From positions 14,050,001 through 14,114,000 of the forward strand of contig OX387608.1 in NCBI GenBank assembly GCA_947568835.1: DNA of 64,000 bases, in the 5' to 3' direction. The notes beneath the pieces were generated by a model, which searched no databases, had not been told where the DNA came from, and saw nothing but the letters and a program-made list of their open reading frames with translations. The stretch is from Protonemura montana (Eukaryota > Arthropoda > Insecta > Plecoptera > Nemouridae). Positions within the stretch are counted from its first letter, which is position 1; each line of letters begins with the position of its first letter. The position numbers and the translations under genes are program-made. Positions 1 through 64,000 of this stretch are shown here, piece after piece.

Positions 1-252
1 ATGGATACGTAGATTGATTTTGTTTCAATGGAAGTTTTATGAAGCTATGCACATGGACCAAATCTACTCATTTCTACTTTACCTAACCTGAGCACTAGTT
101 TTTGAGAAAAACTGTTTTCACAATGCAAAGAAAAAAAAATCCCAAAGTCATGTAACTTGTGCCTGTTACGTTATAGCCATGATGAAATTACTTTGATAAC
201 AATAAAACCACAAAAATATCCCAACCCCTCAACCATGATTCCTTGTTTACAG

Positions 253-380
253 CTACAACAAGACAGAGCAGATGACAGAACCTGTCGACTTGGAACCGGT
301 TGGCAACAACTTGCTTTGCTCGTACTGCTGCATCAAGTTCAGCGAACAGGCGGAACTACGTGCTCATTGCCAGTCCGAAG
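253..380 (+). CDS. HELZ: HELZ exon a: first part of C2H2-like zinc finger
   Basis: Acceptor TTTACAG at 246-252; donor GTGAGT at 381. The frame begins at 254 (one base completes a codon from an exon outside the window). It reads NNLLCSYC then [17 protein letters not shown]. Joined to the next exon this makes C-x2-C-x12-H-x5-H, a U1/matrin-like finger split by the intron. Confidence 0.85.
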
Positions 381-3300
381 GTGAGTCTCGGCCGGTGCTT
401 GTTGTCCTTATGATCTGTAGTCTCTACACCCATTGTGATAGAACTGGTCTGACTGCTCAATAATTTGTATTTGAATTTTATTAGCTGTTGTAGTACATTT
501 TTCAATGTGTATACTTTGTCATCAGATAATATTACTAGTAGCAGTCTAACATAACATATATGTCTAGCCAAGCTCGCCCTAACCTAATAATCTCTATCAT
601 AAAATTCCTCTAAATTATATAACTCTTCTTGGAGGAGAAAGATCTTGAGGTTTTTCTTGAATGTTTTGAAATTTTTGTGATGCTACAATGCATGTGCTTG
701 AAGTGCTAAACTGTTCTCATTTTGGACTAACTCCTCGAAGACAGGAGTATGCTGTCGAAGTATATTGTACCGGATTTTATTGTTTTAGAGCCTGGAAAAT
801 ATTTCAATCAAGGAAAGCTAGATTCAATTTTTCCATATCCAGAAACTTCCATGCGTTTCACCCGTAAAGGCATATGGACACAAGTAAATTAAAAAAGCTT
901 TGAAAACCTCTCGAAAAGAACAAAACACACTGAAACCATGCCTGGCATTTGGCAGCTCATTACAATGGAGTAGTAAAGTGCGGCTATAACAAGGATTCTT
1001 AAGGGAATCTAAAAAAACTAAAAAGGCATCTTGATATTGATAAGCAAACCTAGGATGTGGTTACAGGGAGCATCGTTACGTAAAGTAAAACTAGTTTGTA
1101 AGAAAGATATTAAAATGGTTTTCAAAATAAAACCAAATGCTACTGTCTATAAGCACCTATGTAGGCACTACTCTCCAGTCAGTAAGAGGAGGTGCCAAAC
1201 TAAATCCCTCTTGAGTAATTTTTGACTTAAGAGCTAGTGGGAAAAAATGCATACAGAGAGGACTTTGATATGGTATCTTCTATTACGTACTAAACATAGT
1301 ACAGTTATGTACTATTACATCGCATTTTCTCTCAGTTATCTCAGTTATATCAACAAAAAACTTGGAGTTGTGGGATTTTCTAACCTAAAACCGTCAATGG
1401 CGAAGGTAAAAGTCACGTAATCGCAATGCTGGATCGGATTCCCGTGCAACGCCCTGCCTGACCGCCGGATTGTTCTTCAGCCCACCAGCGTGTGATCATG
1501 TCGGACGAAGGGCGTGACTGGGCGTGGCGACCACCTCCTCGCGGGATCACGTCCGACACGTACGCGACGTGTGACGCGTGGGCAGACAACTCAGCGTGTC
1601 GCTACGGCAACCAGTGCGTGGACGCGCACGGGGACCTCGAGCTTGCTGAGTGGAAGGAACGGTTTGAATATCGGTGAGTTGGCTTTTAGTGTGAAGCACC
1701 AAATTAATGTGAAATCTTTGCTGGGAAGCCGTATTGTTCCTGGGCTAGACAGTTATCTTCGTTGAGAAAGTTCATGATTCTCTGGCATACAACTACTTCA
1801 AATACTTGAGAGAAAGATGGCAAGAGTGCAATTGGTCTGTAAATTTCTGGGGCTTCCCTGTTGCCTGTTTTTTTAAGGCGCATGTACGACCAATGTATGG
1901 GTAATGGCCTATGCCATTGTAACTGTAAACCTGAACGTTAGCGCAATGTTTGCTAACTGCAAACTCTAGCTGGTACAATGTGCATTGGTCGCAAGATTGA
2001 ACCAATCGGATTCTTATCTAATTTGGTGCGAAATATAAGCTTTCTTGTAACGTAAGTTGTGGAACATAAAAAGACAGTTTGTTTTTACCTTTGACACATT
2101 CAAACTTAAGTTGGTGTAAACCTTTTGAAATTTCAAGTGTCTGGATCTGTTTTAGTGGATTTTGACTCAAAACTTCGTTGTTGAAGTGCGATGTCCTGCT
2201 CCATCCATCCACCTATCCCGGTCCTTTTCATTTCATGTGAAAAACCTGATTTTGTGTTTATTTTTAGCATTACAAATGCTTTGTTTGTTCTAAATGAGTC
2301 TTTAGCATAATGCAGTTTGGAACCCCACCCACTCTCTTTGGCTTTCAACAATTGAGACCCGTGTTTTACTTCGACAGGCGGATGAAGTTGCAGCGTGCTT
2401 GCGAAAAAGAGCTTTTTGGCAAAGCGTACACGGAACAGCTGCTGGAGCGGTGGGTCTCTGCCCCTAGCCCTGACAAGGTAACGCCGATGATCTGATACCT
2501 TTTGTAACAGGCTTATCAAATCCATGACTTTTACTGTTCTGCTTTGTTGTTTGATGTTTGAACTTGAACTAAGGTGAAGTCCTCAACTGCTAGTGGAAAA
2601 TATGGAATATGTAATTGAACCTACGCTACCTGTCCAGGGTGACCGTGATGCCGATTTAATCAAGACATCGAATGGGTTGTCGCACGTTATCTCTGTCTCG
2701 GCCCAATTGATACTCAAATAATATTTATAGGAAGAAACGAGTTAGTGTGCGACAACATTTTCAAAAAAATGTACAGTCGGCCTCCAGACCTCCTAGTTTT
2801 TCCAGGACAGTTTTTTTTTTGCACCTGTGGCGGTGTCTTGAAAGACTTGTTTCAGGACACCAAATATCCCGGTTTTCCATTCTTGGTCATTCTTCAATTT
2901 CATCTGTATTATTTTAATTATTTGTCTCCAGTTCAAAATTCTTCTTTGCCTCCCAAGTAAACTTATGTGATGTATTAATAAGAAAATATGTCTATTCAAA
3001 GTTTACAAAAAACTTATGTAGTAAAAACAATGATTTTCTTGGTGTATTTTAAATCAATCGCAGGCAAGGCAGTAGTTTATGGGTTGTTTTGAACTATTTC
3101 ACTCATTCCCCACCAAAACGATTGAATTAAAAGATCCCAATATTCTTTTACTTTTGAAATATGGTCCTGTCGTACCTGTCAAAAATGAATAATTAGTAAT
3201 GGTTATTGAAATTAATAAAACAAACGTAACCCTGGCTCTAGGTGATGCGCGAGAGGCTCGATGGAGTGGAGGACTCGTGCTCAGCTGATCTGATCACAGC

Positions 3301-6300
3301 GGTGGCGGCCAAGAAGAGCACCAAGGAGTGGGTGTTCACGCTTGTCACCGACCGGCCTCTGCGGCAGGTGGCGCTACTGCAGGACGCCACGCGGAACCAC
3401 TTCTCGCTACGGTACTTAACCACCTCGTTTTGCAGGCTCGAAATTTAAGACGATTTGCTAGTTTATTGTTATTCGTAATCTTTAAATACATTTTCAAATT
3501 TACGATTACATTTTTCAAACATGAAATGAACACACAGATATATGTAGCATATGGGTCATTCCATGTGTAATCACTCACTTTTAATTAAATTTCACTTTGA
3601 CCGACCCAGATTTTGATGAAAATTGGTATACTTGTTAAGTTTGTTGACTTAGGGGCTATTTTTTTTTTTTTTTTTTTTTGGTCCAACCGTTCGGATATTA
3701 CAAGGGGGGGAAGTTGGGGTCATTTTGCCCCCCGGGCGTGTAGTGACCACCCTTTCTACGCAATATCTAGGGTTCTATGGGAGCTACAGAGCTGGGAAAA
3801 AAATCATCTGAAAGGTAATTTCATACCCTACCTGAATATGGAAACAAAAATGACGATATGTTAATACGAATTTAATTGTGATTTTACACATCTGCATTTT
3901 CCAAAATGACCATATCGCTGATGAGTCATTTTTGATTTGCCTGATTTTTTTTCTATATATACAGAACATACATATGATCATGTGTTCCAAAAATCAAGAT
4001 GGGTGTTTTACCACTTTCCAAGAAAAAAAATTTTTTCTATAAAAAAGTGCCTTTTTGCCAGTAGAACAGCATTTTGATCACAATTATTGTGATCAGAGCA
4101 CTGGCATATATTTTATATTAAAGTTGATTTTTGTTTGCACAGTTGCATGTTCTTGAAATGTTATTCTCTACAATACAAATCGATTGTTTGCCATATTCCT
4201 GTAAATCATGGATCAAGTTGAAACAGTTCATAGAAGTCAAAAGTTTGTTCATTTCTTGTCTGGACTTGCATCTACAAGAATCTTAAAATGGTATTCCCTA
4301 GAATACAACTATAGATTGTTTGTCATGCTCCTGAATCATGGATCAAGTTGTAACAGGTTACAAGTAAAAAGTTTGGTAATTTCTTGTCTGGACTAAAGCA
4401 ATCAGTCTCTGGCCTCATGTTGATGAGGATAGAAGCTAATTTGCTCTCAAGCACCTTTTATTTAGAGATTCATAATGTGCTCAATTGGACTGTTCTTTGA
4501 AGAAGAATGTGGACCCATCGAAGATCTAGCGATTAAAAGCATTGAAAGTTTCAATAGTGACCAGCAGTTATCATTAGCTCTGCGTACTAAGTGTGATAAT
4601 GTGAAGACCGTGTGTCATTTACATGAAAAGAAATTCCTTCGTCTGTATAGCTGTCACCACAAGTTATGCTGCGATCCGTTTCAGGCTCACTGTGGAATAG
4701 TGAAAGTTAATGGGTTAAGAGAAATTAATGCAGCATCCAGGACGAAATACTTGGAGATTGCCGACCTCATCCCTGGAAAGAAATTATGCTCAACTTGCCG
4801 TAAGCTGCTCTCGCTCAGGCTGAAGGAACTAACAACCGTTTCTGTTCTAACGCCAACTAAATCCACTGAACTTGACCTACCTTTCGTGGACATACCCTGT
4901 GAAGCAGATGCCGTGAATCAGTCTTTAGCTGCATTTGGTGTGTCACCTATTAATACCACCAAACTAAAGGGTAAATCTATGTTTTATTCGAAAAGAAAGT
5001 TCAGCGAAATAACACAAGGTGTAAAGAAGAGATTGGAACTAGTATCTCCCAGTAATGAAGAAATCAGCAAAGAAGATTTGACATCTTCAGAGGAGTGCAA
5101 GGACAGCATCCGTGATGGGTCAGAGATAATAGCACAACTGAAAGAAAAGTTTAAGACGAGTACCAGAAGCGAGAAAATAACAATTTTATCTGTGCTTCCA
5201 AAAAGTTGGAGCATTAAGAGAATAATGCAAGAGTTCAATGCATCTAACCATTTGGTACGTAAAACCAAACAACTAGTAAAGGCCCAAGGGATACTGCCAT
5301 CTGCAAATCAAAAAGCAGGAAAAACTCTTTCCCCTGATTGCATTCAACTGATTGAAGAGTTTTATGAAAATGATGATGTAAGCCGTGTCATGCCGGGTAA
5401 AAAAGATTTTGTCTCGGTTAAAGTGGGTGACAATCGAGTTCACCGCCAGAAGAGACTAGTGTTAAGCAACTTAAGTGAAGTGTATCGCAGCTTCAAAGAT
5501 AAATATCCTGACATCAAGGTTGGATTCTCGAAGTTTGCAGAGCTCAGACCCAAACATTGTGTTCTGGCAGGAGCAGCTGGGACACATTCTGTCTGTGTCT
5601 GTACGATACACCAAAACGTTAAGTTGATGGCTTTGGGAGCAAAGCTGCCTTTGCTTTCAGACGGTACCATCAAATCATACCAACACTGCCTTGCCAGCCT
5701 CATGTGCAACCCCCCGCTTCTCAACTGCTTTGTAGGAAAGTGTGGCAATTGTCCGGGAACCGATGAACTTCGTGAATGGCTAGAAATCTCATTCAGTGAA
5801 AATTTCATAGACTCTGTGACTTATAAACAGTGGCTGTCAACAGACAGATGTACCCTAGAGACAATTACGAAACCTACAGATGAGTTTGTTGACTGTTTTA
5901 TTGAAAAATGCATTTTATTAAGAAATCATGATTTTATTGCACGGCAGCAAGCGGCATTCATGCAGGAGAAGAAAGCCAACCTTAAACCAGGGGAAGTTTT
6001 AGTAGTGGGCGACTTCGCTGAGAATTATTCTTTTGTGCTCCAGGATGCTGCACAAGGTTACCATTGGAATAACAGCCAATGCACCCTTCACCCATTTGTG
6101 TGTTACTTTAAGCCTGAAGATCGAGACATACAACATTTAAGTTACGTTGTCATTTCTGACTCGCTAACTCATGACACCGTTACTGTGCACACTTTCCAAA
6201 AGCACCTGATAAGACACCTGAAACAAAACATTTCGGATGTATCCCATTTAATTTACTTTTCTGATGGAGCGGCAGCCCAATATAAGAATAAGAAGAATTT

Positions 6301-9300
6301 TTCCAACTTGTGCCATCATGAAGTTGACTTCGAACTAACTGCTGAGTGGCATTTTTTTGCCACATCCCACGGTAAAGGACCATGCGATGGAGTTGGTGGG
6401 ACTGTAAAACGAAATGCAGCACGGGCAAGTTTACAGAAACCATATGCCGACCAAATAATGACGCCGATAGACTTTTACCGGTGGGCAACAGAAAATGTGT
6501 GGACTGTAAATTTTGTGTTTGTAGCCAATGAAGAGATTACAGCAAATGGCATCAAACTTAAAGAACGATTCAAAGAATTAAAAACTATCGTAGGCACAAG
6601 AAGCTTTCATGCGTTCTACCCAAAATCGCTAACTTCCTTACATGTGAAACACTTTTCTCTTTCTGAAGAAATCAACATTGTGAAGATTGTTGAGAAAAAT
6701 GAAGAAGGAGAAGAAGAAGAAGAAGAAGAAGAGGAGGAAGCAACAGCAGCAGAAATACCCGAGTTTGAGTTCAAAGACGTGGGCAGTTTCATCACTGTAG
6801 CATACAACGAAGACTGGTGGCTAGCGTGTGTTCTTGAAAAATCATCACAGTCTCTTGAACTTCAAGTCAACTTTCTACACCCTCATGGACCAGCTCCATC
6901 ATATTTTTATCCCAGTGTACAAGACAAACTAATTGTAGCTTTTGCTGATGTTTTAACACTGGCCGACCCCAACACGGCAACTGGTCGAACATACTTTTTG
7001 TCGGCTACAGACACCAACAGGGCAACAGCAGGGCTTATAAAATATGTACCTCAATAAGGTAAACTACATCTCTCTTAAGATATGCAAATTTGTACTTCAT
7101 AGTAGCTATGATTGTAAGTAATGATCATTTTCTTGAATGTTGTCTTAAATTCAGTTCATATTAATTTATATTATGAATGAATTTGCAGAAAACATTTTTT
7201 TTTCTTGGAAAGTAGTAGAACACCCATCTTGATTTTTGGAACACATGATCATATGTATGTTCTGTACATATAGAAAAAAAATCAGGCAAATCAAAAATGA
7301 CTCATCAGCGATATGGTCATTTTGGAAAATGCAGATGTGTAAAATCACAATTAAATTCGTATTAACATATCGTCATTTTTGTTTCCATATTCAGGTAGGG
7401 TATGAAATTACCTTTCAGATGATTTTTTTCCCAGCTCTGTAGCTCCCATAGAACCCTAGATATTGCGTAGAAAGGGTGGTCACTACACGCGCGGGGGGCA
7501 AAATGACCCCAACTTCCCCCCCTTGTAATATCCGAACGGTTGGACCAAAAAAAAAAAAATTAAAAAATAGCCCCTAAGTCAACAAACTTAACAAGTATAC
7601 CAATTTTCATCAAAATCTGGGTCGGTCAAAGTTTGAGGTGAGTGATTACACATGGAATGACCCATATATGTGACAGTGAGAGTTGCTTATACACGTATTC
7701 CTGGGAAAAGAAAGCTCTATTAGAGTTTTCTTTATTTATAAGATCGGCATATTAGTTCGATAGCAACAAATTACAACAAGTAATATTTAAAATTAAATCT
7801 TTGAAAACAATCATACTACGAGGTATGAGCTAAGCGATTTAAACGATGTGATTAATAATCTTTGAATAAATTAAGTTGCTAGAAAAACGTTTTAACCATT
7901 GGGACCGAACAGAAATGCATCTGATGAACTGACTTTTACTAAAGAAATCAGAATTATAGTCTGGCTGTTGTAGATTAATAGAAATTTGTTTATTTAGTGC
8001 ATGCTCTAGTACGGTAAATTAATTACATTACGTTACATATTACGTTTTACATTTTACAATATATTTTAAATGTATTCTCACTAATGACATCGAGAGAAGT
8101 CGTTAAAATCAAAACAGATTAGCGTCTTCTTTATTACGTTATGGTCTAGAAAAGATTACCTTTAAATTTCTGGAAATATGTTTCTGTAGTAATGAGTAAT
8201 GACATTTGAGCCACAATATCCTTTATTGCATAATTACTCATATTACCTTTTCCTGAAATCACATCGATGTTATGAGTTTGATTCTTGGTGTTGATTTACA
8301 TGATAACGAGAACAAAGTGACCGTTCTAGTAATATTTGCCTGGTCTTACCATTTCTCCCCTCATAGTTGAAGTGACAGTTGACGTGAATGCAACAGCAAC
8401 TTCCAATGCATCATTATTTTAATGTGTTTAGTTGTTGGAAGTTAGTTGCGTTGGTTCTAATGGAAAAAAAGGTGTGTAGTTCTCATCCTTGAAAAATTAG
8501 TGTTACATATGTTGTTAATTAATGGTAACAGTGACAAAAAGCTGGTTTGTGATAGTAATAACTAATAATAAATTTTTTTCACGATATGCCATTTAACATG
8601 CAAATTGTCATAACCTACATAGTATATGTACATATGATACAAATATTAGAAGTTGTAAATTGTAATGGGGATTTTAAACAGCTTTAGTAACTTTCGTAAG
8701 ATTCTTTTCTGTTCTTCATTTCTTAAACCAGCCTTTCAGCTGTCCCTTCACTGCATTGATCATTTGAATTTTGCGAAAAGTCCGTGTTGTCATTTAGGCA
8801 AGTATTTTAGAGGCAGGCTATATTTGTAACACCATCTGACCAGTTCCTATCTATTAAAGATAATAGCATTTTTAGGTGAGAGAAATACCTTCAAGCTGGG
8901 ATTTCTGACTCCCATTTGTTTAGCCAATTTTAGCTCAGAAAATACTATCCGTCTAACTATTTTGTGTGCCTATAACAAACGACCCATTTTCAACTATCCA
9001 GCTTTGGGAAGAAATTTTGAAGACAACAATTATATGTATAATCGTTTGAAGCACCTTGCACCTTCCGTACCATCGCATTTTTTATGTTTTTTGATGCTGA
9101 CATCACAACACATTCTCCGCTACCGCACCCAAGCCAAGCTAATGCTTATGTGTTGATGCTGTCATCAGCACTCAACTGGGAAAGATGCAAGGTGCTCCAA
9201 ACTTGTTTGCCTCTCGAAGGGGACAGCTTAGTTACGCCCGACTTTCTGGGTTCCCGCAGGCTCGTGAGCAGCGTAGATGTTTCCCGCAACGAACGTGCTG

Positions 9301-12300
9301 AATGGACGCCGACTAACGACCAGGAGTGGGCGGTGCCGGCGTTATCGGCCAACGAGTCGCTCTGTCTCGAACACAAGCTCACCGTCGACTTCAAAACGGA
9401 CATCTATGGGACGTTCCGGCAGTCGGTCGTGTTTGACTTTGGCGTGGATCCCGTTTTGGTGAGTCGCGCCGGGTTGTTTCATTTTTCAGACGAGCCTTAC
9501 TTTGCACCCGTACTTCTCTTCCTAGGCGTCCTTGCTTTAACTGTGAAAACAACTTAATTAGAAGACAGTTTATTTAATTATTGATTAATTTCTCTAGGTT
9601 AGTGTAAGTCTTTTAAAACAAAGTTTTTTAGTCTTAATATTTTACATTTCTAATGTTACATTACTGCAGTTCTTTTGGCATCACTGAAGTTAAGCAATAT
9701 TGCACCAGGAGCAAGTTACAAGATGGGTGACCATTGGCTAATAATAGGCATAGACTTACAATTTTTTCAAGAGAGGCAAATTAATTAGAGTAAATTTAGC
9801 TACATTCACCTAGTGTTTTTTTTATCAAATTTGTTTGTTTGAGTTCTCAATGGTCTTTGGCAGGGATTTGAAGTTAGTGGTCGATTTTATGGCTTTGACA
9901 GAAGTTGGCAAGAGGCTAGTAAAGCATGATATTGATAAGGGATAATTGTAAGCAAAGCTAGCGTGTACTGACGAGCGCTTGCGGAAACAGGTTAAACACC
10001 TCTGCGTGGACGTGCTGCCTGTTGACAACGTGGACAAGATGAAGAAGATCGTCAAGGACATCACGATGGCAGCGGCAGAGCGCTGGGACCAGTGCAACTC
10101 CGTCATCACAATGTACATCGCGCCAGTGACGGTGAGTCCAACCCTATTGATTAACAGGCGCAAGACCTGACTAACCTTGGCATTCGTAATCAGTAGTGTT
10201 CAATGACCTGTAATATGAGAAAATCAAAAATGTCATGCTCTTTGTTGGTTTCAATTTGCTATGTAATCGTTTATTAAGTTAGGCAGGTATGTTCATGGAG
10301 CACAGCTAAATCATATAGAAAAGCAGCTAGCATATCTTAGTAAATCATAGTAAAGGCAGGTACCCTTTTTTTTCATATACAAGTCATGTTGCATCGTTTG
10401 TATTGTATTGTATTTTATTAGCTGTTGTAGAAAATGTTTCAGTGTGTATCCATTGTCATCAGATGATATTACTACTTAGCAGTCTAGCAGAGTAACATAG
10501 TAAAAGTAAGGAACTTAAACTTAAATAAGAAGTGAACAATAATAAAAATGAAACTGATCATAAATAAGAACTAACATAACTAAATGAATATATCTAACCA
10601 AGCACGCCCAAAACCTAATAATCTCTATCATAAAATTCCTCTAAATTATAAAACTCTTCTTGGAGGAGGAAGATTTTGAGGTTTGTCTTGAATGCATCCT
10701 TGGTTGCAATGCATCTCAGTTGTTGTGGAAGGCTATTCATGATTTTCACGCTAACATTGAGCAGGTCGTCATCCATGATACGAAGCCTATAATGTCCCAT
10801 CTGCAGTTTTTCTGCTCCTCTTGTTTTATGTGAGTGAGTGTCACATCTTCTAAGAATTAAGTCGGCATTGTCTCTGACAAACAGTGGTTCATTATAAGGG
10901 GATGCAGAGCATAGCAGTATTACAGCCGCTGGGAATGCCTGGAAAATAACAAAAATGTTCATAGAGAAGTTCGTGGCAGGATCGTAAGCTGAAGTGATCG
11001 CGTTTCAGTCGACTTTGATGAATCCGCCTGCTGCCGACGGTGATCGCGAGCAGGAGCTGTTGACCGCATACCCGAGCCCGCGCGCAGACACGTTTGCGCT
11101 GACGCAGTCGACGGTGCAGGAGCGCCGCCTCACACGCAACAACTATCGCGCTCGAATGCACGAACTGCTGGCGGTCGAGGAGATGGCGCGATACGAACAG
11201 GTGAGCGTCTACTTTTTATAGGTAGTTCATTTATTTATTATGTGCCCTAATTTTCTGGTAGGTACTCATAATATCATAAGAGTTTAGCAACACTGCGCTG
11301 GGTCGGGTATTGGATGGTTGACCACCATACACATCTCCAGTTCTCTTCGGGAGAGAGGTTTGAAGGATGAAAGTTAGTACAGTAACCTCACTTGCCTTGC
11401 TTATCAACCTCTCGACAGCTAGAATTTGTGGAGGAATCCTATTCAAGTTGTATCGTGCTTTGGAAGGGACTTGAAGCCGGTGGTCCTCTTGGTGTTCTTC
11501 AACAAGAGCAGGCTACGTGCCGGCACCTTGTTTCTTCTTCCTTGTAGAGATTCATCATCACTCATTCACTGACTCCATTAAACAAGTGCCGCACAGCCCG
11601 TTGCTAAAACAGTGCGTCATTAAACGCAACAAATAAGAATTTGTGTAAATAAATATATAAAAAAGAGAGATTCGTCGTCAAATCGCGACTCACGTTACTT
11701 TTACCTCCAGGTGGCTCGCTACAACCTGACCACCAAGCTGCGGATGGCCGACAGCTACTTGCTAGCTCCCAACGGCATGGCCACCAGCACGGCCAAGTAC
11801 TCTCACTCGGGCGAGCTGTTCGCTCTGATGACCCTCGGCAAAGACGTATCGGAAGACACCTCGTCTGGCCGGCTCATCCTCAACAACTGCACCACGGTGC
11901 TGATGGCCGCCGCGCGGAAGGCAAACGATGCCGACGAAAGCGACAAGGGCAAGCGGGTCGTCTACGAGGCTCTCATCGAAGACAAGGGCAAGAACGTCAT
12001 CTACCTCAAGTAAGACATGGCCTTTTCGCCCTGGTTTTATGTTATACTTATTTTATATTATGTTACTTTATTATGTAATCATACGTGGTGCCAAAAATAC
12101 ACCATATACCTAGGAACTAGCATAGGCCAGATTGCCTACTAGTTCTAATCACTGGTATACTTGTACCTACGTTAGAAAATCAATAAATACAAATTAAAAT
12201 TAAAAATTAAATTAAATTAAGGATGCTTTTGGGTAGTGCATTATGTAGCCGGGTTCCGGAGTGTGCCAAGTGCCCGATTCCTATCCCCTACACCACTCCA

Positions 12301-15300
12301 CTTGAGGCCAAATATTTTTTCAGGCTCAATTCAACTTAGTTTATTTGTTTACCCGTCACCTCAGCCTGTTTCTAAACAAGGCTCAATGAAGCTGTCACCA
12401 TCTCAAGCAAACTTTCAACCCAGGTACCAGCTATTTAAAACAATTCCACAAAATAATTATAAAACTTATTGGTGCCTATGAGACTTTGAATTCTCTCCAT
12501 GTAAGTGTGTCTAGATTTTAGTTTTTTTATTTGATCACATTTCTTTTTTTTTGGCTTCCAAGATGCTTGAAATAATTGTGTATTCATTTACTGTGACTAC
12601 CCAAACATTTCGTAGCTTATGGATATTGGTAAGATATTCCAAAAAATGTGAAAAACCACTGTAAATTTATAAACTAGCCACAAAATTCATATATTATTTT
12701 AAATTCTATAAACACTATTGTAATTCTATTAGCCTCAGGTAATTATTGTAATACCAAAGCTATTAACAAATAAATAAATGAGTAAATAGAACACCTGATT
12801 GTTGTTCCGTGTCACTGACGTCACTGACCTTGCTTGTGCAGGGTGTCTGCCAGCGCTGTCCGCGCTCTGGGTCTGACCGCGGACACAGACTTCCACGCAG
12901 ACGTGCAATTCCAGCTAAACCGCGTTCCGTACTGCGAGTGGCACTACGCCATCGACAAGATCGGCGACTTCCGTGTTATCTTCCCCGAGACCACGGCCGA
13001 GCCGGCAATACCGTGGACCCCGCAGAAGTGAGTAGGGAGCTCGTAACATTTTCAGCAGCATATGAAAGCAATGAACCAGTTTGTTGATGCAGTGTTGTAA
13101 GTTTTGCCGCTGTTTTCAAGTGGTCACATTTTTCACTTGATATTTTTGTTTTGGAAATTCTCAGGCTGGGAATGCAGATTACACAGTCCTTTAATTTTCA
13201 ACTTCATGCTAGTTTTATTAGAGTCCATGCTAAACCCATGCTAGGGCTTATAAACAAATACCTCCAATGCGGAAAAAGCATTTTCTCTAATTGTACAGTT
13301 TCCATTTTGAAAAAAAATTAAGAATAAACTTAGTTCTAAATACTTTTCAAACCACTATGCTTGTTGCAATTCCTTAAAATTGCAGCCGATGTCTCATTTA
13401 AAATTTCATTGTTTCCATTTTTAATCCAATTTTTAGCCTTTTGTAACAAAAGTAGCAAGCCTCCAGACTCTCTAAAAACTAACGTGCCACCTCGTTTTGT
13501 GTGCAGGCAATGGAGCGAAGCAGACTCGCGGCTGAATCTCAAGCAAAAGGAGGCAGTGGTTGCGATCACGACTCCTGTCGGGGTTTGTCTCCCACCGATT
13601 CTCATCATCGGTGAGTGTCGTCGTGCTTCTCCGGATTTTCAGACACATGACTACTTCATGTGTAGTCCTTATCTTGCTTTACTTAACTTAATATTTACTT
13701 CCAAACTCCTGCATTCCACCACCGTTTGAGCTTGTTTAAAAGCCCACCTTGACTTAATCTCGAGAATGAAAGGATTATGCTTGCTCCAAGAGCTTTTCTA
13801 GTGTTAGACATAACTTATAGATTTTAACCCTCCAGCACTTATGCTTTAGCTAGATAACGACGTATGCTTTGCACCATTTTACCGTTATGTAACAGCAGGC
13901 TTTATCAAGCGTGCAAATACCTCCTTGTCGGAACAGAAACGGCACGCGGTCTCGAATGGGCTTTGGTTTGTTTGTGTAGGACCGTTTGGCACTGGCAAGA
14001 CGTTCACGCTGGCGCAGGCAATCAAACAGCTGCTGCGGCAGAACGATACTAAGATACTCATCTGCACGCACTCCAACAGGTGAGTTCTTCTTGCGCTGAA
14101 AGGCTCATCGCTGACGCACGGCTAGTTGGCACTGCTTTTTGGCTGGCTTCTGGCCTGGACGTCTCTCACTAACAATTTATTGTAACATTTCACTATCTTA
14201 AATTAGGAGTTTTTTAAGCCTCCTTTCAATTTATGTTCCTCTTCATGAACCTACGTAAAGAAAAAAGAATCTTTAAAACGAAGGCTTTTAACCATGGAGC
14301 AACTCACTTTCAAGGCTCTTCTGAAAAGTTCCAAAGAGCATATGGTTTTCTCATTTATACAATCGTGCCACACCTTTCAGGAAACCTTGTGAGCTCAGAA
14401 AACTTAACTTGACCCTTTCACTGCTGAGTTTCCCTTATCATTCCTATATTTCCTAACAACACTAGTGTAAGCCTAAGCAAGTAGTGCATAATCCCCAAAT
14501 CATATCTCACAGCCAGGCCCCAGCAGAAAGCTAAACACATATCAATGAAAACGGTTTAACCGGTCCATTGCTGAGACGAGCCCTCGGAGTTCACACGACC
14601 GTTTAATCCCCCAGCGCTGCTGACCTGTACATCAAGGACTACCTTCACCCGCACGTCGAGGCCGGCCACGAGGCTGCGCGGCCGTTGCGTATCTACTACC
14701 ACAAGCGTTGGGTGGCCACCGTCAACCAGACGGTGCAGAAGTACTGTCTCATCGAGCTGGCCAACGGCGTGCGTACGTTCAAGATACCGACGGTGGCCGA
14801 CATAGAGAAGCACCGGATCGTCGTCGTCACGCTCAGCATATCCATGTACCTCGCGACGCTGGGGCTGGAGAAGGGTACGAGCTCTTGCCTAGAAATAGAT
14901 TTCATTAGAACAGATTTCAGAGATTGGTGTTTTGTTGTGCAAAATTCTCAATTGAACTAGCTGACTGTTAGACTTCCTGCAAAAAAGACAGCTGTGTGCG
15001 CCATTGGGTGGCATCTACCGTTACCATGTGTTGCCGGCTTGTTTGCTCAACACAAAGTTTAACATTAACGCTGGCCCTCTGACGATGCCCATGAACTTAA
15101 TAATTTCATCAAACTTGCCTTACCAGTTTAAAACAATTATTTCAGTAATAGTGTGAAGATTGCTTCTGAATATGATGTCCGCAAGTATATAAAATGTAAA
15201 AAATACCATAAATGTCGCTTCTACATGGGCAGTGGGTATCTGACACTGAAATCACTTGACTTAGAGAATCGTTTTTCTCGTTGCAGTATTTTTCAAAACA

Positions 15301-18300
15301 CGGTAATAGGAAAAGGAAAAGATGGTACACCCCTTACCAAAGCAAAATAAAACCAGGTTGCAATAAAGGCATGGTTAGGTTATGAAATTTTAGCTACGTG
15401 GCCTTGTTTACATCGTTCAGAATAATCTGTTCTGTCAGGTTTGATTAAGCAACGACCAAAACTGTTAAGCCCGTAAACAGGGCTTTATAAGCTTGTAACC
15501 TAAGTGGCTTTGTAGAAAATGCTATCGAAGCTCTAAACCACCTTGACCTAACCGGTTGCGTTGAATTCTTCTTGCAAACAGGCCACTTCACGCACATCCT
15601 CCTCGATGAAGCGGCGCAGGCGATGGAATGCGAGGCAATCATGCCGCTGGCACTGGCGTCCGAATCAACTCGAATCGTACTGGCTGGTGATCACATGCAG
15701 CTCAGTCCCGAGCTGTTCTCGCAGTTTGCCAAGGAGCGGAACCTTCACGTATCGCTGCTTGAACGGCTCTACGACCACTATCCGAACACGTTCCCGTGCA
15801 AGGTTCTGCTCTGCGAGAACTACCGTGCGCACGAGGCTATCATCAAGGTAGGTTTGGTTGGTTTGGTCATGACTTGTTGGCAGCACTTGTACGGGTTATT
15901 TCTGTGAGACATGTTTTTTTTTAATGAATAGCTTGTTGATCCTGAGTACCAGCTCTTATATTAGGAAATGGAATCTAGCCATTCCAGTGGGTCTTCATTT
16001 CAAAAGAAAAGCACTGCACAAAGTTAAATATTACCTAGTCTCTGACATCACCCCTTTGCAGCAGAAACTATATCCCTGGATCTAATTTTCTTTTTGGCAG
16101 TTATTTTCTGAGAAACTTGAGTCCTTACCAAGCATTTGGGAAAATGTCCTGCCATTCACAACTTTTTATTGCATCATGCATGCCTCATTTTATTGCCATC
16201 ATTGTCTTGCATTATGTTTTCAACGAGAAGTATTAAAAATGTTTTTTCCATTATTTAAATGCCTAGCCTATGAAGTAATGTTTATTAACTTAAAAAAAAG
16301 TGACTTTATTCAATGAGTATAAATCAGCACCTATTAGTTATTACTATGTGTTGATCATACATTACTTTAAAATCAAAATAATTATCTTAACTGCATTTTA
16401 AAGTCAGAAGCAAATTAAATTACTCTTAATTTTATTCCAATGCTTCCTAAAATCATGATCTCTACACTTTTTAAATTCACATTCAGGGAAAACTCGCAGG
16501 AAATGTACGATTGTTTGATCTCCATATCTCGTCTTTATGAGCAGCGAGTACTGATTTCTGTCTTGCGTTTGCTCAGTTCACGTCGGAGCTGTTCTACGAC
16601 CAGAAGCTCATCTCGAGCGGCAAACAACCGCGGCACGACAAGTTCTACCCGCTGACGTTCTTCACGACCCGCGGTGAGGACGTGCAGGACATCAACTCCA
16701 CCGCTTTCTACAACAACTCGGAGGTCTACGAGGTAAGCGCACTCACAAACATCACAGAACTCCGTTCACTTACTGGAATATGACAGAATTTAACATAAGA
16801 AATAAAACATAATGTGCATCAAAATGCCATCTGCTTTTATATGCTTAAGAATGGAGCTGGTGTTGGCTCAGCAGTCAACAATACACCACTTTAGTCCAGG
16901 CAGTCTTTGGTGCAATATTTCTTGCTGCCCAAAACTACTATTACCAACACGAGAATTATCTATCGCTTGCTCCTCTTAGAAGTTCCGTTGCTAATCCACT
17001 TCTCTCTTTCCCTTACTCCCATCATAAAATTTAATTTTCCACAGGAGATAGAGGAATTAGCCTCTTCAATACCAATCCGGGTTTCAAATGCCAGACATTA
17101 CCCGTAGCAGAAATTGAAATAGCTTTAACACAAATATCCCTGGCAATTCTCTGTGGTATTCTGTGGCAATGTTCTGTGGTAAGAAACCACCACCAGGCAC
17201 CAAGTTCCTAACGAGCTGTTGTCTCCCTTCAGGTGGTGGAACGGGTGAGCGAGCTGCGCAAGCGATGGCCGCCAGCATGGGGCAAGATGGACGACCAGGC
17301 CATCGGCATCATGACTCCATACGCAGACCAAGTGTTTCGAATCCGTTCGGAGCTACGCAAGCGTCGCATGGGAGGCATCTCTGTCGAAAGGGTGCTCAAC
17401 GTGCAAGGTAAGGACCGTTCGACTGATTAACCCGCATTATCGGCTCTGAGTTTAACCAGATTTGTACAATCGAGGATGTTGCTTGTAAAAATCTAGCAAG
17501 CATTATCCTTATTTAATGTACAATCACAAGTAAAACTGCAAAAAAAATGGCGTGGCTTACAATTATTTGTATACTTCCACCTTACAGCATTGTTAGTCCT
17601 CATTGACCTTATATAAAAGCCTTAATCCGTTGCGAAGGGGTGAAATATAGTTTGCGTCTGTACATCTTTATAGAAATCGTGAAATTCGGTCTAAAAAGCC
17701 GGCGCTTGCGCTAGATCGGTTCGTAATTCGGGATTACACACTATTGTGCCATTTTCACGGCGATTGAATCGGGGTTTGCAGGTGAAATGTGGAAAAATTA
17801 ACAAAAAAATCGACGGAAAAAGTCCGACAACAATGCATTTTTCAACATCGAATTCGTACCGCGTAGCAACGGAATAATTCGTAGCGTAGCAACAGAAATC
17901 TAAATTTTATTTCAACCTTGAGCTCTGAATTTCAGTTGCTACGCTACGAAAAGGTTGGCAAAAAGTTTTTTTTCTAGATATTGAAATATTGTTGAAATCA
18001 ATTCAATATCTACACACCACTCTTATCTATATATATAATGTACTCAATATATATATACTCTCAATATACTCTCAATATCTACTACACCAAACACATGGCA
18101 GCTGCGTACGCAGCGGGTGCACTGCTAAGAAAAGGCTGGCAATAAGATCAATTTCTAGGTATTGAAATATTGTTGAAATCGATCCAAATCTACACACCAC
18201 TCTTAACTGTCACCCAACACATGGCAGCTGCGTACGCAGCGGGTGCACTTCTAGTTAACCTTAAAATTAACATGAGTCATAGTTTTAAAATGCTGCAATA

Positions 18301-21300
18301 TTTCATTCATGCCAAACATTGTCATTAAAAAACATTGCCAACTAAACTACTTTTTAAAACCATTTTAAATGGAGAAAATTGCAAATACGTTCGGGAAAGT
18401 AGAAGAAGAGTGGAGCTCAGAACTTTTCCACGCACAGTGCCTCTGGCCACTCCAAACTAACGCTATCATCTCGCTTCCAGGCAAACAATTCCGCGCCATC
18501 TTCCTCTCGACGGTGCGCACGCGACGCACATGCAGTTCTGTCACCAAGGCTGCGCCGGGTGGGGATGCGATGGACTACGGCTTCCTGTCCAACAGCAAGC
18601 TGCTGAATACGGCCATCACGCGGGCGCAGAGTTTAGTGGCAGTCGTCGGTGATCCCATCGCGCTATGCTCGATCGGGCGCTGCAGGTAAAATCGGATGGC
18701 TAACTATAACTATTGTTATATTATTCCTTAGTTGACGCTATAAAAATGAAATGGGTTCAATGAAATTTGTTTGTTTGATTACAAGTTATGGTTCACTTCA
18801 TCACTGTAATAATTAGCATCGATAAAATATTTTGTTTATTTATTTTATTTATTTATTTATTTGTTTATTAATAGTTAATACCTTTGGTATTACAATAATT
18901 ACCTGAGGTTTTTAGAATTGCAACAGTGTTTACAGAATTAAAATAGTGTTTATAGAATTTACAGTATAATACATAGAATTTTGTGGTTAGTTTATAAATG
19001 TACAGTGGTATTTCACATATTTTGAAAATGTAGTCATTATATCATGGGGCAGCGCATTCCACAGCCTAATTGATCGGGCCAAGAAGGCTTGATTTAGTAG
19101 TATTGCGTTAATTAAGAAGTTAACCGTCAAGGTCTTGGAAAATGAACTTTGAAATAACCAACTTCGATTGTGCGTTCCAGGAAAGTGTGGGAGCGTTTCA
19201 TCGAGATATGCAACGAGAACAAAAGCCTGTTTGGCATAACGTGGCAGTCGCTTCGTTCACAACTCGACGGCGTGGAACTGAAGAAGGCGTTCGTGCTGAA
19301 TCCTCTCGCGCCCGAGTTCATCCCGCGTTCGTACCAGAACGAGCCGTACATCCGGTTGCCTCCCTCCATTTTGGGGCCCGTGCCACCAGCCATGACAACA
19401 TTCGGAGGTTAGTGTCATCGATTATTAACGAATAGGAATATCGAAAGTAACTGAGTAACCACGGAGTTGTGTACAGAAACAGATTTAACTGTAACTGTCT
19501 CAAAAATTGATGCCCAAACGGGGACTCGAACCCAGATCTCCACCTATTGCGGGTGTTGCTCCATCCCATTGAGCTTCTTGGACACTGGCTTTTTGAGACG
19601 ATTTTAGTGTATTTGATGAGAATGACGGATCTCCAAGGAGTAAAACCAAGAGGCTGTTAATACTCACAGTCACTCTGATTCTATTGACGCTAAACCACGT
19701 CACAACCTATCAAACTCGAGTAACTCCAAATTGACGTTAGATGCGTTGTATTTTCAAATAACTTATGTTATTTTTAGTTTTCCACAAATATTACGGTAAT
19801 TTATGCTTAAATTTAAACTATAAATTTACTTTGTGGTATCAATTTAAAATACACTTATTCCCTCAGGAAAAAAGTAGTGCAGGCCTGGGTTTAATGACTT
19901 CAAAAGGGGTTGAAGTAGGTTGAATATTAACATATTCTATGCCACTTGCAAAAAGAAAAATTTGACAAATAATTATCTTAAATTTAACTTGTTTTGTTTG
20001 TATTTTTAAAGGCTGTTTTTAACAGTCTGGCAAAGTTTCTGTAGCAACTAATAGTGTATTCACCAACATTTTTTTGTTATTTTTGCATCTACTGGCGGCA
20101 TCAGTTGCGGATCTATATTGATTATTGATTAAATAGGGGTGGAAGGTCACAATGCATTCACTTAACTTTGGTCATCAAATCATCAACCCTTACATTTCCC
20201 TGAGCTACTGGCAGTCTGTGCAACACTACTAACTCTCTTCTCTGTTCTCTCAGGTCAGCTGCCGACATACAACGCCGTCTACCGCTACCCGGTGTATCCA
20301 GTGTTCTACCCACCGGCTCCAACCGGGCCGCCACCGCAGGCCATATTCGCGCCTATGCGGGCGCCACCGGGACCCATCATGTTTCCCAGCCAGCCGAGCC
20401 CGGCAGCTCCCGGGAACCCGTGGGCAGTCAACTTCCCGATGATATCGCCGCCCGGGACTGCGCCAAACGTGCGCACCGCGTTCTTCCAGAAGAAGCCGGA
20501 TGTGATGGACGCCGGTCCTCCGAGGATCGTGGGGAACTTCCCTGCAAATCCCAGTCCGGTTAGTTGATTGACTTGTCTCAATTGTATGGCTAGGAAAGAA
20601 TTTGCCAGGAGAATTTCGGAAATGTACTCTGTGATTAGGTTCCAACAAACTAGTCGTTCGAGAAATGGATGGTCGTGGTTTTATTGTATTTGTTTGCCAG
20701 CCATGTCTGCTGGAGAGAGAATTTGAGGGGTTTATTTTTTAATTTATACATTTTTATCATTTGCTATCATTTTCACAATAAGTATATTTCAACTAATTTT
20801 TATTTATTTATTGTATTTTTTAATTTTTCACAAGTATACACATATTTTTGAGGTACACATATGAAAAACAAAAAAAAAATGAAGCAGTGAAAAATTCCAC
20901 ACAACACATGTTGGTACACTAAATCATTTGCAATTTTCTTTGCAATTCTTCATTAAAGGACGTAAATTTGATAACTTTCTGAAACAACTGAATTTGTGTA
21001 CAAAATGTTGCCAACTCTTAAGCCTGGCACATGCTTTCCATCTAACGTAAGCTTGGCCAGGTTTTGTAATCGTAAGAACCAACTGATTTACATAGCTTGT
21101 AAAACTATCCACCAAATTAGCAGTGAACAATGTACAATCTCTACGCAGTTGGGAGACAACTACATCCCGGGCGGTGTCATCAGCCCGGCCAGCTTCCTGC
21201 GCGGCCCCGGCTTCCCGGGACCCGTCGTCCGGGAACGCGGCGACAAGGAACAAATCCAGTTCCTGCAGAACGTGCACTTCCCGGAGCGGCGGCCCGAGCT

Positions 21301-24084
21301 GGCCTCGCTGCTGCCCGGCAACGCTAACTTGCAGGACATGTTGGAGTCACGGTCGAGACAGATTGAGTGGTACACTCATCTCAATGAAACACAAGGAGCG
21401 CTCGCTGCTAGCAAGTGAGTCTCTCTGAATTGTCTTCAAACCTCGTACGGTATAACTTATGGAATGTTTACCTACCTATTTACAAACATCTTCCCGACGT
21501 ATGATTACCAAGCTACAGCAGTTTGTTTAGTTCAATTATTTTTGGTGTGTAGTGTGACAAAATGCAGGATATGAGTATTGGGATGAGAAAAGTTGAGTTC
21601 GATCAACGTAGCTAAGCTTGTCATCTCTCCTTTTTTTTTTTTTCAGATAATCCTCATATTTGCTATCTAAAAGGGCAAACAAAGATAATAATAATAATAA
21701 TAAAAATGGTTTTATTAGCAACTTAGGATTATACACAATAAGTGGCACTGTCCGGTGGTTACTATACAGTTTTACAATTTTACAATTTTGGCAAGTTCAT
21801 TGAATTCGATAGCTATTCCGTAGCTTAGTTCCTCTGCCAAGGAGGAGTGAGATCTTCCCCTAAAGATTTAGGTGATCATTGCCGCAGTGTTTGCTAAGTT
21901 CTAACCTTCATAGTTTTCCTCAAATTTTTCCTTTACTGCTATGTTTTGGCTCGTACCCCTGTTTATCCCACCTAATTTTCTTCCCCTACTGCTGTTATTT
22001 CCATCCTAACTCGAGTGTGCCACCAGGTTCATGAGCCTGCTGATGATGGGCCAGCAACGTGCGCCGAGCCTGTCGCCCGCGCTACCGCAGTTCGAGATGG
22101 GCCGCTCACTGGACGAGATGCTGGCGGCGGAGAAGCACCACGGAATGTTCCACCCGATTCACTCACAGCCGTCGCAGGTTAGTGGCTGGCCAGGGGCATT
22201 TCTATTTTCTGCCTCTGCAAAGAAGTGGATACCCAAAAATGAAATTCTCAATTTGACTTAAGATACAATTTAAATTTAAATCTATTTTACAGTTGCCAAA
22301 TGAGAAACCAATAATGACATTGTGCTAAAGTGGCTGAACTTTAAAATTTTGGACGTACACAGGTACTTGGGTCCCTTGAGTGATCACTTAGTTTATTTCG
22401 TAGAAAGCCATTTGGATTTCTTTCATATGAATTGTTATGCCCTTGTTCCCTTGATCCTTGCTGCAATGCCTGAAGATGAGCAAAGAAGATATGAGAAAGT
22501 TTTGGTATTAGGGATTAAGATGCCATTGATAGTTGATGCCTTTGTCCACAGATTAAGCTCCAATTGAATGATTTTGTGAAAATACTTGAATATTATAAAA
22601 CACTAATGGTGCAAAAACTGAGACATGCAAAAAAAATGTGTCTCTAGAGAATGAAATAGATGACTACGTACCCTAATTGTCAAAAAACCTAACATGTTTG
22701 TTGTTTGTTTCTATGTTTTATTAAATGGATATCAAGGAAAAATTAATTTGATGTGATATTTTGATTCGTCTCAGGAAGCCAGTGTCCAGATAGCTCAATG
22801 GTTCAGAGCAACACCCGCGCATTGCATTGCAAGGTTAATAATAAAATACCCCGCGCATTGCAAGCGTTTGCAATTTAAATAAGATTTCATCCTATGTACC
22901 ATTACTATTTGCAGCTGGGCTCGATGATCCCTCCTCCGGGCAGAGAGATGACGTCTCCCAAACCACTGCTCCTGCGGGACCTAGAGGCCAGCATGATGGC
23001 AAGTCGCGCAGAGCCACGTGACGTGTGGCAGGCGCCGCCACACGAGTCGGTGCCGCTCTACCGCCGCCAGGCCGTTCCTGAGCAGTCCGCGCGAGGCGGT
23101 AAGTGATGCTTGGGGATGCTGCAGACTTTCAGAGGCTGACTGACAATATCAGTCTAAAAAAAGTCCTTTTGTTGCATTGTGACCCCTTCTTAGTCCTAAA
23201 AAGTCCCTTTTTGAAAGAAAATAGTTCCATACTTAGTTTTCTAAATGCCTATTGTTCGCCCTAAAACTGAAGTGAGTCCTGTGAAATGGAAGTCAATCGC
23301 CATGCTAGTCGTTAAATTCCAGTCCTTTGGAATTAATAAGCTGGTGTACGTTTGTTCGAAGAAAGCATCTAATGCTCGATAGTGGCTGAAACAATCCTCG
23401 CTGATAGCTTCATGCTTCATGCTTGAAAGGGGAAGAAATTTACCCAAAGCAACAATTTGTGTGACAAGAAAAGTTAAGTAGCAAGGTCAAGGGAATGTTA
23501 TCTTTTCTACAGTATTTTCTGCAACGGACTGCTTTTGAAAACTTCAACTTTTTAGTCGCTATTCAGCCATCAGAGGCCTACGATATATACTTGTGTCTCC
23601 TCCCAAATTAAAACATAATTAAAAAAAAAAAAAAGAGAAAGAGAAAAACGACGTTCTCACTCCGCCAACAGGTAGTAGCGGTGCATTTGCCGGGTATGCC
23701 CGAGCCGCGGTCTCTAACGGCTTGGAGCATCGACCAATGCAGCAACAGCAGCAACAGCAGCAACAGCAGCAGCAACAGCAGCAGCAGCAACAGCAACAAC
23801 AGCAACAGCTACAACAACAACAGCTACAACAACAACAGCTACAACAACAACAGCAGCAACAGTACCAGCAACATGGTCCCATGCAAATACAACAACAGCA
23901 GCAGATGTCTCAGTCTATGTCACAGCAGATGCTGTCGCAGCAGGTCAACGCCGAGTTCGGCTCGGAGCCAACGTACGCGGGGGCTTTGCGTTCAAGCAAG
24001 TCCGACGACCCGCTGGCCGTGCTGCGGGCACTAGGCACGCGTTCTGACGCCCAACGCTCTGGTCTGTACCAGTACTTTTCGTAA
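253..24084 (+). CDS. HELZ: HELZ orthologue, SF1 (UPF1-like) RNA helicase with zinc fingers; 22 exons, 5' end missing
   Basis: Joining 253-380, 1481-1673, 2378-2477, 3242-3411, 9260-9458, 9991-10131, 11009-11200, 11711-12009, 12842-13027, 13507-13610, 13980-14079, 14615-14874, 15582-15847, 16577-16732, 17233-17407, 18481-18685, 19181-19407, 20254-20558, 21149-21414, 22027-22177, 22915-23098 and 23672-24084 gives one open frame of 1472 codons plus TAA. Every junction keeps phase. Order: C2H2-like finger, CCCH finger, HELZ-specific middle, SF1 helicase core ([31 protein letters not shown]), then a low-complexity Pro/Gln tail. HELZ is a cytoplasmic helicase family linked to mRNA decay and translation through CCR4-NOT and poly(A)-binding protein. 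Human HELZ is about 1940 residues, so some N-terminal sequence lies before base 1. I saw no clear PAM2 motif, but did not search rigorously. The identity is secure from helicase sequence matched from memory to human HELZ. Confidence 0.95.
475..690 (-). mobile_element. 3' fragment of a non-LTR retrotransposon (same family as 10390-10962)
   Basis: The stretch from TTTTATTAGCTGTTGTAG to TTCTTGGAGGAG matches 10410-10690 with small changes. It lies antisense to HELZ in the first visible intron and is the shorter of the two copies. Confidence 0.6.
1481..1673 (+). CDS. HELZ: HELZ exon b: CCCH zinc finger
   Basis: Acceptor TTCTTCAG to 1480, donor GTGAGT at 1674. It supplies the last His of the preceding finger, then [15 protein letters not shown] and a C-x8-C-x5-C-x3-H finger ([10 protein letters not shown], then C, then VDAH), followed by [12 protein letters not shown]. 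This is the HELZ CCCH finger, a probable RNA-contact module. Confidence 0.93.
2378..2477 (+). CDS. HELZ: HELZ exon c
   Basis: Acceptor CTTCGACAG, donor GTAACG. Encodes the charged helix [19 protein letters not shown] and following residues. Phase fits both neighbours. Confidence 0.85.
3242..3411 (+). CDS. HELZ: HELZ exon d
   Basis: Acceptor GGCTCTAG, donor GTACTT. Encodes [13 protein letters not shown], then [20 protein letters not shown] and ATRNHFSLR. The donor starts the 5.85 kb intron that holds the DNA transposon. Confidence 0.88.
3549..4030 (+). repeat. Left terminal inverted repeat of the transposon
   Basis: Reverse-complement partner of 7195-7667. It contains the T-run near 3660-3680 and a short shadow ORF on the minus strand (3784-3990) repeated almost exactly on the plus strand in the right TIR (7236-7442), which is a convenient view of the near-identity of the two arms. 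Confidence 0.88.
4475..7057 (+). CDS. Putative DDE-type transposase, 860 aa, single exon
   Basis: The uninterrupted ATG-to-TAA frame lies between long TIRs, so transposase is the natural reading. The N-terminal ~120 residues are Cys/His-rich ([26 protein letters not shown]), a likely zinc-binding and DNA-binding part. The core has three conserved-looking acidic blocks: GDFAENYSF (Asp513), [15 protein letters not shown] (Asp597) and [16 protein letters not shown] (Asp638), a DDD/DDE-like spacing of 84 and 41. An acidic Glu run lies near residue 755. The C-terminal ~100 residues ([24 protein letters not shown]) look like a small Tudor/SH3-like fold, by inference. I recall similar uncharacterised proteins in aphids, Hydra and other animals but know no settled family name. 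The start is the first ATG; no upstream exon is evident. Confidence 0.8.
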   Translation: MCSIGLFFEEECGPIEDLAIKSIESFNSDQQLSLALRTKCDNVKTVCHLHEKKFLRLYSCHHKLCCDPFQAHCGIVKVNGLREINAASRTKYLEIADLIPGKKLCSTCRKLLSLRLKELTTVSVLTPTKSTELDLPFVDIPCEADAVNQSLAAFGVSPINTTKLKGKSMFYSKRKFSEITQGVKKRLELVSPSNEEISKEDLTSSEECKDSIRDGSEIIAQLKEKFKTSTRSEKITILSVLPKSWSIKRIMQEFNASNHLVRKTKQLVKAQGILPSANQKAGKTLSPDCIQLIEEFYENDDVSRVMPGKKDFVSVKVGDNRVHRQKRLVLSNLSEVYRSFKDKYPDIKVGFSKFAELRPKHCVLAGAAGTHSVCVCTIHQNVKLMALGAKLPLLSDGTIKSYQHCLASLMCNPPLLNCFVGKCGNCPGTDELREWLEISFSENFIDSVTYKQWLSTDRCTLETITKPTDEFVDCFIEKCILLRNHDFIARQQAAFMQEKKANLKPGEVLVVGDFAENYSFVLQDAAQGYHWNNSQCTLHPFVCYFKPEDRDIQHLSYVVISDSLTHDTVTVHTFQKHLIRHLKQNISDVSHLIYFSDGAAAQYKNKKNFSNLCHHEVDFELTAEWHFFATSHGKGPCDGVGGTVKRNAARASLQKPYADQIMTPIDFYRWATENVWTVNFVFVANEEITANGIKLKERFKELKTIVGTRSFHAFYPKSLTSLHVKHFSLSEEINIVKIVEKNEEGEEEEEEEEEEATAAEIPEFEFKDVGSFITVAYNEDWWLACVLEKSSQSLELQVNFLHPHGPAPSYFYPSVQDKLIVAFADVLTLADPNTATGRTYFLSATDTNRATAGLIKYVPQ
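7195..7667 (-). repeat. Right terminal inverted repeat of the transposon
   Basis: Inverted copy of 3549-4030. The outer end is AATGACCCATAT. The inner end fades around the T-run just before TTCTTGGAAAGT (about 7200). Confidence 0.88.
9260..9458 (+). CDS. HELZ: HELZ exon e
   Basis: Acceptor TTCCCGCAG, donor GTGAGT. Encodes [20 protein letters not shown], then [20 protein letters not shown] and [11 protein letters not shown], the beta-rich middle region of HELZ before the helicase core. Confidence 0.9.
9681..9960 (+). mobile_element. 5S rRNA-derived SINE (SINE3-like), copy 1
   Basis: The head GTTAAGCAATATTGCACC ... AGATGGGTGACCA copies the 5S rRNA internal promoter (AAGCA box and GATGGGTGACC box C). 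The body to about 9960 shares blocks with 11430-11520 and 40060-40130. Confidence 0.6.
9991..10131 (+). CDS. HELZ: HELZ exon f
   Basis: Acceptor GGAAACAG, donor GTGAGT; 47 codons, phase 0 to 0. Encodes [19 protein letters not shown] through [10 protein letters not shown]. Confidence 0.88.
10390..10962 (-). mobile_element. 5'-truncated non-LTR retrotransposon, end of RT-like ORF plus 3' tail
   Basis: The minus-strand frame ending at 10615 contains [11 protein letters not shown] then [14 protein letters not shown], the typical C-terminal end of LINE reverse-transcriptase proteins (N-S-L-P ... F-K-x-x-L-K). Downstream (lower coordinates) the tail ends in ATACA-type short repeats near 10400, as in CR1/RTE-like elements. 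Family not assigned. Confidence 0.6.
11009..11200 (+). CDS. HELZ: HELZ exon g
   Basis: Acceptor GCGTTTCAG, donor GTGAGC; 64 codons, phase 0 to 0. Ends in [20 protein letters not shown], closely matching the corresponding human HELZ segment. Confidence 0.92.
11281..11640 (+). mobile_element. 5S rRNA-derived SINE, copy 2 (longest)
   Basis: The head AGTTTAGCAACACTGCG ... TGGATGGTTGACCACC resembles the 5S rRNA promoter. The body holds TATCAACCTCTCGACAGC, AGCAGGCTACGTGCC and a tail with AAACGCAACAAATAAG, all recurring at 39985-40275. Confidence 0.62.
11711..12009 (+). CDS. HELZ: HELZ exon h
   Basis: Acceptor ACCTCCAG, donor GTAAGA within CTCAA|GTAAGA. Encodes [37 protein letters not shown] and [20 protein letters not shown]. 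Confidence 0.92.
12600..12785 (-). repeat. Dispersed repeat, inverted relative to 18840-19030
   Basis: Contains TTATAAACTAGCCACAAAATTC, ACTATTGTAATTCTATTAG and CCTCAGGTAATTATTGTAAT followed by AAATAAATAAATG. These are reverse complements, with changes, of blocks in 18840-19030. The A-rich end suggests a retroposed sequence. Confidence 0.55.
12842..13027 (+). CDS. HELZ: HELZ exon i
   Basis: Acceptor CTTGTGCAG, donor GTGAGT. Encodes [20 protein letters not shown] and [17 protein letters not shown], the segment immediately N-terminal to the helicase Q-like motif. Confidence 0.92.
13507..13610 (+). CDS. HELZ: HELZ exon j: entry to helicase core
   Basis: Acceptor TGTGCAG, donor GTGAGT. Encodes [15 protein letters not shown] (the Q-motif-like LNxxQ segment of UPF1-type helicases) and LPPILIIG, leading into Walker A. 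Confidence 0.94.
13980..14079 (+). CDS. HELZ: HELZ exon k: Walker A (motif I)
   Basis: Acceptor TTTGTGTAG, donor GTGAGT. Encodes [20 protein letters not shown] and [17 protein letters not shown] is the ATP-binding P-loop; THSN matches motif Ia. Confidence 0.96.
14615..14874 (+). CDS. HELZ: HELZ exon l
   Basis: Acceptor ATCCCCCAG, donor GTACGA. Encodes [19 protein letters not shown], then [19 protein letters not shown] and [20 protein letters not shown]. Confidence 0.94.
15582..15847 (+). CDS. HELZ: HELZ exon m: Walker B (motif II) and motif III
   Basis: Acceptor TTGCAAACAG, donor GTAGGT. Encodes [17 protein letters not shown] (DEAA Walker B), [15 protein letters not shown] (motif III) and [19 protein letters not shown]. 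This is the most conserved exon of the gene. Confidence 0.97.
16577..16732 (+). CDS. HELZ: HELZ exon n
   Basis: Acceptor TTGCTCAG, donor GTAAGC; 52 codons. Encodes [34 protein letters not shown] and [12 protein letters not shown]. Confidence 0.95.
17233..17407 (+). CDS. HELZ: HELZ exon o
   Basis: Acceptor TCCCTTCAG, donor GTAAGG. Encodes [40 protein letters not shown] and VERVLNVQ. TPYxxQ is SF1 motif IV/V sequence. Confidence 0.96.
17877..17957. repeat. Fold-back (stem about 16 bp)
   Basis: TTCGTAGCGTAGCAAC at one end and GTTGCTACGCTACGAA at the other are exact reverse complements, enclosing about 45 bp. Probably a palindromic end of a small element in the HELZ intron. Confidence 0.6.
17955..18255 (+). 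repeat. Two-copy direct repeat with a 14-bp palindrome
   Basis: Two copies of AAGGCTGGCA-like start, TATTGAAATATTGTTGAAAT, CTACACACCACTCTTA and ACACATGGCAGCTGCGTACG; each copy ends AGCGGGTGCACT and carries GCTGCGTACGCAGC. The first copy also contains an AT-rich TATATA/CTCAATAT insert. Confidence 0.65.
18481..18685 (+). CDS. HELZ: HELZ exon p: helicase motifs V and VI
   Basis: Acceptor CGCTTCCAG, donor GTAAAA. Encodes [37 protein letters not shown] and [26 protein letters not shown] is SF1 motif VI with its arginine finger. Confidence 0.96.
18840..19090 (+). repeat. Dispersed repeat, partner of 12600-12785
   Basis: Begins in TTTATTTATTTATTTG, then ATTACAATAATTACCTGAGG, a diverged reverse complement of 12600-12785. 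The extra end ATCATGGGGCAGCGCATTCC is seen only here. Confidence 0.55.
19181..19407 (+). CDS. HELZ: HELZ exon q: end of helicase core
   Basis: Acceptor GCGTTCCAG, donor GTTAGT. Encodes [20 protein letters not shown] and [19 protein letters not shown], then a Pro-rich linker. Confidence 0.94.
19495..19605 (-). mobile_element. tRNA-derived SINE, copy 1
   Basis: On the minus strand: AAGCTCAATGGGATGGAGC (A-box like), then TGGGTTCGAGTCCCCG (B box GGTTCGAGTCC), then TTTGGGCATCAATTTTTGAG. The same B-box and tail block recurs at 40316-40387. Confidence 0.65.
20254..20558 (+). CDS. HELZ: HELZ exon r: Pro-rich tail
   Basis: Acceptor TTCTCTCAG, donor GTTAGT. Encodes [20 protein letters not shown] and further Pro-rich sequence ending [14 protein letters not shown]-terminal tails are long and disordered. 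Confidence 0.88.
21149..21414 (+). CDS. HELZ: HELZ exon s
   Basis: Acceptor TCTACGCAG, donor GTGAGT. Encodes [31 protein letters not shown]-like sequence and [20 protein letters not shown]. Confidence 0.85.
22027..22177 (+). CDS. HELZ: HELZ exon t
   Basis: Acceptor GCCACCAG, donor GTTAGT. Encodes [20 protein letters not shown] and [20 protein letters not shown]. Phases 2 to 0 fit its neighbours. Confidence 0.82.
22775..22895 (+). mobile_element. tRNA-derived SINE, partial copy 2
   Basis: GAAGCCAGTGTCCAGATAGC with TAGCTCAATGGTTCAGAGC is a good A-box head. The B-box part is missing, and the tail AATAAAATACCCCGCGCATT ... TTTAAATAAGATTTCATCC matches 40396-40450. Confidence 0.62.
22915..23098 (+). 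CDS. HELZ: HELZ exon u
   Basis: Acceptor TATTTGCAG, donor GTAAGT. Encodes [20 protein letters not shown] and [25 protein letters not shown] tail ends about 20 bp before the acceptor. Confidence 0.83.
23672..24084 (+). CDS. HELZ: HELZ last exon with polyglutamine tract
   Basis: Acceptor CGCCAACAG; TAA at 24082-24084. After [19 protein letters not shown] comes a CAG/CAA-encoded Gln tract (about 23737-23873) broken by a few Leu, then [19 protein letters not shown] and a C-terminus of [20 protein letters not shown]. The phase from the previous exon fits exactly. Confidence 0.85.
23737..23873 (+). repeat. CAG/CAA trinucleotide repeat coding polyglutamine
   Basis: Mixed CAG and CAA codons encode a run of 20+ Gln followed by three Gln4-Leu-type units. 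Codon mixing suggests selection on the amino acid rather than a pure DNA expansion. Confidence 0.9.
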
Positions 24085-25900
24085 GAATCGAAAACAACCG
24101 ACTAAAATGAACGGTATCTACACATCGTGCATGCTCGATTGCATGGCGCTGAAATACGAATGGACCTGCGCTAAGAAGCCGAAAAAAAACTCATGTCATA
24201 CGCTGAAATGGTTACGAAATCGGCTTGGTGGTCATGTTTTAGACACTGCTACGAAAACGGTATAGTGCTTAGAAGTTAAGCAAATGTCTTGGCATACCAT
24301 TGAAATGGTAACGGAATCAGCCTGGCCAAGTTCGATATGCTGCTGCGGGAATAGAACTGTGCTTAAAAGCAAAGCAAACTTCTTGACATACCAGTGAAAT
24401 GGGAATGCAATCAGCTCAGTGGCCATGTTCCAGACACTGCTACAAAACAAAACGATGACTCCCTGGGCCCCGTTTGTGTCAATCTTTTAGAAGAAACGGC
24501 TCACGTAGCTTGTGAATCTACTACGATCTTGCCAGCCTTCTTGGGATGACATTTATGTCGATGAGTTGTGTCTTGACCAAACGATAATTGCTAATCAAGT
24601 GACTACGATTTATGACCGGATAGAAATTGCAAAAGAAACGTGTCTGTTGGAATTTTTTAATACTGAGGCAAGGTTTGTAAAAACGTCGAAAGCTGTTGAA
24701 ACGGTGACAAATTTAAGCGCAAAAGGTTTTACGATTGCATTACAGAGATGCAGGTTTCTTGGATCTTCATGCAACGCTTCTCAGCTTGTGACATGCGATA
24801 CGCGAAGAGATTTTAGATCTCTTCCCAGTTTAAAAGTTGCTTGGTATGCGTAGTTGACAGGCGAGCGGCCATCTAGAATTCAGATCTCTCGTTACCTAGA
24901 TCAAATTACAAGCGCTCTGGTTTTATAGAGGGGTTTTTTGTCCCGAAGAAGGTTTCCCCCTCGACAAAAATAATCTACTAAGAATGAAATGCAGAGGCCA
25001 TGTAGGTACAGGATCACAGTAAGTCAACCATTTGGTGTAACGTATTGATTAGTTAGCTGGTTTGCGATAGAGGGTAGATAGTGTGCCGCTAAGAAGGATG
25101 CAGAGTTATTAAAGGACATGTTGTTATTTATTTATATTTATGATTCACCTCCGAGCGAGAACTTCTGGCAGGTTATGTGTAGCGATGGCTTATTGAGGCA
25201 AACTAGTTTCTGTCTTGTTTCCTTGGGAGGATGCAGTACAAGGATAATTACTTTGTAATTAACAGCAAAACAGAGACCAGGAGGAAGGTTGTGTAAATTG
25301 TCGGTCAGTTGTCAATTGTAATAGAACAATTGCATATACCATGAAAAAGACAACTTATAGATACCGATCGATTTTTTTTTTTACACAATTGACCCTCGAC
25401 GTTTATGTACTCCACGTCTCTGTGTGATCGAAGGCGTTCTATAGTATTAGGAGGTAGGTAGTTGACAACCTTCATGATAAATGTACTATATATGTAATAT
25501 GTATATATATGTTATCACCGTTTAAGAGGTATGACCCTTGATCTCAAGCTGTCGCTGGGACAAGAAATCAGGAAAGAAATCATGTAGGTTCTATTTTTGA
25601 GACCAATTTTAATTGCGTAACTCCCAAAAGCAAAGCTGATAGTCCTGTTGTTTCAATTGTGGCAAAAGTTTGTAACATCGACTTCTCGGCATGGATTGTA
25701 GGCCTCGAAAGGATGGCCTACAAGCAAACAAATATAGTAGCTGTTGTAGTGTTCGTGTTCTTATGTCGGAAATTTGACGTGAAACTAATAATTTGCAAAA
25801 ATGTAACTGTCAGAAAATCGTGAAAATAATATTTTTATTTTCTACCTTTTCCTGTCAGCAATGTACAGAGATTAAATAAAATTAATGAATTATAATTATA
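24085..25900 (+). other. HELZ: HELZ 3' UTR (putative)
   Basis: No coding frame of note follows the stop codon. The first convincing AATAAA is at 25875-25880, implying a ~1.8 kb 3' UTR. The end was not confirmed, and an earlier weak signal could be used. Confidence 0.45.
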
Positions 25901-25959
25901 ATAATAACGATAGTTTTCTGTTTAGTTTGTACCTGAAATACCTCTGGATTTCTTTTACC

Positions 25960-26480
25960 CGTGGATAGAATGTTGAAAGATTAAGCTTGGAATGTGCAGC
26001 AGCGATCAGATGTAAATGCCATGACTGCTGAGAGTATTTTGGTGATTATTCGTGAATTCAACACACAGGGATTTTCTTTACGTAAACATCTCCGACCCTT
26101 TTCAAAATTTCAGCATTTGTTACCCGAGTCACCAAATAACAAAAATATATTTTTTTAAGCATTGTGCCAACTAATGTGGGAGAGCTTTTTAAAGTTGGGC
26201 TCTTTTCACGTTCCACCTGTGCAAAGAGGTTCATATTATCTCTGATGTCTAAAGAACTATTTAAGTTACAGACCTGCATTTTTCAGCATTGGAAAGTTAG
26301 TAACGTAGTCGACAATTCTTAGTCACAAAATTTTGTAAAATCCTAACTAATTCTTAGATACTATTTTACATCGATATTTTTTTAAACGACTATAACTCAC
26401 GACATGTCAATTGTGCACAGAGACTTTGCATTTTTTACTCGTTGTCTAAAGACAGATTTTTTTCTTGTGGACCAATTCCT
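25960..26480 (+). repeat. Dispersed repeat fragment related (inverted) to 39590-39990
   Basis: CTTTTCAAAATTTCAGCATTTG, TTACCCGAGTCACCAAATAA, CCAACTAATGTGGGAGAG and TTTTTTTAAACGACTATAAC match, with divergence, the reverse complement of 39570-39790. It may overlap the 3' end of the HELZ transcript. Confidence 0.5.
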
Positions 26481-26821
26481 GAAAATGTTTATGGTTTTTG
26501 AAGATAGGTATCTTTGCTATGTCATTTCAAAAACCATATATGTAAAGAAAGTATCTGATAACTTGTAAGTATCTCTCTAACATTTTTAACAAATTTCCCT
26601 AACAATTAGAATACCTGAGTTATCTGCAGAATAAGTAAATTGTAATTGGTCATTTTTAGGTGATCTATAAGGTTCGGTCCAAAGAAAATACATTATACTT
26701 TGCTAATTTGATTTATTCATACTAATCCAGTTTTTCAAAACAGACATCATTTCAATTCACAAAGGTAATGCAAAATAACTTTTATCTTGTATCATTTATC
26801 ATACTTTCTTAGAGGGTTTGT

Positions 26822-26841
26822 GGGGGGGGGGGGGGGGGGGG
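26822..26841 (+). repeat. G20 homopolymer run
   Basis: Twenty consecutive G downstream of the QT-repeat gene's stop. Length is likely unreliable in the assembly. Confidence 0.9.
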
Positions 26842-26957
26842 TATACCAAGATGAAGTATGCAATTTCACTGATGGTATTATGCACTGCTGACCTATGAGC
26901 TATACAATAATAAATAGGAATGTTCCTGCCTAGCAGGTATTTTTAAACTGTCCTTAT

Positions 26958-27142
26958 TTAAAGCGTTTTGTTGGCAATATCAAGAGAGTTGCTTCGTTGG
27001 GTCTTTAGTCGTTGTAGATAATCGATCATCCTTTCTTCTGCTGAAACAAGAACGCCCCTTTTTCCAGATTCCTGAGGACAGTCGCGTAGGTCTTGCTCAA
27101 TTTCAAGCAACGCTTTTTCAGCGGTCTGGATTTTGTGTGCAT
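26958..27142 (-). CDS. QT-repeat gene exon 3 (C-terminus)
   Basis: Acceptor TCTTTCGTAG, stop TAA at 26960-26958. Encodes HKIQTAEKALLEIEQDLRDC, SAEERMIDYLQRLKTQRSN and ends ANKTL. Predicted helical. The ORF stays open only in the frame dictated by the splice. Candidate AATAAA (plus-strand TTTATT) at 26712-26717. Confidence 0.75.
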
Positions 27143-30100
27143 CTACGAAAGAATAAAAAACACTGTATTTTTATTTGTGAAATTTAGTCCAACTTTTAAA
27201 GAATAGATTTCAGAACAGAAAAGTGGGTTAAGCGGTTCAAATTTTTTTTTATCTTGTACGTGCACAGTTTAAACTATTGCAAAATCTTCTTGAAAAAACA
27301 ATATAATATGAATAAAATAAAACTATACTTAATTGAACCCAATTGATAGGGTTGCTTAATAAAACCCCTCCCAAGCATTATTGCAACAAAAAAAAAATTA
27401 GGAGAATTTCTTTAACACATAAAACTCAAACAAAGACCACATTGTTGCTTAGTAAATGCAAACACAAGAACCCACGCTCCCAAATTAAAACTGAACCCGT
27501 TAACAATACAACGTCAGAGCAGGCTAAAATATACTCACGGGATTCGTCGGGTCTGTCAAACGAAATAATCTCATACCATTTCAACATCTTCTCAGCCAAT
27601 TTGCCGAGATAATGAGCTTTCTCTACGGCTGTACACGTCGAGTATGTGGTCATGATTCTTTTCAGGTCAAATTTCTCGATCTCACTCACAGTTGATCTGT
27701 TCGTCGAGTCCATCTGTGATTGTAGTGGCGTCCACTCAAGACTATCAGAGCTTTGCGCACGGTGTAAGAAAGTTTGCGTTGAAATATTTGTGTCGAGTAA
27801 GAGGTCTGTTTGGCAGGAACGGTTTCTTTTAATGATCGAGATGTTAGGCAGTGAGATACACCTTTCGACTGATTCCGTTTGTGAAGAGCGATTGTGCCTT
27901 TCCATTCGCTCCGTTTGGACAGAAAAGGTTGGTGATTTTGGTTTGATTGTCTGAATGGCAACACTTTTCTGCGCCATCTCTGTTTGCAAGGCCGAGTCTG
28001 ATTTGACCACTAAATCTGTTTGTGTCGAAGAACTTGGAAACTTCAACACTTCAGACTGCCTCGACACACATATACCAAGTTCACATTGTAAACTTGGTTC
28101 CTCGTTTACCCCAGACGGCAACGAAAGGTACGGTACGGTCTGTTCTGTTTGAATCGATACGTCATTGGCAATAAAATCAGTCTGCGATGCTCTAGTTAAT
28201 CGAACCGCTTTCTCGGTTTGCATTGAAAAAGTCGGTAAAAGCGGTTTGATTGTTTGAATCGAAGCGTTTCTCCTCTCGAACTCGGTTTGAATGGCAGAGT
28301 CTGATTTAGCGACTCGCGCGGTTTGCATTGAAAACGTCGGTCGTTTTTGCGGCTTTGTTTGCGTGGAAACGGTGCTGCCAACAAAATCTGTTTGAAAGCC
28401 AGCTTCGGAGCGTGCGGTCTTCTCCGTTTGCATAGAAAACGTCGGCAGGATGCGCTGCTCGGTTTGACAGGAATTGCTTCGGGCATCGAATACGGTTTGC
28501 GAGCAACTGTCGCAGTTGACAGTACTGGTAGTTTGCGTCGACTTTGCGGGCAATTCCGGGGATTGCGTTTGAACCGAAATGGCTCGAGCGTTAAATTCTG
28601 TTTGCACAGAAATGTTGCATTGGTCTGTGTTCTCGGTTTGTGAAGATAGCTCGGTATGTGAAGGCCTTTCAGTTTGAGCTGAGATATCGTTGCCAAGAAA
28701 TTCTGTTTGAAAACCAGTGTCGCAAATTGTAATCAAATCGGTTTGCGTTGCTAAATTTGGCAACTCTGGTCGTGCAGTTTGGACGAAGGCATCGTTGCCA
28801 AGGAATTCTGTTTGAAAACCAGTCTCGCAAATTGCAATCAAATCGGTTTGCGTTGCTAAGTTTGGCAACTCTGGTCGTGCAGTTTGGACAGAGGCATCGT
28901 TGCCAAGGAATTCTGTTTGAAAACCAGTGTCGCAAATTGCAATCAAATCGGTTTGCGTTGCTAAATTTGGCAACTCTGGTCGTGCAGTTTGGACAGAGGC
29001 ATTGTTGCCAAGGAATTCTGTTTGAAAACCAGTGTCGCAAATTGCAATCAAATCGGTTTGCGTCGCTAAATTTGGCAACTTTGGTCTTTCCGTCTGCATT
29101 TCAGTGCTTTGTAATCCAACCAGCAACGTTTGCAACGCTGCGTCGCGTCTCAAAACTTCTTCGGTCTGCGTTGAAAACTCCTCGTTTGCTACATTACCTG
29201 ATACATCTGTTTGTAAAGCCACATCTCTACTATCTGTACCGTCAGTTTGAGTAGCCAAGTCTGGCAGCGATGGTCTTCTAGTCTGCACAAAGACATCGTT
29301 GCCGACAAACTTCGTCTGATTCGATTCATCACATTGCGATTTTGTTTCAGTCTGCGTTGCGTTATCGAGAAGCCTCAATCCGGCGTCGTCGCCAGGGAAC
29401 TCGATTTGCGAAGCAGCATCGCATTGTCCGATCACGTCCGCTTGAGTCGCAAACTCTTGCGTCCCGACCTTCTCGCAGATTTCACTGGCAACGTCGGTTT
29501 GCACAGAGATGTCACACTTTACCGGGTGCTCCGTTTGCACCCAATTCGTTTGCAAAACCAGGACCCGGCTGTCGGTTTGCATGGAAACGCTCTTGCCGAG
29601 CAAATGCGTTTGTAATGCAATGTCACATCGATCGACGCGTTCGGTTTGCGTCGGCACTGTTGCAAAATTCACATCTAAATTTACCGGTTGTAAATAATCA
29701 ACTTCACCGACTTTTTGTTCTTCACTTTCAGGCACTGCCTTGGTTTTAAACGCGCTTGCGCTCACTTCTAGCGGCTCCGTTTGCATCGACGCGGTTTGAT
29801 ACACAAAAACCCGATGCTCTGTCTGCATGTCCACACTTTTCTGTTCCCGTTCGGTCTGCAAAGAAACGTCCGAGTGGCACGGAAATCTGGACGCCGCCAA
29901 CGTTTCCGTCTGCACCGAGATGTTGATCCCAAGGAGCTCGGTCTGCAGCGAGCTGTCTCGTTGAACTGGTCGCTCGACTTGGAGCTTCTGCAGCGTGATG
30001 GGCATTGCGATCCATTGAGTCTGCACGGCAAGGCTGCACACCACTACCGACTCTGTTTGCATCGAAGTGGCAGCTTGCGGCGCCGCTGCGTTGGTCTGCG

Positions 30101-30692
30101 TCGAGCTGGCGCATTGACGGAGCGGGCAGAGCTTGCGATCGTCGGGCTGGGCTTGTGAGTTGATGGCGAGCTCCACGTCTTCCCACACTGGAAAGGGAAC
30201 ATACAGCTTAGCTACAATCAAAGAAGCAATACATTGAAAGTGAGTACCTACTTATTTTTCTGTGTAAGAATACCATAATTTAAAATTATTTACCCGTGAT
30301 TTAGATATGCATTTCCTAGCTTTTTAACTAGATTTTTTTTTTGTCTTATCCAAAGATAACAGTTTTTTTAAATATTATTGCACATACTAATGCACTTCTT
30401 ATTGTTGAGACAGAAAAGTCTTGCTAGGTAAGCCCAACCAATCACGTTAGTCACGTTAGGAAAGATCATTTAAAACCTAGGCTTAGGAAACAAAATTTAA
30501 CTGGTGATTGACAATACCATCTAGGCGTCGCTCTATCCGGAAAATCCTCTCCAAGTTCTTCTTTTTGACCTTTAAGCGTGGCCGCTTTGCATCTCTCCGA
30601 CTTTCCGAGTGCTCCGAGGGAATTTCGTCGATCCCTTGCTTGGTTTGGCTGAACAGCCTCCGCAAAGCAAGCAGCATTGCAAGTGTCAGCAT
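26958..30692 (-). CDS. Uncharacterised QT-repeat protein, ~1002 aa, about 57 LC8/DYNLL-type anchor motifs
   Basis: Three exons (30692-30518, 30187-27539, 27142-26958) join in phase to 1002 codons plus TAA. The N-terminus has a short hydrophobic start (MLTLAMLLAL) and a basic stretch KRPRLKVKKK. About 850 residues then carry roughly 57 [T/S/V/I/M/L/F]-Q-T motifs (ATQTD, SVQTE, SMQTE, GFQTE), usually 10-18 residues apart and 11-12 in the most regular part. The C-terminal ~110 residues are helical and charged, without repeats (EKFDLKRIMTTYSTCTAVEK, DYLQRLKTQRSNSL). TQT is the anchor of the LC8/DYNLL dynein light chain; tandem series occur in ASCIZ and Nup159. That the repeats bind LC8 is inference. 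I do not recognise an orthologue. It converges on HELZ, with ~1 kb between the putative ends. Confidence 0.8.
27539..30187 (-). CDS. QT-repeat gene exon 2 (all the repeats)
   Basis: Acceptor CCCTTTCCAG before 30187; donor GTGAGT at 27538-27533. This is an 883-codon open stretch with no stop, which is itself strong evidence given the noncoding surroundings. It starts VWEDVELAINSQAQPDDRK and ends LKWYEIISFDRPDES. Four nearly identical 105-nt units lie at 28690-29105. Confidence 0.88.
28690..29105 (-). repeat. Four tandem 105-bp coding repeats (35 aa each)
   Basis: The plus-strand landmark GTTTGCGTTGCTAA recurs at 28741, 28846, 28951 and 29056, exactly 105 bp apart, with only a few substitutions. 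Each unit encodes LATQTDLIAICDTGFQTEF and GNDASVQTARPELPN, i.e. three QT motifs spaced 12, 11 and 12 residues. Recent unequal duplication or ongoing homogenisation. Confidence 0.9.
30518..30692 (-). CDS. QT-repeat gene exon 1
   Basis: ATG at 30692-30690; an in-frame TGA lies about 25 bases upstream, so this is the first possible ATG unless another intron intervenes. Encodes a hydrophobic start, a basic patch and RIFRIERRLD. The donor G|GTATTG is weak, but the phase (one base over) fits the next exon, giving RRLD-VWEDVELAINS. Confidence 0.6.
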
Positions 30693-30999
30693 GAGTGCCA
30701 CTCGCAGAGTCTTATCTCATCTGCATCCTTGCCGTGGCAAACTGGAAAAAAAAAATCGGATACATTTCACATCTTAACCTTTTTTAACGAGAACCGAGAA
30801 GCAGTTTGAATGCTCAGATGACTGGCAGGCACTTCTGACATGTAATCAGTTTGTCCTAGATCAATGACTCCCTATCTATGTAGAAGCTTAAAATCAACAT
30901 CCAATCTTTAAGTTGAATCTGTCTAGACTTCTTTGTTAATTAAATCCAGTAATGCCAGTAATGCTTGACCCATAATAGCACATTGAAAGTGCTATAAAA

Positions 31000-32750
31000 G
31001 TATTTTCTAAGCCCAAATATCTCAAATAATAAGTAAAAACAGTGCATTTTGCTCTTAAAATAGTCAACTCATGCGTAACTACTGGGATCTTCAACTTTTT
31101 CAGCACATTTTTTCTAGGTGGCTGGCATGCAATTTTAATCAGGTATCGAGATGCTTTGTAGTATATTTCACTTCATTTTACATGTTTTACATGTTCAAGT
31201 TGACTTGTTTCAATTGCAAGCAGAGCTCTGTAAATTTACCTTATCATGTACAAGGCGAATTTTCATTTTTAGTCAAAATTTGAGAATTGTTGTGAAAAAC
31301 AATCTTTATCACACAGACTTGTCCAAATTTGGCGGCCAAAAAATGCATGAAATGCAAAAAAAATGCTGAACCGATGACATTTGGGGTGTCAATTGGGCTG
31401 TGGAATTTGATGTAGGGCTTTTTTCTCAAGGTGCATAACTTTCCTTCCTACGGATATGAACTTTAAACACAGAAATATAAATGTGACAATGACGTTCTCC
31501 ATTTGCTATTGAATCTGTCATGATAGAATGTTGTAGTCATCCAGTCTAGTTATTAAGTAACTTTAAATTTGTTGACTCACCATAAAATAAAGATTTCTTG
31601 TGACAAATTTCTTCAAAAACAGAAAATTAATGTGATGATACCTGCAAAATGATTAGTACATGTATACTGAAGTTAGCCAGCATAAGTGGATCTGCTCTGA
31701 GATTGGATATTTTGTGCTAACGACATGAGAAGAATGTTCAGAGATGTAAATTTGGGAGAGCCTCAAGACGGATCATGGCTGCCAAAAAATAATTGGAACA
31801 GCTCCAATCATAAACAAGCTCAAGTGGGATTGAAAAGGGTCAAAAACGGAAATAGATTAGTGGCAGAAAATAAACACTGCACATTTTTGCAAGGTTTGTT
31901 GTAAATTTATGATATTACAACTTATGATGTGTCTCCTATAAATGATTGCTCACCCAGCAGAAATTATGAATTAGCCCAAAGTAAAATTATAAAATGAATC
32001 AGTTTCTAGACGTTATATATGTTTACTATAGTTAGTTAAATGTGATAACAGGTTATTCATTTCACCTTGCACCCCATTTCTACACAACAACATGATCTAG
32101 CTGTCTTACGGCCTCGCAGATTCATGTCTTCAATGATCATGTCTCGCTCGCATTGCCATGAAATAATTCAGTATGTGTAAGTCTAATTCAATCTTTCACT
32201 TGAATCTTCATCTTCAATCTTTGTGAATGAATTGAATTTTAAAACAATTTCACATTTTAATTTTAAATTAATGTTTGAAATTTGAAACATGCTTGTTGCA
32301 CCTCTAGAGAAACTATATTTACTACAGAATTTTGATCTAAAAAAGTAAATCGAAGAGAAATGTTACAGGTTAACGAGATATCACCGCTACTACCAGCCAG
32401 CTATCAATCTTAATTTAAAGTAACGAAGAGGTACGGGCAAACTTACGAAAATGAAACATGTATTCGGGGAATTTTATCACTGACCCAGCGATTTGATTTG
32501 TGGGTCATGGGAGATGCGAAAATCCAGATAGTGGCTTACAATTTTCTTTTTACCAATGTCTGAGTCACATAATTGTGTGTTTACAGCAAGAGAGTGAGCA
32601 TTATTTTGAAATGACAGCAATAGAGACAGATAGATCGATGCAATAGATAGACCATTTTAAAATGAAATTCTTCTTTTGAAGTAAAAAATAATAGGGCAAT
32701 TTCAATCATATCAATAAATCAATTTCAATCAAATAGATTCTTGAGTACTA
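31000..32750. other. AT-rich intergenic DNA, no gene seen
   Basis: No convincing ORF, RNA gene or repeat pair was recognised. It contains the upstream region of the QT-repeat gene (about 30.7-31 kb), where a promoter should lie but no clear TATA or initiator could be chosen. Confidence 0.5.
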
Positions 32751-33544
32751 TAGATTCAACAGATTGTTGGATACACTTTCTTCATCTATAGTTTTTGAAA
32801 CGACTATAACAAAAATCAGTGTCTTCAAAAACTATCAAAATTTTTATTAAACGTTACTTATAAATGTATATTGACTGCTGCAAAATATAATTGTTGGCGC
32901 TTTTCAGGTTTGCTAGAAAAAAAAATACCGTTCATTAAAAAACAAGGTTTTTGCCCACTTCTGAGAGTTTAGAAGTTCATAGCTACAATACATCTTCTAA
33001 TAACTAGCCGAATGCGTTATATATACACAGTTTTTAGGGATGCATGTCTCATTGCAAGCTTAAAACTACATTCTATGCTCAAATAATTGGCTTAAATGTC
33101 CAGTAAAAGTTTTTCTTAAATGTATAACTGCTGGTGCAAAATTTTATATTCGTTTTTGGCATGTTTTTTAGTAAAAAAATGTATGGTTTTATGCACAGTT
33201 GACACTATTCATACGTGTCTACTATGCTCCATATTCTAATAACGAGCTGAAACGTTCAGGAGAACATTTTCACGAATATACTTTAGCTGGTGAAAAATTG
33301 TTCTCTTAAAAAGCTTTTTGTGATTTTGTGAAAAACATAGTTTTTTAAAACAACTGGCAATTTGCAAGTGTATTATTACTTCATATAATTTTATTATTTA
33401 ATTATCACGAAATATGTTAGTCAGTTCTTCTCGCCATTTAGCTCGTGTCAGGAAAAGTGGGTCGTAGTTTCAAAGCCCGGTCGCGCAGCTTTCTTATGCC
33501 CGAGAAAAAGCTCCCAGACCTCCCAGTGTCTCCCAGATCTCCCA

Positions 33545-33600
33545 GTGTCAGGAAGAGTAGGTTGCAGGTTCGAAGCCCGGTCGCGCAGCTTCCAGCTTCA
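33545..33600 (+). ncRNA. tRNA-like module 1 (weak)
   Basis: B-box-like GGTTCGAAGCC at 33567-33577; no good A box. A degenerate second copy of the same block lies at 33461-33490. Confidence 0.3.
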
Positions 33601-33939
33601 CGGGAAAAGGTGAGTAAAATGTAGACAATTCCCGTGTGCTTAAAATGGCCGGCAGAAATGTTTGTTGTTTAGAGAATGCTTTCATCTAGTTCAGACTAAT
33701 TTTTTTTTTACAAGAATTAAAGACAATTAATTCCTTGTACATATAACTTACGATGGGGCCCTCCTTTGCTATTCAAGTACTTGTTATTTCCCTTCACATG
33801 TCAACTTGTCTCGATAGCTGGTTAAGAAGGTCGCTTCTCCATCATCAACATCCGACTGTATGTACTGTGTACATGACTTAATTTTTATTGACAATTTTCA
33901 TTTCTTGTTTAGTAATAAATCCTCTGTCATGCACCGGTC

Positions 33940-34018
33940 CACGTAGATCTGTTAGATGGTCTTGGCCTGCGGAACGAGTGGTGCGTGGTTCGATTCCCGG
34001 CTCCTCCAGCTTTTGTGA
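33940..34018 (+). ncRNA. tRNA-like module 2
   Basis: A-box-like TAGATCTGTTAGATGGTC, B box GGTTCGATTCC at 33987-33997, T4 just after. An inverted copy with the same downstream body lies at 38500-38610, so this is the head of a SINE-like unit. Confidence 0.5.
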
Positions 34019-34376
34019 CCCAATGCACTTCATCTGGAAAATAATTCTGTTGAAAGGATGGTGATAAAATGAGCCGAAGTATAGGTCCTTTTTTATTTTC
34101 TCACTAACTTACTTATAGAATATATATACGATATCTACCAACAGACTGCTCTGGGGTTCACGGCGCGTCTTAACAGGATTGCAAGTTCGGTGAAACTAAA
34201 TAGATAAGAGTAAATGGGAGCACTGTCGTCGTTCAACGGGGTTTGACTGGTGGCATTCATCTTGCATTCGCGTTAGCTTGTTGCAAACGATGATAGCCCA
34301 TATGTGTGAGTTGTCGAACGCTTTAGGTCCATTTTAGGTCCAAATAGGTCCATTTTCCTCCAATATGTGAGATCGT

Positions 34377-34465
34377 CTGCGTAGCACATTGGTATTGCTG
34401 CCGCTTCGTGATGTTCAGAACGTGCTCCTCCTGGATCGAACCCAGTCGACGGAGGAAGATTTTGA
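34377..34465 (+). ncRNA. tRNA-like module 3
   Basis: A box GTAGCACATTGGTATTGC (34381-34398), B box GGATCGAACCC (34433-34443), T4 downstream. Duplicated at 36105-36195. Confidence 0.5.
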
Positions 34466-34539
34466 CTTTTGGAATGCAACTCACATCCGTGGAAGCTGCA
34501 GCAAGGAGACTTAAATATTAAAAAAATGCAATATAAACA

Positions 34540-34655
34540 TGTGTTCGCGTGGTCGTGCGGTTAAAGGCACCGGTTATCTTATTATGGTATTGGTGATGTC
34601 CCAGGTTCGAATCACGTTCGTACCACTGCGCAGTTTCACTCATTCTTTTTTTTGT
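34540..34655 (+). ncRNA. tRNA-like module 4 (Ser/Leu-like head)
   Basis: A box TGGTCGTGCGGTTAAAGGC (34550-34568) resembles type II tRNAs; B box GGTTCGAATC at 34604; T8 terminator at 34646-34653. Duplicated at 36275-36390. No complete acceptor stem was found, so not a functional tRNA. Confidence 0.55.
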
Positions 34656-34924
34656 TTTGGGCGTATGGTTTAGACAGTAGCAAAATTGCCGGGCGCTCCT
34701 GGCGCTTCGCGCCAGTCGCACCCGCCAATTTTGCGGGACGTTCCCACGACCCCAGACCCCACCTAACCCCGTGTGCGGCTCCTAAGTCTAGCATCAAGTA
34801 TATAGGAATAGTTGTGAGTGTTAAACTGCCACCTGTTGGCAGAATATTGAACTACACTCTGGACTTATAACATTTTTGATATTTGGGCCTGTGAATTATC
34901 TAGTTCGATGGTAAGAAACCAAAA

Positions 34925-35005
34925 AGCAGCCACGCCGGGAATCGAACGCATTACCACCGCGACACGAAGCACAGCGCTTACCACAGAGCTACGCTCTACA
35001 GATGA
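34925..35005 (-). ncRNA. tRNA-like module 5
   Basis: Minus strand: A box TAGCTCTGTGGTAAGCGC, B box CGTTCGATTCC, then CGGCGTGGCTGCTTTTT. The 5' flank does not pair with the 3' flank. Copy at 36655-36735. Confidence 0.55.
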
Positions 35006-35109
35006 CTAAAGTAACTAAACTACTAATGATATAATTCTCGACCTAAGAAATCAGTATCTCTCCTAATTAGTTATTTATATTTACAACAAAAAATCCCGAG
35101 TGTTCATCT

Positions 35110-35195
35110 GCTCTCGTGGTTGAGCGGATAACGTATCGTAATGCAGTGCGGCGAGCCCCACGTTCGATTCCCGCCGCAATTCGATTTTTTTTTCT
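35110..35195 (+). ncRNA. tRNA-like module 6
   Basis: A box GTGGTTGAGCGGATAACG, B box CGTTCGATTCC (35161-35171), T9 at 35185-35193. Clean type-2 Pol III layout. Confidence 0.55.
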
Positions 35196-35379
35196 TCCTA
35201 ATAAGTAGTATGGCCAAATATCTGAACGCCATCAAGCGGTTAGAAAATTCCAGTCACGACGAAGAGAATGAAGGACTTGCCACTGCATACTTGAAATGTT
35301 GACCGCTCCCGCACATCACCCTAAGCGCCGCATCCGCGCCCAGCCACTCTCTGAGTATGGGCTTACAACGTGTGACAAT

Positions 35380-35790
35380 ACGATAAACGCGATACAGCCC
35401 AACTGGAGGAACGCCAGTCGAACTTCGTTGCCTGAATTCATGACCACCGGGTCCTGGTATTTGGAAATGTCTCACCGAACGTGCAACCGTGTTAAGTCGC
35501 GCCATGACCCCCAGCGCGACCTGTCGGATATATTAGAAATTATGCTATTAACGGGAATTATATTGGATATGAGTATTTTATATTGCATTTTTAGTATGAG
35601 TAAACGAAAATATGAAATTCGGATAATAAAGTGGTACATTTGATGTCCAACAGATGGCGCTGGGGGTCACGATGCGTCTTAACACGATTGCGTGTTCGGT
35701 GAAACTTTATAGATAAGAGTAAATGGGGCATCATGGAAAATCAACGCTTGACTGGCGTTCTTCTAGTCAGGCTCGAAAGCTTGCATTTGC
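35380..35790. repeat. Local inverted repeat inside the nest
   Basis: TGGAGGAACGCCAGTCGAAC and ACCGAACGTGCAACCGTGTT ... GACCCCCAGCGC on the left are mirrored by AACACGATTGCGTGTTCGGT, GCGCTGGGGGTCA and TTGACTGGCGTTCTT on the right, centred near 35590. The left half recurs directly at about 37335-37480. Confidence 0.65.
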
Positions 35791-36104
35791 GTCAGCGATT
35801 TGCGAATGGGGGGAGCCCGTATTTTTGAGTTGTTGAACGCTTCTGCACTGCTAGGTGTGGCGACCTAGTACCTCTGCACCGCGTGGTGTGGTGGCCGGGT
35901 CTAGTTCTTGCTTGCGAGAAAGATTAATAATAGTCCGGGGTATTTTAATAATATAAAAAATATCCCGGACTGCTAAGTACGAAGGGGTTTTAAACAGAAC
36001 TAAGTAGAGAGTGCAGTCGATGTCATGTTCGTAGTAACTCCGTCAGCCGGGTGTTCAAACATGCAATTCAAATAGGTCCATTTTCCTTCTACATGTAAGA
36101 TCGT

Positions 36105-36195
36105 CTGCGTAGCACATTGGTATTGCTGCTACTTCGTGATGTTCAGAACGTGCTCCTCCTGGATCGAACCCAGTCGACGGAGGAAGATTTTGACT
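36105..36195 (+). ncRNA. tRNA-like module 3, second copy
   Basis: Same A and B boxes as 34377-34465; B box GGATCGAACCC at 36161-36171. Part of the direct duplication. Confidence 0.5.
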
Positions 36196-36274
36196 TTTGG
36201 AATACAACTCACATCCGTGGAAACTGCAGCAAGGAGACTTAAATATTACAAAAATGCAATATAAACATGTGTTC

Positions 36275-36390
36275 GCGTGGTCGTGCGGTTAAAGGCACCG
36301 GTTAGCTTATTATGGTAATGGTGATGTCCCAGGTTCGAATCACGTTCGTACCACTGCGCAGTTTCACTCATTCTTTTTTTTGTTTTGGGC
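36275..36390 (+). ncRNA. tRNA-like module 4, second copy
   Basis: Nearly identical to 34540-34655, including the T8 run. Confidence 0.55.
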
Positions 36391-36654
36391 GTATGGTTTA
36401 GACAGTAGCAAAATTGCCGGGCGCTCCTGGCGCTTCGCGCCAGTCGCACCCGCCAATTTTGCGGGACGTTCCCACGACCCCAGACCCCACCTAACCCCGT
36501 GTGCGGCTCCTAAGTCTAGCATCAAGTATATAGGAATAGTTGTGAGTGTTAAACTGCCACCTGTTGGCAGAATACTGAACTACACTCTGGACTTATAAAA
36601 TTTTTGATATTTGGGCCTGTGAATTATCTAGTTCGATGGTAAGAAACCAAAAAG

Positions 36655-36735
36655 CAGCCAAGCCGGGAATCGAACGCCTTACCACCGCGACACGAAGCAA
36701 GCACGCTAACCACTGAGCCATGCTGGGAGGATGAG
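36655..36735 (-). ncRNA. tRNA-like module 5, second copy
   Basis: Minus strand: ATGGCTCAGTGGTTAGCGTG (A box, better than in copy 1), GCGTTCGATTCCCGGC (B box), then T5. The two copies differ mostly in the A-box flank. Confidence 0.55.
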
Positions 36736-36839
36736 AGGAAATGAAATAATGCAACTAAAATGTCAACGATTCGATGCAGCTCCTATCTCTTTGCATATCA
36801 TTGTATTGCAGCAAGTAATATTTATTAAAAATCTATTGC

Positions 36840-36940
36840 AATCCGCGGTCCCTCTTGTGGACGAATGGTCACGTTGCCTGATTGACGTGCAGCGGGGCCG
36901 AAGATCGAATCCTATTCTGTAAATCTATTTTTTTTTTTTG
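36840..36940 (+). ncRNA. tRNA-like module 7
   Basis: A-box-like TGGACGAATGGTCACG, B box AGATCGAATCC (36903-36913), T12 ending at 36939. Confidence 0.5.
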
Positions 36941-37597
36941 CTACAACTTTGTTATTATTTGGGTATGAAGAAAAGCAAAAATATATCTCGCGCATGAAAA
37001 AAAAGAAAAAAATACATAAATTATTACTGGAAAATAAATAATAGACTAACTCAAACGAACGTTTGAGTTATATTTAACGTTTATATACAATACAGATACG
37101 TTACAGAGACAGATACAGATACGATTAACATATAGAAGTTACATAGAACAGACCACATGCACCCACCAACATATTAAATACGGGTAAATAGAGAAGGAAG
37201 GTTTCGCTTCTACACAATGTGTAAATGCCGGACCGGGCCCCAACACCAAGCAGTGCTGAGGCCGCGGCCACTCCAAAAAATGGGCTTTCACCAGTTGCCA
37301 CGATCTGACGCGAAAATGCAAGCCTTAGAGTCCGACTGGAGGAACGCCAGTCGAAACCCCGTTGCTCGAAAGGACGTTCCCTGGTCAACCATACCAATCA
37401 AGAATCACCGAACCAGCAGTCGAGTTAAATCACATTGTAATCGCAAACGCAGTCTGTTGGATATCAAAAGTACTTGATCAATTAAAATGTCGATAAATCA
37501 CGGCCATCGGTCGGTAACCCGTATAGTACATATTGCAGGTTAGCATGTTGCAGTCATCTGCAATTAGTGTCTATTATAAACCACTGTCTCCAGTAAG

Positions 37598-37682
37598 TCT
37601 CTCTCGTGGCCGAGTGGTATGCCGTCCGAATCACGCACAGAGCAGCTCCCGTTCGATACCCGATAGGTAATCGTTTTTTTCT
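37598..37682 (+). ncRNA. tRNA-like module 8
   Basis: A box GTGGCCGAGTGGTATGCC, B box CGTTCGATACC, T7 at the end of the unit. Confidence 0.55.
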
Positions 37683-37934
37683 AACATTAGGAGTACGAAG
37701 GAAGATTATAATGTCTTTTTTTTTCGTCTTCTTATCAAAGAAGTCCTCCGGATCACAAAATTAGCGGTGCAGGGAGTTGAAACGCGTACCTCACGTACTA
37801 ATCCGTGTTTACGGATTTATTAATAGACACGTGATGCGATTTCTCGACTTTAATATTCCAGTCGCAATCTGCCGGATATCAAATATACTCCATCAATTAA
37901 GGCAAGACTTGGGATGTTAGCAAAATATGACATA

Positions 37935-38005
37935 ATTCCTTGGTCGGGATTCGATCGTGGACCAGACGGCCTCGCCGCTCGAAGTACTTACTTCGGATAC
38001 AGAAT
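37935..38005 (-). ncRNA. tRNA-like module 9 (weak)
   Basis: Minus strand B-box-like CGATCGAATCC with an approximate A-box GCGGCGAGGCCGTCTGGT upstream; no T-run directly after it. Confidence 0.35.
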
Positions 38006-38309
38006 CCGAATCAATAGCATCGAAGATATTTTCCGAGTTTTATATTTTCGATTACTGAATGCTTCCAGATCTTTTACCTAGCAGGACAAATGCCGTCCAG
38101 TGGCGGTCCCGAAATGACTGGTGTCCTGAAATTGGTTGGCTCGATCCAGTCTTGGCCTGTACCTGAACCAACGTGACCACGTGAAGTTGAAAACAACCGC
38201 CGCCGTCGCCGCCAGGTGCTCGTCATCAAACTGGCTTAGTTTGACCCGTGCACCGCACCCTGATACAGACCCTCGCAATTTTTTTACTCTTAATATCAAA
38301 AACTACCTT

Positions 38310-38412
38310 CTAGTCTACAAAAAAAAAAGAAAACACAAGTTTTGAACCCTGGGACATCAGCGTCGACTCTCGCACGAAGCGAGCTTGCTATACCTATGAG
38401 CCAGGAAGCCAT
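38310..38412 (-). ncRNA. tRNA-like module 10
   Basis: Minus strand: A box TGGCTCATAGGTATAGC, B-box-like GGGTTCAAAAC, then a long T-run (plus-strand A-run 38320-38335). Confidence 0.48.
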
Positions 38413-38479
38413 CCGGCGGTATGGGAGGTATAAGTTGTATACATATTCTCTAAATAACTTTGTAAAAAAATTTGAAATT

Positions 38480-39620
38480 ATAATTCGGCTTGTTTTATCA
38501 CCATCTTTTCAACTGAATTATTTTCCAGATGAAGTGTATTGGGTCACAAAAGCTGGAGGAGACGGGAATCGAACCACCTACCACACGCACTGCAGACTAG
38601 GACCTATGCAAACGAACTATTATTTAAGTTTTGAACAACAATGTATTATCCAGATGAAACATAACTTGAAAATAAGTATTCTGTGGATAAATTGTTATTA
38701 TAATAAAAAAAAAAATATATATATTATTATTATAACAGATCTGCGTGGACCGGTGAAGGATTTATTACTAAACACGTGATGAAAACTGTCAACAATAATT
38801 AGGTCAAGTACACAGTACGGTTGGATGTTAATGATGGCAATGGGGAAGCGACCAGTTCATCCAGCCATCAAGACAAGTTAACAGGTGGAGGGAAATAACA
38901 GATGCTTCAATAGCAAAGGAGGGCCCCATCGTAAATTATATCTTTGAACTCGATTTAGAATTAGATTTGAACTCAAGACTGTTGGCTGACATAAATGAAG
39001 AAGCAACCTTTCCAATCAGCTATCGAGATGACTCATATCGCTTTGGGAAAAAAACAGAAACTTGAATAGCAGAAGAGGGCCTCAGAATTTGACGAGTACA
39101 AGAAATTACCTAAAAGAATTTGCTGCAACGAACATTTCTGCAAGCATTTTATTCACACAAGAATTGTTGACATTTCACTTACCTTTTCCCGTGCAGCAGA
39201 AAGCTACGCAACCGAGCTGTGCACATTAACTGTATTAAAACTGTGCATATTAACGCAGTGGCTAGCCGTGGATTTTTTCCTCATCAACTTAAAAAGTACC
39301 AAACATAAACGTTTGTACCAGTTTGGACATACAAGAATAGTTTTCCTGAAAGTTATTAGAACATGTATTATAGCTGTTATGAACTTCTAAACACTCATGA
39401 GTGAGCAAAAACCTTGCTTTTTTGACACTTGGATGAACAGTGGAATTTTATTTCTTATTAACCTGAAGAGTGCCAACATTGACATTTTGAAGCAATCAAT
39501 ATACATCGATAAGAAACTTTTAGTAAAAATTTGCATCGTTTTTGAAGACAGATTTTTGTTATAGTCGTTTAAAAAAAACAGACGTAGAAAGTGAATCCAA
39601 AAATCTAAGTTTTTAATGTT
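38480..39620 (-). repeat. Right arm of the large inverted repeat
   Basis: Reverse-complement counterpart of 32760-34080. The best landmark is a 22-bp exact match, 38909-38930 with 33753-33775, in the GGGGCCC block. The arm appears to continue to about 39990, where its distal part matches 25960-26480. Confidence 0.7.
38560..38612 (-). ncRNA. tRNA-like module 2, inverted copy
   Basis: Minus strand GGTTCGATTCCCG followed by CTCCTCCAGCTTTTGTGACC, the same head/body junction as 33987-34020. Confidence 0.48.
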
Positions 39621-39984
39621 CTTTATAACGCTGAAAACTTCAACTTTAAAACTGTGCACGCTTGGACCGCTAAAAGAGCTTAACTTTGGAAGGTCATGCA
39701 TACCTCCCACACTCGTTGGCCTAAAATAAAAAAAAGAATACTTTTGTGCATTTGGTGACTTGGGTAACAAACTCTGAAATTTTGAAAATAATATGAGGAT
39801 TGAAATAGGGAATCAAAATTCTCAGGAACTCTGGAACCCTCGAATGTATGGAAAAGCTACGCGGTCTAAAGGAACCCATCGATTGTTCTTCGAAGCGTTC
39901 TGCGACAAATCTTCTCTCAGAGCATGAATGGGAAGTGATCATCAGTGCTGTCAATGTTGTGAGAGACAAGTTGAGTTTTGAGTA

Positions 39985-40275
39985 GCGACGGTGGACACAC
40001 AACTGCTATCAATTGCCTTGTCTATCAACCTCTCAACAGCATGGGTTTGTGGAGGCAGCCTGTTAGAGTTGTCCTTTGGATGGAAGCCAGCAGACACCTT
40101 GATGATTTTCAGGCTACGTACCTGCACCAGGTTTCCCTCCCTACCTTCTCAACTAAATTAGGTTAATTATCAGCCACTTATTCACCGCCAGTGCTATAGG
40201 GTCATCAAAGCCTACAACTACATGACCAAATAGTGCATTGTCAAACACAACAAATCAATGAATTTAAGAATAACA
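39985..40275 (+). mobile_element. 5S-SINE body without recognisable 5S head, copy 3
   Basis: Shares TATCAACCTCTCAACAGC, TTTGTGGAGG, CAGGCTACGTACCTGCACC and the tail AAACACAACAAATCAATG with 11340-11640. The 5S-like head is missing or unrecognisable. Confidence 0.55.
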
Positions 40276-40315
40276 ACAATTGTATGATTTTATTATTATC
40301 AACACTATAACCGCC

Positions 40316-40455
40316 TCAAAAATTGATGCCCAAACGGGGACTATAGGGTCATCAAATGTCCCCGTTTGGGCATCAATTTTTGAGACGGTTATAGTGTTGA
40401 TAATAATAAAATACCCCGCGCATTGCAATTTAAATAAGATTTCATCCTAATTGTA
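40316..40455. mobile_element. SINE-derived hairpin: head-to-head tails with 27-bp stem
   Basis: CTCAAAAATTGATGCCCAAA ... GGGGAC at 40317-40341 is followed after a short loop by its exact reverse complement GTCCCCGTTTGGGCATCAAT... The right half continues into the SINE tail AATAAAATACCCCGCGCATT. The loop block CTATAGGGTCATCAAA (40341-40356) also occurs at 40194-40209. Confidence 0.65.
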
Positions 40456-40675
40456 TGATTATTTGTTTTAATATTTACGATAGTTGGTCGGTTTAATTGT
40501 TTTTAATTGCTTGATTTATTCTTGCACGGATTAAGTTGGAATATTGCAAAACTGTAGCTAACGCTCTAAATAAATAGCATACCGAATGGAATTGCAAGCA
40601 AAAATAAACTCATACACTGACAAAAAATGTAAACAAAAAATTCATGCCAGTAAAAGCCAAATTATATCATATTGA

Positions 40676-40681
40676 TTTATT
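40676..40681 (-). terminator. RpL9: RpL9 polyadenylation signal AATAAA
   Basis: Canonical hexamer about 80 bases past the RpL9 stop on the minus strand. Confidence 0.65.
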
Positions 40682-40762
40682 CATATCGAGACATGGAATT
40701 TCTTCACCAAGAACATGGAATGTAGTTTAAGTCTCGCAGATCAATAGGAAAGATGTATTGGT

Positions 40763-41335
40763 TTAATCGCTGTTCTGGACGACGGTAGTCTTCTCTGAAA
40801 CATACAACCCATCGAGAAACTTCCGGATATCCTTGTTTTTCACGCTAGTGGATTGTTGGATTAAAGCAGCCGAACACGAAACAGCCTCTATGCTGTTTCC
40901 CTCCAGGATGAGCTCGTCCTTCTGTTTCGGAGAGTTGGCTACTGTGACCCCCGGCGACATTTTCACGCGGCGAATGTATTTTTCACCAAGGAAGTTCCTG
41001 ATCTCGATGACAGTGTTGCTTTCCGATGTGACACAGTTGATAGGGAAATGAGCATAGACTGCACGCATCTTGTACAAAAAACCCTTCGTCACTCCCTTGA
41101 TCATGTTTTCAATGTGGGAGCAAACAGTTCGGACAGCAGCCAATTCCTTCTTCGTTCCAAACCATTTTTCAACTCTAAGCAAGTTCTTCCCCACCATGTG
41201 AATGTCAATCGCAAGATGTTTGAAAGATCTCATCAAAGATCCGCGTGGGCCTTTGACTTTGACAATTCGGGCCTTGACGGAAACCGTCAAGCCTTCGGGG
41301 ATTTTCACCGTTTGATTAGTCACGATTTGCTTCAT
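40763..41335 (-). CDS. RpL9: Ribosomal protein uL6 (RpL9), 190 aa
   Basis: The complete ATG-to-TAA frame begins [18 protein letters not shown] with [45 protein letters not shown] and [10 protein letters not shown]. This is eukaryotic L9/uL6 at full length (family about 190 residues). It sits at the base of the large-subunit GTPase-associated region. The CDS is uninterrupted, but the base before the ATG follows a pyrimidine-rich tract and CTATTTAG (minus strand), so an intron in the 5' UTR is likely. AATAAA (plus-strand TTTATT) at 40676-40681. It lies head-to-head with GRWD1, 1.8 kb apart. A retrocopy is possible but less likely given the intact frame and the splice acceptor. Confidence 0.95.
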
Positions 41336-41349
41336 TCTAAATAGTTACA

Positions 41350-43110
41350 AGAGAAAAAGTTAGTAAAATTTCAGAGGCGTGTAAGCATGTGCGTGCCTTC
41401 CAGGACACACTCATAGTCATATGTACTGTAAAGCTGTGACTTACCTACGCTATGACTCAATTCTTATTTACACAAATAACGCAGATTTTATAAATGTATA
41501 TGCGATGTCCTCACAGATGCAAAGACCACAGGTGCACACTTATGTTTTCTACGTAGTCTTCTTCCGATCGCGAATCCAGCCTTTTATCTATGCTTTCACG
41601 ACACGAAGCATGGACACCGCAGCAGTCCTGCCACCTGGTGGAAAACGGACAAAACCAAATAGCGCGTGTTTTTAAAAGTTCATATACCGATACCAAATTA
41701 AATGTCAAACAGAGACCTAATCTTCGGTTACTTCACAGGAACCGGGGTTTCTAACACACCAAACTCTTCGGAGAGGTAAACAAGACTGTTTTTTTACTGT
41801 TTTGAATGTGTGTGTGTGTCTGTGTTTGGCTGAATCAGATACGTGATCTAGAGCGGAAAATAATAGAACTTTTTACAACCCCATCGGGACATCTTTTCTA
41901 ACTAACGTCGGCGTCACAATAGTTAGTTGTACGTTGTACCGTTGTTGTTTCAATGGTTGCAGAGAGGAGTTAGGTAATGGTTGTACTCCGCTCTCGACGG
42001 TCTTCCCGGGGGTTCCCTTGTTCCCTGATTATTAGCGCGCACTTTTGGGTGCGCATTTGGCGATAGCATTTGGAATGTGCTGATTCAGGAATGTCTACAT
42101 CCGTCGCACAAACATCTCCCAATACTCCCCATTCGATTAACGTTACAAAATGGGGACCTAGGTTATTTGGAAAGAACGATCAGGAAGGATCAAAACCTGT
42201 GATGCCAGTGAATGTCTCAGGCGGCCGTCACTTACAAAGAGCGTATCTTTGCTCTGTAACGCAGAGGATGACTGGAGCAGCCTGGAGAGAATTCGTTTGA
42301 ACACAAGGTGTAGTCTTTGATTTCTAGCTCGTTATATTATTATTATCTTGGGCGAGGGTTGGTTCACAATTTAACTGTCATTTAAAGCCAGACTATTCGG
42401 TGTGATCGGTCCTCTATTCAGTACTCAAGTGTTGAGTTGGTGGTTGACTTTTCAGTCTTAGTGTTAATCATGGAGCTGGCAGTTTTTCTGGATGTTGTTG
42501 AAGCAGTTTGCTGGTTGGTGTTAGTTTTCTTTCTCGAAGTTTTGCAATGCGGTTGTAGGTGGGCGTTAGTGTTAATTCTCGAAACTGTGGTATATGTTTG
42601 TAGGTTTGCGTTTGAGTTGTTTTTTGGAGTTGTTAAAGCCGTTTTTTGGTTGACGTTGTCGTTGTTTTTCTTATTTATCGAAGAGTTGTTAAAGCCGTGT
42701 GTTGGTTGAGTATTTGATGTAGTCCTTTCCAGTTGGGATGACGCCAGTGCTATAGTGTTCCAGAAAATTAGATTCGAAATGTAAATCCAAGGCAGCTTTT
42801 CAAGAGCAAATTACAAACAAATGTTTCAAATTAAAATCATGCACACAATCAATTACAAAGGTGGAACTAGCGACATGACCACTGTATATTTAAAAATATG
42901 GCCCCTGACGGACACTAGCTTTCAATGTCAGAAAATTATTGATGATTAATCAATTGATTCATTGATGATTAATTGATGATTAATGAAAATGATTTCAATA
43001 TAAGGAGATCTTTGATATTGCGCCAAAGCCTAGACTCCGTCGATTTGTCCAATCGTATGTAAGGAAAATATCACGTGCCGCGTACACAGCGCTACCTTGT
43101 TGGAAATTGC
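41350..43110. other. Divergent intergenic region of RpL9 and GRWD1
   Basis: It should hold the RpL9 first exon and both promoters. I could not fix a transcription start. It contains a GT-rich microsatellite (41810-41825), loose tandem GTTGTT/GGTTGG sequence (42430-42710), and one small open frame (about 42090-42300) beginning STSVAQTSPNTPHSINVTKW that I cannot identify. No convincing gene otherwise. Confidence 0.4.
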
Positions 43111-43123
43111 AAAGTAACCCTGC

Positions 43124-43322
43124 ATGCCGAAAATCAACATGTCGAAAGTCAAAGAGGTCCCTACCGCGAGCATGGAAGAAGAAGATGACGAGGAAATGGA
43201 AGAAGATGACGAGGAAGGCAACGAAACTACTTCTGTTTACCTACCCAGCCAACCTCTAGCTGAAGGGGAAAAGTTGGTTTGTGATACATCGGCGTATAAA
43301 ATGCTACACCGAGCCTCTTCAG
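43124..43322 (+). CDS. GRWD1: GRWD1 exon 1
   Basis: Acidic leader, then [20 protein letters not shown] and YKMLHRASS. Donor GTGACC is non-optimal but phase-consistent. Confidence 0.9.
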
Positions 43323-45674
43323 GTGACCTTTAACCTAAAATTAAGAGACTACTCGTTTAGGTAAATGCAGAGAAGTTGTTAAAAACACACATTTTGGCCT
43401 TTTCTTTTAGGATCACCATGTCTTAGCTTTGACATCATCCGTGATTATGATGGAGAAAACAGAGAAACTTTTCCGCTAACAGCATACATCGTGGCAGGAA
43501 CTCAAGCTCCAAAAACACACACCAACAACTTATTTGTAATGAAAATGTCAAATCTACACGAAACGGTGAAAAATCAAGATGTTGACGACGAGGAAGAAGA
43601 CGATGACGAGGAAGATCCTGAAATGCAATGTGCACGAATTAAACACCAGGGTTGTGTCAATAGAATCAGGGTAAGATTGTAACTCATATAGGGCAAGTTC
43701 CATGTTCAATGGAACCTTTTACTCAAAATAATAACTTTTTTTTCTGATTTTCAGTGTACAGAATACGGTGGCCAAGTGATAGCAGCTACATGGTCTGAGC
43801 TTGGCCGCGTAAATGTGTGGGACTTGACTAGAGCTTTACAGGCTGTTGAAAGCTCATCAGCAATTGCCAAATACAACAATGACGGTCATGAAACCTCTAC
43901 AAAGGCCCTATTTACTTTTCAAGGACATCAGAAAGAAGGTAGGAGTATTATAAATAAACACTAAATACAGTTATCTATGCATCTGTACTACTAGACAGAC
44001 TTCACCTTACTTCAATATTTTTAACTAAAAAAGTGTCTCGACATAGAGGTGTCATTTCAAGATTGTGTTTGCAGGATATGCTTTGGACTGGTGCGCTACT
44101 GAACCAGGAGTGCTTGCTTCCGGTGATTGCCGACGAGACATTCACATTTGGAAACCAATTGAAGGCGGAAAGTGGATTGTCAACCAGAGGCCTCTTGTAG
44201 GCCACGAAGACAGCGTCGAAGATTTGCAGTGGTCACCCAACGAGAAAAACATTCTTGCATCGTGCTCTGTTGACAAGAGGTAACAAACTAACAAAAGACA
44301 AAAGCTAACAAACTCATGTTATTGGAGAAATGTAGGGACTAGTTTCATTCTTGATAAAAGTAATAGCACAAGTTGCAAAAATCAGGAAAAAGTTAGTTGT
44401 TCTTTACTTAGCATTTGCATTCAGTTCTAATTAGTTTTTTTAAACCTATAAACACGTTTATACTTGCACGGTAACTGCCTCCTTGCAACCAACTACCAAC
44501 CTTGCTCTTGGTGCTCAGCATCCGCATCTGGGACCTAAGAGCTGACGCATCCAAGGCGAACATGCTCACCGTGGCAAACGCCCACGAGAGCGATGTGAAC
44601 GTCATCTCGTGGAACCGAAACGAGCCGTTCATTTGCTCTGGTGGCGACGATGGAGTCATACACGTTTGGGATCTTCGACAGCTGAAGGTGCGTTGAAAAG
44701 CCATAATAAAGGAAAATAAGCTGTGTTTCATTGGGAAAATCAGGGCACAGGGCAAGTGGATCTGCATTAAAAAAAAAATATATTTTAGGGATTTGAACAG
44801 GCAATTTAGAATTTTTGTATTATAGGCAAATTTTTCCTTTCAGATAGGGACTACATTCACCCTTCAAAGTGCCTACTCCAATATTATTTCCTAATTGGTA
44901 TTTAAATTGAAAAAATAACCATCTACTAAATGGCTTCAATTTTGAATCCACAATGTCTTGCACAACTTTATTGCTAGAATGATTTAAGAATAAACCCCAT
45001 TATTAGCTCTTGTGGTCACTCGATCAATATTAATTACATTGAGATGGATTGCTTCTTCTCCTTGGTCTAATCCTGCCCATTCATCGTGGTTCGCTCGTTT
45101 GTTAGACTACTTTGGAGCAGAAATAGTACACTTTTTCCTGTACCAGTCAAGGGAGTGGCTTGCATCAGATCCAGTACAAATGAGAAATGTTAATGAAAAT
45201 CTACTCTGTCAAGAACCACTCCATTATGAACTACTCTGATCTAACTAAGTTTTGACACAGCTAAAGAAAGTTCCAAAAGAAGCACGAACAGATATTCACT
45301 AAACTTAACTCAACCCATCCAACCCCCACACAACACAAAAGCGCCTGCCAACATTTTGCATTCATTTCCAGGGTTCAGAATCTGCGGTGGCAACTTTCAA
45401 GCACCACACTGAGCCGCTGACGTCCGTCGAGTGGCACCCTACCGACCCTACCGTGTTTGCATCGGCTGGCCAAGACAACCAGATCGCGCTGTGGGACTTG
45501 TCGCTTGAGAAGGATGGGAACGAAGAGGAGATGGAGGAAGTACCGCCACAGCTGCTGTTCATCCACCAAGGACAGAAGGACCTAAAGGAACTGCACTGGC
45601 ATCCGCAGTTGCCTGGAGTCATCGTGTCTACTTCGCTGTCGGGATTCAACATTTTCAGGACTATCAGCGTTTGA
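43124..45674 (+). CDS. GRWD1: GRWD1 orthologue, glutamate-rich WD40 protein; complete, six exons
   Basis: Join 43124-43322, 43411-43670, 43755-43938, 44075-44279, 44519-44687, 45372-45674; all junctions keep phase. An acidic N-terminus ([15 protein letters not shown]), a second acidic loop ([11 protein letters not shown]), then WD40 repeats with [19 protein letters not shown] and [20 protein letters not shown], ending in IFRTISV as in human GRWD1. Known roles are ribosome biogenesis (60S, Rrb1-type chaperone of uL3) and histone binding in the nucleus. Start: the ATG at 43124 is first; the ATG at 43139 (AACATGT) has the better A at -3 and could be used instead. Polyadenylation signal at 45712-45717. 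Confidence 0.95.
43411..43670 (+). CDS. GRWD1: GRWD1 exon 2
   Basis: Acceptor TTCTTTTAG, donor GTAAGA. Encodes [26 protein letters not shown] and the second acidic loop. Confidence 0.92.
43755..43938 (+). CDS. GRWD1: GRWD1 exon 3
   Basis: Acceptor GATTTTCAG, donor GTAGGA. Encodes [20 protein letters not shown] and [11 protein letters not shown]. Confidence 0.92.
44075..44279 (+). CDS. GRWD1: GRWD1 exon 4
   Basis: Acceptor TGTTTGCAG, donor GTAACA. Encodes [20 protein letters not shown] and [20 protein letters not shown]. Confidence 0.93.
44519..44687 (+). CDS. GRWD1: GRWD1 exon 5
   Basis: Acceptor GGTGCTCAG, donor GTGCGT. Encodes [20 protein letters not shown] and [16 protein letters not shown]. 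Confidence 0.93.
45372..45674 (+). CDS. GRWD1: GRWD1 exon 6 (last)
   Basis: Acceptor ATTTCCAG. Encodes [40 protein letters not shown] and the C-terminus ending FRTISV with TGA at 45672-45674. Confidence 0.94.
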
Positions 45675-45711
45675 AGATCGTCGGCTGTTTTGTTTCCGCA
45701 TTTCCAGAACT

Positions 45712-45717
45712 AATAAA
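45712..45717 (+). terminator. GRWD1: GRWD1 polyadenylation signal AATAAA
   Basis: Canonical hexamer 38 bases past the stop. Confidence 0.75.
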
Positions 45718-45767
45718 GATCTGTCAAGTTACATGTTCTTGAATTTAGATTTTGTTACCAAGGACAC

Positions 45768-45820
45768 TAACAATAAAATACTTGCCAATTGCAAGCGTTT
45801 GCAATTTACACCATTTCCTG
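45768..45820 (+). mobile_element. tRNA-SINE tail fragment
   Basis: AACAATAAAATACTTGCC and TTGCAAGCGTTTGCAATTTA match the 3' tail of the copy at 22840-22880. No head is present. It sits just past the GRWD1 polyadenylation signal. Confidence 0.5.
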
Positions 45821-46359
45821 AATATAAGCCTAAACATTTGCCCTGGTTAACTGAATCCAAAAGAAATGGCATATTCCTTTTCACAGTGAGCTAGTCCTCT
45901 CACAGTGAGTAGATTTTGCAAAACTAAACAGAATTAAGTGAGGGAAGAAAGGTATGTACAATTTAACACAGCACTCACGCCAGGAATAGGCAGTCTACGA
46001 CAAAGATGGTAATTTCTTGCAACTTTCTGGCAAAGATAAAGTTCACATAGGTTCATAGGACTCACATAGGACTGTTGCATGGGGAAGAAAATGCCACTAG
46101 TAGAAATATCTGCCACAGGAGTGCAGTGGAACTATTAGTGAAACAAAGCTAGAGGAATGCTGTAGAACTTTGTGGTGCTCCTACCCCAAAATTTTCGGTA
46201 GCAATTTCAAATCAGGTGCCAGGATAGGGTGTACGTGTAAGCTTGTCGCTGTTTCATAGATGTTCTCCCTCCACCCTGTGCCTTTTTCAAATTACCCAGC
46301 TCCTTTCCATCCCTCCCAATTTTCCCTCACATGCAAACAATCAACAAATACCACATCAA

Positions 46360-48098
46360 CACAAGTTCTATGGAAAAATGGCACATTTATTAATTTTTTC
46401 ACAGAGTAGTTTAAAAATGTTCCCATCCAAAAGAACCATCAGCGGGAGCCGGGAATAAAAACGTCCCCTCTGCGAGGCAGGCACACGTCCTTCCAGCGCA
46501 GAGATTAAAATGATTTGCCAAATGTAAAACAATGATGTCCGTGCACATGCATCGAAGCAGGGGGGGCAGCTCGCAACATCGAGCCCCCCCGTGGCCTGCT
46601 TGACGACTGCCTTGGAATATTACAGCTTAACAAATAAAAATACATTATTATAATAACTATTCGATAATATATTACACAATACCGAGATAATATCTTCGCT
46701 ACACTGCTGCCTGGATTTTTGCTTGCCGAGAAACTGTTCCCGTGAGACAAAAGCTCGCGGATTGAAAAGTTGTGTACGAATTTTATCGGTGCTCGCCTCA
46801 TTCGTTTTTTTTTCTCTCTACCGTATCAAAAATATCATCTTTTGTGTTTTTTTTTTTAGGTTTTTTCAAAGAGCGGCATTAATTTGGGGGAAACATGACG
46901 AGGCCTCGGCGTGCCTAGAGAGCTTCGAGGCTTTGAGAGAAAAAGCGTCACGGCCGTCCGCTTCACAGTCGGCGGCCATAAATTAATATCCACAATAACG
47001 TTTGCAAGACTAATAAAATGTTGCTTTCTGTGTAAAATAATATTAAAGTAAACAACATTAGCTAAAAACTGTAGCTACCTACCATGCGACAATCGTAAGA
47101 AATGATAAAGAGGCCATGATAATAATAATAATAATAGTAATAATAATATTAATTAATGATAACTAAACAAGTAATTAAAAGCTAGTTCACTGGTTCGGCA
47201 AGCTGCTAAGTGAGTAGATTCCTGCGTTCCGTAGCGACGATGTACCCTCCCATCCGGAACGAATCCGACGGGAGAGGATAGCGGTGCGTCCCGATCGCAT
47301 CGTTTGGCCGCCTCTGTATTTCTAGCGACGATACTCTGCGGCCGGGACGCGGTCCAGGAATCGCTCGGGAGATGTCGACGCAAGTCGTGTGGAAGTTTCA
47401 CAGTCCGAAGACGCATAGCGGCAGTTCGTTCGATCGGGATTCATCACGCTGCGTTAGCAACCAGCCAACGGCTCTGTTGCCCGAGGTTTGTATTAATTTC
47501 ACGATAAGTCGATGAAAATTCCTTTCAAAAGTTGTCGTGAAATTAACACAAAGAGGCTACAGTAGCTTGGTGTTGTAGTCATCGTCACTTAGTTCGTTCG
47601 CTAGCCGCTTACGGACAAATTTTTCTGAAAGTTTCAGAGACAAGAGTGGTTTGAATGTAGAGCCGTCGCCGGCATTTCTACCGCGAACGTATCACATTAC
47701 GGCGGCTCCGTTCTCTCTTCGTTGTTCACGATTTATGGCGTTGGCCGGAGTTTCGACGGAACCGAACTTTGCGCGTCTTGGTCTAGCTAATTTTACTGGC
47801 CTTCTGGAAACTGAACGAAGTTGCACAACGAAGAAAAAAAAAAAAAATACAGAAAAATGAACTTATCACTTTCATACACACCATTACTTTTTTTTTTTTT
47901 TGGAAAAGCCTCGTTTTGAAAAGTCACCGTCGTCTCGGTTCGCTCTGAAAGCCGTGTGCGTCGTCCACCGGGTTCGCTTCGTTTAGAAAATGTCACTCGG
48001 CACTTTGGGCCCGGTCGCGGCCGGTTGCGCCCGGTTGGGGTCCATGACAACGGGCGGCACTCACTCGCGCTCGCTCGCGGCTGCGGCAGGAACGGTCG
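46360..48098 (-). other. da: daughterless 3' UTR (putative) and convergent spacer
   Basis: Past the TAG at 48099 there is no sensible coding continuation. The nearest plausible minus-strand AATAAA is at 46386-46391, giving a ~1.7 kb 3' UTR. It includes a TAA/ATA microsatellite around 47118-47152 and a GC-rich zone (47200-48050). The remaining 640 bp to the GRWD1 end show only a SINE tail. Confidence 0.45.
46386..46391 (-). terminator. da: Candidate daughterless polyadenylation signal
   Basis: Minus-strand AATAAA (plus-strand TTTATT), about 1.7 kb past the stop. It is the most convincing one before the GRWD1 end. Confidence 0.35.
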
Positions 48099-48140
48099 CT
48101 ACTGCGGAAGGCCCGCTTGGTTGTGCTGCATCGGAGGGCC
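48099..48140 (-). CDS. da: daughterless last exon
   Basis: Acceptor CTTACCTCAG; encodes [13 protein letters not shown] and TAG. Drosophila Da also ends in LPQ. Confidence 0.82.
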   Translation of the reverse strand, partial: GPPMQHNQAGLPQ

Positions 48141-51100
48141 CTGAGGTAAGAAAACTCGACGTAAGCGCGAGGCAAATCGCAGGAAACACTGAAATCATCT
48201 TTGCTTTCAGATGAAAATACTTAAGAAGTTTAGATGTCTGTAATTTTTTAATCATGTCTAGCAGTAGGGGTGACTACCATCTCCACTCATGGTATATTGC
48301 ATCAGTAAAGCTACCTTCTACCTTCCTTTCCCATTTAATTATATCCATCCTTTTGCCTTTGTACACACTAAAAAGTAGCTTTTGTTGAATTTACTGCTGA
48401 ATCTGCTAGAGCACTAATTTTAACAATTCCAAGATTGCATTTTCAGCACCAACCCACAAACAGTGCACAAGTTTTTGCAAAACTCACCGGCATGATGGGG
48501 AAAGACTGGCCCATGTGCGCCCCGGGGTGCCCTAGGTGGTGCGCCATCTTAGGTCCATCTTCCGCCTTCTCCTCTTCTCTCCGCTTGAGACACGCTGCCT
48601 TGGGGTTCAGGTTGCGCTCTGCAGAACAAAAGGCGAGACGTCAGACACTGTTTACGATATCGGAGGAGCGATCCACTAAACACGCCCACGAAGATCGGTT
48701 GTGACTTGCAAAATGAGTATAGAAGGGTTATGAGGTCCATCGACACCATTTCGTAAGCACTCTTTGGAAGTTTAAAATTGAAAGGATTTGTTGAATTAAA
48801 CATAGTTTCAACAAAGACAAGAACTTGGTGTTTTCAAGATAATAATATACGGGAGCACAAAATACCACAATTAGTTTCAAAAGATCTTGCCAGTAACACA
48901 CCATTTACTTTCTATTTCAGGTAAATTAAATCTTTGCTCATTTTCTCATAAAAGCTACTGGAAACAGATGCATACAATGATGCAATAGATGGCTTTAATA
49001 TGGTATATTCTCTCAAGAGCTAGGCAATATAATGCATCATATTTCTGAGTTGCGGCCAGAGTTACTGAGCGCTGCTTCTCCGTTCTTGCCAGAATTGAGT
49101 TACTTTCAAATGCATTCAAGGTTTATCCCTCGCACAAATCTAAGTGCACCAGCCACAAATTAAAACGTCGACCACGAGGAAGGCCGCCCGCTTCCGCCGC
49201 CCGATATTGACCTCTGACTTGTTGCTCGAGGTTCATGATGACCTCGACAGCCATGTTCAGGATCCCGAGCTTGGTCTGCGGCTTGTCGGTCTTTAGATGC
49301 GTCATGCACATCCGGCCGAGCTCCTTCAGCGCCTCGTTGATGTCCCGTATCCGTATCCTGCAACAGCCCCGCGGAAGACGGGCTCAAAAACGTGCGGTGC
49401 CTACCTCGGACTTGCTGCTCCAGCGATGTGATTATGTCTACTGCCTGGTGGAGGACGTTTAATTTCGTTTCGAGCTTTTCCGTTTTTAGGTGCGTCATGC
49501 ACATTCGCCCGAGTTCCAAGAAAGCCTCATTTATGTCCTTCACGCGTATCCTAGAGGACAAACAGAGAAAACGGCACGGCGTTAGCAAAACTCGTTTTTT
49601 TTTTTCCGCTTCGTTTTCTAAGCCAAGTAGTTCCATTATATCGACGCTGTTTTCAGCTTTCAGAGCCCCAAATCCTGTTATTTTATTTCGTTTCTTTTCA
49701 AGATCAAGACATCAGCATCTCTCTAGTTATCTACTGCGCGTCATTACGGAAATCCCCATGCGATTAATGTCTCTGCGCTAATAATGGAAATAGTTGCGTT
49801 CTAGAGTTTTGTCCAACGCTTCGATGCCGATTCCTCGTCCGTTCGTTTGCGGGCCGGAAGGGCTAGCGATGCGATCAACGGATCCCGAGAGATCTGTCGA
49901 TCGCATCGCTTCAAATCTCGGTTCTAAGAGTAACTTACAAAATATTTTTCATAAAGGTCATCTTTTTTTACAATTACCAAGCATATTTCCTGCTGAGTTG
50001 CGTTGCTCGATTGGATATAAAAGAAAAAACTTTGGTAATTGTACAAAAATCAGCCTGCATGCTTCGAATGTTGCCGTGACACATAGACATTAAGTGGTAG
50101 GCATGCAAGAAAACGAGAAGTAGAAAGTGGAGACAGTGAGAGGAGAACCCAGAGAAGGGATGCAGGTTAGTGAAAGACTCTTTCGTCGCCGATCCGCTTT
50201 CAACCAGCCGAAGATGCAACCGTGTGATAAATCGGCCGAAACGTCCATCGAAGCCTTCGACATCTCGTGGATCCACTTGTGCCACTTTGATGTTCAATGT
50301 TCGAATAGTGAAATCGGTTGCTCTTTGGCTAGTCCAAGCTCCGGCGCGTTGCTAAAATCGTCGTCGCTGTCACATTGCCGTTGCGTGTTTGCCTCACCTC
50401 TCGCGGGCGTTGTTTGCCTGTCTCCGTTCTTTCTCGCGTTCCGCCTTCCGCCGGGGGTCTTCGTCCTCGTCGTCGGCACTCGAGCTTCGAACAAGCGCAG
50501 CCGTAAGTCAACCAGACGGGCAAGGACCCGGCCACTACCTAGGCTAGCCAGTGCGGCGGCTTCAAATGACTTTCAACGACAGTGAATGATTGGAACCTTG
50601 TCGAAACTGCACAAAGCTAGTAGCATTGCTTCTGTCTGGGCATTTTGTAACCAGACTGAACATAGCAGCAGCAAGATTTGGGTTAATTTGATTAATTTTG
50701 AAAGAAAAAGTTGAAAAATATTTTAACTCTTCTGAAAATCCTATAGTCTTCCGTCCAATTGAAAATACGAACGAAAAATAAATTTTTCGATTATGTAATT
50801 GAAGACGATATTCAGAACGTCTGGAAATTCAGACGTTTTTCATGTTTTTAACAAAATCCAAGGACTGTTCTTGCTAGTAGAGTCCAGCTGCTTCAAACGC
50901 GACAAGTCAATGCTATTGGCTTCGGCCAAAGGGTGCCTGATCTAGCAGTGACTTCCTGAACCAAACGTTGCTGAACCAAACGTTGCTGAACCAAATGTTG
51001 CTGAACCAAACGTTGCTTGCGTATCGTGTTCTGTTCGGTCTGGTGACGAGATGAATCCCTGGCGGTGAGATCGCAGGCAAACACGCAGCCACAATGTCCC

Positions 51101-54100
51101 CGACAACGACGACAAACTCTCTTACATTCCATGTGAAACCTGCACGTGCTAGCAGTCGGAGAATGTGCACCCGCAACCGAAACATAGCTTAGTGCCAACA
51201 GGAAGGCTCGGCCGAGAAGGTTAACGCTACTTGACGGTGGAAAAGGGCGAAATGATAAAGGAGAGGTGTGCAACAGAGTTAGGAAACAAAACAAATCACA
51301 CAGGCAGTGTTTCACAGGCTGAATGTAAATTAGCTTGTCACACAGGTTATTGTAAGAGATGGGGGGGGGGGGGACAACTATTTTTCCTTTCTAGAAACCG
51401 CACTTAGCTGTCAAAACTGGAATCATCTAATCGAACGGTCTGTCCCCTACTCTGAATTGAAAAGAAGTATCGATAACAAATAAACCATTGTGATTTTTAG
51501 ACTCATGTCCACTCTTTCTAGCTGTAGCAACCTAAAAAAAGCTATTCAAAAACCCAACTTTTAAATAGTATTTTCTCTAGCAAAGAAACTGTTAAAAGTC
51601 CAGTTCTTTTCCTGTGGGCAATAATATCCAGTATATATCAGTTAAAATCTACACTACCAGTGATAATTATTAGTAGTAATGTTTTATTAAATAAATGTTC
51701 AGTACCAAATTCTAAATTTCCCCAATTTAAAAAAACTCAACAATTTCAAATCTGATAACCCAATAACCTCTGATAACCCTCTTTTTCTAGTTGTTTTCGA
51801 CTGAGTCGACCCGCCAGCCCGGGACCCCAAGGACGTTCGCGTCACAAAACTCACCTCTCGCGGACGTTGTTGGCCTGCCTTCGCTCCTTTTCACGCACCA
51901 CCTTCGTGCCGGGGTCTTCCGACTCCTCGTCTGCGCTCGAGCTACATGGACACCACCAACCGTCAGAACAAACGCCCGAACTCTCACGCTCTACCCGGGC
52001 TTCCCCAGCCAACTGCCATCAGCACCGGACATTTTAAAACTGTTCAAATTGCACAAATTTTGTGTGGAGACTAGTTTTATGGCAAGCTTTCTGATCCTTC
52101 AGTGGTTATTGATAAAGAGATGGGGCATAGTCACTCAACAAAGGAATTTTTTAAGCTATTTGGCACTATCAGATTCTCGGTGAAGTGACAATGGTCATGA
52201 AACACAATGATTAATGGGAATGATGATGGCTATCTTGTTTGTTTCAAAATGAGTCAAGTCTTGTCAGAGTGTAGAATCTCACATAAGGTTCGGTAGCGTG
52301 TTCAGTCCCCAACATTACCGCAGTTTGGTTCAACAAGGTATCGAGAAACACCGCAAACTGTTACGATTTCGTTCGAAGCTTAAGATCAAGTTATCAACCA
52401 GCTCTGAATAGAATCGCTTACTTGAGATTATTTATCGTTTCACAGATGAAAATCTATGTGTAGCCATATTAAAGCATTCTGTCAACAATGGCTCAGAATT
52501 CAGAACAAATTTACTGTAAAAAGCTCCAAAAGAAGTTGGAGAGTGGTACGCCATATCAGAAGTGGCATCCAACAAACCTGATTGTTAATCATTGGTATTG
52601 AAAGGTTGTATACAAAAAAATGAATTCAGTCTGTCTGCAAAACCACGTCTTTGTGAGAGCTGCAACAGCGATATCCGCTTAGACGTTAAAACATCGGCTT
52701 GCGAGAGTAGATTAGTTGTCGCGGGACTCACTATCGTCGCGAGCGCTTGCTGCCCTTGGCGCCCGACGTGGAATTTGCAGCGGCCGTCGTGCCCGCCGTG
52801 CTCCCTTGAGAGTTGCCCAGCTCCGAGCTGCTCGGCTTGGTCTCGCTTCCTCCCGAAGGCTCCTTCCGTTTCTCTGCACACGGGAGAGAGAACGTAACGT
52901 TAGCAAGCAAGTGGAGTGAAATCCTGGTCAAGACCATGAACGGGAATTGGTACTGAGTGGTACTGTATATCTAAAAAGCTGGGACTAGCCTTGAATTATT
53001 CTGATCATTACTTGCTAGCTCCTACCTACAGTCTAGTCTTTGTCACGGTATTTTCAGGATAAGTACTACCAGTAAAAATTGCCAACGCTCAGCTTTCTGA
53101 CCACATTCACCCACAAGATCCAACAGGCAAGAAGCTGAGTTATGGTCTTTTTTTAGGTTCTGATCTAAAAATAATGTTTACAAATGTAAATTTGATAAAA
53201 ACACATTTTTGACAGGAACTATTTGCAAATATTTTACAAAGGGCCTTTTATAAGATAGTAGGCCAGAACAATTTTGCAGGCTGTAACTAGGCATACAAAA
53301 CCGAGACCACCGTCTCCTGTGCTAGAAACTCAGTTGTCAAGCTATCTACACATTATCCGCATCAACAAATTGCGGCGCAACTTACTGCCCGCACTCGCGG
53401 CGGCCGGCAACCGCTCGATTTTGATCGGGCCGTCGGTGTCGGCAAGTGACGGCGGCTGGTAGCCGGCGCCGGGCGAAGCCAGCTGGTCCAGGTGGGTGTT
53501 GTAGCCGAGCAGGCCGTTGTGTGGGGGCGGCAGGCCGTGAAGCCCGCCCCCGAGCACCTGTGGCTCGGCGTGGTTGCGCAGCACGTTGATTGCGTCGTCG
53601 AGCCGCTCTTCCATTCGCGTGCCCTACGGGATAAGCGCGGTCAGCGGCGGGAAAAACGGCACGAGAGTTTCAGGACTCGGTGTGGTGGGAAAGATTTTCA
53701 AGAGGTTTTTCTGCTGTTTAATGTCAGGCAAAAAAATGTCAGTCTTTCTGGCATGAAGACGGATACACCTAATTGCATACATTACCTAGCAGTTAAATTA
53801 AAATGGTGAATAAACAACTAAATCTCTGATTGATAAAGCAGAGTAAATTATACATAAATACAAGGAATCGACATGCAGGGCGAGGGTCAGAATGCACAGA
53901 GACGAGATTTGAAGGGGGAGCCGGTGGTGGTAACATCATTTGAATTCTTTCCCACAACAGATTTTGAGTGTCTAATGAAACCAATTTCAATCCTTACTCC
54001 CTAAATATATAAATCAAAGTTCTTATTGACATCAACCATCTTGTTCATCTGAACCATGGGCATAACACTGCTGTTTATTTAAGCTTTTATCTAACTAACC

Positions 54101-57100
54101 AAAAAACATATCAAAGAGACTATTTTGAAAATGAAATTTAAAACGAAACTGTGACATTGCCACTTCTGTTTACTCTTAAAATAAGATCATCTATCAGGCA
54201 ACAGCTGAAATGTCGTAGTATCTCTCTTTATCTCTCACACTCTCAAAATTCTTAACATAAGCAATAATTTCTAGACCTGGAAATAGCTCAAAACCTTTCC
54301 TAATGCCGGCAAAACCAAAGTCACCACCGCCTCTCCCCCCAAACACTCTCCGCTACAATATCAGGTGCGGTGAGCGCATGCATCGTGCGAGGTACGTGAG
54401 GGTGCGCTTACGACGGCTTGCTCGCGCAGGTATCCGATGGCGTCGTCGAGTCGCTGTTGCTCTGGCGGAGCCGTCTGCTCGGCCACGCGGCAAACAGACA
54501 CGCGTTACAAAAACCATGCCGGCGGCAGGCAAATCGCATGCAGCAAGACAAGTGGGTGCGACAAAGCAAGGAATTGGGATCGACAATTGGTTCGCTCACT
54601 AAGTCGGAAACGCCCGAGATCGGAAACGTTGGATTGCAAATCGTTGCAAGGCGACGTAACCGATTCGCGAGCGTTCTTGGCATGAAGCAAAACAAATGGC
54701 GATTCCAACTTCTTCGTCAGCGTTGTCGACCCCGAGAAATGATAATGGTAGTAAACGTAGGTGCAAAAAAGGGGACGAGTTGCTTAGAAAATCAAACGTA
54801 AATCAAATAAAGTGGAATCTATGTTCTTACAAAATTAAACAAAGCATTTTATTGTAAAAAAAAAGGTGCAAAATCAACTGGGTGTCGATAATATGTGGAT
54901 CGTTTAAGCAATAATACAGTTTTCTTGCCAGTTGCCATTTTTTCCGGCTTGGACTACTTCTGCCGCTCTTGAGCCATCCCTGAAGTTTGACCAAACCCTG
55001 ATCATGAAAATTGTACGCTAGTAGATTTTGCAGGTGGAAGCTACGTAGTGGTTCTCTATACAGGTTTACTTTACTGGTCCAGCCCTTAAATTAAACTTAA
55101 TAGAAACCAAGAATAGATTTTCACAAAAGCAACGCTAAGCGATGGTTGACCACACTAAGCGATAAAAGCTCTGTTAGCTGTTCACAACGGAACAAGCCCC
55201 CCTCCTGGCAAGAAAACAAATTGACCTCGACGCTTGCTTGCTCTTGCTGACTCACCATGTGCAGACCCCGGTCGACGGGACCGAAGTGTGGCGACGCGGG
55301 CGTGGGGGCGGGGCCTGCGGGAGGCCACGCCCCTGCCGGACCTGCTCCCGTCAGCGGCGGTGGAGAGCTGACCGGGGTCGACGGGTTCGAACTGTAGCTG
55401 CTCACGCTCTGGTCGGTCGGGTAGATCTGCTGGCAGACAGGGGACCGTGAGAATAGGGAGCGTCTCCACCAGGGTTGAGCGGCGATACTAAATTTCAGAT
55501 GTGCATGGTGCTGTTGTCAGTGGCAACATGTTGGGAGCTTACTGGCACAATGCATAATTGCACTTAAACTGTTATTCGGATGAGCACCCGTTTAAAAGAG
55601 ACATAAATGAAACTTGGTGCATTTATAAGTGTAGGCTTCTTGTATCTTGATATCTACCTGGCACAATCCCCAGGTATCAGGGACAAGTGTGCCTACGGTA
55701 GTTCAAGATATAAGATAGAATCTATCTTAATAGGGATTCAAATATGGAACTCAAAAACTTAACTTCTAGGAAAAATGTTCCTGGCTACATTCTGACAGAT
55801 GCCATAAAAAGAATAGAAGCCACCAAGTATAGTAGCGCAGTAAACATCTGGCTTGCATTCGGGAGATTCCAGGTTTTATCCCAAAAAAATATAAGGCCAC
55901 TAACAGTCATCTCCAAAGAGATTAAGTTTCTCAATAATAGCCGCGAAGGCTTTTAGCTTTTCAGCCTTTAAAGAGTCGATCCGACGCCAGCAGCAACTTA
56001 CCGACGCCAGCGCCTTGCCGAGCGTGTCGCCTGGCGTTTGCGCGAGCGCTGGACTGTGGTAGAGCGCGGGACTGGCCGGTGCGCCGCCCGGCCCTGGACC
56101 TCGGAAGCTGGACATGGGCGGCAGGCTTGGTGGCATTGCACCTTCGCCTGCCGGCGACGGGTAGCCCATGGGGTCGTGGCCGCCGCCCCCAAGGTGCATG
56201 GCGGGCGCTGGGGCTGGGGGCGGAGGACCGAACGCCTGGGAGTTAGGGTAGCCGGCGTAGGCGCTCGGCTGGAGCTGGCCGCCGGACCAGGGATCTTGGC
56301 CGTTGCCATCTGTGAAGAAAGAAAAACGATTGATTAGCTGGAGGTCGTTACGTCGTTCTTTAGATTCAATTTATTCTCATGTTGGCAATCCTGTTTAAGC
56401 TTTGAAAGTTCAATGTCTGTTTATCTTTTGGAGTTAATTAAAAATTATAATAATCATTAATATTCGATGACATTGGTTTGACTATGTCATCATCATGCAA
56501 GGTGGCCAGATAGAAAATAGGCTGTCCTTGGTATTTCATGACTGATGGCAGGCGGCATAATCCGTCATGTTGTTTGAAAACAAAACAACAAAATGCGAAA
56601 AATGTTAAGTGCAAAAGATAGTCACTTTAACCTTATGCTTACTTGCAGTGTGAAAATCATGTAATTTTACATCTAATTTACAAGAACTAGATTAAATGGC
56701 GAACGGTGGATCTAGCTAGTGCATTTGGCCTAGAGCATTGCGAGACGAAATCGAAGATTTATTGGAGATAGAAATTCCAGTCTGGTCGAGCAACTCGGAG
56801 AGACGGTAAACATATTGGAAATTTGTTTTTTAAGAAGAGTGCAGTAACCTACAAGTGAAATTGGCACAAAGCATAAAACCAGATATTTGGGGAACATAGT
56901 TTCGTATGAAATACCAGAGGTCGTCATCTTTGTATGCAAGTTCATAAATTCTGGCTGCACCAAAGAATTTGGCACCAAACCCTTGCAGTAGTAAGCAAAG
57001 ATTCTTTTCAAGTCTCTTTAAGCGACTGAGTAAAATAAACAAATTTGGTGTGGCATGGTACATACAGAGAAGTGAAAGAAATGAAATATTGGTATATACA

Positions 57101-58282
57101 TAAAGACATGATTTGAAAATTTAAGTACACTCGTATCCAAATGAGACAACTATTCCCCGTATAATTGGCACATTATTCAACTGGCACAACTGTATGATTG
57201 ATCTTTCATGGACAAGGACGAATTGATTTTACATTTTAAAAGGAAATCACGAATCTGACGCTCAACTGGATCTCAAGAGGAGCAAGATTTTATCACCGGA
57301 CCAACTGCTCAGCATCTGGCTAAACATTAGTGCATGCTGCAAGCCCGAACTGCATCTCGTGGATGCACCGAACGCAACCCCTTCGCCGGGAATGCACTTC
57401 ACTGACACAGTGCAGCGAGATAAAACTTGATGTGGAACCAATAACGAGTAACGGTCGTGTTGTTTCCACCGCCGCCGAGAAAAACAAGCATTGATTTCCA
57501 ACGACGACATGGCTCTGTTTTCTTGCGATCTCCTGACGACTTCCCAGTCTCTTTTTGTGTTGCTTTCAGATCAGAGTGATCTTAGCGTTCTGATTTCAGA
57601 GTCTAAGACCTATACTCCGTTCAGCGAGAGAACGCACTTTGTTTGCAGATACCCCACTAATCGTCTTGTGGTGACTTGCTAGCTAATCGTTATTTTTAAA
57701 ACCACTACGAATCTCCTCTGATCCACACCAATTTCCTTTTGTTCTAGAGCTTTTGACGTGCCAAGCTATTTAGTTTTTGAAGATATTATCATAATTTTTC
57801 TACCAATTGTTGGAAATTATTCTGAAGGTACAAAAATTTTGAAATAACGCAAATCTTGTAAATTTTCACATTTCGATCTTAATAGAAGGTTCTGAAATTT
57901 TAAGCTTACAAAAAAAAAACATTTCTGAGAAATGTATCACTCAAAATGATCTAAAATGATAAGATTTGCACAAGCAAACATCAAAGTACATGGAAAATGC
58001 TCACATTTCTTATAATTAATTACCATACTCATGTGAGTTTGTGTGAAAATATCACTAAATAACGACAGCACGAAAAGCTCAAATAATAACATAATCAACC
58101 TCTTAGTTATTTTGCACTATGACCAAGGGAAATCTTCGAGTGGTCTGCCACGAAAATGTTGGTGGTACACTTAGTAGCTAGCACGGGCACTTACCGATTG
58201 TGTAATAGGAGTCCCCATAGAGGTTGGCAGCTTTCGGGGACGTGTATCTAGGAGAATCCTGGCCAAACTCATCGGACCCGTA
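48099..58282 (-). CDS. da: Daughterless / class I E-protein bHLH factor; 5' exons missing; two alternative exon pairs in the bHLH domain
   Basis: Exons, 5' to 3': 58282-58195, 56309-56002, 55426-55256, 54474-54412, 53623-53386, 52873-52732, then 51941-51855 or 50484-50398, then 49550-49405 or 49357-49212, then 48618-48488 and 48140-48099. One choice of each pair gives 471 codons plus TAG, all in phase. Landmarks: LGKALAS then [15 protein letters not shown] (E-protein AD2 region), [30 protein letters not shown] basic region, [17 protein letters not shown] helix 1, [18 protein letters not shown] after the HLH. E-proteins are obligate dimer partners of proneural, Twist- and MyoD-type factors at E-boxes in the nucleus. 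Drosophila da has a single bHLH version; vertebrate TCF3 has alternative HLH exons (E12/E47). Here the basic exon is also duplicated. The N-terminal MHLYEVFQNCFNK-type exon was not found and is expected beyond 64 kb. Confidence 0.93.
48488..48618 (-). CDS. da: daughterless exon: post-[20 protein letters not shown]
   Basis: Acceptor TGTTCTGCAG, donor GTGAGT. Encodes [20 protein letters not shown], then [20 protein letters not shown]. The first two bases complete Glu with the G left by either HLH exon. Confidence 0.95.
49212..49357 (-). CDS. da: daughterless HLH exon, version B (canonical)
   Basis: Acceptor GGCTGTTGCAG; 146 nt, same phase as A. Encodes [39 protein letters not shown] and IMNLEQQVR, essentially Drosophila Da. 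The donor is GTCAAT, far from consensus. Only 47 nt separate it from version A. Confidence 0.9.
49405..49550 (-). CDS. da: daughterless HLH exon, version A (divergent)
   Basis: Acceptor TTGTCCTCTAG, donor GTAGGC; 146 nt. Encodes [40 protein letters not shown] and TSLEQQVR. It keeps the helix 1 and 2 hydrophobic pattern but changes the loop (KLET for KPQT) and helix 2. Confidence 0.93.
50398..50484 (-). CDS. da: daughterless basic-region exon, version 2 (canonical)
   Basis: Acceptor GTTCGAAG, donor GTGAGG; 87 nt with the same phases as version 1. Encodes [15 protein letters not shown] and [14 protein letters not shown], the standard Da basic region. It lies 1370 bp downstream of version 1. 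Both exons start CTCGAGYGC, showing common origin. Confidence 0.93.
50950..51016 (+). repeat. 15-bp minisatellite, four copies
   Basis: CTGAACCAAACGTTG repeated four times with one or two changes, in the daughterless intron between the two basic-region exons. Confidence 0.85.
51361..51373 (+). repeat. G13 homopolymer
   Basis: Thirteen G in the daughterless intron between basic exon versions 1 and 2. Confidence 0.85.
51855..51941 (-). CDS. da: daughterless basic-region exon, version 1 (divergent)
   Basis: Acceptor CCATGTAG, donor GTGAGT; 87 nt, phases 2 in and 2 left over. Encodes [15 protein letters not shown] and [14 protein letters not shown]. Relative to version 2 it has NNVRER for NNARER. 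Val at that site is the residue used by Twist-type class II factors. Confidence 0.92.
52732..52873 (-). CDS. da: daughterless exon: Ser/Thr-rich linker ending SKRSRR
   Basis: Acceptor GTGTGCAG, donor GTGAGT. Encodes [20 protein letters not shown] to [10 protein letters not shown]. It leaves TA, which joins C from either basic exon to give Tyr; Da likewise has RPRRY. Confidence 0.92.
53386..53623 (-). CDS. da: daughterless exon: LDDAI activation helix, SUMO-type site
   Basis: Acceptor TATCCCGTAG, donor GTAAGT. Encodes [20 protein letters not shown], then a Gly/Pro-rich stretch and [16 protein letters not shown] fits the psi-K-x-E SUMO consensus (inference). Confidence 0.94.
54412..54474 (-). 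CDS. da: daughterless exon: first LDDAI-like helix
   Basis: Acceptor GCCGAGCAG, donor GTAAGC; 21 codons, phase 0 both ends. Encodes [16 protein letters not shown], corresponding to the QLxxHLQDAMSFLKDV helix that precedes LDDAI in vertebrate E-proteins. It is therefore a consecutive exon, not an alternative to the next one. Confidence 0.75.
55256..55426 (-). CDS. da: daughterless exon: [13 protein letters not shown]
   Basis: Acceptor TGCCAGCAG, donor GTGAGT; 57 codons. Encodes [20 protein letters not shown] then SPPPLTG, almost as in Drosophila Da and TCF4. Confidence 0.94.
56002..56309 (-). CDS. da: daughterless exon: Pro/Gly-rich, ends GKALAS
   Basis: Acceptor TTCTTCACAG, donor GTAAGT. 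Encodes [29 protein letters not shown] and [10 protein letters not shown], the conserved E-protein LPPMSSF and LGKALAS motifs. Confidence 0.92.
58195..58282 (-). CDS. da: daughterless exon: YGSDEF/TSPK segment
   Basis: Acceptor GTTGCAG, donor GTAAGT. Encodes [20 protein letters not shown] and YGDSYYTI, comparable to the SDDF..SP.Y.SPK segment of TCF4. This is the most 5' exon I can support. Confidence 0.82.
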
Positions 58283-60284
58283 CTGCAACAGAAAGATAGA
58301 AAGAGCACGTTAGAAAACACATATGTACAGAGAGGACTGACGGCTCAAGCAAGCAGCTCAAGCAAACTTGAGACACAGAGAGGATTACATCTTACAAAAA
58401 GGACCCAATTGCTGAAAACTAAAGCCAAAAGTATCAACATTGCCAATAGATATTTTTTGGGCATGTTCCTTCTTTAACTCTTGCCTCATGTCATATCTGA
58501 AGATTCAAATTCACCCTTCTTCGAGACTGAAATCCAGGATTGCTACTCGTATAAGGAAAAATGTCAGCAGTTGGAAAGTTCGATGCCAGTATTAGAGCCG
58601 GTTGCAAAACTGAGCAGGGGTTTCGAAATATTGAACCACTGTGGCCCATATACTGACTCTCAACTAAGACAGCCTTTTTGTTACCAACTTTGAAAACAAA
58701 AAACGATAGGTTCAACGGTAAAGTTTTCACGTTTGGTAGCCATGGAGATGCAGAGTTCGCTTGCAAGAGCTTCACAGTTCTGCAAGCTTGTGTAAATCGC
58801 GTCTATTTTTTTAAACGAAAAATGCAGAAAAACTATGCATAACTTTGTCGAATTACACATTTGCAAAACCTCCATGATAATTCATCCACCTCAAGATCGT
58901 TGTCCTCACCCCTCTTGGCGGACGAAACCCTTGCTGTGCGGGTACACAAACCAGCGACTTGTAGTAGCAGAACATCTGATAGCTCATCCGACCAAAGCGA
59001 CGAGACCAGCGACAGACTGCACTTTCTTCGGACACGAATCACCATAACTCACTCACGTCTCGATCTCGAGGCACTCATTTCACATTAGCTCTGCACTCTG
59101 GCCGTGGGTGCGTTGCCAGGAATCGGCGACGGCGATAAAGAAGGGTAAGAGACCAGTGGGTTGGGGGTAGGTAAGAAGCACTTTTGGCTCGGAAAAAAGC
59201 TTGACAGTATTGCTTTTGTTTGACACTCATACAATTTTTTTTAAATTGAATTTCAATTGAAACTATACTTAAATATAGTTAAGATTTTAATCACTCGATA
59301 TATGCTTAATGACGAAAGTTTGATGGACCAGCTCAAAATCCACACGCTCGTGGAATGTCTCAAACTGTCTTATACATGTTCACGCAAAACGTTTGGAGAA
59401 TCGTGGAGAAAACACGAGAGTGTTTCACCACTGGCGCCCGGCAGAACAGGAAAGGCCGACTGTGACCCGACGAAATCCCTCGGGAAGATTCCCGTCATCC
59501 CCCTTAAAGCCCCCCTCCCACCGAACTCTAGTGTAACGTCCCTTAGCTTCGTATAGTCGCCGACAGCAGATGTGGAACCCCGTTAGAACGAGGGCCGAGT
59601 ATGTGGCGAAATTTTGAGAGCTAGTTGGGAGTTCAGATAACATTGTTTTTATAAGTCAAAATCTTTACTGCGTCAAAATTAGCATGTAGCAAATCTATTG
59701 ACGGGATTTTTGAATAAAAATCCAGCGTTCTTTGAATTTATCAACTGTTTTTGACAGCAAATGTCGGTTCCTATTTTCAAACATCGGTGAAAATTGACCA
59801 AAATTGACCAAAACTAGCCATCCCTCGAACCTACTTGTGTGATGATAAGCACATGATTATATCAACGGCCTTCAGATCATACAGAAAATGTCCCAATGTC
59901 TTCGCTTGGGTCGCATATAATCGGGACTCCACATTTTCCCGACCTCCAGGGGTCTGGTCAGAAATCCCATTTGAATTCAATCATCTTCGCGCCGCAATCT
60001 ACAAAGCCCTGGACGTCAGCGTCTCACAGACGTCCCAATTCGACGCCGCGTACAAGTACAAGCTAGCACGGCGATTGTTCGCAAAGAAAATAGCGACAAT
60101 TGGGTCACTTGAGTCGGAACTAAGGGACAGTGTTTGAATTGAGCTGTGCACGATGCACGACTCCGACGATGCGGTCTGGGCTTGGTCTTGTTGGTTCTTG
60201 GTCGCTTGCCTGATGTTATTACGGGAGTGGAACCGTGTGATGTCGAGAAGCTTTACGAAGTTGTGTCACATAAAGCAGCGACCA

Positions 60285-60530
60285 AGTAAGCAAGATCAGG
60301 ACCAAGTGGGCAAGACCGATTCTAAGTGGGCAAAACCGAAGCCAAACAGTCAAGACCAAGACCAAGTAGGCAAGACCAAGACCAAGTAGGCAAAACCGAG
60401 ACCAAGACGCAAGACCAGGACCAATAAGGCAAAACCGAGACCAAGTAGGCAAGACCAAAACCAAGTGGGCAAGACCGATTCTAAGTGGCCAAAACCGTAA
60501 CCAAACAGTCAAGACCAAGACCAAGTAGCT
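60285..60530 (+). repeat. Degenerate minisatellite of AAGACCAAGACCAAGTAGGC-type units
   Basis: About 15-18-bp units built on ACCAAGTRGGCAAGACC / AACCGAGACC recur through ~245 bp in imperfect higher-order order; a longer block containing GGGCAAGACCGATTCTAAGT appears twice (about 60308 and 60467). Confidence 0.8.
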
Positions 60531-61460
60531 AACGCAAAGACTAAGTCAGACACGTCCTCGTCCTTCGGCACGCGCTACAAAGCATTTTATCGCTCAAATC
60601 GACTTACACCAACGATAACAATTCCCTCATTCCAATCGATTAAACAGATCGAATCACGTTCTATTTCTGTACCAATCAAAGCGAGCGCGTTCTGTCCTGC
60701 GCCCGTCATGGCAGTGCGTCGACGCAATTGAACGTTTGTACGCGTCTCTTCAACGAGCATCGCTGCTATCGAATTGCCCGCGAGCAAAGGTTAATTAATA
60801 GGCCGAATAACAACTTGGTTAATTGCAAGCAATCAAAACATTTGAGTGTAGCTACTCTGCGGTTATTCATGAAGTGCGCGGTGCGTGGTCAGCGACGTGG
60901 AACGAACTTTGTCATCGCGGTGACTACTCCGCGGTACAGCAAGGCAATCGAATAGTCACGAGAAAAACTGTCACACTGCAGCGGCTAGCGATCATCGACA
61001 CGTTTACTAGAAACTGTCAAAAGGAGATGAAACTGTAATAAATTCTTATCGATTAGATGGAATAACCTGCAAGCCTTAAGAGAGTGACTGTACAAGACAC
61101 TTCATTTAGCCACTGGGTTTATACGGGTTTTATCCAGGTGATATTAACGAAACAGACCAACGATTTAAAGAAAGCGCATCAAGCGCATCAGCGCAGAAAT
61201 CAGAATTCATCCTCAAGAAGCACAAACGGTGCAACGCCACGGGTCGGGCACCAAATTGCCATCTCACCCTTGCGGCACCCGACAGTCAAAGTTCAGACTT
61301 CAACGCTACCCTCACCCGCCCGGAGTAGAAAGGGACTCAACGTTACACACATACACTCGACGCAATATCGCGGGCGAACAAGCAAGCCATAATCCAGCGC
61401 ATCTAGCCGACATCGGGGCGACACGGAGAAAGGTCGTCGGTAAAGGGGGCTGTTTTGACG

Positions 61461-61482
61461 CCCCCCCCCCCCCCCCCCCCCC
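61461..61482 (+). repeat. C22 homopolymer
   Basis: Twenty-two consecutive C; likely length-unstable and error-prone. Confidence 0.9.
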
Positions 61483-61604
61483 TCTCCAGAAAGTCAGGAG
61501 ATAGCGCGCCGGGCGACACAATTACGCGAGAGATTGCTGGCCCGGGGTTGGGTGTGGGTTAGCCCTTGATTTACCGAGGGTGGCTTGCGGATGGGTAAGG
61601 GCGC

Positions 61605-61619
61605 GGGGGGGGGGGGGGG
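61605..61619 (+). repeat. G15 homopolymer
   Basis: Fifteen consecutive G, 120 bp from the C22 run. The two could pair. Confidence 0.85.
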
Positions 61620-61817
61620 ATGGGGAAGACACTACGCTTGTCGTAGACGGCACCTGTTACAGCGACCCCCTTCCCACACCGCCCCACGCCACACACCGAC
61701 GACGACGGGCACTTTTGCTTGATTGCAAGGGACCGCGCGCCACCGCCACGGAGCAAGACGAATTATCTAGCCGATTACACGTAGTACCACGTCTTGAAAT
61801 GTGCCGCCGAATAAACC

Positions 61818-61880
61818 ACGTTAAGCAATATTCTGCCAGGTAACAGATAGGATGGGTGACCGTCTTTATTATAAGAGAAT
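61818..61880 (+). mobile_element. 5S rRNA-derived SINE head, copy 4
   Basis: GTTAAGCAATATTCTGCCAG followed by AGGATGGGTGACCGT reproduces 5S rRNA internal control sequence, including an exact GATGGGTGACCG box C. Confidence 0.6.
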
Positions 61881-63295
61881 TTCGGGAAAAGCAACGTAGC
61901 TGGGTTACGTTTAAGCCAGCGAGAAATTATGTTTTGCGCTGTAACATCATGTGGGTGGCCGAATACTCATCGCTTTACCACATAGTATCACCCTAAATTA
62001 TGCCTCCAAACACTGCAGATTTGAACCACATTCAAATCATAGTTAACAGCGACGTAAACAATCCATGAAAGAAGCCGCTAGGTACAACCATATTAACCTA
62101 TGGTTCGACTCTCGACAACAAGACTCGATTACACGTCCAATCAATCATGACGCGCTCGATCGGTGTGAGAGATTGGACTCTAATCATGACTCGCGGCCTG
62201 TCACCGGCCCGTCAACACCCGGTGGTCTTCAGATACCTGCCATCGACGACGCACCTGCGAGACCGCAAAGTGTGAGACGTCTGTCGGCGTCCCGTTCCCG
62301 TCGTCGCCGTCGCTAACCACGCGTTAATCGGCGTCCATGAAACGCTAACGACCGGTACAATGGTATTTTCACGGTAGCCATCGAATCGCGGTGTTTATGG
62401 ATTGCCAGGATCAGAAGCTCATAGAGATTCAGGTGTCGAGCAAATGACTTCTACAACTTTTACAACTCAAGCAACTGTCAATCACAAGGTCTGGCCGATG
62501 TTTCGCTCTCGTGGCTAAGATTCGCAAGACTGAACTCGATGAAAAGTGGAAAAAATGCAAATAATTCGGCGAATTTGCGCCCTCAGACAAATTATTTTTA
62601 AGGACATCTTTCCATAATATACCCCTGATCTTCCCCTTTCGCGGATCATATATCAACAGAATCTTGGGTGGTCTTCCCACTCTCCAGCCATCAGATTACA
62701 GTCTCAAATGAAAGAAGGAACTAAAGGAGGCATCCCCTCCGGCTCCAGACGCCTAGCTTGTCTTCACTTGTACTGCTTTGATTCTAGACTGTAATGGTAT
62801 CGGATTATACAAACTCATCCTTGTGGCTGGAGAAACGCTCCATATGTGAAACCGAGGGACCAAATAATGATGTTTACGTTCGACCTGCCACGATCGCGAC
62901 ACTCTCCAGATGGGTGAGCTCTGATCCCGAGTCCTGGATGAGAGGGCCAGGATGTGACCAGGGCCTTTCTGAGATTCTGGATCAGATCACTTTTCACCGG
63001 GGTTTGCTTAATAGTATTTTGAAACTAAAATATAAGAAGGCAGCACCTGGCCGAGGATATGATTTTCTTGAAACACACACCAAAGGGGATTTGTTATAAA
63101 TATACATGTCATATTATGGCGTCAAATAGAGCTATTGAATGGACCGACATCCAAAACCTGACGCGAGTCAGTGATGCTTAACCCAATAAAAAACGCGAAG
63201 ATGTCCAGTTCCACAAAATTCTTCAACAAAGGTAACAGACATTTCTTAAAGTGAGTGATGCTACTGAAAAAATGATCTCACAAGAATAGAGTCTG

Positions 63296-63350
63296 ACGGT
63301 CACCCATCCAAAATCAGAAACAGCTCCTACTGTTGCTTAGCCGACGCAAC
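63296..63350 (-). mobile_element. 5S rRNA-derived SINE head, copy 5 (reverse)
   Basis: Read on the minus strand: GGCTAAGCAACAGTAGGAGC then TTTGGATGGGTGACCGTC, again the 5S promoter layout. Confidence 0.58.
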
Positions 63351-64000
63351 CAACCGCTCTGTGCGTGATGGATCGGAACCGAGCGTCTTCGCCCGCCGGG
63401 GTTCAGGGTTTGGGGCAAGAGATCCCAAGGATGAGGTTGACCAGAATGTAGCGAAAGGTCGTAAAACAATTTCTGCACCCATATACGTATAAAGATCGCG
63501 CGCGACGGCGGCGGCGGTGAACGAAGGAGGGAGGAAGGGGGCGAAAAAAACACTCAGCAGAATTTTCCAATATTGCTTGGCCGGGACGTATAAGGGATCG
63601 AGGGAGGGGGCGGCGAGGTGATGTCGGCGGGGGTTGGGTGATGCTAAAAGACACTTTAAAAGTTGTTGGCCAAATCGATTAATTAGTGCAACATGCGTTT
63701 TAATTGCGGCAAAGTGAAAGAGTTCAAATTGTGTTTTTTGTCTGCTATACCGAGATGGAACCCCCTCCAGACACCACCATCAAGATGGGGTTTTTCACGT
63801 GACGGTTGGCCAAACACTCAACTGAGCGTGTAATTCGTGGCTGATTAGTGGTTTTAAACGCAGTAATGAGTTCCGAAAACGGATGAATTTTATTGAAACC
63901 CAAAAATTACCACCACACGCAGCCAAGAAAGGGTTCTTTTCAGCGTTACTTCAACCCAACCTATACACAACCATCGAGTTCGCGGCAGACCGTTGTTGTC

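Follow-up and report, generated by a model that had tools for sequence, protein, structure and literature searches.

Proneural, mesodermal and sex-determining bHLH factors share Da as their partner, and Drosophila is the reference for its biology; the Drosophila da gene is known in one version only. The question raised by the locus described here is whether a single insect da gene could supply several alternative bHLH domains through splicing, and how old such an arrangement might be. The sequence comes from Protonemura montana (GCA_947568835.1, contig OX387608.1, positions 14,050,001-14,114,000), and this whole 64,000-nt stretch is referred to below as the window. On its minus strand lies the insect da gene, encoding a class I bHLH factor (E-protein), and we establish its exons, their frames and phases, and their similarity to relatives by direct observation:

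58195..58282, minus strand: da exon e1, the most 5' exon found
56002..56309, minus strand: da exon e2
55256..55426, minus strand: da exon e3
54412..54474, minus strand: L1, duplicated LDDAI-helix exon (63 nt, phase 0-0, in-frame cassette, 21 residues)
53386..53623, minus strand: L2, LDDAI exon
52732..52873, minus strand: linker exon k (reading ends KGSKRSRRY; last bases TA)
51855..51941, minus strand: b1, basic exon 1, NNVRER (87 nt)
50398..50484, minus strand: b2, basic exon 2, NNARER (87 nt)
49405..49550, minus strand: HLH A exon (146 nt; V3, F10, H34, Q35 and T41, the general E-protein core)
49358..49404, minus strand: intron between HLH A and HLH B (47 nt)
49212..49357, minus strand: HLH B exon (146 nt; I3, L10, N34, M35 and M41, the insect-type core)
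48488..48618, minus strand: common exon C
48099..48140, minus strand: last coding exon (13 residues, then stop)

The da exons of the window match insect Da proteins exon by exon, and the likeness extends outside the bHLH, with top summed scores among the proteins compared of 560 bits for Anabrus and 535 bits for Bacillus. The E-protein stretch expected directly after the bHLH is present and is encoded by exon C. Both b1-A (38.8 bits) and b2-B (45.7 bits) score above the curated cut-off of the Pfam HLH family, 20.7 bits. When the canonical bHLH was searched against the organism's own genome (258 Mb in 34 contigs; 15 candidates scored), matches were found in four places, all of them da exons of the window and all far above chance, with E-values of 4.3e-25 for HLH B, 6.4e-16 for HLH A, 5.9e-8 for b2 and 3.1e-6 for b1. 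No da coding exons 5' of e1 were found in the window or in five stretches covering 49 kb upstream.

An earlier note on this DNA had described two 87-nt basic exons and two 146-nt HLH exons, each pair matching in phase, along with the NNVRER motif and a KLET loop, and all of these hold up on the minus strand at the coordinates it gave. The two basic exons both start with CTCGAG, are read in the second frame, encode 29 residues each and are preceded by AG and followed by GTGAG; the two HLH exons lie between AG and GT, and both frames are open. A third duplicated exon, L1, which is related to the start of L2, had been overlooked. DNA identity is 0.76 between b1 and b2 and 0.67 between A and B, with differences clustered at third positions (3/5/13 at codon positions 1/2/3 for b1/b2 and 13/7/28 for A/B), and the A and B proteins are identical at 33 of 48 residues. 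As for the possibility, also raised in that note, that the copies contain stops or are haplotype or assembly duplicates, their frames are open, and identities of 76% and 67% combined with the third-position bias indicate that they are not haplotype duplicates. That a single Da/E-protein gene has real duplicates of both its basic and its HLH exon is thus confirmed.

The reading frame constrains which products these exons could yield. With L2 present, there are 32 combinations (L1 in or out, four basic states and four HLH states), and the 12 that read to the native stop contain at least one basic exon and exactly one HLH exon, with L1 optional. Including both HLH exons or none breaks the frame, whereas double inclusion of b1 and b2 preserves it, and skipping both basic exons creates a stop (TA/G) at the junction because exon k ends in TA. 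The proposal of up to four bHLH forms therefore stands insofar as all four products pairing basic 1 or 2 with HLH A or B are open to the native stop, but it is an undercount, since the b1+b2 tandem and L1 bring the number to twelve. The HLH pair also has the anatomy of mutually exclusive exons, adjoining and homologous with equal length and phase, and the 47-nt intron between them, beside ten others of 347-1885 nt, is probably too short for easy joining of A to B. Since only the inclusion of exactly one keeps the frame, and given this short gap, HLH A and B are expected to be mutually exclusive.

The basic exons appear to follow a looser rule. Our comparison set comprised 237 proteins from the matches listed, clustered at 90% identity, a step by which isoforms could be hidden. 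Among the matches listed, 138 proteins (database gene models) have a B-type HLH, of which 79 carry the b1+b2 tandem, 44 carry b1 without the tandem and 48 have L1-like and L2-like stretches together. The frequency of the tandem, and its being in frame here, indicate that b1 and b2 are alternative but not strictly exclusive. Insect da models annotated as "protein daughterless isoform X" or "transcription factor 12 isoform X" likewise have b1-like and b2-like exons, and their basic part occurs as b1 alone, NNARER alone or the tandem. With b1-like exons in Anabrus, Bacillus, Venturia and Homalodisca, and in many insect models, the view of b1 as a divergent copy is not borne out. Bacillus b2 is roughly as close to window b1 (82.8%, 46.6 bits) as it is to window b2 (76.7%, 47.8 bits), which makes a one-to-one orthology of b2 uncertain. 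A fish E2A model, P0026, has the NNVRER motif as well.

HLH A had likewise been taken for a divergent copy of canonical Da, but its core (V3, F10, H34) consists of the residues found in chelicerate, sponge and starfish E proteins, and it is the core of HLH B (I3, L10, N34, M41) that is derived. The HLH of a tick (Ixodes) is equally distant from both, sharing 39 of 48 positions with A and 39 of 48 with B, and of the 15 positions that distinguish the two versions it agrees with A at 7, with B at 7 and with neither at 1. The view of HLH A as simply the ancestral exon is not supported by this position table; rather, the ancestral core is kept in A, and the ancestral state of the loop and of other positions in B. 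Changes particular to window A are L11, L26 and E27, the last of which is shared with P0210, a separate A-type exon in a jgi-sourced ORF that has 39 of 48 residues in common with window A.

The occurrence of HLH A is much narrower than that of b1. Among the matches listed, A and B occur together in 4 of the 237 compared proteins, all crustacean (Homarus, Darwinula, Amphibalanus and Hyalella), and Oratosquilla has an A-type isoform X4 (P0152). In the crustacean two-HLH models, A precedes B, as in the window; unlike the window, neither they nor Oratosquilla X4 have the NNVRER basic exon. It is possible that these four are flawed gene predictions in which the two exons have been run together. Divergence is strong in Hyalella A, which keeps V3 and F10 but has LQ in place of the LH seen in the other A rows, and in the Homarus model the end of A deviates from QVR. 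Among the matches listed (237 proteins at 90% clustering, including a search restricted to short proteins), HLH A was found in no named insect protein, and the named insect da models compared have HLH B only, in contrast to the window with A and B.

The age of the A/B split can be addressed with HLH trees, for which 44 of the 237 proteins were aligned over 48 columns. Nine of the 56 rows were left out: Popillia_2, Scophthalmus_TCF4_2, Gryllus_1, Bacillus_1 and Timema_1 as duplicates of rows that were retained, Hyalella_1 and Sarcoptes_1 for an extra residue, and two divergent Dissostichus rows. In the resulting tree, whose bootstrap had not settled, the B rows form one group (support 100/100) and window A joins P0210 (97/91). 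The six A rows are not one group in the best tree, where Homarus pairs with Oratosquilla and window A with P0210, Darwinula A stands alone, and Amphibalanus A, on a long branch, lies near nematode and annelid rows. AU tests, applied to groupings picked after the first tree was seen, reject window A inside insect B only (p-AU 0.0058) and window A with window B and Anabrus only (p-AU 0.022); not rejected are the six A rows as one clade (0.364), A and B as one clade (0.314) and B with window A (0.222). These three groupings, unrejected on 48 columns, allow more than one date for the split; HLH A is probably an old line rather than a young copy of B.

If A had instead arisen from B, and b1 from b2, as young or haplotypic copies through recent tandem duplication or an assembly artefact, their being neighbours of equal length would fit, but we consider this extremely improbable. 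DNA identities are 67% and 76%, the 300-nt sequences flanking b1 and b2 are no more alike than shuffled sequence, b1-like and b2-like exons occur together in many other insects, and the AU test rejects a derivation of A from B within insects alone (p-AU 0.006). It is also quite unlikely that HLH A is a relic exon, no longer spliced in Protonemura montana, with HLH B alone in use. Its absence from named insect proteins among the matches listed and the unusual L11, L26 and E27 are what such a relic might look like, but its frame is open and its borders are intact, of all the duplicated exons it has the acceptor tract richest in pyrimidines (15 of 17), its changes are biased to third codon positions, and its agreement with the tick HLH and with P0210 extends to 39 of 48 residues in each case.

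A different possibility is that the alternative exons are spliced but near-neutral, with the same partners and sites, so that the choice among them would set level or stability only. Many of the A/B differences are conservative, and ERRQANN and RER are retained in both b1 and b2. We nevertheless think this unlikely, because at positions 3, 10, 34 and 41 all six A rows differ from the five B rows compared (L10 being the criterion for B), a pattern suggestive of separate constraint on the two versions.

Known systems offer further points of comparison. In vertebrate TCF3 (E2A), according to PMC12585103, the neighbouring homologous exons 18a and 18b give alternative bHLH regions, E12 and E47, so that TCF3, like the window da, is an E-protein gene with adjoining homologous bHLH exons. 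Many vertebrate E-protein models among the matches listed show both bHLH units in a row, but each such unit holds basic and HLH parts together, whereas in the window these are separate and each duplicated, and hence combinable. The E12, E47, TCF4 and TCF12 rows group together in the HLH tree (95/94), and with the B rows also forming their own group, the window and TCF3 duplications look independent. A shared origin with the E12/E47 exons is not supported by the tree, in which window A and B both fall outside the vertebrate group. In Bicyclus anynana, da has mutually exclusive seasonal exons (deltaPSI 0.84, shown by RNA-seq and qPCR; PMC9218548), which parallels in an insect what is proposed here; the accessible text does not give the identity of those exons, and the amplicons of ~85 bp would fit b1/b2. 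PMC9218548 was the sole directly relevant insect paper on da exon choice or E-protein exons among the matches listed, which covered titles and the starts of abstracts and few subscription journals. TCF3 does not appear in the accessible text of PMC9741552, nor do "splic" and "isoform" in that of PMC5882748.

The explanation we favor, and regard as likely, is that three sets of duplicated exons feed alternative splicing in this insect da gene. HLH A would be spliced in Protonemura montana as one member of a mutually exclusive pair, with one or the other in each product and the choice enforced by the short 47-nt intron, while the basic part would be chosen as b1, b2 or b1+b2, and L1, as an in-frame cassette, would double the product set to 12. 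The predicted Da proteins would have common activation domains and tail, but would vary next to the DNA contacts, with either NNVRER or NNARER, and in the dimer core, of the general E-protein type (A) or the insect type (B). If these isoforms differ in binding, splicing could tune which E-boxes an obligate partner selects and with which factors it pairs. Window A and crustacean A would, on this reading, be one and the same exon. On a more tentative level, as a possibility short of probable, the canonical insect Da HLH may be just one of the two halves of a splicing switch that is ancient in Pancrustacea, and some insects, including Protonemura montana, may keep the other, general E-protein-type half, freely combined with two basic regions. 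The up to twelve bHLH proteins could then be chosen by stage, tissue or environment, like the seasonal da exons of Bicyclus.

With a tick-like HLH version in an insect da gene, splicing could change the binding of an otherwise universal partner protein. If other insects swap the basic and HLH parts of Da by splicing, results from Drosophila are not simply transferable to them, and partner choice could be regulated on the Da side too, beyond the tissue-specific side. The vertebrate TCF3 gene, the crustacean models together with this insect, and an annelid model would also make repeated HLH duplication in E proteins a testable case.

A da gene lies on the minus strand of the window between 58.3 and 48.1 kb, and 12 of its exons could be recognised (e1, e2, e3, L1, L2, k, b1, b2, HLH A, HLH B, C and the last), of which L1, b1, b2, A and B are candidates for alternative use. 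The earlier note had proposed up to four bHLH domains by splicing from two basic exons, b1 (NNVRER) and b2 (NNARER), and two HLH exons, A and B; their coordinates, lengths and phases are all confirmed, and a search of the canonical bHLH against the species' own 258-Mb genome matched these four exons only (15 candidates scored). Absent from that note is a further exon, a 63-nt, phase 0-0, in-frame cassette upstream of L2:

54474-54412, minus strand: L1, third duplicated da exon, repeating the LDDAI helix from the start of L2

Our comparison set comprised 237 proteins (236 database proteins and one window fragment; 138 with a B-type HLH), drawn from the best 120 of 6308, the best 120 of 431 and 30 matches; counts are of clusters at 90% identity, several per species, and all are database gene models. 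Among the matches listed, the proteins that score best against the window Da come from Anabrus and Bacillus rossius, with summed bit scores of 560 and 535, so the source may be an insect of polyneopteran type. L1-like and L2-like stretches co-occur in 48 of the 138 B-type proteins.

An artefact origin of the exon copies is rejected by their divergence, since DNA identity is 67% between A and B and 76% between b1 and b2, differences at codon positions 1/2/3 number 13/7/28 and 3/5/13, respectively, and the 300-nt flanks of b1 and b2 align at shuffle level (upstream score 12, shuffle mean 12.1; downstream 11, shuffle mean 10.7). Both basic exons have counterparts elsewhere, b1 in Anabrus (92.6%) and Bacillus (89.3%), b2 in Venturia (83.3%) and Bacillus (76.7%), but Bacillus b2 also resembles window b1 (82.8%) and scores nearly as high against it as against window b2 (46.6 and 47.8 bits), which counts against neat one-to-one orthology.

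Other features of the window were observed alongside the gene:

50956-51020, minus strand: short tandem repeat around TTTGGTTCAGCAACG, within the b1-b2 intron
40766-41344, minus strand: 193-residue single-exon open stretch resembling ribosomal protein L9
34276-34867 and 36058-36595: near-identical pair sharing their open frames on either strand, probably copies of a repeated element
28672-29251: degenerate tandem repeat, whose open frames on either strand are made up of near-repeated units of ~35 residues, e.g. NANRFDCNLRHWFSNRIPWQ
4466-7054, plus strand: open stretch of 863 residues in which an acidic run lies close to the end, possibly a mobile-element protein

Translation of the 32 combinations containing L2 (L1 included or skipped, times four states of the basic pair and four of the HLH pair) gave 12 that read through to the native stop, and these are precisely the ones that join a single HLH exon to one or both basic exons. 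Skipping both basic exons creates a stop at the junction (TA/G), and the frame is shifted by including both A and B, likewise by omitting both. L1 can accompany L2 but would hardly replace it: of the 16 combinations that keep L1 and drop L2, 12 are broken, and the remaining four, though open, contain no HLH. The A-B intron measures 47 nt, the ten other introns between the listed exons 347 to 1885 nt; an intron as short as 47 nt is probably spliced poorly, and this may keep A and B apart. Pyrimidines in the 17-nt acceptor tracts number 8 to 10 for L1, b1, b2 and B, 15 for A and 11 to 15 for e1, e2, e3, L2, k and C, and the donors furthest from GTRAGT are those of A (GTAGGC) and B (GTCAAT), features that describe the sites and are no proof of regulated splicing.

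Among the matches listed, the b1+b2 tandem (NNVRES...NNARER) occurs in 79 of the 138 B-type proteins, in Hymenoptera, aphids and other Hemiptera, thrips, beetles, moths, butterflies, sand flies and stick insects. Another 44 carry b1 without the tandem, including a Popillia model in which b1 and b2 each have an HLH of their own, and 15 lack both b1 and tandem. These 15 comprise four crustacean models with A and B, three more that look crustacean (P0168 from Meganyctiphanes, P0228, P0230) and eight with NNARER only, some of them partial (Danaus, Apis dorsata, Harpegnathos, Microctonus, Gryllus longicercus, Timema podura, Arctia and one more). The NNVRER motif is not limited to insects, being present in a fish E2A model (P0026).

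HLH A and HLH B share a single gene model in 4 of the 237 proteins (Homarus, Darwinula, Amphibalanus and Hyalella), and no named insect protein among the matches listed (237 proteins, 90% clusters) carries A. An A-type exon does lie in P0210, an 84-residue ORF on a 3783-base jgi contig, which shares 39/48 residues with window A and, alone with it in the position table, E27; in Oratosquilla isoform X4 an A-type HLH runs directly into a 16-residue stretch. In that table, for which B rows were selected by L10 and Hyalella A (V3 and F10, without H34) was excluded, the six A rows and five B rows have V against I at position 3, F against L at 10, H against N at 34, and T, V or S against M at 41. V3 and F10 together are also present in sponge, Trichinella, starfish and vertebrate E2A rows, and the HLH of Ixodes ticks and Centruroides shares 39/48 residues with A and 39/48 with B, which share 33/48 with each other.

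The HLH tree was built from 47 rows and 48 columns. In it the B rows form a single group (100/100), as do window A with P0210 (97/91) and the vertebrate E proteins (95/94). In the best tree the six A rows are not united in a single group, and Amphibalanus A, a long branch, sits near nematode and annelid rows. Insect B is probably not the source of A, because AU tests, with groups chosen once the tree had been inspected, rejected window A inside insect B only (p 0.0058) and with window B and Anabrus (p 0.022); one clade of six A rows (p 0.364), an A+B clade (0.314) and B plus window A (0.222) were not rejected. An annelid E-protein model (P0052, Lamellibrachia satsuma) has two unlike HLH copies in tandem, hinting at another HLH duplication.

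Drosophila da is not known to have more than one version. E12 and E47 arise from TCF3 exons 18a and 18b (PMC12585103), and Bicyclus da has two previously unannotated seasonal exons that are mutually exclusive, with a deltaPSI of 0.84 and qPCR confirmation on ~85-bp amplicons (PMC9218548); by size these exons may correspond to b1/b2.

Splicing probably fixes which basic exon and which HLH exon each Da protein carries. In b1, V replaces A immediately before RER, which contacts the E-box, and Twist-type factors have V at this place; HLH A and HLH B differ at positions in the core. Sequence conservation suggests that HLH A may be used in this species, and exon choice would likely alter both E-box and partner preference.
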